A stretch of 64,000 nucleotides of DNA from Aeromicrobium chenweiae (GTDB taxonomy: Bacteria > Actinomycetota > Actinomycetes > Propionibacteriales > Nocardioidaceae), in contig NZ_CP026952.1 in NCBI RefSeq assembly GCF_003065605.1, positions 2,914,001-2,978,000 of the forward strand. The letters are read 5' to 3'. Positions 1 to 64,000 of this stretch are shown piece by piece (within the stretch, counting starts at the first letter, position 1; each line of letters begins with the position of its first letter). Below the pieces are notes generated by a model that saw nothing but the letters and a program-made list of their open reading frames with translations, had not been told where the DNA came from and searched no databases. The translations under genes were made by a program, and so were the position numbers.

Positions 1-134
1 TTCATGAGCGTGCTCTTGCCAGCGCCGTTGGGACCCAGCACGAGCACGATCTCCCCCGCCGAGACGGTGAAGTCGACGTCTCGGACCACGGGTAGCGTCC
101 CGTAGCCGGCTGACAGGTTGACAGTCTCAAGCAT
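1..134 (-). CDS. livF: LivF-type ABC transporter ATPase (partial, C-terminal part outside window)
   Basis: The ATG at 134-132 opens a frame that runs off the left edge of the window, leaving 44 codons. The visible part has the usual LivF opening, with an aromatic-containing A-loop (SAGYG) and a complete Walker A (GPNGAGKST) near residue 35-43. It overlaps the stop of the upstream livM-livG gene by 8 bases, so the two are translationally coupled. The family provides the second nucleotide-binding subunit of branched-chain amino acid (HAAT) importers and here would pair with the LivG domain of the adjacent fusion. Substrate cannot be told from this subunit. Confidence 0.9.
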
Positions 135-1917
135 GCTGCACTCCCGCGAAGAGATGGTTGATGGCCGGGTGGTTCCGCAGCTCGTCCGGGGTCCCCGAGA
201 GACGCACCTGGCCGCTGTCGACCACCGAGATGACGTCCGCGATCTGCCAGACGAGCTCGAGGTCGTGCTCCACGATCACGACGGACGCACCCGTCGCTGC
301 GACGACGGACTGGAGCAGGTTGCCGAACTCCTTGCGCTCGAGCTGGGACAGTCCGGCCGCGGGCTCGTCGAGCACGAGGATCGTCGGATCCTGGCGGAGG
401 ACACGGATGACCTCGAGGAAGCGTTGCTGCGCATGCGGCAGGACACCACCGGGGGTGCTGTCCCACTCCTCGCGGACCATGTCCAGTCCTTCACCGAGCC
501 AGCCGTCCTTCGCCGCACCGCCCCGCCCGACATCAAGGTTCTCCCACACCGACAGGTCGGAGAAGATTCGCGGTGCTTGGAACGTACGGGCCATGCCCAG
601 ACGAGCGCGCTGGACGGCACCGGACGAGGACACGTCCTTGCCGTTGAACACGACCGTTCCGGCGTCCAGCTTGATGAGTCCTGACAAGGAGTTGAGCAGC
701 GTTGTCTTGCCCGACCCGTTGGGACCCACGATTCCGTGGATCTGCGCCCTGCGGACCACGAAGGACACGTCGTCGAGAGCCTTGACCGAACCGAAGCTCC
801 GGCTGAGACCCTCGGCCTCCAAGATCACCTCATCGCGGTTGACGGCATCGGCGCGGCTGGTGTCCTCGGAGGCAACCGCCAGCACGGGGGCGAGAGAGAC
901 CGTCCCCTTGACGTTCTTGCGGCGCAACCGGTCGAGGAGAGCGATGAGGCTTCCCACGACACCTTCGGGCAGCAGGAACATCACGACGAATGCGATGCCT
1001 CCGTAGATCAGCAGCCTGTACTCGCCGACATCTGCCAGAACGGCGTTCGGCAGCACGTACAGCAGCAGCACTCCGACCAACGGCCCAAGAACCGTGCCAG
1101 GGCCGCCGATCACGACGATGAAGTACAGCAGCACCGAAAGTGCGATGGTGAACGATCCGGGTGCGACGTACTGGATCAGCGGGATGTAGAGCACTCCGGC
1201 CACTGCCGTGATCGCCGAAGCAAGGACGAAGGCGAGCATGCGCAGACGCCCTGGATGCAGACCGAGAGTCACTGCGGCCTCGGGGCTCGCCCCCACGACA
1301 CGCATTTGACGTCCCAAACGGCTGGAACGGATGATCGCGTACAGGACCACCGATCCGCACGTGAGAACGGTGATGATGAGGGTGAGCCAGTCGACCCGCC
1401 AGAAGACGATCTCCTGCAGCGCCGGAACAGGTGCCGTGATTCCCGTCAGTGCGTGGGTCTGCTTCTCGAACACGTGAAGCAGCTCGGGGAACGCCAGCGC
1501 ACCCGCCATCGTGACGAAACCGAGGTAGTAGCCCTGGACTCGCAAGGATGGCAGAGCCAGCAGCGTACCCACGGCCAGACCGGCGAGGAAGCCGAGGACT
1601 GCAGAGACGGCGAAGGAGTAGCCGCCGATCCCCGACGCCATCGCCGTGGCATAGGCAGCCGAGCCGAAGACGGCCCCCTGACCGAACGACATCTGACCTG
1701 CTTCGGAGCGCAGGATGTTCAGTCCCACGGCCGCCACGAGATAGAGGTTGGCGATCATCATGATCTGCAGCCAATAGATGCTGCCGGTGATCAAGGGGTA
1801 GACGCTGATCACGAGGACCAGGCCCAAGGTGAGTGCGACTTCCCTTCGCAGCTCCGGCCTGATGAGGCGGGTGAGCCTACGCCGGGGCGCCGTCGTGGTC
1901 GTGATGGTCTCGGTCAT
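127..1917 (-). CDS. Fused LivM permease and LivG ATPase of a HAAT-family ABC importer
   Basis: A single 596-residue protein. Residues about 1-330 are a multi-spanning LivM-type inner-membrane permease (PF02653-like, with [20 protein letters not shown] near residue 65-85). A hydrophilic linker of about 30 residues follows, then a LivG-type ATPase from about residue 360 to the end, with Walker [10 protein letters not shown] near 397 and Walker B ILVLDEP near 510-516. Separate livM and livG genes are usual; the fusion is seen in some lineages. The ABC signature reads LPHAQQR (about 494-500), where LSYGQQ or LPYGQQ is normal, so both the serine and the glycine of the C-loop are replaced. The start is one base from the livH stop, and the 3' end overlaps livF. 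It probably forms the importer with livH, livF and the lipoprotein at 2827-4053. Confidence 0.93.
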
Positions 1918-1918
1918 G

Positions 1919-2797
1919 TCATACCCGCCTTGCGTGAGGTCGTCCGAAGATGCCCTGGGGGCGCAGCATCAGCACGGCCACGATGACCGCCACGGCCAGA
2001 GGCGTCTGGAGCTGGTTGCCCCATTCGTAGGTGACGTACATCAGCAGGACACCGAAGATGGGACCGGCGATGAGCGCGCCGGTGTTGTTGCCGAGTCCGC
2101 CGACGACGGCCACGATGAAGCCGAAGATCAGGTACTGGAGTGCGTTGGACTCGGAGATGCCGATGACCGAGGCACCGAGGAACCCGGTAAGTCCCAGCAC
2201 GACGCCGGCGATGGCGAACGAGAGGACCTGGAGCTGACGCGTCGCCGCGCCGGCCGCGCGCGCTGCCTCCAGATCTTGGGACAAGGCGCTCAGGGCCAGC
2301 CCGACAAGGAACGTCCTTTGGAACCATCGCAGGGCGAGATAGACGATCACGGTGAGCGCAATCAGGCCGAGATAGATGTACGGCACCTGGGTGCCGGCGA
2401 ACGAGAACGTCCCGAAGGGGTTCTTGACGCTCAGGGCATTCGGCCCCATCGACAGCGTCACCAGCGCACCCGTGATGATCGAGGCGGCCAGCGTCGTGAC
2501 GATCCACGAGTGCTGCTCCACCGACGACCGGAGCGGGAGGAGGGTGAGCAGACCTTGGAAGCCTGTCAGCACTGCCATGCCTGCCGCCACCGCCAACAGG
2601 CAGAGCAACCAGATCACGACTCCCCCGCCCTCGGGATACCACAGGAATGCCAGCACACCGGCCACCACGAGCAGGTGACCCTGCGCGAAGTTCAGGATCC
2701 CGCTGGCGTTGAAGATGACGTTCAAGCTCATCGCCAGCAGTGCGAAGACCGAACCTGATCCGATACCGCGAATCAGGATGATCGATAGTTCATCCAC
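1919..2797 (-). CDS. livH: LivH-type permease of a branched-chain amino acid-family ABC importer
   Basis: 292 residues of mostly hydrophobic sequence with the family opening (ALLAMSLNVIFNASGILNFA), typical of LivH, the partner permease of LivM. GTG start at 2797, preceded by a purine-rich ribosome site (GGAGGG). Its stop is one base before the livM-livG start. The gene lies directly after the binding-protein gene with a 29-base gap, so the order is binding protein, livH, livM-livG, livF in one operon. HAAT importers move branched-chain amino acids, amides, urea or aromatic and short-chain acids; the nearby tautomerase and FadR-type regulator make an organic acid or aromatic substrate as likely as an amino acid, but this is inference. 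Confidence 0.93.
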   Translation of the reverse strand: MDELSIILIRGIGSGSVFALLAMSLNVIFNASGILNFAQGHLLVVAGVLAFLWYPEGGGVVIWLLCLLAVAAGMAVLTGFQGLLTLLPLRSSVEQHSWIVTTLAASIITGALVTLSMGPNALSVKNPFGTFSFAGTQVPYIYLGLIALTVIVYLALRWFQRTFLVGLALSALSQDLEAARAAGAATRQLQVLSFAIAGVVLGLTGFLGASVIGISESNALQYLIFGFIVAVVGGLGNNTGALIAGPIFGVLLMYVTYEWGNQLQTPLAVAVIVAVLMLRPQGIFGRPHARRV

Positions 2798-2826
2798 GAG
2801 CTCACCCTCCTCCTCGTCCTAGATCC

Positions 2827-4053
2827 TCAGGAGCAATCGGCGCGCTGGAAGACGCTGTCCGAGACGCTCGTGCCGGGGTCGACGAGCGACAGGGAATCCG
2901 AGGTGAACAGGAAGTGCGTGTCCTTGGTCATGCCGAACGCCTGGTTCACGAGCGGGATGTCCTTGGGCAGGTTCGTGCCGTTCTCCTCGAGCCAGGCGGC
3001 GACCTTGGGTCCGTCCGTCGTACCGGTGGCCTCGATGGCAGCCTTGAAGAGATAGACCGCGTCGTGCGACTGAGCGATCGAGTCGAACGACGCGCCCTTG
3101 GCGCGCTTCTCGCTGAACGCCCGCACCGTCTTGACGAAGCTCGAGGTCGACTCAGGGACCTCCTCCTTCGTGCAGGCACTGAACGAGGAGAAGGTGATCG
3201 CGTTCATGTTCTCGTACGCGTCGTCACCCGCGATCTCCATCACGGTGTCCGCGAAGGTCGTGCCGTAGCTCCCGGTGAAGGGAACGTCCCAGTTGAGCTG
3301 CTTGACCTGCTCGAGGACTCGGGCGGTGTCGCTGCTGGCCACCGGGAAGAGCAGGACGTGGTCCGGGTTGCCCTTCTTGAGGCTGAGGAGCTGCGGTGTC
3401 ACGTCAGTGTTCTTGATCGACAGCTCTTGGGTGCCCGACAGCTTCAGGCCGCGCTTCTTGATGTCGGCCTTCATGGCATCAGCAGCGGTCTTGCCCTGCG
3501 TGCCACCGTCGCTGAGGATCGCAATGGACTTGGCACCGTCCTTCACGGCGGCATCCACCATCTCCTGCGCCTGCGTCGTGGCGTTCATCGTCCAGGAGAA
3601 GCTGTAAGGAGCAATGTCCGGCGTGACCTTCTCGGATCCTGCGCCCATGATCGAGGGGGTCTTGGTGCTCTTCAGCAGGGGCAGGGTCGCCAGGACCGGG
3701 TCGCTCGACAGGGGGCCGAGGACCAGATCAACCTTCTCCTGGTTGACCACGCGGTTCATCTCGGTGACGGCCTTCGTGGCGTCGAGCTCATCGTCGCCGT
3801 AGACAACCTTGACCTGGCGGCCGTCGATCCCGCCGTTGGCGTTGATCTCCTTGACGGCGATTTCGGTGCCGATCTTCGCCCAGTCGCCGTTGGCAGCCGC
3901 CGGCCCGGTCAGGGGGTAGACAGCGCCGATCTTGATCGGCCCCTTGTCGTCTCCGCCTGCGGCTGAGCCGCCGCCGCACGCCGCGAGGCTGAGGGCCAGG
4001 GCCGAGGCCGCACCAGCGATGGCGACGCTCCGACGCTTCGAGTTCATCGTCAT
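2827..4053 (-). CDS. Periplasmic-binding lipoprotein of the HAAT ABC importer (LivJ/LivK-like)
   Basis: 408 residues beginning with a signal peptide and lipobox (LAAC, Cys26), so the protein is membrane-anchored outside the cell. The body matches the type-1 periplasmic binding fold of leucine/branched-chain-binding proteins (GAVYPLTGPAAANGDWAKIG near residue 43-62). It is the first gene of the importer operon. ATG at 4053 has AAGGAA five bases upstream; a second ATG two codons later is less well placed. About 60 bases upstream lies an 11-base sequence shared with the tautomerase promoter, suggesting common control. The binding specificity cannot be read from the sequence; such proteins also bind amides, benzoate-type acids and urea. 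Confidence 0.93.
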   Translation of the reverse strand: MTMNSKRRSVAIAGAASALALSLAACGGGSAAGGDDKGPIKIGAVYPLTGPAAANGDWAKIGTEIAVKEINANGGIDGRQVKVVYGDDELDATKAVTEMNRVVNQEKVDLVLGPLSSDPVLATLPLLKSTKTPSIMGAGSEKVTPDIAPYSFSWTMNATTQAQEMVDAAVKDGAKSIAILSDGGTQGKTAADAMKADIKKRGLKLSGTQELSIKNTDVTPQLLSLKKGNPDHVLLFPVASSDTARVLEQVKQLNWDVPFTGSYGTTFADTVMEIAGDDAYENMNAITFSSFSACTKEEVPESTSSFVKTVRAFSEKRAKGASFDSIAQSHDAVYLFKAAIEATGTTDGPKVAAWLEENGTNLPKDIPLVNQAFGMTKDTHFLFTSDSLSLVDPGTSVSDSVFQRADCS

Positions 4054-4111
4054 TGAATTTCCTTCTGCTCACAGGATCGGCGCAGGGGGGATGCGCCGGA
4101 CATCACGAAGA

Positions 4112-4122
4112 AAAGGATAATC
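4112..4122 (-). promoter_or_regulatory. Shared 11-base promoter/operator motif upstream of the importer operon
   Basis: AAAGGATAATC occurs here, 59 bases before the start of the binding-protein gene, and again at 4482-4492, 62 bases before the tautomerase start. With flanking bases the match is AAAGGATAATCNNTCG. The common distance to both start codons suggests a promoter element or an operator for the GntR/FadR regulator at 4546-5274. Confidence 0.45.
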
Positions 4123-4131
4123 TCTCGATTC

Positions 4132-4142
4132 TTCATAATGAA
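4132..4142. promoter_or_regulatory. Small palindrome TTCAT-A-ATGAA, candidate operator
   Basis: A perfect 5-1-5 inverted repeat in the AT-rich upstream region of the importer operon, ten bases beyond the shared AAAGGATAATC motif. AT-rich palindromes of this size upstream of a catabolic importer are typical sites for FadR-type GntR regulators, but it could be chance in a short AT-rich patch. Confidence 0.3.
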
Positions 4143-4222
4143 TAGTCTCTATCTAGCGCGCGGGTGTGTCAAGCGCCACAGGACTGATCACTCGGCCGTG
4201 GTGGGCGAAACCGGCAGGAGGA

Positions 4223-4420
4223 CTACTGGCGCGGCGCGGTCTCGGCGACGAGGGTGCCGCCGATCGCCACGTTCTCAGCGCTCATCTCCTGCAGGTGAAC
4301 CTGCACGCTGGAGCGCGCGACGCCGAGCGAATCGACCGCCACGTCGGTCAGCGCGGCCGCCAAGGAGCGCTTCTGCTCGTACGACCTGCCCGCGAGCAGC
4401 TCCACCTTGATGATCGGCAT
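4223..4420 (-). CDS. 4-oxalocrotonate tautomerase-family protein
   Basis: 65 residues. The start is set at the ATG at 4420 because the next codon is proline: this family uses the amino-terminal proline, exposed by Met removal, as catalytic base, and PIIKVELLAGR matches the family N-terminus. An AGAGGG ribosome site lies upstream. Numbered from Pro1, Arg11 is present, but the position of the second 4-OT arginine (Arg39) is glutamine (SVQV), so the substrate may differ from 2-hydroxymuconate. Such enzymes act in meta-cleavage of aromatic compounds or as promiscuous tautomerases. It stands alone between the importer and the GntR regulator and shares an upstream motif with the importer, so it may belong to the same regulon. 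Confidence 0.85.
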   Translation of the reverse strand: MPIIKVELLAGRSYEQKRSLAAALTDVAVDSLGVARSSVQVHLQEMSAENVAIGGTLVAETAPRQ

Positions 4421-4481
4421 GGGGGCACCCTCTCGCGCAAAAGATGCCGCGGCATACGACATCGCCACCATTAGATCACAT

Positions 4482-4492
4482 AAAGGATAATC
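4482..4492 (-). promoter_or_regulatory. Second copy of the AAAGGATAATC motif, upstream of the tautomerase
   Basis: Same 11 bases and orientation as 4112-4122, 62 bases before the tautomerase start. A looser relative (TTAGGATCA on the minus strand, around 5320-5330) lies upstream of the GntR gene. Together these suggest one regulator controlling three transcripts. Confidence 0.45.
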
Positions 4493-4545
4493 ATTCGTGA
4501 CTTTTTGGCCCGGCTAGGGACGGGCCTGCCTGAGCCGACGTGGCG

Positions 4546-5274
4546 TCAGAGCCGGCCTTCCCAGTGGTCACGCGGGATGATCGGCCGATCGGCGAGATCG
4601 TGCTCGATCAGGAAGTCGCGGAACCCCTCGAGATGGCTCGTCATGGTTCGCTTCGCACGCGGCGCGTCACCTGCGGCAATCGACTCGGCGATCTTGGTGT
4701 GGGCCCGCTGAGCCGACGCGATGTCCGTCTCGGTCGACTCCTCCACCTTGACCTGCATCTCCAGCGGAGAGTGCAGCATCTCCATCGTCAGCTGCACGAC
4801 ACCATTGCCGGTCATGGCCGCCAGGGCCACGTGGAAGTCCGCGTGCTGGTCGCTCTGGTAGGCATCGGCCGACGCAATCGACAACAGATGCTGTCGCTGC
4901 TCGTCCGTGGCGTGCTCGGCTGCGAGCGCGGCCGCGAACGGTTCGATCTGCAGCCGGAAGGAGATCAGCTCCAGGGCCGTGGTCTCCATCAGACTCATGC
5001 GCAGGGCCGCGGCGTAGCCTGCGTTCTGGATGTTGGGCTGCCGCGCACGAATGCCGCCCCCCGGTCCCCTCTTGATCTCGATCAAGCCATCCTGCTCGAG
5101 CAGCCGCAGGCCCTCACGCACACTGCCACGGCTCAACCCGTACATCTCGGTGAGCTCGGACTCCGAGGGGAGCGCCGTGCCCTCGGGCAAGCGCTCGATC
5201 ACGATCTTGCGACGAATGGCGGAAACGATCACGTCCGCCGCCTTGGGCAGTCGTTCGCGCCTAATGCTCTCCAT
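4546..5274 (-). CDS. FadR/FCD-type GntR transcriptional regulator
   Basis: 242 residues. The N-terminal 75 residues are a GntR winged helix (LPSESELTEMYGLSRGSVRE near 35-54), followed by a glycine-rich turn (RGPGGGI) and an all-helical FCD ligand-binding domain with the metal-ligand-type residues expected in HADFHVAL near 165. FCD regulators sense carboxylic acids such as lactate, gluconate or acyl-CoA-related compounds and usually repress neighbouring genes. ATG at 5274 has AAGGAA upstream. It points the same way as the importer and tautomerase genes and away from lon, and is the obvious candidate to regulate them. Confidence 0.9.
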   Translation of the reverse strand: MESIRRERLPKAADVIVSAIRRKIVIERLPEGTALPSESELTEMYGLSRGSVREGLRLLEQDGLIEIKRGPGGGIRARQPNIQNAGYAAALRMSLMETTALELISFRLQIEPFAAALAAEHATDEQRQHLLSIASADAYQSDQHADFHVALAAMTGNGVVQLTMEMLHSPLEMQVKVEESTETDIASAQRAHTKIAESIAAGDAPRAKRTMTSHLEGFRDFLIEHDLADRPIIPRDHWEGRL

Positions 5275-5439
5275 CGCCCGTTCCTTTTTGGTGAATACCC
5301 TCAGTCGTGCACAACAGAATTGATCCTAATGTATTAGCGCCGAATGTGGAGGTGGCTGCATGGACAACCTCTCACCTATCTGCGCGTCCGCCGTCAGCGA
5401 ACAGGAGGCGCTCTCCGGAACAACCGTCCCCGGACGGTG

Positions 5440-5460
5440 GTTGAGCCCATCAGACTCAAC
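5440..5460 (+). promoter_or_regulatory. HAIR-like operator (HspR site) upstream of lon
   Basis: GTTGAGC, seven bases, ACTCAAC. The established HspR-binding inverted repeat of actinobacteria (HAIR) is CTTGAGT-N7-ACTCAAG; the half-sites here differ only at outer positions and one inner base, and spacing is exact. It ends 14 bases before the lon start codon, and HspR is known to repress lon in streptomycetes. A GAGGAG ribosome site follows at 5464-5469. Confidence 0.75.
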
Positions 5461-5474
5461 TCTGAGGAGACCCC

Positions 5475-7805
5475 GTGAGCACATTGCAGCAGTTCCCCGT
5501 CCTGGCCCTGGAGGACGTCGTCGTCCTTCCCGGCATGGTTGTCCCGATCGAGCTCGACGACGCGGCGCGCGCCGCCGTCGACGCCGCGCGCACGAGCAAC
5601 AACGATCGTCTCCTCGTGGCTCCGCGCCTCGAGGACCGCTACGCCACGCACGGCGTCATCGCCACGATCCAGCAGGTCGGACGCCTCCCCGGCGGCGGAC
5701 CCGGCGCCGTCCTGCGCGCCGAGCAGCGCGCGCACATCCAAGGTGGCGTGACCGGCCCCGGTGCCGCCCTGTGGGTCGAGGCCGAGCTGGTCGAGGAGGC
5801 CGCACCCACCGACGAGGTCCGTGACCTCGCGCAGGAGTACAAGAGCCTGCTCGTCACGATCCTGCAGAAGCGCAACGCGTGGCAGGTCATCGACTCCGTG
5901 CAGCGGCTCACCGATCCCGGCGAGCTCGCCGACACCGCGGGCTACGCGTCATACCTGGAGCTGGAGCAGAAGCGCCAGCTGCTGGAGACCGAGGACGTCG
6001 CCGCGCGGCTGACGGCCCTGATCGGCTGGGCCCGTGAGTACCTGGCCGAGGCCGAGGTCAACGAGAAGATCTCGGAGTCGGTGCAGGAGAGCATCGACAA
6101 GAACCAGCGCGAGTTCGTCCTGCGCCAGCAGCTCGCCGCGATCCGCAAGGAGCTCGGCGACGACGAGCCCGAGGACACCAAGGACTACCGCGAGCGCGTC
6201 GAGGAGGCAGACCTCCCCGACGACGTCCGCAAGGCAGCCCTGCGTGAGGTCGGCAAGCTCGAGCGCGGCAGCGACCAGAACCCCGAGGCCGGCTACATCC
6301 GCACCTGGCTCGACACCGTCCTCGAGCTGCCCTGGAACGTCAAGACCGACGACAGCACCGACATCTCCGCGGCCCGCGCGGTGCTCGATGCCGACCACCA
6401 CGGCCTGGACGACGTCAAGGACCGCATCGTGGAGTACCTCGCGGTGCGCGCCCGTCGCAAGGAGCGTGGCCTCGAGGTCGTCGGCGGACGCGGCTCCGGC
6501 GCGGTGATGGCGCTGGTCGGCCCTCCGGGCGTCGGCAAGACGTCCCTCGGCGAGAGCGTGGCCCGTGCCCTCGGACGCAACTTCGTCCGCGTCGCCCTCG
6601 GCGGCGTGCGTGACGAGGCCGAGATCCGCGGCCACCGCCGGACGTACGTCGGCGCGCTGCCGGGCCGCCTGGTCCGTGCGATCGGCGAGGCCGGGTCGAT
6701 GAACCCGGTCGTCCTGCTCGACGAGATCGACAAGGTCGGTGCCGACTACCGGGGCGATCCCGCGGCGGCACTGCTCGAGGTGCTCGACCCGGCGCAGAAC
6801 CACACGTTCCGCGACCACTACCTCGATCTCGACCTCGACCTGTCGGACGTGCTGTTCCTGGCGACGGCGAACGTCATCGAGCAGATCCCGCAACCGCTGC
6901 TCGACCGCATGGAGCTCGTCCAGCTGGACGGGTACACCGAGGACGACAAGGTGCAGATCGCCCGTCGCTACCTGGCACCGCGGCAGCTCGAGCGGGCTGC
7001 GTTGACCGATGACGAGGTCGAGATCACCGACGAGGCCCTCCGCGAGATCGCCGCGTCGTACACCCGCGAGGCGGGCGTGCGGCAGATGGAGCGGCTGCTG
7101 GCCAAGGTGTTCCGCAAGGTGGCCACGAAGCTCACCGACCCGGACGTCACCCGCCCCGTGGTGGTGGACGACAAGACCCTCATCGACTACATCGGTCGGC
7201 CGCGGTTCATCCCGGAGGTGGCTGAGCGCACCGCGGTGCCGGGTGTCTCCACCGGGCTCGCGGTCACCGGTCTCGGTGGCGACGTGCTCTTCATCGAGGC
7301 CAGCGCGTACGAGGGCGAGCGCAAGCTCGCGATCACCGGCCAGCTCGGCGACGTCATGAAGGAGTCTGCGCAGATCGCGCTGACGTACGTCAGGTCGCAC
7401 GCCGACGCGATCGGCATCGACCCGGCGACGCTCGAGCGGACGATCCACCTGCACGTGCCGGCCGGTGCGGTGCCGAAGGACGGTCCGTCAGCCGGCGTCA
7501 CCATGGTGACCGCGCTGACGTCCCTGGCCCTGGGCCGCAACGTGCGGGCCGACGTGGGCATGACCGGTGAGGTCACCCTCAACGGTCGGGTCCTGCCGAT
7601 CGGCGGCGTGAAGCAGAAGCTCATGGCGGCGCAGCGCGCCGGGCTGAAGACGGTCTTCATCCCGGCCCGCAACGAGGTCGACCTGGTCGACGTGCCCGAG
7701 GAGGTGCTCGCCGAGCTCGACGTCCGTCCGGTCGCCGATGTCGCGGAGATCCTCGCGTACGCGCTGGAGCCCGCGGCCGAGGCCAGCACGGTCGAGGCTG
7801 CCTGA
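5475..7805 (+). CDS. lon: Lon ATP-dependent serine protease
   Basis: 776 residues, normal length for bacterial LonA. An N-terminal substrate-binding LON domain (about 1-190) and a coiled-coil region precede the AAA+ module, with Walker A GPPGVGKTS near 350 and Walker B VVLLDEID near 416. The C-terminal protease domain has the catalytic serine in KDGPSAG (about 672) and the catalytic lysine in GGVKQK (about 714). It is a soluble homohexamer that degrades misfolded and regulatory proteins. GTG start at 5475 with GAGGAG upstream; the HAIR-like site between promoter and start suggests HspR heat-shock control. The gene is monocistronic, facing the adenosine deaminase gene across a repeat-filled gap. 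Confidence 0.98.
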   Translation: MSTLQQFPVLALEDVVVLPGMVVPIELDDAARAAVDAARTSNNDRLLVAPRLEDRYATHGVIATIQQVGRLPGGGPGAVLRAEQRAHIQGGVTGPGAALWVEAELVEEAAPTDEVRDLAQEYKSLLVTILQKRNAWQVIDSVQRLTDPGELADTAGYASYLELEQKRQLLETEDVAARLTALIGWAREYLAEAEVNEKISESVQESIDKNQREFVLRQQLAAIRKELGDDEPEDTKDYRERVEEADLPDDVRKAALREVGKLERGSDQNPEAGYIRTWLDTVLELPWNVKTDDSTDISAARAVLDADHHGLDDVKDRIVEYLAVRARRKERGLEVVGGRGSGAVMALVGPPGVGKTSLGESVARALGRNFVRVALGGVRDEAEIRGHRRTYVGALPGRLVRAIGEAGSMNPVVLLDEIDKVGADYRGDPAAALLEVLDPAQNHTFRDHYLDLDLDLSDVLFLATANVIEQIPQPLLDRMELVQLDGYTEDDKVQIARRYLAPRQLERAALTDDEVEITDEALREIAASYTREAGVRQMERLLAKVFRKVATKLTDPDVTRPVVVDDKTLIDYIGRPRFIPEVAERTAVPGVSTGLAVTGLGGDVLFIEASAYEGERKLAITGQLGDVMKESAQIALTYVRSHADAIGIDPATLERTIHLHVPAGAVPKDGPSAGVTMVTALTSLALGRNVRADVGMTGEVTLNGRVLPIGGVKQKLMAAQRAGLKTVFIPARNEVDLVDVPEEVLAELDVRPVADVAEILAYALEPAAEASTVEAA

Positions 7806-7868
7806 CCCGGCCGCCCGACCACCCGCCGACTGGGGGTCCCCCGCTTGCGGGGAGTCACATATGGCAAG

Positions 7869-7904
7869 CGAGGAGTCACGCACGGATCCGTGCGTGACTC
7901 CTCG
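7869..7904. terminator. Perfect 36-base palindrome between convergent lon and add
   Basis: Every base from 7869 to 7904 pairs with its mirror base around the centre at 7886/7887 (central GGATCC, outer arms CGAGGAGTCACGCAC and complement). In RNA it would form a very stable hairpin from either strand and may serve as a bidirectional terminator for lon and the salvage operon ending at 7978. It has no U tract. Just upstream, CGCTTGC and GCAAGCG flank a second small hairpin. Confidence 0.6.
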
Positions 7905-7973
7905 GCGTCTGTACGTGACTCGTCGGCGTCTGTACGTGACTCGTCGGCGTCCGTGCGCGACTCGTCGGCGTCT
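7890..7973. repeat. Four tandem 21-base repeats in the lon-add gap
   Basis: Four contiguous 21-base units at 7890-7910, 7911-7931, 7932-7952 and 7953-7973 share the core GTGACTCGTCGGCGTC with one to three changes per unit. The first unit is also the right arm of the 36-base palindrome, so the array seems to have grown from it. The array ends four bases before the adenosine deaminase stop codon. There are no spacers, so it is not a CRISPR array. Confidence 0.85.
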
Positions 7974-7977
7974 GGGG

Positions 7978-9060
7978 TCAGAGGGCGGCGTAGCCGGGCT
8001 TGATCACGTCGTTGATGAGGGCGAGGCGCTCGTCGAACGGCAGGAACGCACTCTTCATCGCGTTGATCGTGAACCAGCGCAGGTCGCCGAGCTCGTAGTC
8101 GAACGCGTCGACCAGCAGCTCGAACTCCCGCGACATCGACGTGCCGCTCATCAGCCGGTTGTCGCAGTTGACCGTGACCCGGAAGCCGAGGTCCTTGAGC
8201 TTGCCGATCGGGTGGTCGGCGATCGACGTCATGCCGGGCACCGCGTGGGTCTGCAGGTTGGACGAGGGGCACATCTCGAGCGGGATGCGTCGGTCGCGGA
8301 TGTACGCCGCGAGGTCGCCCAGCACCGGACCACCCGGGGCGTCCCAGTCGATGTCGTCGACGATGCGCACCCCGTGGCCGAGGCGCTCGGCGCCGCAGCG
8401 CTGGATCGCCTGCCAGATCGACGGGAGACCGAACGCCTCGCCGGCGTGGATCGTGAAGTGCGCGTTCTCGCGGCGCAGGAACTCGAACGCCTCGAGGTGC
8501 AGGATCGGCGGGAAGCCGTCCTCGGCCCCGGCGATGTCGAAGCCGGCGACACCACGGCGGCGGTACTCCACCGCGATCTCGGCGATCTCCATGCCGCGCT
8601 TCGCGTGACGCATCGCCGTGAGCAGCTGGCCGACCACGATCGGGTGCCCGAGGCCGGCGGCCTCCTCGCGGCCCGCCTCGATGCCGGACTGCACGGCCTC
8701 GACCGCCTCCCGCAGGCTCAGCCCCGCGGACTGGTGCTGCTCGGGCGCCCAGCGCAGCTCGGCGTACACGCAGCCGTCCGTGGCGAGGTCGACGACGGCC
8801 TCGCGGGCGACGCGGGCCAGGTCCTCGGGCCGCTGCATCACCGCGACGGTGTGGACGAACGTCTCCAGGTAGCGCACGAGCGAGCCTGAGCTCGACGCCT
8901 CCTCGAACCACGTGGCGAGCGCCTCGGCGCCCTCGGCCGGCAGGTCGTGCCCGATCTCGGTGGCGATGTCGACGATCGTGGCGGGCCTCACCCCGCCGTC
9001 GAGGTGCTCGTGCAGTGCGACCTTCGGGGCCTTGGCGATCTGTTCGGAAGTGGCTCTCAC
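7978..9060 (-). CDS. add: Adenosine deaminase
   Basis: 360 residues. Deaminates adenosine and deoxyadenosine to inosine forms in purine salvage. The metal-binding HxH (HEHLDGG, His17/His19), the HAGE motif (HAGEAFG near 200), and the catalytic His/Asp region ([20 protein letters not shown]) are present in family order. GTG start at 9060. It is the last gene of a minus-strand block of nucleoside uptake and salvage genes, 12 bases after the MaoC-type gene. Length and motifs fit the actinobacterial Add group rather than adenine deaminase. Confidence 0.95.
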
Positions 9061-9072
9061 CAGGTCATCGTG

Positions 9073-9528
9073 TCATGACGCCATCAGCAGGGTGACGACC
9101 TCTGCGACGCATGCGGGCTTGTCGCCGCCCTTGATCTCCACCGTGTGCTGCAATGTCGCGCGCTGGCCCTTGTCGATGTCCTCGACCGTGAGCAGCTCGA
9201 CGCGGTCGCGCACCTTCGAGCCGACGGTCACCGGCGTCACGAACCGCACCTTGTTGAGGCCGTAGTTGACCCGCGCGACGTCACCGGCGAAGGCGAAGAC
9301 CTGCGCGCCGAGGAACGGCAGCATGGAGAGGGTGAGGTAGCCGTGCGCGACCGTCGCGCCGAACGGACCGGTGGCCGCGCGCTCGGGATCCACGTGGATC
9401 CACTGCCGGTCGCCCGTCGCGTCCGCGAACATGTCGATGCGGTCCTGGGTCACGGCCACCCACTCGCTGACCCCGAGCTCTTCCCCGGCTGCGGCGGCGA
9501 TCTCCAGGCTGTTGTTCAACATGCGCAT
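9073..9528 (-). CDS. MaoC-family (R)-specific enoyl-CoA hydratase-like protein
   Basis: 151 residues with a single hot-dog fold and the hydratase-2 signature (DRQWIHVDPERA, then FGATVAHGYLTLSM). Actinobacterial homologues hydrate enoyl-CoA esters in fatty acid or polyketide-type metabolism. The gene sits between thymidine phosphorylase and adenosine deaminase on the same strand, with 9- and 12-base gaps, so it is probably cotranscribed with nucleoside salvage genes, which is functionally unexpected. ATG at 9528; a second ATG lies two codons on. Substrate unknown. Confidence 0.88.
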   Translation of the reverse strand: MRMLNNSLEIAAAAGEELGVSEWVAVTQDRIDMFADATGDRQWIHVDPERAATGPFGATVAHGYLTLSMLPFLGAQVFAFAGDVARVNYGLNKVRFVTPVTVGSKVRDRVELLTVEDIDKGQRATLQHTVEIKGGDKPACVAEVVTLLMAS

Positions 9529-9537
9529 CGTACGAAC

Positions 9538-10821
9538 CTATCCAATCCGGTCGATGACCACGGGAGGCGGCTCCGCGCCTGCCGTACCTATGTCATACAC
9601 CCCGTCGAGCGCGGCGACTGCCCGCTCGAAACGTTCCGGCGTGTCGGTGTGCAGCGTCATGAGGGGCTGGCCCGCGGTGACGGCGTCGCCCGGCTTGGCG
9701 TGCATGACCACGCCCGCGGCGGCCTGCACCTGCTCGCCGGGACGTGAGCGACCGGCGCCGAGACGCCAGGCGGCGACCCCCACGCCCATCGCGTCGAGAC
9801 GGTGCAGGGTCCCGGACTCGGGCGCCGTGACGACGTGCGTCTCCTTCGCGACCGGCAGCGGGGCGTCGGGATCTCCGCCCTGCGCGCGGATCATCCGCTT
9901 CCAGACGTCCATCGCGCCGCCGGAGGCCAGCACGTCGGCCGGGTCGCGGTCGTCCTTGCCGGCGGCGGCGAGCATCTCGCGCGCCAGCGCGACCGTGAGC
10001 TCGACGACGTCCGCCGGTCCCCCGCCCGCGAGCACCTCGACGGCCTCGGCGACCTCGCACGCGTTGCCGGCGGTGAGGCCGAGCGGCGTCGACATGTTCG
10101 TCAGCAGCGCGACGGTCTTGACGCCCGCGTCGTTGCCGAGGGCGACCATGGTCTCGGCGAGCTCACGGGCCTGGTCGACGTCCTTCATGAACGCACCGGA
10201 GCCGGCCTTCACGTCGAGCACCAGCGACCCGGTGCCCTCGGCGATCTTCTTGCTCATGATCGAGCTGGCGATCAGCGGGATCGCCTCGACCGTGCCCGTG
10301 ACGTCCCGCAGCGCGTACAGCTTCTTGTCGGCCGGGGCCAGGCCGGCGCCCGCAGCGCAGATCACGGCGCCGATGTCCTCGAGCTGGGCCATCATCTCGT
10401 CGTTGGTCAGGGACGCGCGCCAGCCCGGGATCGCCTCGAGCTTGTCGAGCGTGCCGCCCGTGTGGCCCAGCCCGCGGCCGGACAGCTGGGGCACCGCGAC
10501 GCCGCAGGCCGCCACGAGCGGGGCCAGCGGCAGGGTGATCTTGTCCCCCACACCACCCGTGGAGTGCTTGTCCGACGTCGTCCACGACAGCGAGGAGAAG
10601 TCCATCCGCTCGCCGCTGGCGATCATCGCGTGGGTCCAGCGGGCGATCTCGCGACGGTTCATGCCGTTGATCAGGATCGCCATCGCGAGCGCCGACATCT
10701 GCTCGTCCGCGACGATCCCTCGGGTGTACGCGTCGACGACCCAGTCGATCTGCGGGTCGGTGAGCTCGTGGCGGTCACGCTTGGCCGCGATCACCTCGAC
10801 CGCATCGAAGCTCTCGGTCAT
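9538..10821 (-). CDS. deoA: Thymidine phosphorylase
   Basis: 427 residues. Phosphorolyses thymidine/deoxyuridine to base and deoxyribose-1-phosphate. The family signature is clear (SDKHSTGGVGDKI near 85-97, with the phosphate-binding Lys and Ser), followed by the glycosyl-transferase alpha/beta domain and the C-terminal PYNP domain. The ATG at 10821 overlaps the stop of the P450 gene (ATGA), so translation is coupled. It fits with the cytidine deaminase two genes upstream: cytidine to uridine, then pyrimidine nucleoside breakdown. PYNP and DeoA are close relatives, so uridine may also be a substrate. Confidence 0.95.
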   Translation of the reverse strand: MTESFDAVEVIAAKRDRHELTDPQIDWVVDAYTRGIVADEQMSALAMAILINGMNRREIARWTHAMIASGERMDFSSLSWTTSDKHSTGGVGDKITLPLAPLVAACGVAVPQLSGRGLGHTGGTLDKLEAIPGWRASLTNDEMMAQLEDIGAVICAAGAGLAPADKKLYALRDVTGTVEAIPLIASSIMSKKIAEGTGSLVLDVKAGSGAFMKDVDQARELAETMVALGNDAGVKTVALLTNMSTPLGLTAGNACEVAEAVEVLAGGGPADVVELTVALAREMLAAAGKDDRDPADVLASGGAMDVWKRMIRAQGGDPDAPLPVAKETHVVTAPESGTLHRLDAMGVGVAAWRLGAGRSRPGEQVQAAAGVVMHAKPGDAVTAGQPLMTLHTDTPERFERAVAALDGVYDIGTAGAEPPPVVIDRIG

Positions 10822-12005
10822 GAGGCCACCTCCACGTCGATGCGTTCGAACCCGCGCAGCACCCAGGTGGGCCGGCGGGGAGCCTCGCCGACGAGCCGCA
10901 GGTGCGGGAAGCGGTCCAGCAGGGTGGCGATGCTGATCTGCAGCTCCAGACGCGCCAGCGGCGCGCCGAGGCAGAAGTGCAGACCCATGCCGAAGCCGAC
11001 GTGCGGGTTCTGCTCTCGTCCCACGTCGAACGTGTCGGCGTCGGGGAACACCGCAGCGTCCCGGTTGGCCGAGCCCATCAGGCAGGCGATCTTCTCCCCC
11101 GCCCGGACGAGCTGGCCGGAGACCTCGACGTCGGCGGTCGCCGTGCGCTCGAACAGCTGCAGCGCGGCGTCGTAGCGGATGAGCTCCTCGAGGGCCGTCT
11201 CGACCGTGACCTCTCCGCTGGCGATCCGCGCCATCTGCTCGGGGTGCTGCAGCAGGGCGTGGAAGCCGTTGCCGAAGACGTTGACGGACGCCTCGTGCCC
11301 CGCGTTGAGCAGCAGCACGACGGACGCCACGAGCTCGTCGTCGCTGAGCTTGGCGCCCTCGTCGCGGGCCTCGATGAGGTCGGTGATGAGGTCCTCGCCG
11401 GGGGCGCTGCGACGCTGCTCGACGACCTCGCGGACGTAGTCCGAGAACGCGGCGCTCGCCTCGATGGCCGCCTTCTTGGTCAGCGCGCCCACGTTGGGCT
11501 CGTACATGTGGACGATCGCCTGCGACCAGTCGCGGAGACGGGCGTGGTCCTCACGCGGGACGCCGAGCAGGTCGGCGATGACGTAGACGGGCATCGGCTC
11601 GGCGTAGTCGCCGAGGACGTCGAAGCTGTCGCCGAGCTCGCCGACCATCGTCTTGGCGAGGTCCTCGACGCGGGGCCGCATGCGCTCGACGTGGCCGCGT
11701 CCGAACGCTGCCGCCACGAGTCGGCGCAGCCGGGTGTGCGTCGGGGGCTCGTTCTCCATCATCTGGTTGCGGTGGAGCGCGTTGAACTGCTCCATCTGCG
11801 AGGCCGGCTCCCAGTCGGTCCACAGCCGGCCGAACGCTCGGTTGCGGAGCACCTGGCTCACCGCGTCGTGCGTGGTCGCCAGCCAGGCGCCCATCGGCTC
11901 GTGCCAGAGGACGGGACCGTTCTCGCGCAGCGAGGCGAGCACCGGGTACGGGTCACGGATGAAGTCCGGCGAGCCGGGGTCGAGCTGGACCGCGTAACGG
12001 GTCAC
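10818..12005 (-). CDS. Cytochrome P450, EryF-like I-helix, inside nucleoside salvage operon
   Basis: 395 residues, a soluble bacterial class-I type P450. The ExxR pair is in EELIRY, and the heme loop is FGMGLHFCLG with the thiolate Cys near residue 345. The I-helix reads AGHEAS (about 234-239): the usual catalytic threonine after the acid is alanine, as in the erythromycin hydroxylase CYP107A1 (AGFEAS), where substrate hydroxyl assists proton delivery. The GTG start at 12005 overlaps the cytidine deaminase stop (GTGA), and its stop overlaps the thymidine phosphorylase start (ATGA), so it is fixed in the salvage operon. I chose this start because upstream sequence in the frame is the shadow of cdd. 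No ferredoxin gene is adjacent. Substrate unknown. Confidence 0.93.
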   Translation of the reverse strand: MTRYAVQLDPGSPDFIRDPYPVLASLRENGPVLWHEPMGAWLATTHDAVSQVLRNRAFGRLWTDWEPASQMEQFNALHRNQMMENEPPTHTRLRRLVAAAFGRGHVERMRPRVEDLAKTMVGELGDSFDVLGDYAEPMPVYVIADLLGVPREDHARLRDWSQAIVHMYEPNVGALTKKAAIEASAAFSDYVREVVEQRRSAPGEDLITDLIEARDEGAKLSDDELVASVVLLLNAGHEASVNVFGNGFHALLQHPEQMARIASGEVTVETALEELIRYDAALQLFERTATADVEVSGQLVRAGEKIACLMGSANRDAAVFPDADTFDVGREQNPHVGFGMGLHFCLGAPLARLELQISIATLLDRFPHLRLVGEAPRRPTWVLRGFERIDVEVAS

Positions 12006-12421
12006 GCTGTGGCCAGGTCTTCGGCGCTGAACGCGTCGGGCAGCACGTCGGCCATCGTCTTGACGCCCTTCGGCGTCATGAGCTGCATGGTCGGTCCGCC
12101 GTTCTCCCACAGGAGCTGACGGCAGCGACCGCACGGCATGATCGCGGTGCCCTTGCCGTCGACGCAGACCACGGCGAGCAGGCGTCCGCCGCCGGTCGAG
12201 TGCAGGGCCGAGACCAGCCCGCACTCGGCGCAGAGCGCCACGCCGTACGAAGCGTTCTCGACGTTGCAGCCCAGCACGACTCGTCCGTCCTCGACGAGTC
12301 CTGCCGCCCCCACCCGATAGCTCGAGTAGGGCGCGTAGGCCCGGCCCATGACCTCGGTCGCGTAGCGGGTCAGCGCATCCCAGTCGATGGGGTCGTCCGC
12401 CCCCGTGATTCCCAGCGCCAC
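12002..12421 (-). CDS. cdd: Cytidine deaminase
   Basis: 139 residues, the short homotetrameric class. Converts (deoxy)cytidine to (deoxy)uridine. Zinc and catalytic residues are visible: NVENASYG binding motif, CAE (zinc Cys plus catalytic Glu), and PCGRC with two more zinc cysteines. The GTG start shares one base with the TAG stop of the upstream permease gene, and its own stop overlaps the P450 start. Position after a nucleoside importer fits uptake followed by salvage. Confidence 0.96.
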   Translation of the reverse strand: MALGITGADDPIDWDALTRYATEVMGRAYAPYSSYRVGAAGLVEDGRVVLGCNVENASYGVALCAECGLVSALHSTGGGRLLAVVCVDGKGTAIMPCGRCRQLLWENGGPTMQLMTPKGVKTMADVLPDAFSAEDLATA

Positions 12422-13674
12422 TAGCCTGCACTCCCTCGTCGATACGGTTTTCCGTCAGCGGCCGGCATGCGCAGCCTCTGCGAGAACAATGCCAGCACCA
12501 GCAGCGTCGTCACGTACGGCGTCATGCCCGTGAGGTCCTCGGGGATCGAGTCGGTCGCGAAGTACCAGACCGCGACCGCGACACCGAGCAGCGCACCGAC
12601 GAGCGTCGACACGTGACGCGTCTTGCGGTACTGCCAGATTCCATACAGAACGATACCCACCGCGACCAGCAGCAGCAGACCGTGGATCGTCTCACCACCG
12701 CCGCGCAGGCGCAGCGTGTCGGTGTAGCCGAACAGTCCCGCACCGGCCAGGAGGCCGCCGGGTCGCCAGTTGCCGAAGATCATGGCGGCGAGGCCGATGT
12801 AGCCACGGCCGCCGGTCTGGCCGTCGCGGAACGTGCTGGACGCGACCAGGGCCAGGAACCCGCCCGCCAGGCCGGCGAAGCCACCGGAGATCACGACGGC
12901 GATGAACTTGTAGCGGATGACGTTGATGCCGAGCGACTCCGCGGCGGCGGGGCTCTCGCCGCACGAGCGCAGCCGCAGGCCGAACGGCGTCTTCCACAGG
13001 ACGTACCAGGTCAGGACGAACAGCAGCAGGCAGATGATCGTCAGCACCGACAGGTTCGTGACGAGCGCTCGCACCAGCGCGGCGAGGTCCGACACCACGA
13101 ACCAGTGCTTGCGCTCCAGGTCGCCGAGCGGGTCGGACAGGAAGTCCAGGGTGATGGACGGCAGGCTGGGGATCGTCGGCGACTGGGTCTGTCCGCCGCC
13201 CGGGACGCCGGTGAACGCGAGCGCCGCGAGGTACTGGACCGCGCCCAGCGCGATGATGTTGATCGCGACGCCGGACACGATGTGGTCGACGCCGAAGATC
13301 ACCGTCGCGACCGCGTGCAGCAGGCCGCCGGCGGCACCGAGCACGATCGCGCCGATGACGCCCTGCCAGGGGCTGTAGAAGTAGCCGAAGTAGCCGGCGC
13401 CGAACGTGCCGAGGATCATCATGCCCTCGAGGCCGATGTTGACCACACCGGCGCGCTCCGCCCAGAGACCGCCGAGACCGGCCAGGCCGATCGGGATCGC
13501 CGCGACGAGCGTCGCGCGCAGGGTGCCCGAGGAGTCCAGGTCGTTCGCGCCGGTGATGATGCGCAGCAGCGAGAACAGGACGAGGCCGACCGCCAGCCAG
13601 ATCATGATCCAGCCGTACGTGAGCTTCTGCGCGGCCGCCTTGACCGGGGCCACGACGTCGTTGACGGCGCTCAT
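12421..13674 (-). CDS. Nucleoside ABC importer permease, second subunit (YufQ/BmpC-type)
   Basis: 417 residues with about ten membrane spans, of the branched-chain-amino-acid/ribose permease superfamily. The glycine-rich family motif is seen at LGGLWAERAGVVNIGLEGMM near residue 72-91. The ATG at 13674 overlaps the stop of the first permease (ATGA); the long upstream open frame is only the shadow of that permease. With the ATPase and BMP-family lipoprotein it forms a complete importer like Bacillus NupNOPQ or the Treponema/Streptococcus guanosine/nucleoside systems. Association with cdd, deoA and add supports nucleosides as substrate. Confidence 0.92.
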   Translation of the reverse strand: MSAVNDVVAPVKAAAQKLTYGWIMIWLAVGLVLFSLLRIITGANDLDSSGTLRATLVAAIPIGLAGLGGLWAERAGVVNIGLEGMMILGTFGAGYFGYFYSPWQGVIGAIVLGAAGGLLHAVATVIFGVDHIVSGVAINIIALGAVQYLAALAFTGVPGGGQTQSPTIPSLPSITLDFLSDPLGDLERKHWFVVSDLAALVRALVTNLSVLTIICLLLFVLTWYVLWKTPFGLRLRSCGESPAAAESLGINVIRYKFIAVVISGGFAGLAGGFLALVASSTFRDGQTGGRGYIGLAAMIFGNWRPGGLLAGAGLFGYTDTLRLRGGGETIHGLLLLVAVGIVLYGIWQYRKTRHVSTLVGALLGVAVAVWYFATDSIPEDLTGMTPYVTTLLVLALFSQRLRMPAADGKPYRRGSAG

Positions 13675-14777
13675 GCGGACACCTCCTTCGTCGCGGGCTG
13701 GTCGTCCAGGACGGTGGCCACCCGGCGCTGCTCGATGCGGACGCCGTAGCGGCGGACCACCTCGTACGCGATGACGACCGTGAGCACGATCGTGCCCTGG
13801 GTGATCTTGACGATGTCGGGCGAGACGTTCACCAGGATCTGCAGCGGGTTGGACTGCTCGTCGAGGAAGGCGAACAGCAGTGCGCCGAGCGCGATCCCGA
13901 CGGGGTGGTTGCGGCCCAGCAGCGCGATCGCGATGCCGGCGAAGCCGAGGCCGGACTGGAACGTCGAGCCGTACGCGTAGTCGTTGCCGAACAGCAGCGG
14001 CATGCCGACGAGTCCCGCGGCGCCGCCGGACAGCAGCATCGAGATGACGATCATCTTCTTGACGTTGATGCCGCTGGCGACCGCGGCGGACTCCGAGGCG
14101 CCCGTGGCGCGCAGGTCGAAGCCGAAGCGGGTCTTGTTGATCACGAACCAGTAGAGGAAGCCGACCGCGACCGCGAGGAGCACCAGGCCGTAGACCGTGG
14201 CCGGCACGTCGCCGAAGAGGCTGAACCCGCCCACCCGGCTGCCCTCGGGCACGGGCTTGGTGGCGGTGATGTTGCTGCCCGGGTTGTCGACCGCGGCCTT
14301 GCGCAGCAGGTACGCCACGAGCGCCGTCGCGATCGAGTTGAGCATGATCGTGGAGATGACCTCGCTGACGCCGCGGGTGACTCGCAGGAGACCCGCGATG
14401 CCCGCCCAGGCGGCACCGACCAGCACCGCCGCGACCATGGCCAGCGCGGTGTTGAAGTAGCCGGGCAGCCAGCCCTCGCCGGCGACGACCGCGGCGGTGA
14501 ACGCGGCGACGCGGTACTGGCCGTCGACACCGATGTTGAACAGGTTCATCTTGAACCCGATCGCCACCGCGATCGCGGACAGGTAGTACACCGTCGCGGC
14601 GTTGATGATGTTCACGTAGCCGCGGTCGTTGGGCAGGCTCAGGATCTGGCTCCACACCCCGCCCACGTCGTCCCCGGCGAGCACCAGCACGAGGCTGGTG
14701 ATGAGGAAGGCGGCCACGAGTGCGAGCACCGGGGCCCCGATCGCCAGTGCGATCCTGGTCGTACGAGGGTTCTTCAC
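13671..14777 (-). CDS. Nucleoside ABC importer permease, first subunit (YufP/BmpB-type)
   Basis: 368 residues, multi-spanning permease with the family loop LLRVTRGVSEVISTIMLNSI near 140-160. The GTG at 14777 overlaps the ATPase stop (GTGA), and its stop overlaps the next permease start (ATGA), so ATPase and both permeases are coupled. An earlier start in the same frame would only read the shadow of the ATPase gene. The pair of non-identical permeases is normal for BMP-type nucleoside importers. Confidence 0.92.
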   Translation of the reverse strand: MKNPRTTRIALAIGAPVLALVAAFLITSLVLVLAGDDVGGVWSQILSLPNDRGYVNIINAATVYYLSAIAVAIGFKMNLFNIGVDGQYRVAAFTAAVVAGEGWLPGYFNTALAMVAAVLVGAAWAGIAGLLRVTRGVSEVISTIMLNSIATALVAYLLRKAAVDNPGSNITATKPVPEGSRVGGFSLFGDVPATVYGLVLLAVAVGFLYWFVINKTRFGFDLRATGASESAAVASGINVKKMIVISMLLSGGAAGLVGMPLLFGNDYAYGSTFQSGLGFAGIAIALLGRNHPVGIALGALLFAFLDEQSNPLQILVNVSPDIVKITQGTIVLTVVIAYEVVRRYGVRIEQRRVATVLDDQPATKEVSA

Positions 14778-16306
14778 GCCCCTGCTCCTGTCATGGCCGA
14801 GCCCAGCATGGACGGGGTCACCGTCGCGGGGTCGAAGGTCTCGCCGAGGCGTCCACGCAGGATCACCCGGATGGTGTCGGACAGGCCGATCAGCTCGTCG
14901 AGGTCCGCCGAGATGAGCAGCACCGCGAGGCCCTCGCGACGGGCCCGCTTGATGTGCCCCCAGATCGCCGCCTGCGCGCCGATGTCGACGCCGCGGGTGG
15001 GGTGCGACGCGATGAGCAGCACGGGGTCGTCGGCCATCTCCCGGCCGACGATGAGCTTTTGCTGGTTGCCGCCGGAAAGGGCACGCGCGAGCGTGTCGAT
15101 GCCCGGCGTGCGGACGTCGTACTGGTCGACGATGCGCTGGGTGTCCTTGCGCGCTCCCCCACGGTCGATCAGCGGGCCGCTGACGTTGGGCTCGCGGGTC
15201 TGGTGGCCCAGGATCCGGTTCTCCCACAGCGGGGAGTCCAGCAGCAGCCCGTGGCGGTGGCGGTCCTCGGGGATGTAGCCGATGCCGGCCTCGCGGCGGT
15301 CGCGCGTGGACCGTCCGGCGAGGTCGGTGCCGGCCAGCGTGATCGAGCCGGTGGCGTTCGGGCGCATGCCCATGATCGACTCGACGAGCTCGGCCTGGCC
15401 GTTGCCCTCGACCCCGGCGATGCCGAGGATCTCCCCGGAGCGGATCACGAGGTTGACGTCGCTGAGCAGGTCACGGCCACTCGCCGACGGCAGGGTGAGG
15501 TCGCGGACCTCCAGGACGACCCGGTCGGTGACGGTGGAGGTCTCGGTGCCGGGGTTGGGCAGCTCGGAGCCGACCATCATCTCGGCCAGCTGGCGTGAGT
15601 CGACCGAGGAGGCGGCGACCGTGTCGACGGTCGTGCCGCGGCGCACGACGGTGACCTCGTCCGCGACGGACAGCACCTCGTCGAGCTTGTGGGAGATGAA
15701 GATGACCGCGAGGCCCTCCCGGGTGAGCTCGGCGAGGTTGCCGAAGAGCTCGTCGACCTCCTGCGGCACCAGCACGGCGGTGGGCTCGTCGAGGATGATG
15801 ATCGACGCTCCGCGGTACAGCACCTTGAGGATCTCGACCCGCTGGCGGGCGCCGACGCCGAGCTCCTCGACGAGCACGTCGGGATCGATCTCCAGGCCGT
15901 ACGAGTCGGAGATCTCGCGGATGCGCGTGCGGGCCTTGTCGCCGATGCCGTGCAGCTTCTCGGCGCCGAGGACGACGTTCTCGAGCACGGTGAGGTTGTC
16001 GGCGAGCATGAAGTGCTGGAACACCATGCCGACGCCGGCCGCGATCGCGTCGGCCGGGGACGAGAGGTTGACGAGGGTGCCGTTGACCTCGATCGTGCCG
16101 GAGTCCGGCTTCTGGACCCCGTACAGGATCTTCATCAGCGTCGACTTGCCGGCGCCGTTCTCCCCGACGACGGCGTGGACCGTGCCACGCCTCACGTCGA
16201 TGTTGATGTCGTGGTTGGCCACCACACCGGGGAAGGTCTTGCCGATGTCACGCAGTCGGACGACCACGTCCTCGCTCGTGCTCGTGGTGTTCACAAAGCC
16301 CCTCAT
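14774..16306 (-). CDS. Nucleoside ABC importer ATPase with two ABC domains (YufO/NupO-like)
   Basis: 510 residues with tandem ATP-binding domains like sugar-type (MglA/RbsA) ATPases. The first has Walker [12 protein letters not shown] near 50-60, signature LGVGARQRVEI and Walker B IIILDEPTA; the second is degenerate in Walker A (GVEGNGQAEL) but keeps LSGGNQQK. This asymmetry is normal for the family. ATG at 16306; GTG four codons later is possible. A strong hairpin separates it from the lipoprotein gene, which could lower importer expression relative to the binding protein. Confidence 0.93.
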   Translation of the reverse strand: MRGFVNTTSTSEDVVVRLRDIGKTFPGVVANHDINIDVRRGTVHAVVGENGAGKSTLMKILYGVQKPDSGTIEVNGTLVNLSSPADAIAAGVGMVFQHFMLADNLTVLENVVLGAEKLHGIGDKARTRIREISDSYGLEIDPDVLVEELGVGARQRVEILKVLYRGASIIILDEPTAVLVPQEVDELFGNLAELTREGLAVIFISHKLDEVLSVADEVTVVRRGTTVDTVAASSVDSRQLAEMMVGSELPNPGTETSTVTDRVVLEVRDLTLPSASGRDLLSDVNLVIRSGEILGIAGVEGNGQAELVESIMGMRPNATGSITLAGTDLAGRSTRDRREAGIGYIPEDRHRHGLLLDSPLWENRILGHQTREPNVSGPLIDRGGARKDTQRIVDQYDVRTPGIDTLARALSGGNQQKLIVGREMADDPVLLIASHPTRGVDIGAQAAIWGHIKRARREGLAVLLISADLDELIGLSDTIRVILRGRLGETFDPATVTPSMLGSAMTGAGA

Positions 16307-16327
16307 CGCTTCACAGTGTCAGGACAA

Positions 16328-16371
16328 GCCCTGGCCCGGACCCACGCTACAGCGGTGGTCCGGGCCAGGGC
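16328..16371 (-). terminator. Hairpin between BMP lipoprotein and ABC genes, likely partial terminator
   Basis: Arms 16328-16342 and 16357-16371 (GCCCTGGCCCGGACC and its exact complement) form a 15-base stem with a 14-base loop, starting eight bases after the lipoprotein stop. No U tract follows. A hairpin between a binding-protein gene and the rest of its importer operon typically stabilises the upstream message or stops part of the transcripts. Confidence 0.75.
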
Positions 16372-16379
16372 GGCAGTAG

Positions 16380-17432
16380 TTACTTCGTCGGGACCGTGAT
16401 CTCGCCGTCGATGATCTGCTGCTTGTAGCCGTCCAGCTTCTCCTTGATGTCGTCGACCTGGCCGCCGGTCGTCGAGTAGCCGACGCCACCGTCCTTCAGG
16501 TCGTAGACGATCGGACCGCCCGTGGAGTCGCCCTTCTCGACGCTCTCGAGGTAGTCGTACACCGCCACGTCGATGTTCTTCAGCATCGAGGTGAGGATCG
16601 TGTCGCGGACCGACTTGTCGGCCGTGAGGGCCTGGTCGGAGTCGACGCCGATGGCCTTCTTGCCGGCCGCCGAGGCAGCCTCGAAGACACCGCCACCGGA
16701 GCCGCCGGCGGCGTGGTAGATGACGTCCGCACCGGCGTCGAGCATGCCCTCGGCCGTCGTCTTGCCCTTGGCCGGGTCACCGAAGCCGCTGAAGTCCGGC
16801 GGCTGCGAGAGGTAGCGGGCCTGGACCTTGATGCTCTTGTCCACGGCCTTGGCGCCGGCCTCGTAGCCCGCCTCGAACTTCTTGATCAGCGGCGTCTCGA
16901 CGCCACCGACGAAGCCGATGTTCTTGGACTCGCTCTTGAGAGCGGCCGCAGCGCCGACCAGGAACGAGCCCTGCTCCTCGGCGAACAGCAGGTTCGTGAT
17001 GTTCTTGCCCTCGACCGCGTCGTCGACGATGGCGAACTTCACGTCCGGGTTGGCCTTGGCGACCTTGGCCAGGGACGGGGAGTACGCGAAGCCGACCGCG
17101 ATGACCGGGTCGAACCCGGCGTCGACGAGCTGCTGCAGACGACCCTCGCGAGCCGACTCGGGCTCGCCGTCCTGCGCCTCTGCGGTCTGGACCGTGAGGC
17201 CGAGCTCGCACGCCGCCTTGTCGAGGCCCTTGGCCGCCGAGTCGTTGAAGGACTGGTCTCCACGTCCGCCGACGTCGAACGCCATGCCGACCTTCTTGTC
17301 CGGGTCTGCCTTGACGCAGTTGTCCTTGGACCCGGCCTTCGTGTCGCCGTCGCCTCCGTCGCTGTTCTTGCCACAGCCCGCGGCAGCGAGCACCAGTACG
17401 GCCACACCGGCGATGGCGGTGGCCTTCGTCAT
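16380..17432 (-). CDS. BMP-family nucleoside-binding lipoprotein
   Basis: 350 residues from the ATG at 17432, with a signal peptide and lipobox (AAAGC, Cys20). The body is a PnrA/BMP-type binding fold (KVGMAFDVGGRGDQSFNDSA near 48-67). Known members bind purine and pyrimidine nucleosides, in line with the salvage genes downstream. A GAGGAGG ribosome site is 13 bases before this ATG and only four before an in-frame TTG at 17441, which would add Leu-Arg-Arg to the signal peptide; either start is plausible. It is the first gene of the operon. Confidence 0.92.
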   Translation of the reverse strand: MTKATAIAGVAVLVLAAAGCGKNSDGGDGDTKAGSKDNCVKADPDKKVGMAFDVGGRGDQSFNDSAAKGLDKAACELGLTVQTAEAQDGEPESAREGRLQQLVDAGFDPVIAVGFAYSPSLAKVAKANPDVKFAIVDDAVEGKNITNLLFAEEQGSFLVGAAAALKSESKNIGFVGGVETPLIKKFEAGYEAGAKAVDKSIKVQARYLSQPPDFSGFGDPAKGKTTAEGMLDAGADVIYHAAGGSGGGVFEAASAAGKKAIGVDSDQALTADKSVRDTILTSMLKNIDVAVYDYLESVEKGDSTGGPIVYDLKDGGVGYSTTGGQVDDIKEKLDGYKQQIIDGEITVPTK

Positions 17433-17591
17433 TCGACGCAAAATTCCTCCTCGAAACAGAGCCGGGTCCCCGGCACGTGAGTCGAACCTTAATCTCCGCA
17501 CCGGCTGTTCGGGACCACGACCCCGGGATTCTGGGCCCCCGTAACCGATTCTTCACCTGCCGACGCGGGCGCCCCCCGCGAGGAGTGCGAC

Positions 17592-18758
17592 TCAGCTCAC
17601 AGCGGCGCTCGCGAGCACCTTGGCGCCGACGGCGATCGCCCGCTCGTCGACCCGCAGGTTCCCCTGGTGCAGGTCGTACGTCGGACCGTCGGGTGTGCGG
17701 GTGCCGAGGCGGCCCATCGCGCCGGGCACCGCCTCGACGTACCACGCGAAGTCCTCCCCGCCGAGGCTCTGCGACGTCGAGGCGACGCCGCTGGGTCCGA
17801 TGGCCTCCGTGACGGCGCGACGCAGGATCTCGGTCGCTCCGAAGTCGTTGACGACCGGCGGGACGCCGCGGGTGTAGTTGACCTCGGCGCTGACCCCGAA
17901 CGGCTCGATGATGTCCCTGATGATGCCGCGCACGAGGTGCTCGGCCTGGTGCCACGCGGAGGCGTCGAGCATCCGGATCGTGCCGCGGAGCTCACCGCTG
18001 GACGGGATGACGTTCGCGGCGTTGCCGGACTGCACCTGGCCCCAGACCATGCTGGCCCCCGCCCGGGGGTCGAACCGGCGTGACAGCACGGCCGGCAGCT
18101 GCACGAGCAGGCTGCCCAGCGCGTACGTCAGGTCCTCGGTGAGGTGGGGCCGCGAGGTGTGGCCGCCGCGTCCGGACAGGACGACGTGGATGTGGTCGGA
18201 CGCCCCGGTGATGGGCCCCTCCCGCAGGCCGACCTGGCCGACGTCGAGCGACGGGTCGCAGTGCAGCGCGAAGATGCGCGACACGCCCTTGAGCGCTCCG
18301 GCGGCGAGCAGCTTGAGGGCGCCACCGGGCATGACCTCCTCCGCGGGCTGGAACAGCAGCCGGACGTGGAAGGGCAGGCCGTGCTCGTTGTGGGCGTTCG
18401 CCAGCGCGATGCCGGCACCCAGCAGAGCGGAGATGTGCACGTCGTGGCCGCAGGAGTGCGAGACGCCCGGGACCGTCGACCTCCACGGGTCCTGCGACGT
18501 CTCGACGACCGGCAGCGCGTCGAGGTCCGCGCGCAGCGCGACGATGGGCCCTTCGGAGGGCCCGATCTCGGCGATCAGGCCCGTGCCCTCGAGGCGTTCG
18601 TAGCGCACGCCGATCTTGTCCATCCACGTCGCCACGACGTCGGTCGTCCGCTCCTCGTGCCACGACAGCTCGGGCGAGGAGTGCAGGTCACGGCGCACCT
18701 CGATGAGGTCGGGAGTGACCACGTCGACGGATCGCGCGAGGGACTCGATCAAGGACAT
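17592..18758 (-). CDS. M20-family amidohydrolase (hippurate hydrolase/AmhX-like)
   Basis: 388 residues of the M20D peptidase group. Metal-binding motifs are in order: SCGHDVH (near 102-108), EE in FQPAEEVMPGG, and a late His (GGEDFAW region). A dimerisation domain is inserted in the middle. Family members cleave N-acyl or N-carbamoyl amino acids, indole-acetyl conjugates or peptidoglycan-derived diamino acids; the exact substrate is not visible. ATG at 18758. It follows the BMP lipoprotein region on the same strand with a 90-base gap upstream of that promoter, so it seems separately transcribed. Confidence 0.9.
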   Translation of the reverse strand: MSLIESLARSVDVVTPDLIEVRRDLHSSPELSWHEERTTDVVATWMDKIGVRYERLEGTGLIAEIGPSEGPIVALRADLDALPVVETSQDPWRSTVPGVSHSCGHDVHISALLGAGIALANAHNEHGLPFHVRLLFQPAEEVMPGGALKLLAAGALKGVSRIFALHCDPSLDVGQVGLREGPITGASDHIHVVLSGRGGHTSRPHLTEDLTYALGSLLVQLPAVLSRRFDPRAGASMVWGQVQSGNAANVIPSSGELRGTIRMLDASAWHQAEHLVRGIIRDIIEPFGVSAEVNYTRGVPPVVNDFGATEILRRAVTEAIGPSGVASTSQSLGGEDFAWYVEAVPGAMGRLGTRTPDGPTYDLHQGNLRVDERAIAVGAKVLASAAVS

Positions 18759-18786
18759 TCGACCAGTTTATCGCTGATCGCCCGAC

Positions 18787-18813
18787 GCGCCGGGACGGCC
18801 ACCGTCCCGGCGC
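18787..18813 (-). terminator. Twelve-base-stem hairpin downstream of the MFS gene
   Basis: GCGCCGGGACGG (18787-18798), loop CCA, then the exact complement at 18802-18813. It lies between the MFS stop and the amidohydrolase start on the minus strand. No U tract, as is common in this window. Confidence 0.65.
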
Positions 18814-18817
18814 CGCG

Positions 18818-18843
18818 GCGTCCTCGAGGTCACTCGAGGACGC
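18818..18843 (-). terminator. Hairpin enclosing the MFS stop codon in its loop
   Basis: GCGTCCTCGAG at 18818-18828 and its exact complement at 18833-18843 flank a four-base loop. The stop codon of the MFS gene (18832-18830) overlaps the loop and first stem pairs, so the last codons form the stem. With the hairpin at 18787-18813 it makes a tandem terminator-like structure. Confidence 0.55.
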
Positions 18844-20152
18844 GAACACGTCCTCGATCGGTCTCGACGCCGTGGACGAGCGTGCGACGGGCATTTCGCC
18901 AGCGCAGATCCCGGATCGCGACCCGCAGGTCCTCGAGCTGCTCGTCCTGGTTCTTGAGGTACCAGGCAGTCGCCAGCGCGATGCCGACCAGCGTCAGCCC
19001 GCCGCCACCGGTGAGCATCCAGCGTGCGCCGAACGTCTCGCCGACCCAGCCGACCAGGGGTGCACCGAACGGCGTGCCGCCCATGAAGACCATGAGGTAG
19101 AGCGCCGCGACACGGCCGCGCATCATGGGGCTCGAGGTGAGCTGGACCGTGGCGTTCGCGGAGGTCATCATCGTCAGGGCGCAGAGCCCGAGCACCGGGA
19201 GGATCGCTGCGAAGGTCTCGTACGTGGGCATGAGGCCGGCGATGATCTCGACCACGCTGAAGGCCGCGCCGGCGATGACGACCGAGCGCAGCCGCGGATT
19301 GGCTCGTCGCGCGGCGAGGAGCGCGCCCGCGAGCGAGCCGATCGCCATGATCGACGCGAGCAGGCCGTACTCCCCCGCGCCCTTGCCGAACACGTCGGTC
19401 GCCATGAGTGCGCTGGTCATCTGGAAGTTCATCCCGAACGTGCCGACGAAGAACACGCACGTGAGGATCAGGACCAGGTCGGGGCGCGAGCGGACGTACG
19501 CGACGCCGTCGCGCACCGCGCGCTTGCGGGTGCCCGTGACCTCGGACGGACGCAGCCTGCTCCCGTCGAGGAGCTGCAGGGACGCCAGCACCGCGAGGTA
19601 GCTGAACGCATTGGCGAGGATGACCCAGCCCGCGGCACTGACGCCGGAGCCGAGCGCGGCGATCAGGACGCCCGCGAGCGCGGGGCCGATCATGCGGGCC
19701 AGGTTGAACGTGGCCGAGTTCAGACCGACGGCGTTGGCGAGGTCGTCACGACCGACGATCTCGACGACGAACGACTGGCGTGCCGGAGCGTCGAACGCCG
19801 TGCCGATGCCGAACAGGAACGCCAGGGCGTACACGTGCCAGGTCTGGACCACGCCCGTGACGGCGAGGATGCCGAGCAGCGCGGCGGGGACGGCCATCGC
19901 GACCTGGGTGAAGCGCAGGATCGTCCGCTTCGGGAGGCGGTCGGCGACGACGCCCGCGATGGGCGAGAAGAGCAGGGCGGGCAGCAGCTGCAGGCCCGTC
20001 GTGATGCCGAGGGCGGTGCCACTGTTGGTCAGCTGCAGGACCAGCCAGTCCTGGCCGATCCGCTGCATCCAGGTACCGGTGTTGGAGACGATCGCGCCGA
20101 GGATGTAGATGCGGTAGTTGCGCACCGCCAGCGCGCGGAACGTGGGGCTCAA
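18830..20152 (-). CDS. MFS transporter (enterobactin/macrolide exporter-like)
   Basis: 440 residues with about 12 membrane spans of the major facilitator superfamily, closest in pattern to EntS/TetV-type proton-driven exporters (RNYRIYILGAIVSNTGTWMQ near 11-30; DRLPKRTILRFTQVAM loop). TTG start at 20152 overlaps the MarR stop (TTGA), and the conserved N-terminus begins right after it, supporting this start. The MarR gene directly upstream probably represses both. Substrate unknown; drug or siderophore-like compounds are typical. Confidence 0.9.
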   Translation of the reverse strand: MSPTFRALAVRNYRIYILGAIVSNTGTWMQRIGQDWLVLQLTNSGTALGITTGLQLLPALLFSPIAGVVADRLPKRTILRFTQVAMAVPAALLGILAVTGVVQTWHVYALAFLFGIGTAFDAPARQSFVVEIVGRDDLANAVGLNSATFNLARMIGPALAGVLIAALGSGVSAAGWVILANAFSYLAVLASLQLLDGSRLRPSEVTGTRKRAVRDGVAYVRSRPDLVLILTCVFFVGTFGMNFQMTSALMATDVFGKGAGEYGLLASIMAIGSLAGALLAARRANPRLRSVVIAGAAFSVVEIIAGLMPTYETFAAILPVLGLCALTMMTSANATVQLTSSPMMRGRVAALYLMVFMGGTPFGAPLVGWVGETFGARWMLTGGGGLTLVGIALATAWYLKNQDEQLEDLRVAIRDLRWRNARRTLVHGVETDRGRVRVLE

Positions 20153-20559
20153 CTCTGGGCCAGCCGTTCGAGCAACGCCGCGGCCTCCCTCAGGGTCTTG
20201 CGCTCCACAGCGGTCAGTGCGGCGAGCCGGTGGCCGAGCCAGAGGTCACGACGGGTCCGTTCCTCGGCGAGGACCGCGTCGCCCTTCTCGGACACCGAGA
20301 CGAGGACCTGGCGCCCGTCGTCGGGATGGGGCTTGCGGATCGCGTACCCCTCGTCGACGAGACAGGTGAGGGTGCGGGTGATGGACGGCGGCTGGACGCG
20401 CTCGTGCGCCGCGATCGCGCTGGGCGTGGCAGGGCCGATCTTCAGCACCGCACCGAGCACCGAGAGCTGGGTCGGGGTCAGATCGCTCTGCCGCTCCTGA
20501 CGAAGCCGGCGATTGAGACGCGCCACCGACCGGGCAAGGAGGTGGGCATCGGTAGGCAT
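20149..20559 (-). CDS. MarR-family regulator, partner of the MFS gene
   Basis: 136 residues with a winged helix-turn-helix (LSVLGAVLKIGPATPSAIA then PPSITRTLTCLVDEGYA) and the MarR wing (HPDDGRQVLVSVSEKG). The ATG at 20559 is preferred over an upstream ATG at 20619 because sequence before it lies in the promoter. A -10-like TATGCT ends eight bases before this ATG, so the message may be leaderless. A 7-14-7 inverted repeat covers the promoter, fitting autorepression with relief by a ligand exported by the MFS protein. Confidence 0.9.
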   Translation of the reverse strand: MPTDAHLLARSVARLNRRLRQERQSDLTPTQLSVLGAVLKIGPATPSAIAAHERVQPPSITRTLTCLVDEGYAIRKPHPDDGRQVLVSVSEKGDAVLAEERTRRDLWLGHRLAALTAVERKTLREAAALLERLAQS

Positions 20560-20562
20560 ATC

Positions 20563-20590
20563 GTTAGCATAACAAATTACCTGTGCTAAC
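20563..20590 (-). promoter_or_regulatory. Candidate MarR operator over the marR-MFS promoter
   Basis: GTTAGCA (20563-20569) and TGCTAAC (20584-20590) are exact inverted repeats with centres 21 bases apart, two helical turns. On the minus strand the region contains TTGGTT, about 16 bases, and TATGCT, which read as -35 and -10 boxes, so a repressor bound here would block transcription. Confidence 0.6.
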
Positions 20591-20611
20591 CAAAATCTCC
20601 AGGACGTGAAA

Positions 20612-20657
20612 GACGTCATCCCGGGCGGGCCGCAAGCGGCTCACCCGGGATGACGTC
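20612..20657 (-). terminator. Terminator after sdhB
   Basis: GACGTCATCCCGGG (20612-20625) and its exact complement (20644-20657) form a 14-base stem; the loop itself contains GCCGC-AA-GCGGC. It starts nine bases after the sdhB stop on the minus strand and is followed by a short T run (TTTC). Confidence 0.8.
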
Positions 20658-20665
20658 AGTGGGGG

Positions 20666-21408
20666 TCAGGCGTCGCCGTGCGCGAGGGCTCCGAGAAGAT
20701 CGCGGTTGAGGCGGGCGATCGTGTCCAGCGGGATGCCCTTGGGGCATGCCGCGGTGCACTCGCCGATGTTGGTGCAGCTGCCGAAGCCCTCGTGGTCGTG
20801 CTGCTCCACCATGCCGATGACGCGCGAGTCACGCTCGGGCTGTCCCTGCGGGAGCAGGCCGAGGTGCGTGATCTTGGCAGCGGTGAAGAGCATGCCCGAG
20901 CCGTTGGGGCAGGCCGCGACGCACGCGCCGCAACCGATGCAGGCCGCGGACTCGAACGCGTGGTCGGCGTCCACCTTCGGCACCGGGAGGTTGTTGGCCT
21001 CGGGGGCCGAGCCGGTCGGGGCGCTGATGTAGCCGCCCGCCTGGATGATGCGGTCGAGCGAGCCACGGTCGACCACGAGGTCCTTGATGACCGGGAACGC
21101 GCCCGAGCGCCAAGGCTCGACGTCGATGACGGCGCCGTCCTCGAAGCTGCGCATGTGCAGCTGGCACGTGGTCGTGACCTGCGGTCCGTGGGCGATGCCG
21201 TTGATCACGACGCCACACGCACCGCAGATGCCCTCGCGGCAGTCGTGGTCGAACGCGATCGGCTCCTCGTCGGCCAGCGTCAGCTGCTCGTTGAGGACGT
21301 CGAGCATCTCGAGGAACGACATGTCCTCCGAGACGTTCTCCACGCCGTAGGTGACCATCTTGCCCTTGTCGTCGGCGTTCTTCTGACGCCAGACACGCAC
21401 GGTGATGT

Positions 21409-21412
<4 letters not shown>
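20666..21412 (-). CDS. sdhB: Succinate dehydrogenase/fumarate reductase iron-sulfur subunit
   Basis: 248 residues. Carries electrons from FAD in SdhA to quinone. The 2Fe-2S site ([10 protein letters not shown] then TTCQLH), and the C-terminal cysteine clusters ([15 protein letters not shown] and [14 protein letters not shown]) for the 4Fe-4S and 3Fe-4S centres are intact. The GTG at 21412 overlaps the sdhA stop (GTGA). It is the last gene of sdhCAB and is followed by a strong hairpin terminator. Confidence 0.97.
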
Positions 21413-23360
<1,948 letters not shown>

Positions 23361-23361
<1 letters not shown>

Positions 23362-24092
23362 CAGGAACCAGCTCCGAAGAAGAGGACAGCGAACGGGACG
23401 GAGAGGAAGCCGACCGTGATCAGGGTCGCGAGGCCGATCGAGATGGCCGTCCAGCGCGAGCCGCGGCGAGTCGTGCTGTGGTTCTGGCCCAGGGTGGTCA
23501 GGGCGCTCCAGAAGCCGTGCGCGAGGTGGAAGCCGACGGCGATCATGCCGATCGAGTACAGCAGGACGACCCACCACAGGTCGAACCCGTTGACGACGCG
23601 GTCGTACTTGCTGTCGCTGGCGCCGCCGGGCGACAGCCAGTTGGGCATCATCTGCGCGACGTGGCCGATGATGAAGAGCAGGAGGATGACTCCGCCCCAG
23701 CGCATCGTGAAGGACGCGTAGCTGCGCTGGACGCCGGTCTTGTTCTGCGTCGTGTGGTAGCGCTTGCCACCCACGTAGCCGGCGGCCGCCTTGTTGCGGC
23801 GCCACAGGTTGGCCGCGCAGTAGACGTGGACGACCAGCGCGACGAGGAGCAGCACCCGGATGATCCAGAGCGCACCCCCCTCGGGCAGGTACGGGTAGAA
23901 CATGTGCGGCAGCGTCTCGTGCAGGTAGCCATCGAACTTGTCCTGGCCCTGGAAGAACTTCAGGTTGCCGTACATGTGGACGAGCAGGTAGCCCAACATG
24001 ATGAGCCCCGACACCGCCATCGCATATTTCTGAGCGACCGTCGACCTGCTGGCCGAGACGCGCTTCACAGTTTGGGTAGTTGCCACCTGCAC
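23361..24092 (-). CDS. sdhC: Succinate dehydrogenase cytochrome b558 subunit
   Basis: 243 residues with five predicted membrane spans and conserved heme-ligand histidines ([26 protein letters not shown]), the single-subunit diheme b558 anchor typical of menaquinone-using Gram-positives. No sdhD is present or expected. GTG start at 24092. First gene of the operon, divergent from a LysR gene whose likely operator lies in the 80-base gap. Confidence 0.95.
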
Positions 24093-24142
24093 AGGGTAGG
24101 ACCGATCGACGATTCACGCTAAGTCTTGTTGAGGCAAACCTT

Positions 24143-24159
24143 CATAGCCGATGGCTATG
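24143..24159. promoter_or_regulatory. LysR-type operator between sdhC and the LysR gene
   Basis: CATAGCC-GAT-GGCTATG is a perfect 7-3-7 inverted repeat and contains the T-N11-A pattern of LysR-family boxes (T at 24145, A at 24157). It lies 13 bases before the LysR start and about 50 bases upstream of sdhC, so one site could serve autoregulation and sdh control. Confidence 0.7.
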
Positions 24160-24172
24160 ACACACTTGACCT

Positions 24173-25078
24173 GTGCAGATCCACCAGCTGACCTACTTCG
24201 TCGCCGTCGCGCGGACGCGACACTTCACCCGGGCCGCCGAGATCACGGGTGTGTCGCAGCCCACGCTCTCCAAGCAGATCAGGGTCCTGGAGAACTCGCT
24301 CGGCGCCCCGCTGTTCGTGCGCAACCGTGGCGCGATCGAGCTGACCAGCGCCGGGGAGGCCCTGCTCCCCCACGCGCAGCGCATCCTCATCGACGTCCAG
24401 AGCGCCGAGCGCACGGTCCACGAGGTCGCCAGCCTGCAGCGCGGTCGCGTCCGGCTCGGGGCCACGCCCTCGCTCTGCGACGGCCTGCTGCCCGAGGCGC
24501 TGACCCGGTTCCACGAGTCGTACCCGCAGATCGACCTCGAGGTCCAGGAGGCCGGCTCCCGCGTGCTGACCGGCGAGCTGGCCCAGGGCCGGCTCGACAT
24601 CGCCCTGCTGATCGTCCCGCTGCACACCAGTGATCCCGACATCGAGACGACGCCGGTCCTGCGCGAGCGTCTCGTCCTCGCCAGCCCGGTCGACGCGGAC
24701 GTGCCCGACCGCATGAGCGTCGGCGCCCTGCGCGACCTGCCGCTCGTCATGTTCCGCGAGGGCTACGACCTGCGGGACGTGACCCTCCGCGCGTGCGCGT
24801 CCGCCGGTTTCGAGCCGCGCCTGGCGGTCGAGGGCGGCGAGATGAGCGCGGTCCTGCGGTTCGTCCAGGCCGGTCTCGGACACGCGGTCGTGCCGAGCAT
24901 GGTCCTGACGACCCGGCCACAGCTGCGTGCGACCGAGCTCGTCGATCCGCCGCTGGAGCGGGTCATCGCGCTCGCCCACCGCAGCTCCGAGGCGCTTCCG
25001 CTCGCCGCGCGAGCGTTCAAGGCCGACCTGCTCGAGCACCTGACGACGTTCGCCACCGGTGATCTCGCCCTGCTGTGA
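24173..25078 (+). CDS. LysR-family regulator divergent from sdhCAB
   Basis: 301 residues. The N-terminal 60 residues are a LysR helix-turn-helix (QLTYFVAVARTRHFTRAAEI, then SQPTLSKQIRVLE), followed by a substrate-binding effector domain of the CbbR/CynR type. GTG start at 24173. Its position back-to-back with sdhC and the shared inverted repeat suggest it controls succinate dehydrogenase, perhaps in response to a TCA-cycle intermediate; this is inference. It converges with the RNA ligase-like gene with only six bases between stops. Confidence 0.92.
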   Translation: MQIHQLTYFVAVARTRHFTRAAEITGVSQPTLSKQIRVLENSLGAPLFVRNRGAIELTSAGEALLPHAQRILIDVQSAERTVHEVASLQRGRVRLGATPSLCDGLLPEALTRFHESYPQIDLEVQEAGSRVLTGELAQGRLDIALLIVPLHTSDPDIETTPVLRERLVLASPVDADVPDRMSVGALRDLPLVMFREGYDLRDVTLRACASAGFEPRLAVEGGEMSAVLRFVQAGLGHAVVPSMVLTTRPQLRATELVDPPLERVIALAHRSSEALPLAARAFKADLLEHLTTFATGDLALL

Positions 25079-25084
25079 GCCGGT

Positions 25085-25600
25085 CTACTCCCGACCGAGC
25101 GGGAACGAGCGCTGCGGCACCCAGCCGGAGCCGTCCTCGTGGTGGTACAGCGCGAACTCGCTGACCGTGAACCGGCACTCGAAGTCGTTCAGCTCGTCGT
25201 ACGCCCGGTCGAGGCTCGCGTCGTCCAGGTTGTGCGCGACCGTCACGTGCGGGTGGAACGGGAACTCCGGGTCGGGGCTGTGCAGCGCCTTGCGGACGCA
25301 CTTGGCCAGCATCTCGGTGTAGGAGATCCCCTGACTGACCGCGACGAACACGACCGGCGAGACCGGCCGGAACGTGCCCGTGCCGCGCAGCCGCATCGGG
25401 AAGGGCGGCAGGGTCGCGGAGGCGCGTTCCAGCGCCGCGCAGACGCCGTCGAGCTGGTCGTCGGCCACCTCGGTGGGCGGGATCAGCGTCACGTGGCTCG
25501 GGACGGTCTCGGCCATCGGGTCGCCGAAGTCGGCGCGCTTCTCGCGCAGCTGGGTCCCGTAGGGGTCCGGGACGGGGATCGCAACTCCGATCGTGGGCAC
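25085..25600 (-). CDS. 2'-5' RNA ligase/cyclic phosphodiesterase-like protein (2H family)
   Basis: 171 residues. Two HxT motifs (PSHVTLIPP near 50 and HPHVTVAHN near 122) define the 2H phosphoesterase superfamily, which acts on 2',3'-cyclic phosphates or forms 2'-5' RNA bonds. GTG start at 25600, chosen because the conserved N-terminus (TIGVAIPVP) begins there and the frame upstream is trpS shadow. It follows trpS by four bases, so the two are cotranscribed; this linkage with a tRNA synthetase hints at RNA-end processing. The physiological substrate is unknown. Confidence 0.88.
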   Translation of the reverse strand: MPTIGVAIPVPDPYGTQLREKRADFGDPMAETVPSHVTLIPPTEVADDQLDGVCAALERASATLPPFPMRLRGTGTFRPVSPVVFVAVSQGISYTEMLAKCVRKALHSPDPEFPFHPHVTVAHNLDDASLDRAYDELNDFECRFTVSEFALYHHEDGSGWVPQRSFPLGRE

Positions 25601-25604
25601 CGGT

Positions 25605-26618
25605 TCAGGCCCTCCGCACGAATCCGGAGCGCTCGTACACGAGGTCGAGCGTGGTGCTGGCGACCTCGCGGGCCTGGTCCGCACCGCGGGCCAGGATCCG
25701 GTCGAGCTCGGCCCGGTCACCGAGCAGCTCGCGCGTGCGGTCGCCGAACGTCCCGACGAAGTCCGCGACGAGATCGGCCAGCGCGACCTTGAGGTGGCCG
25801 TACTGCTTGCCCTCGAAGTCCCGCACGATCGACTCGACCGGCTCGTCGGTCAGCGCCGAGTAGATCGACAGCAGGTTGGAGATGCCCGGCTTCGCGGCCG
25901 GGTCGAACGTGATCTCGCTGCCCGAGTCGGTCATCGCGGAGCGGATCTTCTTCGCGACCTGCTTCGGGGTGTCGGTCAGGTCGACCACCCCGGCGTGCGA
26001 CTGGTTGGAGCCGCTCATCTTCGAGGTCGGGTCCTGCAGGTCGTAGATCTTCGCCGTGCTCTTGACGATGTACGCCTCGGGAACCGTGAAGGTCTCCCCG
26101 AAGCGATGGTTGAACCGCTGCGCGAGGTTGCGGGTCAGCTCGACGTGCTGGCGCTGGTCCTCGCCGACCGGGACCTTGTCGGCCTGGTAGACCAGGATGT
26201 CGGCGGCCATCAGGATCGGGTACGTGAACAGGCCGACGCTGGCCGAGTCCTGACCGCCCTTGGCGCTCTTGTCCTTGAACTGGGTCATGCGGCTGGCCTC
26301 GCCGAAGCCCGTCACACCGCCGAGCACCCACGCGAGCTGCGCGTGCTCGGGCACGTGGCTCTGCACGAACAGGGCGCTGCGCTCGGGGTCGACGCCGGCC
26401 GCCAGCAGCTGCGCCGCCGCGATGTACGTGCGCTCGCGCAGCAGCGCCGGGTCGTACTCGACCGTGATCGCGTGCAGGTCGGGGATGAAGTAGAAGGCCT
26501 CGAACTCGTCCTGCAGGGCGACCCATTGCTTGAAGGCGCCGAAGTAGTTGCCCAGGTGGTACGAGTCGGCCGTGGGCTGGGCCCCGGACAGGACGCGTGG
26601 ACGGCGAGCGGCAGGCAT
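25605..26618 (-). CDS. trpS: Tryptophan-tRNA ligase
   Basis: 337 residues, normal for bacterial TrpRS. Class I signatures are present: the HIGH equivalent HLGN ([11 protein letters not shown] near 19-29) and KMSGS in place of KMSKS. ATG at 26618. Divergent from galK across 61 bases, and followed by the RNA ligase-like gene. Confidence 0.97.
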
Positions 26619-26679
26619 GGGGGCATTCTGCCAGTCGCGCTGTGGCCGGGCTCCGCGAGGCTGCGCCTATGCTCGGTGG

Positions 26680-27801
26680 GTGACTGACGTACACCGCTGG
26701 GACGTGCCGGGGAGGGTGAACCTCATCGGGGAGCACCTGGACTACAACGGCGGGCCGGTGCTGCCCCTCGCGATCGACCGCTCCGTCACGGTCAAGGCGC
26801 GCCTGCGCGACGACGGCGTCGTCAACGTGTGGAGCGACCTGCCCGGCGCCGCGAAGGTCACGTTCACGACCTCGGTGCAGCCCGGCGAGGTCGACGACTG
26901 GGCCTCGTACGCGGCCGGGACCATCTGGAGCCTGGTCGACGCGGGGCACGCCCTGACCGGCGTGGACCTCGTGATCGAGTCGCGACTCCCGTCCGGTGCC
27001 GGCCTGTCGTCCTCGGCCGCCACCACCTGCGGCATCGCCGCCGCGCTGAACGAGGCGCACGACCTGGGCCTGGACCGCACGCAGATCGCGCTGCTCGCCC
27101 AGCGGGCCGAGTCCGACTTCGTGGGCGCCCCCGTCGGGCTGATGGACCAGCTCGCGGTGCTGTACGGCGCGGCCGGGCAGGCCGTCCAGATCGACACCTC
27201 GGTGAACCCCCACACGACCCGGCTCGTCCCCCTCGGCTGGGAGGAGGACGGGCTCACCCTCGTCGTCATCGCCACCGGCGCGCACCACGCCCTGGCGGAC
27301 GGCGAGTACGCCGCCCGGCGCGAGGAGTGCGAGCGGGCCGCCGCCGAGCTGGGCATCGCGTGGCTCGCCCAGGCGACGCTCGACGCCACGGTCCGCCTCA
27401 CCGACGAGACCCTGAAGGCACGCACCCGGCACGTCCTCACCGAGACCGCACGCGTCCGCGGCGCGATCACCGCGATCAGCCGACGTTCCTGGGCGCAGCT
27501 CGGGACGATCCTCACGGCGTCCCACGCCTCGCTGCGCGACGACTTCGAGGTCAGCAGCCCCGAGCTGGACGTCGCGGTCGAGGCCGCCCTGGAGGCGGGA
27601 GCCCTCGGCGCCCGGATGACCGGCGGGGGCTTCGGCGGCAGCGCGATCGCCCTGGTCGCGCCCGAGAAGGTCCAGGCCCTCCGCGACCGGGTCGAGGCCC
27701 GCTACGAGGCGCGTCAGTGGAAGCGGCCGGAGGTGTTCGCGGTGCGCGCCGCGGACGGAGCGCACCCGGTGCCGACCACGAGTGCCAAACTGGACCAATG
27801 A
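26680..27801 (+). CDS. galK: Galactokinase
   Basis: 373 residues, GHMP kinase fold. The galactokinase signature GRVNLIGEHLDYNGG lies near residue 9-23, the ATP-binding LPSGAGLSSSAA near 104-115, and the C-terminal MTGGGFGGSAIAL motif near 310. Phosphorylates galactose at C1 in the Leloir pathway, but no galT or galE is in the window. GTG at 26680 is the first start consistent with the conserved N-terminus. The stop overlaps the pheA start (ATGA), an odd pairing of sugar and amino acid genes. Confidence 0.94.
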   Translation: MTDVHRWDVPGRVNLIGEHLDYNGGPVLPLAIDRSVTVKARLRDDGVVNVWSDLPGAAKVTFTTSVQPGEVDDWASYAAGTIWSLVDAGHALTGVDLVIESRLPSGAGLSSSAATTCGIAAALNEAHDLGLDRTQIALLAQRAESDFVGAPVGLMDQLAVLYGAAGQAVQIDTSVNPHTTRLVPLGWEEDGLTLVVIATGAHHALADGEYAARREECERAAAELGIAWLAQATLDATVRLTDETLKARTRHVLTETARVRGAITAISRRSWAQLGTILTASHASLRDDFEVSSPELDVAVEAALEAGALGARMTGGGFGGSAIALVAPEKVQALRDRVEARYEARQWKRPEVFAVRAADGAHPVPTTSAKLDQ

Positions 27802-28637
27802 TCTCTCGACGGATCGCCTACCAGGGCGAACCCGGTGCCAACTCGCACATCGTGGCCAATCGGCACTATCCCGACTGGGAGGCCGTGCCCTGCGCGTCGT
27901 TCGAGGACGTCTTCGCGGCGGTCACCGGCGGCGACGCCGACCTCGCGATGATCCCGATCGACAACTCGCTCGCCGGCCGGGTCGCCGACATCCACCACTT
28001 CCTGCCCACCTCGGGCCTGCACATCATCGCCGAGCACTTCCTGCGCATCCAGTTCAGCCTGATGGGTGTGCGCGGGGCGACGATCGAGCAGGTCAAGACC
28101 GTGCACAGCCACGTCCACGCGCTCGGCCAGTGCCGCAAGATCATCCGCGAGCACGGCCTGACCACCGTGATCTCCGGCGACACGGCCGGCGCCGCCCGCG
28201 AGATCGCCGACGCCGGCGACCCCACCCAGGCGGCGATCTCGCCGCCCATGGCCGCCGAGATCTACGGCCTGGACGTCCTCGCCGAGGACATCGAGGACGA
28301 GGACCACAACACGACACGGTTCGTGGTGCTGTCCCGCGAGCCGCAGCGTCCGGCCCCCGGCGAGGGTCCCGTCGTCACGACGTTCGTGTTCAACGTGCGC
28401 AACCTGCCCGCCGCGCTGTACAAGGCCCTCGGCGGCTTCGCGACCAACGGCGTCAACATGACCAAGCTCGAGAGCTACATGGTGGGCGGGGAGTTCGCCG
28501 CCACCCAGTTCCTCGCCGAGGTCGACGGCCATCCCGACGAGGCCCCGCTCGCGCGGGCGCTCGAGGAGCTCACGTTCTTCACCACCGAGGTCAGGGTGCT
28601 CGGGGTCTATCCCGCCGACCCGTTCCGCGCCCGGTGA
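27798..28637 (+). CDS. pheA: Prephenate dehydratase with ACT domain, alphaproteobacterial-like
   Basis: 279 residues. Converts prephenate to phenylpyruvate for phenylalanine synthesis. The catalytic domain (1-185) has ENS/DNS (IPIDNSLAGRVADIHH) and TRF (NTTRFVVL near 173-180). The ACT domain (about 195-275) reads NLPAALYKALGGFATNGVNM and LESYM, where typical Gram-positive PheA has ESRP; these features recall alphaproteobacterial PheA. ATG start overlaps the galK stop, so translation is coupled. Feedback control by phenylalanine is likely through ACT, although the altered ESRP may change it. Confidence 0.93.
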   Translation: MISRRIAYQGEPGANSHIVANRHYPDWEAVPCASFEDVFAAVTGGDADLAMIPIDNSLAGRVADIHHFLPTSGLHIIAEHFLRIQFSLMGVRGATIEQVKTVHSHVHALGQCRKIIREHGLTTVISGDTAGAAREIADAGDPTQAAISPPMAAEIYGLDVLAEDIEDEDHNTTRFVVLSREPQRPAPGEGPVVTTFVFNVRNLPAALYKALGGFATNGVNMTKLESYMVGGEFAATQFLAEVDGHPDEAPLARALEELTFFTTEVRVLGVYPADPFRAR

Positions 28638-28647
28638 GGCACGCGCC

Positions 28648-29757
28648 GTGAGGTGGCCGCTGAACGTCCCGGTGCTCAGCGACGGCGTCGTGACGATCCG
28701 CGCCCACGTGCCGGCCGACATCGACGCGATGCTGGAGATGGCCGAGGACCCGACGATGGTGCGGTGGACGGGCATCCCCTCCCCCCACCAGCGGAGCATG
28801 AGCGAGCAGTTCGCGTTCACGATCATCCCGCGCGGCTGGGAGGACGGGTCGCACCGTGGCTGGGCGATCGAGGCCACCGACGACGACGGACGCTCGCGAT
28901 TCGCGGGCAACGTCGACATCCGGCAGCGGCCCATCGCCGACGTCGGGTTCGCGCTGCACCCGTGGGCCCGCGGCCGCGGCATCATGTCGCGCGCCGTGCG
29001 CCTGGCCGTCGACTGGGCCCTCACCGAGGGCGGCGTCGAGATCGTCCACTGGCGCTCCCACGTGGGCAACGAGGCGTCCCTGCGGGTGGCGCACGCGACC
29101 GGGTTCACCCTGCACGGCCTCACCCCCGGCATGCTCTACGAGCGGGGCCGGGTCCTCGACGCGTGGACCGGCTCGATCCGGTTCGGCGACGCCCCGTACC
29201 CACGTATCCCTTGGGCCGGTGGGACGGTGCTCGAGTCGGAGCGGCTGCGCCTGCGTCCCTTCGCCGCCGCCGACGTCCCGCGGCTCGTCGAGATGTGCAA
29301 CGACCCGGTCAGCCGGCGCTTCCTGGCCTGGCTCCCCCAGCCGTACACCGCCGCCTCGGCCGAGGCCTACCTGAACGACTGCCTCTGGCAGGCCGCGACG
29401 GGGGCGAAGGCCACGTGGGCCGTCGCGGACCGCGACAGCGACGAGCTGCTGGGCAACATCGCCGTGATGGACATGCTCGGCCTCAACCGGGACCACGGCG
29501 AGATCGGCTACTGGATGCACCCCGACGCCCGGGGTCGCGGCCTGGCGACCGAGGCGTGCCGCACGGTCGTCGACCACGCGCTCGACCCCGACGGGCTCGA
29601 CCGGCGACGCCTCTCGCTGTACGCGGCGGAGGACAACCCGGCCAGCCACGCGATCGCCCTCGCGGCCGGATTCTCCTACTACGGCACGCAGCGGGCCGCC
29701 GAGCGCCTCGGCGACGGGTCGTTCGACGACCTGCGCGGCTACGAGCTCCTGCGCTGA
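28648..29757 (+). CDS. Tandem-GNAT acetyltransferase (two RimJ/RimL-like domains)
   Basis: 369 residues holding two GNAT domains. The first (about 5-175) has an acetyl-CoA-binding loop HPWARGRGIMSRA near 109-121; the second (about 190-369) has HPDARGRGLATEA near 291-303. Both keep the Q/RxxGxG/A pattern, so both may bind acetyl-CoA. Each resembles the protein or aminoglycoside N-acetyltransferases of the RimJ type. GTG start at 28648, ten bases after pheA, suggesting cotranscription. Substrate unknown. Confidence 0.88.
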   Translation: MRWPLNVPVLSDGVVTIRAHVPADIDAMLEMAEDPTMVRWTGIPSPHQRSMSEQFAFTIIPRGWEDGSHRGWAIEATDDDGRSRFAGNVDIRQRPIADVGFALHPWARGRGIMSRAVRLAVDWALTEGGVEIVHWRSHVGNEASLRVAHATGFTLHGLTPGMLYERGRVLDAWTGSIRFGDAPYPRIPWAGGTVLESERLRLRPFAAADVPRLVEMCNDPVSRRFLAWLPQPYTAASAEAYLNDCLWQAATGAKATWAVADRDSDELLGNIAVMDMLGLNRDHGEIGYWMHPDARGRGLATEACRTVVDHALDPDGLDRRRLSLYAAEDNPASHAIALAAGFSYYGTQRAAERLGDGSFDDLRGYELLR

Positions 29758-29820
29758 CCGCCGGTTTCTGTCAGACCACCGCGCGACGATACCTGTTGCG
29801 CGCAGCAACCAGTCTGCGTA

Positions 29821-29836
29821 TATTCCAACTGGAATA
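29821..29836. promoter_or_regulatory. Palindromic operator at the padR-MFS promoter
   Basis: TATTCCA-AC-TGGAATA is a perfect 7-2-7 palindrome. It overlaps the -10 box of a convincing promoter: TTGCGC at 29796-29801, 17 bases, TATATT at 29819-29824. A repressor here would shut off the PadR gene at 29867 and the exporter after it. Confidence 0.65.
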
Positions 29837-29866
29837 GTTCTCTTGGAGTGATCAGAACGGGGCACC

Positions 29867-30433
29867 ATGGCACTCAAGCCGCTGTGCGTCTCGGTCCTGG
29901 CGCTGCTGGTCGAACGGCCCATGCATCCCTACGAGATGCACCGGGTGCTGCTCGAGCGCCGCGAGGACCGCTTCGTCAAGATCCGGCTGGGCTCGCTCTA
30001 CCACACGGTCGAGCGGCTCTGCGACGAATTGCTCCTCGAGGCCGTCGGCACCGAGCGGGAGGGCAATCGTCCCGAGCGGACGACGTACGCCATCACGCCC
30101 GCGGGTCGTGAAGCCGTCGACGCGCGCGTCCGGGAGCTCATCTCGCGCCCGGTCCGCGAGTACCCGCACTTCCCCCTCGCCCTCAGCGAGGCGCACAACA
30201 TCAGCGCGTCGGAGGCCGCCGCCGACCTGCGCCAGTACGTCGCGGCACTCGACGACGACATCGACGAGCTCCGCGCGCTGCTCCGAGCCGCTCGCGAGCG
30301 CGGCACACCGGAGACGTACTGGGTCGCCGGCGACTACCTGCTGACCACCGCCGTCGCCCAGCGCGACTGGATCACCACCCTCATCCACCGCATCGAGACC
30401 AAGGACCTCATATGGCAACCCGATCTCCCGTGA
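29867..30433 (+). CDS. PadR-family transcriptional regulator
   Basis: 188 residues. The N-terminal PadR winged helix (LCVSVLALLVERPMHPYEMH near 4-23; LGSLYHTVERLCDE near 40-53) is followed by a C-terminal helical domain of the longer PadR class (Vir-like dimerisation). ATG at 29867. The downstream MFS gene starts within its last codons, so both are coupled, a classic regulator-exporter pair. The palindrome at its promoter fits autorepression. Confidence 0.92.
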   Translation: MALKPLCVSVLALLVERPMHPYEMHRVLLERREDRFVKIRLGSLYHTVERLCDELLLEAVGTEREGNRPERTTYAITPAGREAVDARVRELISRPVREYPHFPLALSEAHNISASEAAADLRQYVAALDDDIDELRALLRAARERGTPETYWVAGDYLLTTAVAQRDWITTLIHRIETKDLIWQPDLP

Positions 30434-31932
30434 GCACTGAGCTGCCACCGGACTACAAGCCCTGGCCGGCCCTCTGGGCCATGGTCATCGGCTTCTTCAT
30501 GATCCTCGTCGACAACACGATCGTGTCCGTCGCGACGCCCGCGATCATGGAGGACTTCAGGACCGACTACAACACGGTCATCTGGGTCACGAGCGCCTAC
30601 CTGCTCGCGTACGCCGTGCCGCTGCTCGTCACCGGCCGCCTCGGCGACCGGTTCGGCCCCAAGAACATGTACCTGCTGGGCCTGACGATCTTCACGCTCG
30701 CGTCCCTGTGGTGCGGCCTGACCGGGTCGATCGAGATGCTGATCGTGGCCCGTGTCGTCCAGGGCTTCGGCGCAGCGCTCATCACCCCGCAGACGATGGC
30801 GGTCATCACCCGCACGTTCGCCCCCGCCAACCGCGGTGCCGCGATGGCGCTGTGGGGCGCGACCGCGGGCGTCGCGACGCTCGTCGGCCCGATCCTCGGC
30901 GGCGTGCTCGTGGACTCCCTCGGCTGGGAGTGGATCTTCTTCGTCAACATCCCCGTCGGCATCATCGGCTTCGTCCTGGCCGTGCGCCTCGTCCCCGTCC
31001 TGACGACCCACACCCACACGTTCGACTGGCTGGGCGTCGCGCTGAGCGGCATCGGCGTGTTCCTCGTCGTCTTCGGCGTCCAGGAGGGCGAGAAGTACGA
31101 CTGGGGCACGATCGAGGGCATCGTCAGCGTGCCGCTGCTGATCGCGCTGGGCCTGGTGACCTTCGCGGCGTTCGTCTTCTGGCAGAGCCGGATCCGGAAG
31201 GAGCCGCTGGTCCCGCTGAGCCTGTTCCGCGACCGGAACTTCTCCCTCGGCAACGCCGGCATCGCGCTGGTGTCGCTGTCGATCACGGCGATGTCCCTGC
31301 CGTTCTTCTTCTACGCGCAGGGCGTCCGCGGCTGGAGCCCCACGGAGTCGGCGCTGCTCATGGCCCCCATGGCCGTCGTCCTCATCCTGCTCGCCCCGTT
31401 CGTCGGCAAGCTCGTGGACCGCACGCACCCCCGCAACATCACCCTCGTGGGCTTCGGCACCGCGGCGGTCGCGATGTTCTGGCTGTCGCAGCTCATCACC
31501 CCCACCACCCCGGTGTGGCAGCTGTGCCTGCCGATGGCGCTGTTCGGCGTCTCGAACGCGTGCCTGTGGGCGCCGCTGAGCGCGACGGCGACGCGCAACC
31601 TGCCCATGGCCTCGGCCGGCAGCGGCGCGGGCGTCTACAACACGACCCGCCAGATCGGCGCGGTGCTCGGCAGCGCGGCGATCGCGGCGCTCATCCAGGC
31701 GCGGCTCACCGCCAACGGGATCGAGGGGTCCTCGCAGGACCTGCAGGACGCCGGCGACGCGATGCCGAGCGCCATCCAGGGTCCGTTCGCCGAGGCCATG
31801 TCGCAGACCCTGTACCTGCCGGTCGCGGCGTTCGTCGTCGGGCTCGTGCTGGTGCTGTTCCTCGCGAAGCCGACCCACGCGGGTCACGGCGGGCCCCGGG
31901 CGGCGGCCAAGGAGGCGGCCCCCACCGCATAG
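30412..31932 (+). CDS. MFS drug exporter, DHA2/EmrB-QacA family
   Basis: 506 residues with about 14 membrane spans. DHA2 features are clear: VDNTIVSVATPAIMEDF in the first span region (near 27-43), GRLGDRFGPKNMY in loop 2-3 and the antiporter motif C region (GATAGVATLVGPILGGVLVD). ATG at 30412 has AAGGA six bases upstream, so I prefer it to a GTG at 30430 that would overlap the PadR stop by four bases. Probable proton-driven efflux of a compound sensed by PadR. Confidence 0.93.
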   Translation: MATRSPVSTELPPDYKPWPALWAMVIGFFMILVDNTIVSVATPAIMEDFRTDYNTVIWVTSAYLLAYAVPLLVTGRLGDRFGPKNMYLLGLTIFTLASLWCGLTGSIEMLIVARVVQGFGAALITPQTMAVITRTFAPANRGAAMALWGATAGVATLVGPILGGVLVDSLGWEWIFFVNIPVGIIGFVLAVRLVPVLTTHTHTFDWLGVALSGIGVFLVVFGVQEGEKYDWGTIEGIVSVPLLIALGLVTFAAFVFWQSRIRKEPLVPLSLFRDRNFSLGNAGIALVSLSITAMSLPFFFYAQGVRGWSPTESALLMAPMAVVLILLAPFVGKLVDRTHPRNITLVGFGTAAVAMFWLSQLITPTTPVWQLCLPMALFGVSNACLWAPLSATATRNLPMASAGSGAGVYNTTRQIGAVLGSAAIAALIQARLTANGIEGSSQDLQDAGDAMPSAIQGPFAEAMSQTLYLPVAAFVVGLVLVLFLAKPTHAGHGGPRAAAKEAAPTA

Positions 31933-31972
31933 TGCGTCCCGAAGGCGCCCGGCCCTCTCCTAGAGTGGTCGG

Positions 31973-32839
31973 GTGCCTTCGTCGTTCGTCCTGACCCTGT
32001 CCTGCCCCGACCGTCCCGGTCTCGTGTTCGCGGTGACCCGCTGGATCGCCGAGTCGGGGGGCAACATCCTCGACAGCCAGCAGTTCACCGACACCACCTC
32101 CGGCCCGGACCGTGGCGCCGAGTTCTTCCTGCGCGTGCACTTCGACGTCCCGGAGCAGCAGGAGGCGTCCCAGCTCGCCGAGGAGTTCGCGCCGGTCGCC
32201 GCCGAGCACGAGATGACGTACCGGCTGGTGCCCGCGGAGCGTCCGCTGCGGGCCCTGGTCATGGTGTCCAAGGAGGGGCACTGCCTCAACGACCTGCTGT
32301 ACCGCCAGAGCACCGGCTCGCTGAACGTCGAGATCCCGGCGATCGTCTCGAACCACCGCGAGCTCGAGAGGCTGGCCGCGGCGTACGACGTCCCGTTCGT
32401 CCACGTGCCGGTCACCCCGGACACCAAGCAGGACGCCGAGACGGCCCTGCTCGCGATGGTCGAGGAGATGGACATCGACCTGGTCGTGCTGGCCCGCTAC
32501 ATGCAGATCCTGTCGGACGACCTGTGCCGCGCTCTCGAGGGACGCGCGATCAACATCCACCACAGCTTCCTGCCCAGCTTCAAGGGCGCCCGGCCGTACC
32601 AGCAGGCCCACGACCGCGGGGTGAAGCTGATCGGCGCCACGGCGCACTACGTCACCGCCGCGCTCGACGAGGGACCGATCATCGAGCAGGGCGTCCTGCG
32701 CGTCGACCACCGCATGACGTCCGCGGACCTCGCCCGCGTCGGCCGGGACGTCGAGTCGCAGACCCTCTCCCGCGCCGTCCAGCTCCACGCCGAGTCCCGC
32801 GTCCTGATGAACGGCCCCCGCACCGTCGTCTTCGACTGA
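31973..32839 (+). CDS. purU: Formyltetrahydrofolate deformylase
   Basis: 288 residues. An N-terminal ACT domain (about 1-85, CPDRPGLVFAVTRWIAESGG) precedes a formyltransferase-type domain with SNHREL, and HHSFLPSFKGARPY near 196-209, the PurU hallmark. Hydrolyses 10-formyl-THF to formate and THF, balancing one-carbon units with folD in this window. GTG start at 31973. Monocistronic, 40 bases after the MFS gene. Confidence 0.95.
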   Translation: MPSSFVLTLSCPDRPGLVFAVTRWIAESGGNILDSQQFTDTTSGPDRGAEFFLRVHFDVPEQQEASQLAEEFAPVAAEHEMTYRLVPAERPLRALVMVSKEGHCLNDLLYRQSTGSLNVEIPAIVSNHRELERLAAAYDVPFVHVPVTPDTKQDAETALLAMVEEMDIDLVVLARYMQILSDDLCRALEGRAINIHHSFLPSFKGARPYQQAHDRGVKLIGATAHYVTAALDEGPIIEQGVLRVDHRMTSADLARVGRDVESQTLSRAVQLHAESRVLMNGPRTVVFD

Positions 32840-32860
32840 CCCACCCCGCCGCCGCCGGGA

Positions 32861-32956
32861 TGACGGATTCCCACGGGACCGTGGTAATTCGTCACTCCCC
32901 CAGTGTTGTGACCCGCGGGGAGTGACCAATTCCCACGGGACCGTGGGAATCCGACA
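32861..32956. repeat. Compound inverted-repeat element before the sulfate operon
   Basis: Three nested hairpins: 32861-32894 (16-base arms, 14 paired, around ATTCCCACGG-GA-CCGTGG), 32891-32926 (GTCACTCCCC and its exact complement GGGGAGTGAC, 16-base loop), and 32929-32950 (ATTCCCACGG-GA-CCGTGGGAAT with arms exactly paired). The outer two are near-copies of one another, so the whole forms an approximate 96-base palindrome. No open frame. It may act as terminator for purU or be a mobile palindromic repeat. Confidence 0.8.
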
Positions 32957-33056
32957 CCCCCGGCGAGCGTGTGGGCGTAGCCCGGGTCTCAGCATCTGTC
33001 GCGGCGTCCCGGATCCTGAGACGCGGTCGGGGCGCGCGGAAATCCCCCTACGTTGA

Positions 33057-33091
33057 GGATCCGAGCACGCACGGTGGCGTGTCCTGGATCC
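33057..33091 (+). promoter_or_regulatory. Leader hairpin just before the sulfate-binding protein gene
   Basis: GGATCC at 33057-33062 pairs with GGATCC at 33086-33091, with CACGC/GCGTG pairing inside. A third GGATCC lies at 33011-33016, so alternative pairings are possible. The hairpin ends 13 bases before the ATG and its ribosome site (GAGGCAGG). Whether it is a control element for sulfur supply is speculation; I do not recognise a known riboswitch here. Confidence 0.35.
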
Positions 33092-33104
33092 CCGAGGCAG
33101 GAAC

Positions 33105-34136
33105 ATGTTGAACTTCTCCCGCAAGAGCGTGGCCACGGCCGTCGCAGTGTCACTCGGCGCGGCGGTCCTCGCGGCGTGCGGTGGCGGCGCCTCCGGCGGC
33201 TCCGGGACGCAGCTCGCGCTCGTGGGCTTCGCGGTCCCCAAGGCGGGCAACAACGCCGCCCAGGCCGCTTTCGCCAAGACGTCCGACGGCAAGGGCACGA
33301 ACTGGAAGGAGTCGTACGGCGCGTCCGGCGACCAGAGCCGCGCCGTCGCCGGCGGGCTCAAGGCCGACTACGTGCACTTCTCGATCACGCCCGACGTCAC
33401 CCGGCTGGTCGACGCCGGGCTGGTGGCCCAGGACTGGAACGCCGGACCCAACAAGGGCATCGTGACCGACTCGGTCGTGGTCCTGGTGACCCGCAAGGGC
33501 AACCCGAAGAAGATCACCGGGTGGGACGACCTGGCCAAGCCGGGCATCGGCATCGTGACGCCCAACCCGGGATCGTCGGGCGCGGCCCGCTGGAACATCC
33601 TCGCGGCGTACCAGCACGTCATCGGCACGGGCGGCAGCGAGCAGGACGCCTCGGCGTTCCTCACCAAGGTCTTCGGCAACGTCAAGGCGCTGCCCGGCAG
33701 CGGCCGGGACGCCACGACCGCGTTCCAGGGCGGCACCGGCGACGTCCTCATCTCGTACGAGAACGAGGCGATCCTGGCCCGTCAGAACGGCGAGGACATC
33801 GACTACGTCGTCCCCGACGACACCCTGAAGATCGAGAACCCGGCCGCCGTCACGGTCAAGGGCGACGCGAAGGCCAAGAAGTTCCTGGACTTCGTGCTGA
33901 CGAAGGAGGGCCAGCAGCAGTACGTCTCCAAGGGCTTCCGGCCGCTGGAGTCCGTGGAGGGCGTCGACGTCGGCACCGTGAAGGGCGCGAACGACGAGTC
34001 GGACCCGTTCCCGACGCCGTCGAAGCTGTTCACGATCGACGGTGACCTCGGCGGCTGGGAGAGCATCAACAAGAAATTCTTCGACGAGAACTCCGGGATC
34101 ATCACCAAGATCATCGCGGAGTCCGGCAAGTCGTGA
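33105..34136 (+). CDS. Sulfate-binding lipoprotein of the sulfate ABC importer
   Basis: 343 residues with signal peptide and lipobox (LAAC near residue 25). The body is a Sbp/CysP-type sulfate or thiosulfate-binding protein (GASGDQSRAVAGGLKADYVHF, and GSSGAARWNILAAY, where backbone amides and Ser bind the oxyanion). ATG at 33105. First gene of a four-gene operon with two permeases and an ATPase; its stop overlaps the cysT start (GTGA). Confidence 0.95.
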   Translation: MLNFSRKSVATAVAVSLGAAVLAACGGGASGGSGTQLALVGFAVPKAGNNAAQAAFAKTSDGKGTNWKESYGASGDQSRAVAGGLKADYVHFSITPDVTRLVDAGLVAQDWNAGPNKGIVTDSVVVLVTRKGNPKKITGWDDLAKPGIGIVTPNPGSSGAARWNILAAYQHVIGTGGSEQDASAFLTKVFGNVKALPGSGRDATTAFQGGTGDVLISYENEAILARQNGEDIDYVVPDDTLKIENPAAVTVKGDAKAKKFLDFVLTKEGQQQYVSKGFRPLESVEGVDVGTVKGANDESDPFPTPSKLFTIDGDLGGWESINKKFFDENSGIITKIIAESGKS

Positions 34137-34978
34137 CGGTCGACACTCCTCTCGCCCCGGGCACCGCGCGCAGGCGCCGTGCCCGGGGCGCGACCTCGCT
34201 GACGCGGTCCTCAGGTCTTGGCCTGGGGGTCGCGCTGACCTGGTTCAGCCTGCTCGTCCTCATCCCACTCGCTCTCGTGGTCATCCAGTCGATCGACGGC
34301 GGCTGGGCGACGTTCCGCGAGACCCTGACCAACCCGCAGACCGCCGCCGCCCTGCGCCTGACCGTCACGCAGTCCCTGATCGTCACCGCGATCAACGTCG
34401 TCATGGGGACGCTCATCGCGTGGGTCCTCGTCCGGGACACCTTCCCGGGCCAGCGCCTGCTCGAGGTCGTCATCGACATCCCGTTCGCGCTGCCGACGAT
34501 CGTCGCCGGGCTCGTCCTGCTCAGCCTCTACGGCCCCGACAGCCCTCTGGGGGTCAACGTCGCCAACACCGAGCGGTCGGTGTTCCTCGCGCTGCTGTTC
34601 GTGACCCTGCCGTTCGTGATCCGCACCGTCCAGCCCGTCCTGATGGAGCTGGACCGCGACGTCGAGGAGGCCGCCGCCTCCCTGGGCGCGAGCCGGTTCA
34701 CGACGCTGCGCCGCATCATCCTGCCCAGCCTCGCGCCGGCCATCACCGCGGGAGCCGCACTGTCGTTCGCGCGCGGCATCAGCGAGTACGGCTCGCTGGT
34801 CCTGCTCTCGGGCAACCTGCCGCTCAAGACCGAGGTCGCGTCCGTGCGCATCCTGACGTACATCGAGAACGGCAACGAGGCAGCAGCCGCCTCCGTCGCC
34901 ACGATCCTGCTGCTGGTCGCGCTCGCCGCGATCGTCCTGCTCCAGCTGCTGTCGTCCTGGGTGGCGCGTCGTGGCTAG
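34133..34978 (+). CDS. cysT: Sulfate ABC importer permease CysT
   Basis: 281 residues with six membrane spans and the EAA loop for ATPase contact (EEAAASLGASRFTTLRRI near 180-197). GTG at 34133 overlaps the binding-protein stop. Pairs with CysW in the membrane. An arginine-rich tail (RRRRARG) leads the first span. Confidence 0.95.
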   Translation: MTVDTPLAPGTARRRRARGATSLTRSSGLGLGVALTWFSLLVLIPLALVVIQSIDGGWATFRETLTNPQTAAALRLTVTQSLIVTAINVVMGTLIAWVLVRDTFPGQRLLEVVIDIPFALPTIVAGLVLLSLYGPDSPLGVNVANTERSVFLALLFVTLPFVIRTVQPVLMELDRDVEEAAASLGASRFTTLRRIILPSLAPAITAGAALSFARGISEYGSLVLLSGNLPLKTEVASVRILTYIENGNEAAAASVATILLLVALAAIVLLQLLSSWVARRG

Positions 34979-35801
34979 CCGCATGAGCCAGCCGCGGACC
35001 GCGGGCACGCACCTGCGCCGCCTGGTCGTCGTCGCCTACCTGTTCCTGCTGGTCATCTGGCCGGTCGCGCTCGTCGTGCAGAAGACGTTCGACGGCGGCC
35101 TCGAGAACCTCCGGACCGCCCTGTCCGACCCCGTGGTCACGGACGCCCTTCAGCTCACCGTGGTGGTCGCGCTGTGGGCGGTCGCGATCAACACGGTGTT
35201 CGGCGTCGGGATCTCGCTGCTGCTCGTGCGGTACGAGTTCCCGGGCCGGCGCGTCCTGTCCGCGCTGATCGACCTGCCGCTCTCGGTCTCCCCCGTCGTG
35301 GTCGGCCTGGCCCTCCTGCTGGCGTACGGCGGCACCAACGGGACGTTCGGTCCCGCCCTGGAGGGAGTCGGGCTGCAGGTGGCGTTCGCGACGCCGGGCA
35401 TCGTGATGGCCACCGCGTTCGTGAGCCTGCCGCTGGTCATCCGCGAGATCGTGCCCGTGCTCCACGAGATCGGCACCGAGCAGGAGCAGGCCGCCAAGAG
35501 CCTCGGCGCGAGCGCGGTGCAGACGTTCCGGCGGATCACCCTGCCGTCGATCAAGTGGGCGCTCGTCTACGGCGTCGTGCTGAGCCTCGCCCGCGCGCTC
35601 GGCGAGTTCGGCGCGGTCAAGATCGTGTCGGGCAACGTCGCCCAGCAGACCCAGACGGCCACGCTGGTCGTCGAGCAGAAGTACCAGGACTTCGAGCAGG
35701 GATCGGCGTACGCGACGTCGTTCCTGCTCGCACTGATCGCGGTCGCGGCGCTCGTCGTCGTGACCATCCTTCGACCCAAGGACGACACTGATGGGGATTG
35801 A
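34971..35801 (+). CDS. cysW: Sulfate ABC importer permease CysW
   Basis: 276 residues, six spans, EAA loop [18 protein letters not shown] near 170-187. The GTG start at 34971 overlaps cysT by eight bases; an ATG four codons later is an alternative start. The stop overlaps cysA by 11 bases. Confidence 0.94.
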
Positions 35802-36759
35802 GATCCGCGGCGTCAACAAGAACTTCGGCGACTTCGTCGCGCTGAAGGACATCGACCTGAGCATCCCCAGCGGCCAGCTCACGGCCCTGCTGGGGCCCAG
35901 CGGCGGCGGCAAGTCGACCCTGCTGCGCATCATCGCGGGCCTCGAGTCGTCCGACAGCGGCTCGATCGAGATCGAGGGGGTCGACGCGACGGGCGTCCCC
36001 GCGCAGAAGCGCAACGTCGGCTTCGTGTTCCAGCACTACGCGGCGTTCAAGCACATGACGGTGGAGAAGAACGTCGCGTTCGGCCTCGAGATCCGCAAGA
36101 AGCCCAAGGACGAGGTGCGGCGCCGGGTCGCCGAGCTGCTCGAGCTCGTGCACCTCGAGCAGTTCTCCCACCGCCTGCCGTCACAGCTCTCCGGCGGGCA
36201 GCGCCAGCGCATGGCCCTGGCACGGGCACTGGCGATCGAGCCCAGCGTCCTGCTGCTCGACGAGCCGTTCGGCGCGCTCGACGCCAAGGTCCGCAAGGAG
36301 CTGCGTGACTGGCTCCGCCGCCTGCACGACGAGGTCCACGTGACGACCGTGTTCGTGACCCACGACCAGGAGGAGGCCCTGGAGGTCTCGGACAACCTCG
36401 TGGTGATCAACGAGGGCCGCATCGAGCAGATCGGCACCCCGGACGATCTCTACGACCGTCCCGCCAGCGACTTCGTCCTGTCGTTCCTCGGACCCGTCAC
36501 CAAGCTCGGGGACCGCCTCATCCGTCCGCACGACATCGACATCACCCGCTACGAGCACGCCGCGACGACATCCGGGCCGATCACGCGGTGGACGCGCGTC
36601 GGCTTCGAGGTGCGCCTCGAGGTCACGCCTAACGACGCGCTGCACCCGGACCCGGTGCAGGTCGTCCTCACCCGGGCCGAGGCGACGGCGCTGCAGCTGC
36701 ACGAGGGCGACTTGGTGTGGCTGCGTCCGCGCGTCGGTGCGGACCTCGTCGGCGCCTGA
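35791..36759 (+). CDS. cysA: Sulfate ABC importer ATPase CysA
   Basis: 322 residues. Walker [12 protein letters not shown] near 34-44, signature [15 protein letters not shown] near 132-146, Walker [12 protein letters not shown] near 154-164, and a C-terminal TOBE-like extension (about 240-322) typical of CysA. The ATG at 35791 overlaps the cysW end by 11 bases. Completes the importer for sulfate assimilation; no reductase genes are in the window. Confidence 0.95.
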
Positions 36760-36770
36760 CTGGCGCAACC

Positions 36771-36860
36771 CGACCCGCGAGTGGCGCAGTTGCGCACGAC
36801 TCGCCGTCCCATTTCCTCCATCCTGCGCCAGTCGCGGGCTGACGTGCGCCAGTCGCGGGC
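36771..36860. repeat. Dispersed intergenic inverted repeat, copy 1 (cysA-MFS gap)
   Basis: Arms at 36774-36789 and 36823-36838 (CCCGCGAGTGGCGCAG, one mismatch) enclose an inner block ACGACTCGCCGTCCCA at 36796-36811. The inner 16 bases occur exactly, inverted, at 61634-61649 inside similar arms. An extra arm copy (GTGCGCCAGTCGCGGG) follows at 36845-36860. It lies between the convergent cysA and MFS genes and could act as a two-way terminator. Confidence 0.85.
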
Positions 36861-36865
36861 TGCGC

Positions 36866-38047
36866 TCAGACGGAGACGGGGACGGGCTGGGAGCGGCGCT
36901 GGTAGCGCAGGCCGGCCACGAACACCGCGAGGCCGAGGGTGGCCAGGACGACGCCGACGAGGCTCGTCGCGCGGTAGCCGTACCCGGCCTCGATGATGAC
37001 CGAGCCGAAGAACGCGCCGAGGCCGTTCGCGATGTTCAGGGACGAGTGGTTGAGCGCGGCGCCCAGCATCTGCGCCTCGCCCGCGGCGTCCATCAGCCGG
37101 ATCTGCAGGTTGATCGCGACGATCGAGCCGAGCGCGCCCACCGCGAACACCAGGACCAGCGCCGGGACGACCTGTGCCGCGGCGAAGTAGAACGCGACCA
37201 GCACGAGCGGGGTGGCCACGAACCCGGCGAGCACCGACCGCTCGACGTTCCAGTCCGCGAGCGGGCCCGCGGCCCACGACCCGACGACCGAGCCGAGGCC
37301 GAACGCCAGGGTGAAGATCGCGATCCAGCCCGCGTCCAGGTCGATCACCTTGGTCACGATGGGGGCGATGTAGCTGTACATCGCGAACAGCCCGCCGAAG
37401 CCGACCATGCCCGCGGCGACGGCGAACAGCACCTGCGGCTGCTTGAGGGCCGACAGCTCGCCGCGCACCGAGGCGTCGGTGTTGGCCGGCGAGTGCGGGA
37501 CGAACAGGAAGATCATGAGCGCGGCCGCTGCGGCGATCCCGAGCACCGCCCAGTAGGCGCTGCGCCAGCCGAGGGTCTGGCCGAGGATCGTGCTCGCGGG
37601 CACGCCGGCGACCGTCGCGACCGACAGGCCGAGCATCACCGAGCTGACCGCGCGCCCGCGCATCTCGAGCCGTACCAGCGAGGCCGCGAGCAGCGAGGCG
37701 ACACCGAAGTACGCACCGTGCGGGAGGCCGGCGACGAAGCGCGCAGCCATCACCGGCAGGTAGCCGCTGGCGAGGGCGGTGATCGCGTTGCCGAGGCCGA
37801 GGGCGAGGATCAGACCGATCGCGAGCCCCTTCTTGGGCAGCCGGGCACCGAGCGAGACGATGATCGGGGCACCGACGACGACGCCGAACGCGTACGCCGT
37901 GATGATGTGGCCGGTCTCGGCGTTGGTCCGGTGGATGCCGTCGGCGATCTCCTCGAGCAGACCCATCGTCATGAACTCAGTCGTGCCGATCGCGAAACCG
38001 CCCAGAGCCAGTGCCAGCAGAGCGAGGCTCACGTGGCGCGTACGCAT
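36866..38047 (-). CDS. MFS transporter, AraJ/DHA1-type exporter
   Basis: 393 residues with about 12 spans. The N-terminus (LALGGFAIGTTEFMTMGLLEEIADG near 7-31 in two stretches) and the loop GARLPKKGLAIG match the AraJ/PbuE-like group, which exports arabinose-type sugars, purines or drugs. I place the start at the ATG at 38047; an upstream TTG at 38080 would add 11 residues not seen in the family. Stands alone, convergent with cysA. Substrate unknown. Confidence 0.88.
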   Translation of the reverse strand: MRTRHVSLALLALALGGFAIGTTEFMTMGLLEEIADGIHRTNAETGHIITAYAFGVVVGAPIIVSLGARLPKKGLAIGLILALGLGNAITALASGYLPVMAARFVAGLPHGAYFGVASLLAASLVRLEMRGRAVSSVMLGLSVATVAGVPASTILGQTLGWRSAYWAVLGIAAAAALMIFLFVPHSPANTDASVRGELSALKQPQVLFAVAAGMVGFGGLFAMYSYIAPIVTKVIDLDAGWIAIFTLAFGLGSVVGSWAAGPLADWNVERSVLAGFVATPLVLVAFYFAAAQVVPALVLVFAVGALGSIVAINLQIRLMDAAGEAQMLGAALNHSSLNIANGLGAFFGSVIIEAGYGYRATSLVGVVLATLGLAVFVAGLRYQRRSQPVPVSV

Positions 38048-38142
38048 GGGTGTCCCGAGATCTGTCACGTCTTGGTACAAGGCGCACCGGCCGCGAGGTG
38101 TTCCCCAGGGGACCTGCGTGCCTCGTCACACTGCCTGCGGGA

Positions 38143-39027
38143 CTACCTGACCTTGCGGCTCTTCCCGGTCCGTGAGACGGATGCGAAGCCCTTCTTCTTC
38201 GCCGTGACCCGCACGGACACCCGCTTGCGCCGGTCCTTCGTCGTCAGCTTGTACGAGGACTTCGTCGCGCCCTTGATCGCCTTGCCGTTGCGCAGCCACC
38301 GGTACGAGTACGAGTAGCCGGCGCCGCTCCAGCCACCACGGTCCTTCACCCTGACCTTCTTGCGCACCGCGAAGGTGCCCGAGACCGTCGGCTTGCGTGC
38401 GGAGTACGCGGGGACCCGCAGCGCGGAGGTGGCGCTCTGCCGCGTGGTGTAGCCGCTCTTGACGGACGTCGTCCGGAACGCGATCGCGCGGCCTGCGTCG
38501 GCCGTGGTCAGGCGGTACGTCCGGCCGGACGCCCCGGCGATGACCTTTCCGTCACGGGTCCAGACGGACGTGACGGACGCGCCGGCGGTGCCGGGGGTCG
38601 TGAACGACGCCGTGAGGGACCCCTTGACCTTCGGGGACCCCGCGATCTTGACGGCGGGCGGGGCCAGCGAGCCCCCGACCGGCGCGATCTCGTTGGACCG
38701 GAGCCGCTCGGCCCGCGGGGACTTCGGCTTGACCAGCACGCTCAGCCGCTTGCCCGCCTGGAGGTCCGCCTGGGTCACCGTGTGGGTCGCCCCCGTGTCA
38801 CCCGGCCCGGGGACCTCGTCCCCGTCCCACAGCCACACGTACGTGTAGCCGCCCGACTCACCGCCCAGGGAGCCGTGGCTCGTGATCGTCAGCTTCTCCC
38901 CCACCCGTCCGGAGCCGGAGATGACCGGATCGCCGGTCGCCCGCTCCGCGTCGGCGGCACCGACGGACAGCACGAGACCTCCCGTGGCCAGGGCGAGGCC
39001 GGTGAGCGCCAGGACGAGCTTCTTCAT
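38143..39027 (-). CDS. Secreted protein with Ig-like W-x-R-x-G repeats, function unknown
   Basis: 294 residues with a signal peptide (cleavage likely after SVGAADA). The rest is about three repeats of some 85 residues each, with the pattern Trp-x-(R/W)-(D/N)-G-(K/D), then G-A-(S/T), Y-x-L-T-x-x-D and a valine-rich strand (VSVRVTAKKKG). Such repeats occur in secreted and cell-wall proteins of Nocardioidaceae and have an all-beta, Ig-like look. The C-terminal repeat is very basic (many Lys/Arg), suggesting contact with wall polymers. No sortase motif, LysM or enzyme domain is visible. Function not known. Confidence 0.75.
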   Translation of the reverse strand: MKKLVLALTGLALATGGLVLSVGAADAERATGDPVISGSGRVGEKLTITSHGSLGGESGGYTYVWLWDGDEVPGPGDTGATHTVTQADLQAGKRLSVLVKPKSPRAERLRSNEIAPVGGSLAPPAVKIAGSPKVKGSLTASFTTPGTAGASVTSVWTRDGKVIAGASGRTYRLTTADAGRAIAFRTTSVKSGYTTRQSATSALRVPAYSARKPTVSGTFAVRKKVRVKDRGGWSGAGYSYSYRWLRNGKAIKGATKSSYKLTTKDRRKRVSVRVTAKKKGFASVSRTGKSRKVR

Positions 39028-39050
39028 GCGGGCAACCTTCTGCTGGGTGG

Positions 39051-39086
39051 GTGTCCGGGGCGGCTCGCAGAAGCCGTCCCGGACAC
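39051..39086 (-). terminator. Terminator after icd
   Basis: GTGTCCGGGGCGGCT (39051-39065) pairs with 39072-39086 over 15 positions including one G-T pair, with a six-base loop. It lies 40 bases downstream of the icd stop and upstream of the secreted-protein start. Confidence 0.75.
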
Positions 39087-39126
39087 CTACACAGAGTCGG
39101 TACCCGTCAGTTCATGACGCGCGAGG

Positions 39127-41340
39127 TCAGCCGAGCGTGGCCAGCACCTCGAGCAGCGTGCCCGAGGGGCGCATGACCGACTTCACCTTCGTCTCGTCGG
39201 GGCGGTAGTAGCCGCCAATGTCGGCGGGCGAGCCCTGCACCGCGAGCAGCTCGTCGACGATCTTCTGCTCGTTGCCCGACAGCGCGTCGGCGACCTCGGT
39301 GAACGCGGCGGCGAGCTCCGCGTCCTCGGTCTGGCTGCTGAGCTCCTTGGCCCAGTACAGCGCCAGGTAGAAGTGGCTGCCGCGGTTGTCGATCGTGCCG
39401 AGCTTGCGACCGGGCGACTTGTTCTCGTCCAGGAACGTCCCGGTGGCGCGGTCGAGCGTGTCGGCGAGGATCTGCGCCCGCGCGTTGCCGGTCGTCGTCG
39501 CCATGTGCTCGAAGCTCGAGGCCAGGGCCAGGAACTCGCCCAGGCTGTCCCAGCGCAGGTAGTTCTCCTTGACGAGCTGCTGCACGTGCTTGGGAGCGGA
39601 GCCGCCGGCGCCGGTCTCGAACAGGCCGCCGCCGTTGATCAGCGGGACGATCGACAGCATCTTGGCGCTCGTGCCGAGCTCCAGGATCGGGAACAGGTCC
39701 GTGTTGTAGTCGCGCAGCACGTTGCCGGTGACCGAGATCGTGTCCTCACCCTTGCGGATGCGGTCGATCGAGTACTGGGTCGCCTCGACCGGGGACATGA
39801 TCTCGATCGTCAGGCCCTCTGTGTCGTGCTCGGGCAGGTACGCGTTCACCTTGGCGATGAGGTTCGCGTCGTGCGCGCGCGAGGGGTCCAGCCAGAACAC
39901 CGCGGGGGTGTCGGACGCGCGGGCGCGGGTGACCGCGAGCTTGACCCAGTCGCGGATCGGGACGTCCTTGGTCTGGCACGCACGCCACACGTCGCCGGGC
40001 TCCACCGCGTGCTCGATCAGCACGGTGCCGTCGGCGTCGACGACCTGGACCGTGCCGGCCTCGGCGATCTCGAACGTCTTGTCGTGGCTGCCGTACTCCT
40101 CGGCGGCCTGCGCCATGAGGCCGACGTTCGGGACCGAGCCCATCGTCGTCGGGTCGTACGCGCCGTTGACGCGGCAGTCGTCGATGACGGTCTGGTAGAC
40201 GCCGGCGTACGAGCTGTCCGGGATGACCGCGAGGGTGTCGGCCTCGTTGCCGTCCGGGCCCCACATGTGGCCGGAGGTGCGGATCATGGCCGGCATCGAC
40301 GCGTCGACGATGACGTCGCTCGGGACGTGCAGGTTGGTGATGCCCTTGTCGGAGTCGACCATCGCGAGCGCCGGGCCCTCGGCCAGTCCCTGCTCGAACG
40401 CGGCCTTGATCTCGGCGCCGTTGGGGAGCTTGTCGAGGCCGGCCAGGATGCCGCCGAGTCCGTTGCTGGGGCTGAGGCCCGCGGCCGCGAGGTCGGCGCC
40501 GTACGTGTCGAAGACGGCCGGGAAGAACGCCTTGACGACGTGGCCGAAGATGATCGGGTCCGAGACCTTCATCATCGTGGCCTTCAGGTGCACCGAGAAC
40601 AGCACGCCCTCGTCCTTGGCGCGCGCGATCTGCGCCGCCAGGAACTCGTCCAGCGCGGCGGCGCGCATCACGGTGCCGTCGACGATCTCGCCGGCGAGGA
40701 CCGGGAAGGCGTCCTTGAGCGTCGTCGTGGTGCCGTCGGCGCTCACGTGCTGGATCGTCAGGGTCGTGTCGGCGTCGATCACGACCGACTTCTCGTTCGA
40801 GCGGAAGTCGTCGGCGCCCATCGTGGCGACGTTCGTCTTGGAGTCGCTGCTCCACGCGCCCATCGAGTGCGGGTGCTTGCGGGCGTAGTTCTTGACCGAC
40901 GCGGGGGCGCGGCGATCGGAGTTGCCCTCGCGCAGGACCGGGTTGACCGCGCTGCCCTTGACCTTGTCGTAGCGGGCGCGGACGTCCTTGTCCTCGTCGG
41001 TCTGCGGGTCGTCCGGGTAGTCCGGCAGGTCGTAGCCCTGCGACTGCAGCTCGGCGATCGCGGCCTTCAGCTGCGGGATCGAGGCGCTGATGTTGGGCAG
41101 CTTGATGATGTTGGCCTCGGGCGTCTTGGCGAGCTCCCCGAGCTCGGCCAGGGCGTCCCCGATCTGCTGCTCGGGGGTCAGCCGGTCACCGAACAGGGCG
41201 ATGATGCGCCCGGCCAGCGAGATGTCGCGGGTCTCGACCTCGACGCCGGCGGTCGAGGCGTAGGCCTCGACGACGGGGAGGAACGAGTAGGTGGCGAGGA
41301 GCGGGGCCTCGTCGGTGTGGGTGTAGATGATCGTGGCCAT
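39127..41340 (-). CDS. icd: Monomeric NADP-dependent isocitrate dehydrogenase
   Basis: 737 residues, the size of the monomeric IDH-II form used by corynebacteria, mycobacteria and nocardioforms; unrelated in length to the 400-residue dimeric enzyme. Recognisable family blocks are the N-terminal [19 protein letters not shown] and the substrate loop ..EGNSDRRAP (near 138-146) with phosphate-site Ser. Oxidatively decarboxylates isocitrate to 2-oxoglutarate and supplies NADPH. ATG at 41340 with GGAGGAGA upstream. Divergent from mdh across about 214 bases. Confidence 0.97.
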
Positions 41341-41382
41341 GAGAGCGGTGTCTCCTCCAGAGTGGGGCGCCAGGAAAGTTGT

Positions 41383-41398
41383 TTGACATCAAGATATC
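41383..41398 (-). promoter_or_regulatory. Inverted-repeat motif in the icd-mdh divergent promoter region
   Basis: TTGA-CA-TCAA (41383-41392) is followed directly by the palindrome GATATC (41393-41398). It lies about 45 bases upstream of the icd start, in the only AT-rich patch of the 214-base gap. It may be a promoter element or a regulator site for the two TCA-cycle genes; the regulator is not evident. Confidence 0.4.
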
Positions 41399-41554
41399 TC
41401 ACTCGACGCCGGGCCGCTGGCGTCCCCTCCGGCGGCCCGAAGGGCCCCGACGGTCACGGACACCCGCACCGCCCCCGGAGCACCCGTGGGAGGAGTCTGC
41501 GCTACTTTCGGAAGGTATCTCCCAGATTTCCGCACCGTTCAAGGAGCACCTCTC

Positions 41555-42544
41555 GTGAGCACAACCCCCGTCAAGGTCGCCGTCACCGGCGCGGCCGGCC
41601 AGATCGGCTACAGCCTCCTCTTCCGACTCGCCAGCGGTTCGCTGCTCGGTCCTGACACCCCGATCCAGCTGCAGCTGCTCGAGATCACCCCGGCGCTGAA
41701 GGCGCTCGAGGGCGTCGTCATGGAGCTCGACGACTGCGCGTTCCCGACCCTCGCGGGTGTCGAGATCGGCGACGACGCCGAGAAGATCTTCGACGGCGTC
41801 AACCTCGCCCTCCTCGTCGGCGCGCGCCCCCGCGGCCCGGGCATGGAGCGCGGCGACCTGCTGTCCGCCAACGGCGCGATCTTCACCGCGCAGGGCCAGG
41901 CGCTCAACAAGGTCGCGGCCGACGACGTCCGCATCGGTGTCACCGGCAACCCGGCCAACACCAACGCGCTGATCGCGATGAGCAACGCCCCCGACATCCC
42001 GGCCGAGCGCTTCTCCGCGCTGACGCGCCTGGACCACAACCGGGCCATCTCGCAGCTGGCTGCGAAGACCGGCTCGGCCGTGTCGGACATCAAGAAGGTC
42101 ACGATCTGGGGCAACCACTCCGCGACCCAGTACCCGGACATCTTCCACGCCGAGATCGCCGGCAAGAACGCTGCCGAGACGGTGGGCGACCAGGCCTGGA
42201 TCGAGAACGACTTCATCCCGACCGTCGCCAAGCGTGGCGCCGCGATCATCGAGGCCCGCGGCTCGTCCTCGGCCGCCTCCGCAGCGTCCGCCACGATCGA
42301 CGCCGCCCGCGACTGGCTGCACGGCACCCCCGAGGGGGACTGGGCGTCGATGGCGGTCCGTTCCGACGGCTCGTACGACGTCCCCGAGGGCCTGATCTAC
42401 TCGTTCCCCGTCACGACCAAGAACGGTGACTGGGAGATCGTCCAGGGCCTCGAGATCGACGAGTTCTCGCGCGGCAAGATGGACGCGACGGCCGCCGAGC
42501 TCATCGAGGAGCGCGACGCGGTCAAGGAGCTCGGCCTCATCTGA
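41555..42544 (+). CDS. mdh: Malate dehydrogenase (NAD-dependent)
   Basis: 329 residues, the MDH type-2 (cytosolic-like) class. The NAD-binding [17 protein letters not shown] near 11-27, substrate-binding arginines ([15 protein letters not shown]), and catalytic Asp/His (TRLDHNRA and [12 protein letters not shown]) are present. GTG at 41555 has AAGGAG eight bases upstream and matches the family N-terminus; the open frame upstream lacks support. Faces the DUF3017 gene across an inverted-repeat element. Confidence 0.97.
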
Positions 42545-42562
42545 GCCGACCCCCAGGTCCCT

Positions 42563-42620
42563 GCGAGTGGCGCAGTGCGGCTGGTGTCCCACGAGGACTC
42601 CAGCGGTGCTGCGCCACTGG
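42563..42620. repeat. Dispersed intergenic inverted repeat, variant copy (mdh-DUF3017 gap)
   Basis: GCGAGTGGCGCAG at 42563-42575 and CTGCGCCACT at 42609-42618 are the arm sequences of the family at 36771-36860 and 61608-61691. The inner segment differs from those copies. It fills most of the 87-base gap between convergent mdh and DUF3017 genes. Confidence 0.75.
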
Positions 42621-42631
42621 CGTCTCCGGGG

Positions 42632-42907
42632 TCAGCCGGGCTGGCCCGGGATGACCCAGGCGAGGACGATCAGCGCCGCACCCAGGGTCGTCATCCAGAA
42701 GATGTCGAACGCCTTGCCGCGGACCCGCAGCATGCCGGTGTGGTCGATCGGCACGACCGACCGGGCCAGTGCGCCCACGACGAAGGCGACGCCGATCGCC
42801 AGGATCCCCGCACGCCACGGTCCGGCCACGACGAGCACGAGCCCGACCAGCACGACCAGCAGCTGCAGCAGGTAGAGCTGCGAGCCGCGGCTGCGGGGTC
42901 CCCTCAC
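42632..42907 (-). CDS. DUF3017 small membrane protein
   Basis: 91 residues with three hydrophobic segments ([45 protein letters not shown]). The GTG start at 42907 overlaps the folD stop (GTGA). A DUF3017 protein downstream of folD is a conserved actinobacterial arrangement. Function unknown. Confidence 0.82.
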
Positions 42908-43755
42908 GGGTTGAGACGCTCGGCGGTGTCGACGACGTTCGCCAGCAGCAGGGCGCGGGTCATCGGTCCCACGCCACCGGGGTTGGGCGAGATCCAGCCT
43001 GCGACCTCGTACGCTGCGGGATCCACGTCGCCGACGATGCCGTTCGCGTCCCGGCTCACGCCGACGTCGAGCAGCGCGGCACCGGGCTTGACCATGTCGG
43101 CGCGGATGATGCCCGGGACGCCGGCCGCGGCGATGACGATGTCCGCACGGCGGACCTCCGCGGCGAGGTCCCGGGTGCCGGTGTGGCAGAGCGTCACGGT
43201 GGCGTTCTCGGTACGGCGGGTCAGGAGCAGGCCCATGGGACGACCGACCGTGATGCCGCGACCGACGACCACGACGTGCTGGCCAGCGATCGGGACGTCG
43301 TGGCGGCGCAGCAGCTCGATGATGCCGCGCGGCGTGCACGGCAGCGGCGCCTCCTTGCCCAGCACCAGCCAGCCGAGGTTGGTCGGGTGCAGCCCGTCCG
43401 CGTCCTTGTCGGGATCGATGCGGCCGATCGCGGCGTTCTCGTCCAGGCCCCTCGGGAGCGGGAGCTGCAGGATGTAGCCGGTGCAGGCGGGATCCGCGTT
43501 GAGCTGGTCGATCGCGGACTCGACGTCGGCCTGGGTCGCGGTCTCGGGCAGGTCGACACGGATCGACTCGATGCCGACCTCGGCGCAGTCGCGGTGCTTG
43601 CCTGCGACGTACCACTGGCTCCCGGGGTCGTTGCCGACCAGGATCGTGCCGAGGCCGGGCACGACGCCCTTCTCCCGGAGCGCAGTCACCCGCTCCCGGA
43701 GCTCGCCCTTGATCGCGGCCGCGGCCGCCTTGCCGTCGAGGATCTGCGCTGTCAC
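42904..43755 (-). CDS. folD: Bifunctional methylenetetrahydrofolate dehydrogenase/cyclohydrolase
   Basis: 283 residues. Catalyses NADP-linked oxidation of methylene-THF and hydrolysis to 10-formyl-THF. The catalytic lysine lies in VAGKHRDC, with GYILQLPLP near 99-107 and [11 protein letters not shown] near 140-150. GTG start at 43755. Provides formyl donors for purH and purN, two genes of the same region, and opposes purU. Confidence 0.96.
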
Positions 43756-43837
43756 GGGTCGAGTCTTTCATGTCCACCCCTGCAAACAGGCGACGGGCGG
43801 CGGCCCTGTCGGCGCCTACACTCGTCTCCGGGGGAAT

Positions 43838-43856
43838 GGCTGGAGCAACTCCAGCC
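43838..43856. promoter_or_regulatory. Perfect inverted repeat upstream of the TetR gene
   Basis: GGCTGGAG-CAA-CTCCAGCC, an 8-3-8 palindrome, 35 bases before the TetR start in the folD-tetR divergent gap. Size and position suit a TetR-family operator acting on its own gene; it is also able to form an RNA hairpin. Confidence 0.5.
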
Positions 43857-43890
43857 TGTCGAGCGGACGTCAAAGGTCGAGGGAGCATCG

Positions 43891-44538
43891 ATGGTCACCC
43901 GTGCCCAGCTGTCACAGGAACGCAGTCGCGCGCGCCGGGACGAGCTGCTCGCCGCAGCCATCGACCTGTTCACCGAGGGCGGGTCGCGCGCGATCACGCA
44001 TCGGGCCGTCGCCGCCCGTGCCGGCCTGCCACCGGCGACCACGACGTACTACTTCGAGTCGATCGACGAGCTCATCCGCGAGGCGCTGAGCTCGCACATC
44101 CAGCAGTGGACCGCCGAGCTGGACGCCCTGTCCCAGATCGACATCGACGTGTCCGTCAGCCTGGACGAGGCGGCGACGTTCATGGGCGGCGTCTTCGCCC
44201 ACCGTGGCCCGGAGGTCGCGGCCGTCGAGCTGTCGATCTTCCTCGCCGCCGCACGCGAGCCCGAGCTCCACGACGTCGCACGGGCGGCCATGACGTCGCT
44301 GGAGGCCCTCGCCACGAGCGTGCTCGAGCAGCTGGGCATCGACGAGCCCCAGCGCCTCGCCGCCGCGATCGTCGCACTCGTCGTCGGCACGGCCGTGCGC
44401 CGACAGGCGGCCATCTACGGCGAGGACGAGGAGGCGCGCATCCTGACCGCTGCCGTCCGCGACCTCGTCGCGGCGCACGCCCTCGGTCCCCTCGAGGTCG
44501 ACCGCACCCTCGCCTCCCTCAGTCGCGGCCCGGCCTGA
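43891..44538 (+). CDS. TetR-family transcriptional regulator
   Basis: 215 residues. The N-terminal helix-turn-helix (RDELLAAAIDLFTEGGSRAI, then AVAARAGLPPATTTYYFESI) is typical; the C-terminal ligand-binding half is unlike any I can name. ATG at 43891 follows the IR above. Its end overlaps the EamA gene's end by 20 bases in convergent fashion. It may control folD, itself, or genes elsewhere. Confidence 0.9.
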   Translation: MVTRAQLSQERSRARRDELLAAAIDLFTEGGSRAITHRAVAARAGLPPATTTYYFESIDELIREALSSHIQQWTAELDALSQIDIDVSVSLDEAATFMGGVFAHRGPEVAAVELSIFLAAAREPELHDVARAAMTSLEALATSVLEQLGIDEPQRLAAAIVALVVGTAVRRQAAIYGEDEEARILTAAVRDLVAAHALGPLEVDRTLASLSRGPA

Positions 44539-45439
44539 GCCGCAGCCCGGGCGGCGCCGACTCCACAGGCCCACGGTGGCTGAGCGCCAGCCACGCCACG
44601 GCCCCGAGCACCAGCACCCCGCCGACGAGCTGGACCCCGCTGAGCGTCTCCTGCAGCAGCCACGTCGCGAGGGCGACGGTCACGACGGGCTCGAGCGTCG
44701 ACAGCACGGACGCCGAGGTCGGTCCGAGCAGCGCCAGCCCGGCGAAGAAGGCCAGGATGGCCACCACGGTGCAGATGACGGCGATCGCGAGCAGATCGGC
44801 CCATCCCGTCGCGCTGGACGGGAACGCCGGCGGGCGGCCCGTGGCCCAGAGGATCAGCACGATCGTCCCGCACACCCCCGTCGCGGCGACGCAGACGATC
44901 GTCGCTACTGCGACGACGTCCATCCCACCGGTCACGACCGACCCGACCGTGATGTAGATCGAGTAGACCACCGCAGCGCCGATCCCGAGCACGATCCCCA
45001 GCGGCCGTCCGGTCCCCCCACCGACGACCAGCGCGGTGCCGGCCAGGGCCAGCACCAGGGCGCCGGCCGTCACCGCCGAGATGCGCTCACGCAGGAAGAC
45101 CGCCGCCAGCACCGCGACGAAGGCCGGGAAGAGGTACAGGAGCAGGGCGACGAGGCTCGCCTGGGCGTGCTCGAGCGCAAGGAAGTAGCAGTACGACTGC
45201 CCGACGTACCCGATGCCGCCCATCGCGGCCACGGGTGCGCACCGCCGCAGCGGGGGCAGCGCGACACCGCGCACCCGCATCACGCCGACCAGGACCAGCG
45301 AGGCCAGGGCGAACCGCACGAGGATCAGCGCCGGGGTGTCGATCCCGTCGTCGTGCGCCCACACCCCGAAGATGGCCATCGACCCGAACGCCGCGGCCGA
45401 CAGCGCGATCAGCATCGCGCCGGTCAGCCGTGACGACAT
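44519..45439 (-). CDS. EamA/DMT-superfamily transporter
   Basis: 306 residues with ten predicted spans in two EamA repeats (SAAAFGSMAIFGVWAHD near 14-30; second repeat from about 150). Such proteins export amino acids, purines or other metabolites. ATG at 45439, four bases after purH, on the same strand, so it may be cotranscribed with purN-purH. The 3' end overlaps the TetR gene by 20 bases. Confidence 0.9.
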   Translation of the reverse strand: MSSRLTGAMLIALSAAAFGSMAIFGVWAHDDGIDTPALILVRFALASLVLVGVMRVRGVALPPLRRCAPVAAMGGIGYVGQSYCYFLALEHAQASLVALLLYLFPAFVAVLAAVFLRERISAVTAGALVLALAGTALVVGGGTGRPLGIVLGIGAAVVYSIYITVGSVVTGGMDVVAVATIVCVAATGVCGTIVLILWATGRPPAFPSSATGWADLLAIAVICTVVAILAFFAGLALLGPTSASVLSTLEPVVTVALATWLLQETLSGVQLVGGVLVLGAVAWLALSHRGPVESAPPGLRLRPGRD

Positions 45440-45443
45440 CGGA

Positions 45444-47000
<1,557 letters not shown>

Positions 47001-47013
47001 GCCAGCTCTTTCG

Positions 47014-47658
47014 TCAGGGGTGGTCCGGGCCGGGCCGCACGGCCCGGTCCTCGAGGTGGAAGCCTTCTCGCGCCAGGGTGCCGACCCACTCGACCAGCAT
47101 GGCGCGCTCGCTCGTCTTGATCCGCTCGTGCAGGGAGCTCTCGTCGTCGCCGTCCAGCACGGGCACCGCGACCTGGGCCACGATCGGGCCGGTGTCGACG
47201 CCCTCGTCCACGACGAAGAGGGTCGCGCCGGTGACCTTGACGCCGTACGCGAGGGCGTCCCGCGGTCCGTGCATGCCGGGGAAGGACGGCGACAGCGCCG
47301 GGTGGGTGTTGAGCGTGCGTCCGCCGAACAGCGCCAGGAAGGCGGGCCCCGTGAGCTTCATGAACCCGGCGAGGACGACGAGGTCGGGGTCGTACGACGC
47401 GACCTTGTCGGCGAGTGCGACGTCCCAGGCCGGACGGTCCTCGAACTCCGACGTGCGGAGCACGAAGGTCTCGATGTCGTGGCGCTCGGCGCGGGCCAGG
47501 CCCTCGATGCCGTCGCGGTCGGCGCCGACCGCGACGATCGTCGCGCCGTACTCAGGATCCGTGGACGCCTCGATCAGCGCCTGCAGGTTCGTGCCGCTGC
47601 CAGACACGAGGACGACCAGTCTCGCTGGTGTCCGAGGGGCGGGAGGCACGGCCACCAC
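47014..47658 (-). CDS. purN: Phosphoribosylglycinamide formyltransferase
   Basis: 214 residues. Ribose-phosphate loop GSGTNLQAL near 20-28, folate site with the catalytic Asn-x-His ([12 protein letters not shown] near 105-116) and the Asp of DEGVDTGPI. Third step of purine synthesis. The start at 47658 lies 107 bases inside the upstream DUF6350 reading frame, an unusually long overlap. Alternative downstream starts would cut into the conserved beta strand. Confidence 0.95.
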
Positions 47659-48766
47659 GATAGTGGTTGAGCACCGCGCCGATCGCGCCGCCCACCGCCA
47701 TGACGGGCACGGCCACCAGCAACGGGGTCAGGAGCGGCGGTCCGGCGTCGGCCATCCGGCCCGGACCGATCGCGCCGCGCGACAGGGCGACCAGCACGCC
47801 GAGGGCGAATCCGGCCAGCGCGCCGGCGGCGCAGCCGAGCGCGAGCCGTGCCAGGACGCCCTCGCGCGTCCCGGGCACGAGCCGCCAGCCGCACAGGACG
47901 CCGGCGAGCAGCGGGACGAGGCCCAGCACGAAGACCCACTCGGGGAACTCCCCCGGCGACGGCAGGCCGGCCAGCAGCGGGAAGCCGGGCACCTGGCCCA
48001 GCTGCGCACCGGTGAGGTCCACCGAGGTGTCGGTCCCGAGCGCGAAGCCGGGACCGAGCAGGACCGAGGTCGTCCACAGGACGAGGGTCGGCACCGCGAG
48101 CAGGGAGCCCAGGCCGAGCACGATCCCGCCACCCGGTCCGGGGTCCAGCAGCGCCCACAGGTCCCCTCCGCGGGCGACGCCGCGGATCAGCAGCACCGCC
48201 ACGACCGCCGTCGCGCTGACCAGCACGGCCGCGACGCCGGGCACCGCGGCCCGGACGACGGCTCGGACGTCCTCGGACGACGTGAACCACCACCGCTCGG
48301 CGTCGCCGTGCCGGCGGATGGAGCCGATCGCGGCGCCCAGCCCGCCGACCACGAACGCCGCGACGGCCGCCCGCACGGAGGACACGTCGACCCCGCCGGC
48401 GTTCGTCACCGTCGCCGCCAGGCCCGCGATGACGCCGTACGCCCCCGCGGACGACGCAGCGAACGCCGCGAGGTCATGCAGCGGGTCGGACACGATCCAG
48501 CTGGCCACTCCCGCCACCACGGCGAGGCAGACGAGCGTCGCGCCCACCGGGACGAGACCGATGGAGACCGGGCCGGCGTCGATGCCCGATCCCATCGCGA
48601 CGAGCCAGGTCCGGACGCTCGCCCGGGCGACCGACGTCACGGACAGGTCGGACACGCCGCGGGCCAGCAGCACCAGCACGGCGGAGGCACCGATCGAGAC
48701 GAGGGCGGCGACAACGGCGGTCAGGAAGGCCGGCCGGAGGTAGGACGACTCAGCGGGCTCGGACAC
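47552..48766 (-). CDS. DUF6350 multi-spanning membrane protein (PerM-like)
   Basis: 404 residues with eleven or more hydrophobic segments and no enzymatic motif. It matches the DUF6350 family found beside purN-purH in actinobacteria; mycobacterial relatives (PerM) affect cell division under stress. GTG at 48766 (another GTG immediately before) is preferred to an upstream start because the hydrophobic domain begins just after it. The last about 35 codons overlap purN and are hydrophilic and poorly constrained. Divergent from the sigma-like fusion gene. Confidence 0.85.
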   Translation of the reverse strand: MSEPAESSYLRPAFLTAVVAALVSIGASAVLVLLARGVSDLSVTSVARASVRTWLVAMGSGIDAGPVSIGLVPVGATLVCLAVVAGVASWIVSDPLHDLAAFAASSAGAYGVIAGLAATVTNAGGVDVSSVRAAVAAFVVGGLGAAIGSIRRHGDAERWWFTSSEDVRAVVRAAVPGVAAVLVSATAVVAVLLIRGVARGGDLWALLDPGPGGGIVLGLGSLLAVPTLVLWTTSVLLGPGFALGTDTSVDLTGAQLGQVPGFPLLAGLPSPGEFPEWVFVLGLVPLLAGVLCGWRLVPGTREGVLARLALGCAAGALAGFALGVLVALSRGAIGPGRMADAGPPLLTPLLVAVPVMAVGGAIGAVLNHYRGGRASRPSDTSETGRPRVWQRHEPAGADRGVHGS

Positions 48767-48834
48767 CACTTCATCATCCCCTGTAAAGTTGGCGCGTCGC
48801 ACACAGGCACGCCGAACGCCGAAGGAGGCAGGAG

Positions 48835-50673
48835 ATGACCCGCGTCGACGAATTCGACAACTTCTACTCCTCGACCTTCGCCGAGGTGGTCCAGGTCACC
48901 TACGCCGTCTGCGGCGACCGACAGGTCGCGTACGAGGCGACTGTCGACGCGTACCGGCGGGCCTGGCGCGACTGGTCCAAGATCCGCGATCGCGACCCCA
49001 TCTCGTACGTCCGCACCGAGGCGTGGAAGCTCACGGCGCTCAGCCGCGGCACCCACCCGCTGCGCAAGCGCAACGAGGACGACAGCGACACCGCCCTGCT
49101 GACGGCGCTGCACAACCTCGCGGTCGACGACCGCCGCCTCATCGTCCTGATGACGCTGGGCAACACCGATCTCGAGGAGGCCTCCCGCGAGGTCGGCCTG
49201 CCCGCCGAGGAAGGCATCGAGAACGTCACGACGGCCCTCGCGGCGCTGGAGGAGGCCCTCGGCGAGGGCATCGACGCGATCGAGCGCCGCATGCACGGCC
49301 TGTCGGCGGCCACCGAGTCCCTGTCCGTCCCCTCCGCGACGGACGTCCGCAGCGCGGCCCGGCGCGGTCGCCGGCGCAACACCATCCTGCTCGTCGCCGC
49401 AGCGCTTGCCCTGATCGTCGGCGGCGGCTTCGTCGCGACCGACGGTGACGCCCTCGCGACCAGCGGCGAGCTGCCGACCCGCCAGAAGTTCGGCGACGAG
49501 ACCCCCGTCAAGCTCGACGCCCGCGAGGTGAGCGCCGACAACCTGCTGTCGGCCAAGCAGGTCAGCGCCCTCGACCCGGCCCGCACGTGGAAGGTCGAGA
49601 GCACCGACGAGGACGTCAAGAACACGACGCCCTACGCGACCTGTCCCACCAAGCGGTTCGCCGACCCGGACCCCGAGAAGGTCTTCGTCCGCACGTTCAC
49701 CGCCGCCGGCGCGACCACCGAGCGCGTCGCCCAGGCGATCGAGGTCTCCTCCAGCGAGAAGGTGGCCACGGCCTCGTACCGGCGGCTCGTGCAGTGGTAC
49801 GCCGACTGCGAGCACCCCCGCGTCGAGCTCGTGGCGGCCTACACGGTCAAGCGTCCCTTCGGCGACTTCCAGATCCTCAAGCTGCGCTCGCACCGTGAGC
49901 CGCAGCGCACGTTCACCGTCGGGTTCAGCCACTCCGGCACGATCACCAGCACGCTCGTGCACGAGGTGGACGGCGTCAAGGGCCCCAGCATCGAGACGTT
50001 CGCCCGTACGCTCAACGACTCGGTCGCGAAGGTCTGCAAGGACAGCGGCGGCGAGTGCTCCCAGTCGATCCAGGTCATGCGCACCGATCCCCCTGCGACG
50101 TCCGAGGCCCCGTCGTTCCTCGGCATCGTCGACCTGCCGCCCATCGCCGACATCGACAAGGTCTGGGCCGCGGCCCGCGTGGACCCGCGCAACAACCCGG
50201 CGGCCACCCTGTGCGACAAGGCCGACTTCACCCGCAAGGGCGTCAGGGCGGCCGACTCGCGCATCTACGTGCTCTACCAGGCCGACAACCTGCCCAAGGA
50301 GTTCGGCGTCGCCGAGACCGTGGCGCAGTTCCGCTCGGGCGGACAGGCCAAGGCGTTCGTGAGGACCGTCGAGAAGCGCATCAGGTCGTGCGACGACAAG
50401 ATCCTGTCCGCGCGCACCAAGCAGGACGCCGTGATCAACAACCCGGCCTTCTCCGGACGCGCCTGGCGGGTCAGCTTCGAGATCTCCGACAAGAGCAAGA
50501 AGCGGGTCTACTACCGCACGGCCATCATCCGTCGCGGCAAGTACGTCGCCCAGGTGACGTTCACCCCGGCCGGTGCGTACGACATCACCAAGCGCGAGTT
50601 CATCCAGATCGCCACCCGGGCCGGGACGCGCCTCAAGTACGCCGAGCCGACGCAGACCACCCCCACCCCCTGA
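48835..50673 (+). CDS. ECF-sigma-like/transmembrane/sensor fusion protein
   Basis: 612 residues in three parts. Residues about 5-140 resemble an ECF sigma factor of the SigE-like actinobacterial type: a region-2-like block (FDNFYSSTFAEVVQVTYAVC, then AYRRAWRDW) and a region-4-like block (LHNLAVDDRRLIVLMTLGNT then EEASREVGLPAEEGIEN). A basic patch (RRGRRR) precedes one transmembrane helix at about 183-203. The remaining 400 residues are outside the membrane and appear to contain two repeated modules, each with a pair of cysteines, reminiscent of the PknH extracellular sensor. Some sigma core residues look eroded, so it may instead be a sigma-derived signalling or DNA-binding protein. ATG at 48835 with GGAGG upstream. 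Monocistronic, between DUF6350 and sucCD. Confidence 0.7.
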   Translation: MTRVDEFDNFYSSTFAEVVQVTYAVCGDRQVAYEATVDAYRRAWRDWSKIRDRDPISYVRTEAWKLTALSRGTHPLRKRNEDDSDTALLTALHNLAVDDRRLIVLMTLGNTDLEEASREVGLPAEEGIENVTTALAALEEALGEGIDAIERRMHGLSAATESLSVPSATDVRSAARRGRRRNTILLVAAALALIVGGGFVATDGDALATSGELPTRQKFGDETPVKLDAREVSADNLLSAKQVSALDPARTWKVESTDEDVKNTTPYATCPTKRFADPDPEKVFVRTFTAAGATTERVAQAIEVSSSEKVATASYRRLVQWYADCEHPRVELVAAYTVKRPFGDFQILKLRSHREPQRTFTVGFSHSGTITSTLVHEVDGVKGPSIETFARTLNDSVAKVCKDSGGECSQSIQVMRTDPPATSEAPSFLGIVDLPPIADIDKVWAAARVDPRNNPAATLCDKADFTRKGVRAADSRIYVLYQADNLPKEFGVAETVAQFRSGGQAKAFVRTVEKRIRSCDDKILSARTKQDAVINNPAFSGRAWRVSFEISDKSKKRVYYRTAIIRRGKYVAQVTFTPAGAYDITKREFIQIATRAGTRLKYAEPTQTTPTP

Positions 50674-50730
50674 GCGACCCAGCGGACTGAGGACCGGTCC
50701 CCCCGGTCGGTGTTCCGGCCCCGGACGCAC

Positions 50731-50767
50731 GAGAGCCCCCGGCGCAACCAACGCGCCGGGGGCTCTC
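50731..50767. terminator. Bidirectional terminator between the sigma-like fusion and sucD
   Basis: GAGAGCCCCCGGCGC (50731-50745), loop AACCAAC, exact complement at 50753-50767: a perfect 15-base stem between convergent genes, 57 and 11 bases from the two stop codons. Confidence 0.9.
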
Positions 50768-50778
50768 GCCGTGAGGTC

Positions 50779-51675
50779 CTACAGACCCTTGAGGATCTCC
50801 CGCATGAGGTCAGCGGTCTCGGACGGCGTCTTGCCGACCTTGACGCCGGCAGCCTCGAGGGCTTCCTTCTTGCCCTGTGCGGTGCCCGCACCGTCGGACA
50901 CGATGGCGCCGGCGTGGCCCATCGTCTTGCCCTCGGGGGCGGTGAAGCCGGCCACGTAGCCGACGACCGGCTTGGTGACGTGGGCCTTGATGTAGGCCGC
51001 GGCCTTCTCCTCGGCGTCTCCACCGATCTCGCCGATCATCACGATCGCCTTGGTCTCGGGGTCGGCCTCGAACGCCTCGAGGGCGTCGATGTGCGTCGTG
51101 CCGATGATCGGGTCGCCGCCGATGCCGATGGCGGTCGAGAAGCCGAAGTCGCGCAGCTCGAACATCATCTGGTAGGTCAGCGTGCCCGACTTGGAGACGA
51201 GACCGATCGGACCCGAGCCGGCGATGTTCGCCGGCGTGATGCCCGCGAGCGCCTCGCCCGGCGTGATGATGCCGGGGCAGTTCGGGCCGATGATGCGCGT
51301 CTTCTTGCCCTGGGCGTACGCCCAGAACTCGGCGCTGTCCTGGACCGGCACGCCCTCGGTGATGATGACCAGCAGGCCGATCTCGGCGTCGATGGCCTCG
51401 ATGACGGCGTCCTTGGTGAACGCCGGCGGGACGAAGGCGACCGACACGTCGGCGCCCGTCTTCTCGATGGCCTCGGCGACCGAGCCGAACACGGGGAGCT
51501 CGACGGTGTTGCCGTCGGCGTCCTTGTGCTCGACCGTCGTGCCGGCCTTGCGTGCGTTGACGCCACCGACGACATCCGTGCCGGCTGCGAGCATGCGGGC
51601 GGTGTGCTTGGAGCCCTCGCCGCCGGTGATGCCCTGGACGATGACCTTGGAGTCCTTGGTCAGAAAGATTGCCAT
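50779..51675 (-). CDS. sucD: Succinate-CoA ligase alpha subunit
   Basis: 298 residues. CoA-binding Rossmann domain at the N-terminus ([15 protein letters not shown] near 15-29) and the phosphohistidine in GHAGAIV near 250-256. With SucC converts succinyl-CoA to succinate with nucleotide triphosphate formation. ATG at 51675, nine bases after sucC. Confidence 0.97.
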
Positions 51676-51684
51676 GTCTGCCCC

Positions 51685-52851
51685 TTAGCCGTTCGCCAGT
51701 TCGGCGGCCTTGTCGGCCGCGCCGTCCATCGTGTCCACCTGGGTGACGAGCGGGTGGTTGAGCTCGTTGAGGATCGCACGACCCTCCTCGACGTTGTTGC
51801 CGTCGAGGCGGACGACCAGCGGCTTGGAGGCCTCGTCACCGAGGAGCTCGAGAGCGCCCTTGATGCCGTTGGCGACCGCGTCGCAGGACGTGATGCCGCC
51901 GAAGACGTTCACGAACACGCTCTTGACCTGCGGGTCGTTCAGGATGACGTCCAGGCCGTTGGCCATGACCTCGGCCGACGCTCCTCCGCCGATGTCCAGG
52001 AAGTTCGCGGGCTTGACGTTGCCGTGCTTCTCACCGGCGTACGCGACGACGTCGAGGGTGCTCATGACGAGTCCCGCGCCGTTGCCGATGATGCCGACCT
52101 CACCGTCGAGCTTCACGTAGTTGAGGCCCTTCGCCTTGGCCTTCGCCTCGAGCGGATCGGCTTCCTCGTGGATGACGAATTCCTCGTGCTCGGGGTGACG
52201 CACCTCGGAGGCGTTCTCGTCCAGCGAGACCTTGCCGTCGAGCGCCTCGAGCTTGTCGCCCTCGAGACGGGCGAGCGGGTTGACCTCGACGAGCGTGGCG
52301 TCCTCCTCCACGAAGACCTTCCACAGCGCCTGGACCATGGCCACGGCCTGGTCGGCGAGCTCGGCGGGGAACTTGGCCTCCTCGACGATCGCGCGGGCCT
52401 TGGCCTCGTCGACACCGGTGCCGGCGTCGATCGGGATCTGGCGCACGGCCTCGGGGTTGGTCTTGGCGACCTCCTCGATCTCCACACCACCCTCGACGCT
52501 AGCGATGCAGAGGTAGCTGCGGTTCGAGCGGTCCAGCAGGAAGGAGAAGTAGTACTCCTCGACCGGCGGGGTCGCGGGCGTGACGAGCACACGGTTGACC
52601 GTGAGGCCCTTGATCTCCATGCCCAGGATGTTGGAGGCGTGCTCGAAGGCGTCCTCGGGGGTCTTGGCGATCTTGACGCCGCCTGCCTTGCCGCGGCCTC
52701 CGGCCTTGACCTGAGCCTTGATGACGGTGACGCCACCCATCTGCTCAGCTGCGTTCTTGGCCTCGTCGGCGGTCTGGACGACAACGCCGAGCGTCGTCGC
52801 GACCCCATGCTTGGCGAAGAGCTCCTTCGCCTGGTATTCCATCAAATCCAC
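51685..52851 (-). CDS. sucC: Succinate-CoA ligase beta subunit
   Basis: 388 residues, ATP-grasp fold. [14 protein letters not shown] opens the domain; the GTG at 52851 adds VDL before it, as in other actinobacterial SucC proteins. ATP-grasp loop [18 protein letters not shown] near 43-60. Cotranscribed with sucD and possibly with the small gene upstream. Confidence 0.96.
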
Positions 52852-52941
52852 GGTGTGTTCCGTCCTCAGTTGGAAGTTCCGCTGCACTCGCGGTCGGCCG
52901 AAGGCCGCCACAAATGAGCCTGTGCGACTCTAGCCGTTAAC

Positions 52942-53244
52942 TCAGCGTTCACGAGCGTTGGCTGCGTCACACCCTGTAGCCATCTCGTCAGACCCTGTAC
53001 CCAGCTCGGGGGCGGCGACACCCAGCTCGGCGCAGAGGGCCCGGAGGCGTTCCAGGTCGCTGTCGTCCCCGTCAACGACGAGACGGGACGCGTCCTCGGC
53101 GACCGCGGTGCGCGCGAGCTGCTCGGCGGACTGCCCGCCCCCGACGAGCACGACCTCGTGCCCCTCGTCGCGCAGCCGGTGCGCGATCGCGGCCAGGCGG
53201 GTGTCGGCGCCGAATGACCCCACGACGATGCGGTTCCTGGCCAT
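52942..53244 (-). CDS. Cobalamin-binding-domain-like small protein lacking the cobalt-ligand histidine
   Basis: 100 residues. IVVGSFGADTRLAAIAHRLR followed by GHEVVLVGGGQSAEQLARTA follows the Rossmann-like B12-binding fold of methylmalonyl-CoA mutase (strand, D-x-H-x-x-G loop, helix, strand). The loop here is D-T-R-L-A-A, so the His that coordinates cobalt is missing. It is the gene just before sucC on the same strand, 90 bases away. Likely a structural remnant or regulatory module; function unknown. The last about 20 residues are disordered-looking. Confidence 0.65.
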   Translation of the reverse strand: MARNRIVVGSFGADTRLAAIAHRLRDEGHEVVLVGGGQSAEQLARTAVAEDASRLVVDGDDSDLERLRALCAELGVAAPELGTGSDEMATGCDAANARER

Positions 53245-53404
53245 GGATCGATGCTCCCACAGCGGTGAGTGCGCTCACAGTTTGAGCCCTGCCCCCGCGG
53301 GGAACCGCATTTCTGACGGCACCTGGACGAATTCGGTTTCCCCGCCACCCGCCGGTGGGCTAGGCTCGGCGAGTTCCTGTCTTCACCCCCCGGAGGTTTT
53401 CTGC

Positions 53405-54220
53405 GTGACTTCGTCTGCGCCTAAACGCCGACTTGACGTCCGTCAGGAGACCCCTACCCGCGTGGCCGGCAAACGTGCCGCCCAGCGACGCAGGTCCCGC
53501 AAGCGTTTCACCCCCACTCCAGCCATGGCCGGTGCGTGTGCACTGATCCTGGCTGCTTTTGGTTCTGCGGTCGTCGGCGGCAACACGGACGCCAACTCGC
53601 TGAAGGCAGACAAGTACCAGACCATCTCGCAGAGCTACACGGGTCCGGACGAGGCGGCCGGCGGTGACGTCGACGTCAGCCGCGACTTCAACCGCACCGC
53701 GCAGCTCAAGCAGACCAAGGCGCAGGCCGCGCAGGTGCAGGCCGCGCAGCAGGAGCAGCGCGAGCTCGCTGCGAGCGTCGACAAGCAGCTCAAGACCAAG
53801 CTGAAGGCCCGTCAGTGGGTGCTGCCGGTCACCGGCTACCACCTGACCGCCCGGTTCGGTCAGCGCAGCGGCCTGTGGTCGACGACCCACACCGGCCTGG
53901 ACTTCGCGGGTCCCGCCGGCAGCACGATCGTCTCGGTCGCCGCCGGCACGGTGAAGTCGACCGGCTACGAGGGCGCCTACGGCAACCGCACGGTCATCAC
54001 CTTGACCAACGGCCCGGACGCCGGCACCGAGATCTGGTACTGCCACCAGAGCAAGATCTCCGTCTCCCCCGGCGACACCGTCGGCGCGGGCGACACGATC
54101 GGCTACTCCGGCTCGACCGGCAACGTCACCGGCCCGCACCTGCACCTCGAGGTGCACCCGGCCGGCGGCGGACCGATCGACCCGTACGCCGCGCTCGCCG
54201 CGCACAACGTCACTCCCTGA
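53405..54220 (+). CDS. M23 family (LytM-like) peptidoglycan endopeptidase, membrane-anchored
   Basis: 271 residues. Basic N-terminal tail (RRRSRKRF), one membrane span or uncleaved signal near 41-60, a Gln/Ala-rich coiled coil (about 95-130), and a C-terminal M23 domain with zinc ligands in HTGLDFA and HLHLE (GPHLHLEVH near 244-252). GTG at 53405 with GGAGG eight bases upstream. Cleaves peptidoglycan cross-links or activates amidases at division. Convergent with pcrA. Confidence 0.92.
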   Translation: MTSSAPKRRLDVRQETPTRVAGKRAAQRRRSRKRFTPTPAMAGACALILAAFGSAVVGGNTDANSLKADKYQTISQSYTGPDEAAGGDVDVSRDFNRTAQLKQTKAQAAQVQAAQQEQRELAASVDKQLKTKLKARQWVLPVTGYHLTARFGQRSGLWSTTHTGLDFAGPAGSTIVSVAAGTVKSTGYEGAYGNRTVITLTNGPDAGTEIWYCHQSKISVSPGDTVGAGDTIGYSGSTGNVTGPHLHLEVHPAGGGPIDPYAALAAHNVTP

Positions 54221-54280
54221 CGCCGCCCAGCGCGCAGCGCCGCAGGGTCGTGCGCGAGGACGCCCGGCGCCCCGCCGTGG

Positions 54281-56635
54281 TCAGAGCTTCTCGACCGGCG
54301 CGTAGCGCAGCAGCAGGCGCTTGACGCCCTGCGAGCCGAAGTCGACCGAGGCCACGGACTTCTCCGCCTGGCCCTCGACTGTGATCACGGTGCCGAGCCC
54401 GAAGCTGTCATGGCTGACCCGGTCGCCCGGCGCGAGCGAGATGATCTCCCGATCGGCCTTCCTGGAGCGCGCGGCGACGTTGGACGTGCGGAAGGACGAC
54501 TGCGCGGTCGCGGACGGCTGGCTCGGCGTCCACTGCGTGGGAGGCGAGGCGAGCCGGCGCCACTCCACGAGGGGGTCGGGCAGCTCGTCGAGGAACCGGG
54601 ACGCCGGGTTGTAGGACGGGGCGCCCCAGGCCGAGCGGGTCGTCGCACGGGTCACGTACAGCCGCGACCGGGCCCGGGTGATGCCGACGTAGGCGAGGCG
54701 GCGCTCCTCCTCGAGCTCCTTGTTGTCGGCCATCGAGCGCATGTGCGGGAACACGCCGTCCTCGAGACCGGTGAGGAACACGACCGGGAACTCCAGGCCC
54801 TTGGCGGTGTGCAAGGTCATCAGCGTGACGACCCCGTCACCCTCGTCGGGGATCTGGTCGGCGTCGGCGACGAGCGCGACCTGCTCGAGGAACGCTGCGA
54901 GCGAGCCCACACCGAGGCTCGGCTCGTCCGGGATCGCCTCGACTGCGGCGGGACGATCGTCGTCCGTCTCCTCCTCGGTGTCCTCGTCGACCGTGCTGGC
55001 CCCGACGACGAACTCCCGGGCCACCGCGACGAGCTCGGCGAGGTTCTCCACGCGGGTCTCGTCCTGCGGGTCCGAGCTCTGCTCGAGCGAGCCGAGGTAG
55101 CCGCTGCGGGTCAGCGCGGCCTCCAGCACCGCGTCGGCCGGCGCCCCGGAGTCGGCCATCTCCATGAGCTCGCTCATGACGGTCGTGAACGCCTGGATCG
55201 CGTTGAGGGAGCGGGTGGCCAGGTCGGGGGCCTCCTGCGCACGGGTCAGCGCCTCCCAGAAGCTGATGTCGTGCATCGTCGCCAGGCGCTGGATGGATGC
55301 CTCGGCGCGATCGCCGATGCCTCGCTTGGGCTCGTTGATGATGCGGCGCAGCGAGACCGTGTCGCGCGGGTTGACCAGCACCCGGACGTACGCGAGGGCG
55401 TCCTTGATCTCCTTGCGCTCGTAGAAGCGCACACCGCCGACGACGCGGTAGGGCAGGCCGACGCGGATGAACACCTCCTCGAACACGCGGCTCTGCGCGT
55501 TGGTGCGGTAGAAGATCGCGACGTCCTTGGAGGAGAACTCGCCGGAGTCGACGAGCTTGTCGACCTCGTCGGCGATGAACTGCGCCTCGTCGCGCTCGTC
55601 GTCGCCGACGTAGCCGACGATCTTCTCCCCGTCGCCCTCGGCGGACCACAGCTGCTTGTCGCGGCGGCCCTCGTTGCGGCTGATGACCGCGTTGGCCGCG
55701 GTCAAGATGGTCTGGGTCGAGCGGTAGTTCTGCTCGAGCAGGATCGTCGCGGCGTTGGGGAAGTCGTCCTCGAACTCCAGGATGTTGCGGATGTTGGCGC
55801 CGCGGAACGCGTAGATCGACTGGTCGGAGTCACCCACGACCAGCAGGTCGGACTCCTCGTCGGTGAGCTCCTTGATGAGGGCGTACTGCGCGTGGTTGGT
55901 GTCCTGGTACTCGTCGACCAGGATGTGCCGGAACCGGCGGCGGTACGTCTCGCGGACGTCCGGCCAGGCCTGGAAGAGGTGGACCGTGTTCATGATGAGG
56001 TCGTCGAAGTCCATCGCATTCGCGGCCTGCAGGCGCCCCTGGTAGGTCTTGTACGCCTCGGCGTACAGCTCCTCGGTGGGGTTGGTCGCCTTGCCCGCGG
56101 CGGACTCGTGGTCGACCAGCTCGTTCTTGAGGTTGGAGATCCAGTTGAGCACCGCGCGGGGGTTGACCTTCTTGGGGTCCAGGTCCATGTCGCGGCAGAT
56201 CATGGTCATCAGGCGCCGTTGATCGGCCGAGTCGTAGATCGTGAACGACGACGTGAAGCCGAACTTGGTCGCCTCGCGGCGCAGGATGCGCACGCACGCG
56301 GAGTGGAACGTCGAGACCCACATCATCCGGGCCCGCGGCCCCACGAGATCGGCCACGCGCTCGCGCATCTCGGCGGCTGCCTTGTTGGTGAACGTGATGG
56401 CCAGGATCGAGCCGGGATGGGCGCCCCGCGCCGCGATGAGCCAGGCGATCCGCCGGGTCAGCACCCGGGTCTTGCCCGATCCGGCACCGGCGACCACGAG
56501 CAACGGACCGCCCGGGTGCGACACGGCCGCCCGCTGCGCGTCGTTGAGCCCCTCCAGCAGGGTCTCGGAGCGGGGACGCCGCGCATCGGCGGGCGTCGGG
56601 GAGGCGGCAGAGGGCACAGGGAACGGCAACGTCAT
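54281..56635 (-). CDS. pcrA: ATP-dependent DNA helicase PcrA/UvrD
   Basis: 784 residues, superfamily 1A. Motif I GAGSGKTRV near 55-63, motif II DEYQDT, motif III GDSDQSIYAFRGA, motif IV-VI (YRTNAQSR; LMTLHTAKGLEF; VGITRARSRLYV) and a C-terminal tail ending in a Tudor-like part (KRLLLRYAPVEKL). ATG at 56635 has GGAAGG upstream; a further ATG at 56668 is less supported. Unwinds DNA in repair and rolling-circle-like processes. Confidence 0.96.
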   Translation of the reverse strand: MTLPFPVPSAASPTPADARRPRSETLLEGLNDAQRAAVSHPGGPLLVVAGAGSGKTRVLTRRIAWLIAARGAHPGSILAITFTNKAAAEMRERVADLVGPRARMMWVSTFHSACVRILRREATKFGFTSSFTIYDSADQRRLMTMICRDMDLDPKKVNPRAVLNWISNLKNELVDHESAAGKATNPTEELYAEAYKTYQGRLQAANAMDFDDLIMNTVHLFQAWPDVRETYRRRFRHILVDEYQDTNHAQYALIKELTDEESDLLVVGDSDQSIYAFRGANIRNILEFEDDFPNAATILLEQNYRSTQTILTAANAVISRNEGRRDKQLWSAEGDGEKIVGYVGDDERDEAQFIADEVDKLVDSGEFSSKDVAIFYRTNAQSRVFEEVFIRVGLPYRVVGGVRFYERKEIKDALAYVRVLVNPRDTVSLRRIINEPKRGIGDRAEASIQRLATMHDISFWEALTRAQEAPDLATRSLNAIQAFTTVMSELMEMADSGAPADAVLEAALTRSGYLGSLEQSSDPQDETRVENLAELVAVAREFVVGASTVDEDTEEETDDDRPAAVEAIPDEPSLGVGSLAAFLEQVALVADADQIPDEGDGVVTLMTLHTAKGLEFPVVFLTGLEDGVFPHMRSMADNKELEEERRLAYVGITRARSRLYVTRATTRSAWGAPSYNPASRFLDELPDPLVEWRRLASPPTQWTPSQPSATAQSSFRTSNVAARSRKADREIISLAPGDRVSHDSFGLGTVITVEGQAEKSVASVDFGSQGVKRLLLRYAPVEKL

Positions 56636-56706
56636 CGTGCCTTCCAGCCTAGTTGCCGCACCCGACATCGGGGGCGGGGGTTCCAGCGAACGTAGACTCG
56701 CGTTCC

Positions 56707-57135
56707 ATGGACCCCGCGCGCGGCATCAGGCAGGCCGGGGAGAGCGATCTCGACGCCCTCACCGACGTGTGGGAGCGCGCCGCCCGGTCGTCCCACGCGT
56801 TCATGGGCGACGCCGAGATCGCCGGCATGCGGCCCTTCATCCGCGACGCGTACCTGCCCTCGATGGACGTCTGGCTCGTGGAGGACGACGGCGAGCCGAT
56901 CGCGTTCGTCGGCGCCCACGGCACCCACGTCGAGCTGCTGTACGTCGACCCGCCGTTCCACGCCCACGGCCTGGGCACACGGCTGCTGGCCCACGTGGGT
57001 GCCACGAGCGTCGAGGTCTACGCGGGCAACGAGACCGGCGTCGGCTTCTACCGCTCGCAGGGGTTCGTCGAGGTGCGTCGCCGTGAGCACGACGCGGCGG
57101 GGCGGCCGTTCCCGATGGTGGTGCTGGAGCGATGA
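56707..57135 (+). CDS. GNAT-family N-acetyltransferase (YafP/PhnO-like)
   Basis: 142 residues, single GNAT domain with acetyl-CoA loop near residue 83-93 (PPFHAHGLGTRLL) and late Tyr/Phe of NETGVGFYRSQGF. ATG at 56707. Its stop overlaps the GntR start (ATGA), so the two are cotranslated. Substrate unknown. Confidence 0.9.
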   Translation: MDPARGIRQAGESDLDALTDVWERAARSSHAFMGDAEIAGMRPFIRDAYLPSMDVWLVEDDGEPIAFVGAHGTHVELLYVDPPFHAHGLGTRLLAHVGATSVEVYAGNETGVGFYRSQGFVEVRRREHDAAGRPFPMVVLER

Positions 57136-57491
57136 GCCTCGACGTCACGATCGAGGCCACCGGCGCCGAGCCGCCGTTCGAGCAGCTGCGACGTCAGGTC
57201 GCGGAGCAGGCGGACGACGGGCGGCTCCCGGCCGGTCACCGGCTGCCGACGGTCCGCGCCCTGGCCGAGACGCTCGGCCTCGCGACCAACACGGTCGCCA
57301 AGGCCTACCGCGCGCTCGAGGTCGACGGCGTCATCGAGACGCACGGACGCGCCGGGACCTTCATCGCGAGCCGCCGGCTGGACGACGCGGAGTCCGACGC
57401 GGCCGCGCAGGCGTACGCCCGGCTGGCCCGACGGCAGGGGCTCTCCCAGCAGGAGGCCCTGCGCCTGGTCGAGCGGCACTGGACCTCCTGA
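57132..57491 (+). CDS. YtrA-subfamily GntR regulator
   Basis: 119 residues: GntR winged helix (LPTVRALAETLGLATNTVAK near 36-55) and a short C-terminal helical arm with no effector domain, the YtrA hallmark. YtrA genes usually sit with an ABC transporter; none follows here, as the next gene is convergent. It is coupled to the GNAT gene. It may regulate that operon or the ABC exporter at 59821. Confidence 0.9.
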   Translation: MSLDVTIEATGAEPPFEQLRRQVAEQADDGRLPAGHRLPTVRALAETLGLATNTVAKAYRALEVDGVIETHGRAGTFIASRRLDDAESDAAAQAYARLARRQGLSQQEALRLVERHWTS

Positions 57492-57503
57492 CCGCCGCAC
57501 TGC

Positions 57504-58067
57504 TCAGGAACCATCGGGCTTCGGGCAGAACTCGTCCCGCGAGCGGGGCTTCGCCTCGGGATCCAGGTTCCAGCGCCTGCACAGCGGCAGCACGATCGCG
57601 AGCTCCAGCACGCACGAGACCCCCAGCATCGCGATCGTCGCGCCGGCCACGTCCCCGACGTCAGCACCGCTGCTGGTGAGCCAGAACAGGAGGATCACCA
57701 GCAGCGGCACGACGAAGCTGCCCACGAGACCCACGACCACCACCCCGATGACGCCCACGACGAGCAGGAGGACCGTGAACCAGTCCCACCGCCCGTCGTC
57801 GTCATCGGCCGCCTCGTCGGGGTCCTCGGCGGGCGGCGGCTCGATGTCCGCGGGATGGACGCTGCGGTGCCAGGCCCAGTACGCGAACAGCCCCACTGCT
57901 GTCAGCAGTGCCACGACGGAGCTGATCCGCCACGACCATCCGGCGATGAGCGCCCCCGAGAAGAACACCGCCGACGAGATCGGGACCGCGAGGCTGAGCA
58001 CCTCCAGCGCGACCTTCCGGCGCGTCTGCCGCCTGACGAAGGTCGACGTCCGCTCTCCCCCGCTCAT
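57504..58067 (-). CDS. Four-span membrane protein of unknown function
   Basis: 187 residues with hydrophobic segments near 24-45, 48-66, 95-130 (two) and 138-160, an acidic cytoplasmic-looking loop (DPDEAADDDDGRWD) between pairs. No motif that I recognise. ATG at 58067; the longer upstream frame lacks support. Convergent with the YtrA gene, divergent from the small protein at 58113. Confidence 0.7.
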   Translation of the reverse strand: MSGGERTSTFVRRQTRRKVALEVLSLAVPISSAVFFSGALIAGWSWRISSVVALLTAVGLFAYWAWHRSVHPADIEPPPAEDPDEAADDDDGRWDWFTVLLLVVGVIGVVVVGLVGSFVVPLLVILLFWLTSSGADVGDVAGATIAMLGVSCVLELAIVLPLCRRWNLDPEAKPRSRDEFCPKPDGS

Positions 58068-58112
58068 GCGGTGCGCCTCATCGCGATTGGCACGACCGGA
58101 TACCGTGGGCAG

Positions 58113-58280
58113 GTGTCGTTCACCTTCGTCCTCCTCCTGCTGCTCCTCGCGGGCCTCGTCCTCATCGGCCTCGCCCTGACCGGGGCCGGGAGCCGCGACC
58201 GGTCGCACGAGGCGCCGCCCCGGCTGCCCGGGCACGACGTCATCGACAAGCGCGCGAAGCGCGAGAACCCGGACGCATAG
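58113..58280 (+). CDS. Small single-span membrane protein, hypothetical
   Basis: 55 codons from a GTG at 58113: a leucine-rich span (residues about 4-24) then a basic/acidic tail ending KRAKRENPDA. Codon use looks coding (GC-rich third positions), and the TAG abuts the zwf stop base to base. No homologue is known to me. It could be a false frame. Confidence 0.5.
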   Translation: MSFTFVLLLLLLAGLVLIGLALTGAGSRDRSHEAPPRLPGHDVIDKRAKRENPDA

Positions 58281-59717
58281 CTACTCCGCGTTGGTGTTCG
58301 GCTTGCGCCAGCTGCGCTCGAACGGCAACCGCCACGCTCGCGGCGCGATGAGCTGGTGGATCGCGTTCGGTCCCCACGTGCCCTGCTGGTACGGCCGCAC
58401 CGGCGGCATGTCGTTCAGTAGCGGCTCGGAGACCTCCCAGAGGCGCTCGATGCCCTCGGCCGTCGTGAAGAGGGTCCGCTCACCGCGCATCGCGTCGTAG
58501 ATCAGCCGCTCGTACGCCTCCAGCACCTCACCGGCCCGCTCGGTCTCCTGCATCGCGAACTGCATGCTGAGCTTGTCCAGCCGCAGCCCCGGGCCCGGGC
58601 GCTTGCCGTAGAACGACAGCGACATCCGGGACGAGTCCGCGAGGTCGAACGTGAGGTGGTCCGGCCCGGCCAGCCCGACCCCCGATCCCGCCGGGAACAT
58701 GCTCTTGGGCGGTTCGCGGAACGCGATCGAGATGACCCGCGCCCCCTCGGCCAGCTTCTTGCCCGTGCGCAGGTAGAACGGGACGCCGGCCCACCGCCAG
58801 TTGTCGATCTCGGCCTTCAGCGCGACGAACGTGTCGGTCTCGGAGTCCGAGGCGACACCCTCCTCGTCGCGGTAGCCCTGGTACTGGCCGCGCACGACGT
58901 GGTGCGGGTCGATGGGCATCATCGAGCGGAAGACCTTGTTCTTCTCCTCCGAGATCCAGTCCGAGTCCAGGGAGGTGGGCGGCTCCATCGCCATGAAGGC
59001 GAGCACCTGGAACAGGTGGGTCACGACCATGTCCTTGAACGCCCCGGTGCCCTCGTAGAAGCCGGACCGGCCGGCCACCGACAGCGTCTCGGGGACGTCG
59101 ATCTGCACGTGGTCGATGAAGTTGCGGTTCCAGATCGGCTCGAACAAGCCGTTGGCGAAGCGGAACGCCAAGATGTTGAGCGCCGCCTCCTTGCCCAGGA
59201 AGTGGTCGATCCGGAAGATCTGCTGCTCGTCGAACACCTCGTGCAGCTCGGCGTTGAGCGCCTTCGCGCTGGCCAGGTCGGTGCCGAACGGCTTCTCCAT
59301 GATGATCCGTGACCGCTCGACCAGGTCCGCCTCGTCGAGGGTGTGCACGACGTCCAGCGCGGCCTTGGGCGGGACGCTCAGGTAGTGCAGCCGGCGGGGG
59401 TTGCCGCCGAGCTCCTCCTCCAGACCCGCCGCGGCCTTCGCAAGGCCCTCGGCACCGTCCTTCACGTTGACGTACGAGAGCTTGGGCGCGAAGTTGCGCC
59501 ACTTCTCCTCGTCGACCTCGCGCGTGCTGAACTCGCGGTACGCCTCCGCCGCGAACGTGCGGAAGCTGTCGTCGTCGAAGTCGTCCATCGAGACGCCCAG
59601 GATGCGCGAGTCCGGCACCAGCCCGGACTGCAGCAGGTGCATGACACCCGGCAGGAGCTTGCGGCGGGCCAGGTCACCCGTGGCACCGAAGATCACGATC
59701 AGATGAGGCTCGTCCAT
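58281..59717 (-). CDS. zwf: Glucose-6-phosphate dehydrogenase
   Basis: 478 residues. NADP-binding GATGDLARRKL near 12-22 and the substrate site RIDHFLGKE near 170-178 (usually RIDHYLGKE). First step of the oxidative pentose phosphate path, giving NADPH. ATG at 59717; a GTG two codons earlier is possible. No opcA or other pathway gene is adjacent, unlike many actinobacterial zwf loci, so this may be a second zwf copy. Confidence 0.95.
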   Translation of the reverse strand: MDEPHLIVIFGATGDLARRKLLPGVMHLLQSGLVPDSRILGVSMDDFDDDSFRTFAAEAYREFSTREVDEEKWRNFAPKLSYVNVKDGAEGLAKAAAGLEEELGGNPRRLHYLSVPPKAALDVVHTLDEADLVERSRIIMEKPFGTDLASAKALNAELHEVFDEQQIFRIDHFLGKEAALNILAFRFANGLFEPIWNRNFIDHVQIDVPETLSVAGRSGFYEGTGAFKDMVVTHLFQVLAFMAMEPPTSLDSDWISEEKNKVFRSMMPIDPHHVVRGQYQGYRDEEGVASDSETDTFVALKAEIDNWRWAGVPFYLRTGKKLAEGARVISIAFREPPKSMFPAGSGVGLAGPDHLTFDLADSSRMSLSFYGKRPGPGLRLDKLSMQFAMQETERAGEVLEAYERLIYDAMRGERTLFTTAEGIERLWEVSEPLLNDMPPVRPYQQGTWGPNAIHQLIAPRAWRLPFERSWRKPNTNAE

Positions 59718-59757
59718 GCCCACAGGCTAGACCCGCGACCGGGACCTCGCGAGGGTT

Positions 59758-59789
59758 CGCTGTCAGCGCCGGTCAGCACGATGACAGCG
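59758..59789. promoter_or_regulatory. Inverted and repeated sites in the zwf-ABC exporter divergent gap
   Basis: CGCTGTCA (59758-59765) and TGACAGCG (59782-59789) are exact inverted repeats, 16 bases apart. A further GTCAGC lies between them (59772-59777), giving three related half-sites, the sort of layout used by a regulator of the divergent promoters. Confidence 0.4.
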
Positions 59790-59820
59790 GCCTGCCAGCC
59801 GGGGTGGGCACGGTCGAGCC

Positions 59821-60795
59821 ATGACCAACGCCATCCACGCCGAGTCGCTCACGAAGCGCTACGGCGACACCATCGCCCTCGACGGCATCGACCTGTCCGT
59901 CCCGGAAGGCTCCGTCCTCGGGGTCCTGGGGCCCAACGGCGCGGGCAAGACGACCGCCGTCCGCATCCTCGCGACCCTCCTGCGGCCCGACTCCGGGACC
60001 GCGATCGTCGCGGGCCACGACGTCCTCAAGGACCCGAACGCCGTCCGCCGGTCCATCGGCCTGACCGGGCAGTATGCCTCGGTCGACGAGCAGCTGACCG
60101 GCCGCGAGAACCTCGAGCTCTTCGCCCGGCTGCTCGACTTCACCCGTCCCGACGCCCGGGCCCGGGCCCGCGAGCTGCTCGAGCAGTTCGGCCTGACCGA
60201 GGCGGGCGACCGGCGCATCCGGACGTACTCCGGCGGCATGCGCCGGCGCCTCGACCTGGCGGCGAGCCTCGTCGGCCGTCCCGCGGTGATCTTCCTCGAC
60301 GAGCCGACCACGGGGCTGGACCCGAGCAAGCGCGACGACGTGTGGAACCTCGTGCGGCTGCTCGCTGCCGAGGGCACGAGCGTCCTGCTGACCACCCAGT
60401 ACCTCGAGGAGGCCGACGCCCTCGCCGACGCCATCACCGTGATCGACCGCGGCCTCGTCATCGCGAACGGCACCGCGTCCGAGCTCAAGCAGATCGTCGG
60501 CGGACGCTCCCTGCAGGTGCGGCCCGCCGAGGTGGGCGACACCGCGCAGATCCGCACGATCATCAGCCGCATCACGGGACGTCCGGTCGACGAGCCGGCC
60601 CGCGGGGTGCTGTCCGCGCCGATCGAGGCCGAGGAGGACTTCACGTCGGTCGTCGTCGAGCTGGCGTCCCGAAGCATCCCGCTCACGGAGATCTCGTTGA
60701 GCCTGCCGAGCCTCGACGAGGTCTTCTTCACCCTCACGGGTCAGGGCGCCGCACCGGCGTCCTCCACCGAGAACGACAAGGAGCTGGTCCGATGA
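59821..60795 (+). CDS. ABC exporter ATPase, DrrA family
   Basis: 324 residues. Walker A GPNGAGKTTAV near 38-48, signature YSGGMRRRLDLAASL near 138-152, Walker B VIFLDEPTTGLDP near 157-169, and a C-terminal DUF4162-like tail (about 245-320) as in daunorubicin exporter DrrA. ATG at 59821; stop overlaps the permease start (ATGA). Exports drugs, lipids or glycopeptidolipid-like compounds; no biosynthetic genes nearby. Confidence 0.94.
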   Translation: MTNAIHAESLTKRYGDTIALDGIDLSVPEGSVLGVLGPNGAGKTTAVRILATLLRPDSGTAIVAGHDVLKDPNAVRRSIGLTGQYASVDEQLTGRENLELFARLLDFTRPDARARARELLEQFGLTEAGDRRIRTYSGGMRRRLDLAASLVGRPAVIFLDEPTTGLDPSKRDDVWNLVRLLAAEGTSVLLTTQYLEEADALADAITVIDRGLVIANGTASELKQIVGGRSLQVRPAEVGDTAQIRTIISRITGRPVDEPARGVLSAPIEAEEDFTSVVVELASRSIPLTEISLSLPSLDEVFFTLTGQGAAPASSTENDKELVR

Positions 60796-61595
60796 CCACC
60801 ACAGCCATCCCCGTCGCGCAGCCGCGACCCGCCTCCTCGCTGCCCTGGCTGCGGCACTCGCTGTCGCTGGCCGGCCGGTCCGTGAAGAAGATGGTCCGCC
60901 ACCCCGAGCAGTTCTTCGACGTGACGCTGCAGCCCGTGCTGTTCCTGATCATCTTCGTGTACGTGCTGGGCGGCGCGATCGCCGGATCCACCCACGACTA
61001 CCTGCAGTTCGTGCTGCCCGGCATCCTCATCCAGACCGTGCTGTTCAGCACGATCGCGGTCGGCGTCAACCTCAACACCGACATCAAGGATGGCGTCTTC
61101 GACCGGTTCCGGTCGTTGCCGATCCCCCGCTCCGCGCCCTTGGTGGGCGCGACGATCGCCGAGTGCCTGCGGTACGGGCTCACGATCGTCATGACGATGG
61201 TCGCCGGCACCGTCATGGGCTTCCGGCCCAGCACGTCGCCGGTCAAGGTGCTGGCCGCCTGCCTCTTGGTGCTGCTGTTCGCCTGGTGCATGTGCTGGGT
61301 CGCGATCTGGCTGGGCATGATCACGCGGGAGGCCGGATCGGTGCAGGGCATCGGCTTCCTGGCGCTGTTCCCCCTCACGTTCGGCTCCAGCATGTTCGCC
61401 TCGGCCGACACGATGCCCGGCTGGCTGCGCGCCTGGGTGGACGTCAACCCCGTCACCCACCTGACCGACGCGGTGCGTGGACTGCTCACGGGTGGCCCGG
61501 TCGCCCAGGACGCGCTCATCGCCCTCGGCACCAGCGGCCTGGTCCTCGCGGTCTTCGCCCCCTTGGCCGTCCGGGCCTACCGCACCAAGGCCTGA
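60792..61595 (+). CDS. ABC-2 type exporter permease, DrrB family
   Basis: 267 residues with six spans and the DrrB-type motif DGVFDRFRSLPIPRSAPLVG near 97-116. Partner of the DrrA-like ATPase (overlap ATGA). Followed by an intergenic inverted repeat and the convergent M14 peptidase gene. Confidence 0.93.
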   Translation: MTTTAIPVAQPRPASSLPWLRHSLSLAGRSVKKMVRHPEQFFDVTLQPVLFLIIFVYVLGGAIAGSTHDYLQFVLPGILIQTVLFSTIAVGVNLNTDIKDGVFDRFRSLPIPRSAPLVGATIAECLRYGLTIVMTMVAGTVMGFRPSTSPVKVLAACLLVLLFAWCMCWVAIWLGMITREAGSVQGIGFLALFPLTFGSSMFASADTMPGWLRAWVDVNPVTHLTDAVRGLLTGGPVAQDALIALGTSGLVLAVFAPLAVRAYRTKA

Positions 61596-61607
61596 CCCAC
61601 CCCAAGA

Positions 61608-61691
61608 CCGCGAGTGGTGCAGATTGAAGAAAGTGGGACGGCGAGTCGTCCAGATCTGCGCCACTCGGGGGTCGGTCCGCGCCACTCGCGA
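61608..61691. repeat. Dispersed intergenic inverted repeat, copy 2 (ABC exporter-M14 gap)
   Basis: CCGCGAGTGGTGCAG (61608-61622) and CTGCGCCACTCGGGG (61656-61670) are the arms; the inner TGGGACGGCGAGTCGT (61634-61649) is the exact reverse complement of 36796-36811. An extra arm copy lies at 61676-61691. Orientation is opposite to copy 1. Sits between convergent genes. Confidence 0.85.
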
Positions 61692-61693
61692 GG

Positions 61694-62436
61694 TCAGCGG
61701 GTGGCGTTGATGCTGCGCAGGACGGCGCGCGGCGCGGTCCGTGTGAGGTACGTGAGCGACGGCTTGCGTGGCATCTCGACCGTGATGACACCGCTCTTCT
61801 TGTGGTGCTTGCGGACCCACATCGAGTACGTCCCGTGGCACGACGAGAAGCAGTCGAAGGCCTTCTTCGGCAGGCGGATCTCGGCGGCCAGCCGCTTGGC
61901 CCACTTGTTGTTGCCGGTGTCGCGGATGTCGATGCCGTTCAGCGGCTGGTGGAAGCTGATCGTGTACCTGGGCTTGATCTTGTTCGCGAAGCTGCGGATC
62001 GCCTTCGTCTCGGGCTCGGAGAACGCCTTGCGGCCCGAGTACGTCGCGCCCCCCTTCTTGCGCCACCCGGTCGAGAAGTTCCGGTTGAGGTCGACACCGC
62101 GGGCGTTCTGCCGCTTGCCCTTGGCCCGCCGTCGCGGTTCAGGACGGGCACGACCCAGATGTCCGCACCTTTGATCGGACGCCCGTCGCGCAGGGCCCGC
62201 AGCGTCCGCGTCGGCCCCGTCTCGTTGCCGTGCATCGCCGCGATGAGCAGGACCTTCTTCTTCGACGACGGTGTGCCGAGGCGCCACGCGACGATGTCAC
62301 GACCCTGCACCGTCTTGCCGATGACCTTCTTCTGCACGATCGCGGACGGTGGCTTCTCCGCCGCGACGGCAGTCGATCCGGCCGTCGGCACGGTGAGGGC
62401 GACGGTGATCAGGAGGGCGGCCCCGAGAGTCTTCAT
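61694..62436 (-). pseudogene. M14 zinc carboxypeptidase, secreted, disrupted by a -1 frameshift
   Basis: The ATG at 62436 opens a signal peptide (LGAALLITVALTVPTAGSTA) and the M14 fold with the zinc motif HGNETG; the frame then runs on without homology. From about 62130 a second frame carries on exactly where the first loses it: RAKGKRQNARGVDLNRNF, the third zinc ligand in ISFHQPLNG and the catalytic glutamate in VITVEMP, ending at 61694. One missing base around 62127-62132 (in a GGCGGG run after Asn-Arg-Asp-Gly) explains the break. All catalytic residues survive, so this may be a sequencing error or a recent mutation. Homologues trim peptides or peptidoglycan stems. Confidence 0.85.
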
Positions 62437-62443
62437 CGCCCCA

Positions 62444-64000
62444 TCATGACCCAGCCGGAGCGCCTCCACCAGGGAGTGCGAACGCCACCGCGTCCTCCTG
62501 GGTCATGGCCGAGCCCTCCGACCGCAGCGCCTCGAACACCTCCGCGCCGAGGGTCGTGGCCAGCGCAGCGGAGAGGTCCCGCATGTCACGGCTGGACCGG
62601 TCCGGCCGTCCCCGGATGACCTCGGTCGCGCCCAGCACCCGGGCGGCACGCTTGTCCTGACCGTGGTGGTGCGCGACGACCGCCGCCGCAACGGCGACCC
62701 CGGCCATCACCGGCATGTCCCGCGTGCGCCGACCGGTGCTCGCGGCGTCCAGCAGCTCACGATCGGCGCCGGCCAGGTCGCCGCTCCCGGCCAGGACGAC
62801 CGCGAGCAGCGCGCGCATCCAGGCCTCCAGCTGGCCGCTGCCGAGCTCGGTCCGTCCTCCCATGTCGGCCAGGACGTGCTGCAGGTGCTCTGCCGCGGAC
62901 GACTCCCGGCCCAGGACGTGCTCGAGGTGTGCCAGGTTGGTCCGGGCCACCGCCTGCTCACGAGGACTCCCCGATCCGAGGGCGCGCTCCAGCGCCGCGT
63001 CGAGTCCCGGGCGCAGCTCCTCCGCGTCCGACGGGTCCATGCGGGCGAGCTCGAGCTCGACGATCCGGATCGACGACAGGTCCCACTCCTCCGTCCCGCC
63101 CATCGCGTCGAGCAGCGGGACGGCCTCGGCCCACGACGCGAGCGCACCGTCGACGTCCCCGTCGAGCGTCTGGACGGTCGCCTGCTGGGTGAGCGCCATC
63201 GCCAGGCCCCACTGGTCGCCCAGCTCGCGGAACGCGTCGATCGTCGAGGAGATGACGTCGACCGTCTCCCCCACGCGGCCGGCGTTGTCGAGCATCACGA
63301 CCCGCATCAGGTCGATCATCGCGCGGGTCCAGGGGTCCTCGGGCACCGGGAGGACCCGGTCGCCGGTCACCCCGAGGTGGCCCATCGTGGCCAGGACCAG
63401 GTGGACGAGCGGGTCGTCCGGCTGGTGCTCGTCCCAGAGGGCGAGCAGACGCCCCGCCGGCTCGCGCCAGGCTGCGGTGTCGCTGGTGTCGAACTGGCTC
63501 GTGAGCAGCAGCCCGCTGAGCGCGAGCGCCTCCATGCAGATCTCGCTGGCCGGATCGGCTGTGCCCGGCAGCCCGAGCACGGTCTCTCCCCACGCGAACG
63601 ACTCCATGTGCTGGTCGCGGATCGACCAGTACATGGCCAGGCCCGCCACCAGGCGTCCCGCCCGTGCGCGGTCGCCCCGGTCGACCGCGAAGCGCAGCGC
63701 CGCCATCACGTTGCCGTGGTCCGCGTCGATCGCGGCGAGCGCGGCGACCTGTCCGGGCCCCCGCAGCAGCACGGACTGGGTCGTCACCAGGTCGCCGAAG
63801 TACGTGAGGTGCAGGTCGCGCACCGACTCGGCGAGGCCGTGGTCGAGCAGCCGCTCGACCCCGTACTCCCGCAGCGTCTCCAGCATCCTGAAGCGGGTGT
63901 GCTCGCCCCGGACCGGGACCAGCAGGGACTTGTCGGCGAGTGAGTCCAGCAGCGCCTCGACGTCCGCGCCCGGCGCCGCCACCGCCGCCGCGCTCTCGAC
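62444..64000 (-). CDS. AfsR/NB-ARC-type large regulator, C-terminal part only
   Basis: The frame is open to the right edge of the window, so the N-terminus is missing; at least 518 residues are visible. The first part (LLDSLADKSLLVPV, then FRMLETLREYGVERL) matches the winged-helix end of the NTPase module in AfsR-, COG3903- and LuxR-type ATPase regulators. The rest is a run of helical TPR-like repeats with no LuxR helix-turn-helix at the C-terminus, so the DNA-binding domain, probably SARP/BTAD, would be N-terminal. Lies eight bases before the M14 gene on the same strand. Confidence 0.8.
   Translation of the reverse strand, partial: VESAAAVAAPGADVEALLDSLADKSLLVPVRGEHTRFRMLETLREYGVERLLDHGLAESVRDLHLTYFGDLVTTQSVLLRGPGQVAALAAIDADHGNVMAALRFAVDRGDRARAGRLVAGLAMYWSIRDQHMESFAWGETVLGLPGTADPASEICMEALALSGLLLTSQFDTSDTAAWREPAGRLLALWDEHQPDDPLVHLVLATMGHLGVTGDRVLPVPEDPWTRAMIDLMRVVMLDNAGRVGETVDVISSTIDAFRELGDQWGLAMALTQQATVQTLDGDVDGALASWAEAVPLLDAMGGTEEWDLSSIRIVELELARMDPSDAEELRPGLDAALERALGSGSPREQAVARTNLAHLEHVLGRESSAAEHLQHVLADMGGRTELGSGQLEAWMRALLAVVLAGSGDLAGADRELLDAASTGRRTRDMPVMAGVAVAAAVVAHHHGQDKRAARVLGATEVIRGRPDRSSRDMRDLSAALATTLGAEVFEALRSEGSAMTQEDAVAFALPGGGAPAGS

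What the first reader, a model, noticed from the sequence alone, without database searches (positions are those of the whole stretch)
48835..50673. Sigma-factor-like domain fused through one membrane helix to a double PknH-like extracellular sensor
Seen: a 140-residue N-terminal region with sigma region 2- and region 4-like blocks, a basic patch plus one transmembrane helix at about 183-203, and about 400 outside residues in which two modules (roughly 240-380 and 440-600) each carry a cysteine pair. Known: ECF sigma factors are normally soluble and released by an anti-sigma; PknH-type sensors are normally fused to kinases. Inference: a one-protein transmembrane system in which an outside signal controls a tethered sigma-like domain, perhaps by proteolysis. 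There is no anti-sigma gene nearby. It sits beside a PerM-like division gene and sucCD. This is my best candidate for an undescribed system.
Basis: partly seen in the sequence, partly recalled or inferred. Interest (0 to 1): 0.78.

Follow-up and report, generated by a model that had tools for sequence, protein, structure and literature searches.

The report
Membrane-anchored mimic of a sigma factor
Aeromicrobium and Nocardioides carry a protein whose inside part is predicted to have the shape of a transcription sigma factor but lacks residues that intact relatives keep and that are thought to grip RNA polymerase and promoter DNA; one predicted membrane helix joins it to two predicted outside sensor domains, so it likely relays outside signals by imitating a sigma factor rather than by acting as one.

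The parts
48835..50673 (+). CDS, 612 aa, fused pseudo-sigma / membrane sensor (called FUS here)
48835..49068 (+). sigma region 2-like lobe (residues 1-78); region 2.2 reads EATVD where free SigE at this locus reads E/D-C-V/T-QE
49087..49260 (+). sigma region 4-like lobe (residues 85-142); acidic recognition helix in PAEEGIENVTTALAALEE
49261..49380 (+). juxtamembrane tail (residues 143-182) resembling the cytoplasmic tail of the free SigE's membrane partner
49381..49443 (+). predicted transmembrane helix (residues 183-203), basic residues on the inner side
   Evidence: sequence; hydropathy of relatives
49528..50049 (+). PknH_C-like module 1 (about residues 232-405), Cys 270, 325, 401 (408 lies just after)
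50152..50646 (+). PknH_C-like module 2 (about residues 440-604), Cys 460/519; Pfam PF14032 E 3.6e-4 at 484-577
47552..48802 (-). divergent DUF6350 membrane-protein gene (PerM-like by position)
48808..48814 (-). conserved CGGCGTG (CACGCCG on +) in the divergent gap; probably a 5' element of the DUF6350 gene
50779..51675 (-). sucD, convergent neighbour and synteny anchor
51685..52911 (-). sucC
47014..47658 (-). purN, synteny anchor

Best explanation
The gene likely arose by fusion of a sigma factor with its membrane partner; its sigma half is predicted to keep the sigma fold but has lost conserved residues of the polymerase- and -35-binding regions, so the protein would work as a transmembrane sigma mimic: an outside ligand likely changes the double PknH-like ectodomain, and the inside pseudo-sigma domain likely passes this on by binding or releasing another protein rather than by reading promoters. 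Shown by sequence: the domain order, the residue losses against the intact neighbour, the constraint on the domain, the synteny, and the resemblance of residues 145-187 to the free partner's tail. Predicted: the fold, the compact lobe arrangement, the membrane topology. Inferred: that the partner tail is an anti-sigma segment, that the pseudo-sigma competes with the next-door SigE for such a tail in Nocardioides (a partner switch), and that in Aeromicrobium, where the free pair is not at the locus, it acts on a sigma factor or anti-sigma encoded elsewhere. Wholly untested: the ligand, the binding partner and the output.
Against: No binding was tested; a compact predicted arrangement may be a modelling default. 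Region 2 keeps part of a working surface (the -11 aromatic in 118/120 Aeromicrobium rows; the acid next to the lost Gln in 119/120 and 58/63). In Aeromicrobium the free SigE pair is absent from the locus (gap to sucD about 206 bp or less in 9 of 9), and 14 of 56 Nocardioides loci lack a free SigE downstream, so the pseudo-sigma cannot depend on it there. The tail match is short, basic and partly low in complexity: one unrelated protein also scored (in L082, 1.6e-5), 14 of 37 fused proteins missed i-E 0.1 in register, and Streptomyces gave 0 of 120. The partners that I scanned match no anti-sigma family at E <= 1 (7, 5 of them); the window protein's own NCBIfam 'antisigma' hit is weak (E 0.0053). 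Foldseek's own best E-value for the N-domain is only 1.1e-3.
Confidence: 0.45

Rival explanations
1. A true tethered sigma factor: proteolysis at the membrane frees residues 1-180, which still initiates transcription with an unusual promoter preference, as proposed for ECF52/53 and shown for IutY.
For: The architecture is that of fused sigma-membrane proteins (PMC8999054, PMC5826349 passages); the -11 aromatic is kept in most Aeromicrobium rows; the Arg aligned to window R60 is kept in 47 of 47 fused rows and the one aligned to R77 in 21 of 21 Aeromicrobium rows; the predicted fold is intact.
Against: Region-2.2 Gln and the recognition-helix Lys/Arg are lost in 183 of 183 Nocardioidaceae rows, helix net charge zero or negative; eight other ECF-like proteins of the same genome have +2 to +4.
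Confidence: 0.2
2. A membrane scaffold of envelope growth or division working with the divergent DUF6350/PerM-like protein; the sigma fold is a re-used binding domain with no link to transcription.
For: Pairing with DUF6350 in 28 of 29 loci read; in Kribbella-like and Propionibacteriaceae-like genomes the same place holds the TM plus double ectodomain with no sigma domain; in mycobacteria a gene in one operon with perM, Rv0954, is a division-complex protein (PMC8093794, passages read).
Against: Gene neighbourhood alone; Rv0954 is not shown to be homologous; strong constraint on the sigma-like domain and a free SigE beside it in 42 of 56 Nocardioides loci point to sigma biology.
Confidence: 0.2
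3. A polymerase trap: the pseudo-sigma binds core polymerase or its flap without promoter recognition and damps transcription near the membrane.
For: Predicted sigma fold kept, basic -35 helix lost; the acid next to the lost Gln mostly kept.
Against: The lost Gln lies in the core-binding region (role recalled from sigma70 work, not from a call); the model shows the lobes closed, not spread as on polymerase.
Confidence: 0.1

Closest known systems
Membrane-fused actinobacterial ECF groups ECF48/ECF52/ECF53 (e.g. SCO4117)
   Same: Sigma domain inside, TM helix or helices and an outside or C-terminal extension in one protein (PMC8999054, PMC5826349 passages).
   Different: Those are described with a zinc-finger domain and a sigma domain taken to be working; here residues 1-204 hold one cysteine and no zinc-finger hit, the sigma contacts are lost, and the ectodomain is PknH-like, not carbohydrate-binding.
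PhyR (sigma-mimic anti-anti-sigma, alphaproteobacteria)
   Different: PhyR is a soluble response regulator with a receiver domain; this one is membrane-tethered with an ectodomain and is SigE-like.
SigE-family (TIGR02983) sigma factor plus membrane partner at the sucCD-DUF6350 locus
   Same: Same place and orientation, same two halves in two genes; probably the ancestral kind.
   Different: Two genes; sigma residues intact (45 of 45 in Nocardioides); partner ectodomains vary.
IutY (ECF243, Pseudomonas putida)
   Same: Sigma factor fused to its membrane anti-sigma (PMC8999054 passages).
   Different: IutY's sigma is active after proteolysis, in siderophore signalling; no PknH-like domain is mentioned there.
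PknH ectodomain (PF14032)
   Same: Fold of the outside modules (4esq probability 1.00).
   Different: PknH is a kinase with one such domain; here two, on a pseudo-sigma.
Streptomyces HTH protein at the same locus
   Same: Same position and orientation (11 loci read), sigma-like domain with the region-2.2 Gln lost (0 of 120); groups with the fused domains (99/97).
   Different: Added N-terminal XRE-type HTH, no ectodomain, recognition helix still basic (+1.9), TM segment in only 35 of 120 by a strict hydropathy test.

Membership tests
SigE-family ECF sigma factor (TIGR02983) | score over the curated cut-off | tested here: not met
   35.5 against 141.55 bits; free SigE L045 scores 150.7
SigE-family ECF sigma factor (TIGR02983) | sigma2-sigma4 fold | tested here: met
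SigE-family ECF sigma factor (TIGR02983) | region-2.2 Gln of the core-binding helix (importance recalled) | tested here: not met
   0/120 and 0/63 against 45/45 free neighbours; 5 of 8 in other ECF-like proteins of the genome
SigE-family ECF sigma factor (TIGR02983) | basic -35 recognition helix | tested here: not met
   mean charge -2.83 and -1.52 against +3.07
SigE-family ECF sigma factor (TIGR02983) | aromatic that stacks on the -11 base | tested here: inconclusive
   W/Y in 118/120 Aeromicrobium, at least 39/63 Nocardioides
SigE-family ECF sigma factor (TIGR02983) | directs transcription initiation | not testable with these tools
   needs biochemistry
ECF48/52/53 membrane-fused sigma | zinc-finger domain | tested here: not met
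   no such Pfam hit (HMMER drops most weak hits); one Cys in residues 1-204
ECF48/52/53 membrane-fused sigma | transmembrane helix C-terminal to the sigma domain | tested here: met
   sequence 183-203; TM-like segment in 120/120 relatives
PhyR-type sigma mimic | receiver domain | tested here: not met
   no such Pfam hit
PhyR-type sigma mimic | binds an anti-sigma factor | not testable with these tools
   fold similar; binding untested
PknH_C ectodomain (PF14032) | score over gathering cut-off | tested here: inconclusive
   window 20.9 against 27; of 7 relatives P0042 (29.8) and P0086 (27.3) pass, 5 do not
PknH_C ectodomain (PF14032) | fold | tested here: met
   predicted model; 4esq probability 1.00, TM-score 0.62 by target

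The most novel reading that the evidence does not exclude
A new class of one-protein transmembrane receptor whose output domain is a pseudo-sigma: it arose when one of two tandem sigma/partner modules beside a perM-like gene fused and its sigma half gave up promoters to become a mimic that switches partners with the intact sigma factor next door, and it later outlived that sigma factor; an HTH-bearing cousin took the same place in Streptomyces.
Probability: 0.35. Interest if true: 0.82.

Novelty: new variant of a known kind. Interest (0 to 1): 0.62.

Why it matters
Sigma mimicry is known best from PhyR, and membrane-fused ECFs are thought to be released as working sigma factors. A conserved, strongly constrained, membrane-tethered sigma fold without the hallmark residues of a sigma factor would be a third arrangement: signalling across the membrane by sigma imitation. 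The intact gene beside it in many Nocardioides gives a built-in control, so the claim is directly testable. It also puts an unstudied regulator beside a PerM-like gene in Nocardioidaceae and Streptomyces.

Tried and rejected
Ordinary SigE sigma factor: rejected on cut-off and contacts. Decaying pseudogene domain: rejected, it is more constrained than the sensors. Chance or misread fusion: rejected, 52 of 52 sampled family genomes match, though some only in split or partial stretches (e.g. G097, G118, G140), and not every one was read. Kinase link of the PknH domain: no kinase hit in the protein. PDB sequence search with the full protein gave nothing at E <= 10, and with residues 1-172 one hit, an enoyl-CoA hydratase at E 1.2, taken as chance; so the sigma fold rests on profile and structure, not on PDB sequence. 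Single positions of the -35 helix are not decisive alone: of eight other ECF-like proteins of the genome 3 keep the Lys and 5 the Gln, so I rely on the charge and on the next-door control. Streptomyces protein as a full pseudo-sigma: not claimed, its helix is still +1.9 and L082 passes Pfam Sigma70_r4_2. One origin of the fused domains (99/97): may be long-branch attraction, not claimed as shown. An ECF-type promoter of its own was looked for in the divergent gap by eye: the one conserved element, CACGCCG, keeps its distance to the DUF6350 side, not to this gene.

Counts that I dropped or corrected: read several minus-strand loci on the wrong strand, and chose strands by a poor test; one search fixed this, and supersede the counts. 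One search's output was cut, so loci L118-L123 were not or not fully seen. In one search, 2 of 65 loci gave no ORF and 7 were partial; these 9 are out of the 42 of 56, while 63 rows enter the residue counts. The 29 handle loci and the 65 named loci overlap (some are the same genomes), so they are not independent. The gene caller is my own script, trained on five window genes; it missed the window's DUF6350 gene, which and one search give, and it set the start of L031's fused gene too early. L050 was fetched without a target and not used.

Papers: PMC6372665 outline with abstract, section 7, and part 1 of 2 of section 8; PMC8999054, PMC5826349, PMC8103513, PMC8093794, PMC12148442 passages; all others search listings only. 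That no membrane-tethered pseudo-sigma is in print rests in an open-licence library alone; the ECF reclassification paper (PMC7826278) and a PhyR mimicry paper (PMC3361459) were not held.

Full report
What is there. The ORF at 48835-50673 (+) is a real gene of 612 codons. Named close relatives are Aeromicrobium (80% to A. stalagmiti), and the window lies in a 3.72-Mb genome with one copy. Of 147 genomes of the order 131 match, among them 52 of 52 of the window's family; the 16 without a match all belong to one other family, f2. Of 296 genomes of the class 127 match, and in the listed rows full-length matches occur only in the window's own family. A genome-contig scan with five versions from the largest sister genus gave 65 loci, titled Nocardioides or Pimelobacter except three metagenome bins with higher-rank names.

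Where it sits. I read 29 loci of the family besides the window by genome handle. sucD lies downstream, convergent, in 28 (L101 shows none), and a divergent DUF6350 gene was called in 28 (in L031 the gap is there but no gene was called) (family named). Other lineages hold something related at the same place and in the same direction. In two f4 genomes and in other families of the class it is a free, intact SigE-family sigma factor followed by a membrane partner (L045, L046, L092-L094, L096, L098, L138-L140; L089 likewise, but its contig ends before sucD; in L093 no DUF6350 was called; L097 shows a partner without a called sigma gene). In Streptomyces it is an HTH + sigma-like protein, 11 loci read (named). 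In four Kribbella-like and seven f2 loci it is the TM and ectodomain without a sigma domain. Many of the loci have no sigma-like gene there.

The key contrast. Nocardioides often carry both. Downstream of the fused gene a free SigE gene stands in 12 of the 29 loci, in one of them fused to its partner, and in 42 of 56 loci of the named scan. Aeromicrobium has none at the locus: the gap to sucD is about 206 bp or less in 9 of 9 genomes (coordinates). Aligned position by position, the free SigE keeps the region-2.2 Gln, the first helix Lys/Arg and the next Arg in 45, 45 and 45 of 45; the fused Nocardioides proteins keep them in 0, 0 and 0 of 63, and the Aeromicrobium proteins in 0, 0 and 2 of 120. 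Mean net charge of the recognition helix is +3.07, -1.52 and -2.83. The Streptomyces protein has lost the Gln and the Lys (0 and 0 of 120) but keeps the Arg (120 of 120) and +1.90. What the fused proteins keep is told in the Against line.

Not decay. By Nei-Gojobori counts over eight Aeromicrobium pairs of my choice, some sharing a genome, the sigma-like domain has lower dN/dS than both sensor modules in 8 of 8, and the lowest of four segments in 7 of 8. In the 120 listed proteins mean column entropy is about 0.49 bits over residues 1-140 against about 1.0 over 221-600 (my averages of the 20-residue blocks); single ectodomain blocks such as 361-380 are as conserved.

Fusion joint. The free partners begin with a tail of about 45 residues, roughly D-x-LxxxL-xx-L ... 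P ... VRRRGxRxRR, then a TM helix. An HMM of 16 such tails finds the fused proteins near 145-187, just before their TM helix: 23 of 37 at i-E <= 0.1, the window at 1.7e-4, 103 of 120 and 34 of 63 in the larger sets. One unrelated protein also scored well, so the basic half of the motif is a weak witness; the register and the leading helix carry the argument. Together with the 8-nt overlap of SigE and the next ORF in 40 of 44 loci and the one intact SigE-partner fusion (L101), the simplest history is end-to-end fusion of a sigma factor with its membrane partner.

Tree. In a tree of 84 sigma or sigma-like domains the Aeromicrobium, Nocardioides-group and Streptomyces domains form one side of a branch (99/97), apart from the free locus SigE and from eight other ECF-like proteins of the genome. 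These are long branches, and 29 of 81 inner branches are open, so a single origin is a possibility, not a result.

Mechanism. If a short tail of the partner is what holds SigE (inferred; no family model names the scanned partners as anti-sigma factors), then the fused protein carries a sigma-shaped domain and such a tail in one chain, in a predicted closed state. Having lost hallmark residues, it would act by binding: releasing SigE by offering its own sigma surface to the partner tail, or holding the tail itself, under control of the ectodomain. In Aeromicrobium another sigma or anti-sigma would have to be the target, since the free pair is not at the locus. I give this 0.45, against a proteolytically released true sigma (0.2), a division or envelope scaffold with DUF6350 (0.2) and a polymerase trap (0.1).

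Novelty and limits. Membrane-fused ECFs (ECF48/52/53, IutY) and sigma mimics (PhyR) are known; a membrane-tethered pseudo-sigma with PknH-like sensors was not found in my searches of an open library, which misses most subscription papers and the main ECF reclassification paper. Nothing here shows binding, signal, localisation or regulon.

Noticed in passing
window 48808-48814: CACGCCG in the DUF6350/FUS divergent gap in 33 of 37 Nocardioidaceae loci, near copies included (200 Markov-1 shuffles: mean 2.6, max 8 of 37). In most rows a CATC block, by eye the DUF6350 start region on the other strand, lies about 35 nt before it, so it is probably a DUF6350 5' element.
   Followed up: partly
L101:2585-4495 (-): An intact SigE-family sigma factor fused in frame to its membrane partner (636 aa), near the fused pseudo-sigma gene; sucCD is not in the stretch read.
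   Followed up: partly
L089, L094, L138: Two tandem SigE + partner modules at the locus; in L089 and L094 the DUF6350-proximal SigE is partly degenerate (e.g. helix Lys to Glu), as if on the way to a pseudo-sigma; in L138 both look intact.
   Followed up: partly
L082-L088, L134-L137: Streptomyces locus protein: XRE-type HTH + sigma-like domain with region-2.2 Gln lost; 3161 relatives at E <= 1e-5, listed names mostly 'helix-turn-helix domain-containing protein'.
   Followed up: partly
L142, L144, L151: An ORF of 388-416 aa (kynureninase-like by eye) overlaps the stop of the fused gene by a few bases.
   Followed up: no
L035-L044, L049: TM + double PknH-like ectodomain without any sigma domain at the same place, showing that the sensor half can stand alone.
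   Followed up: no
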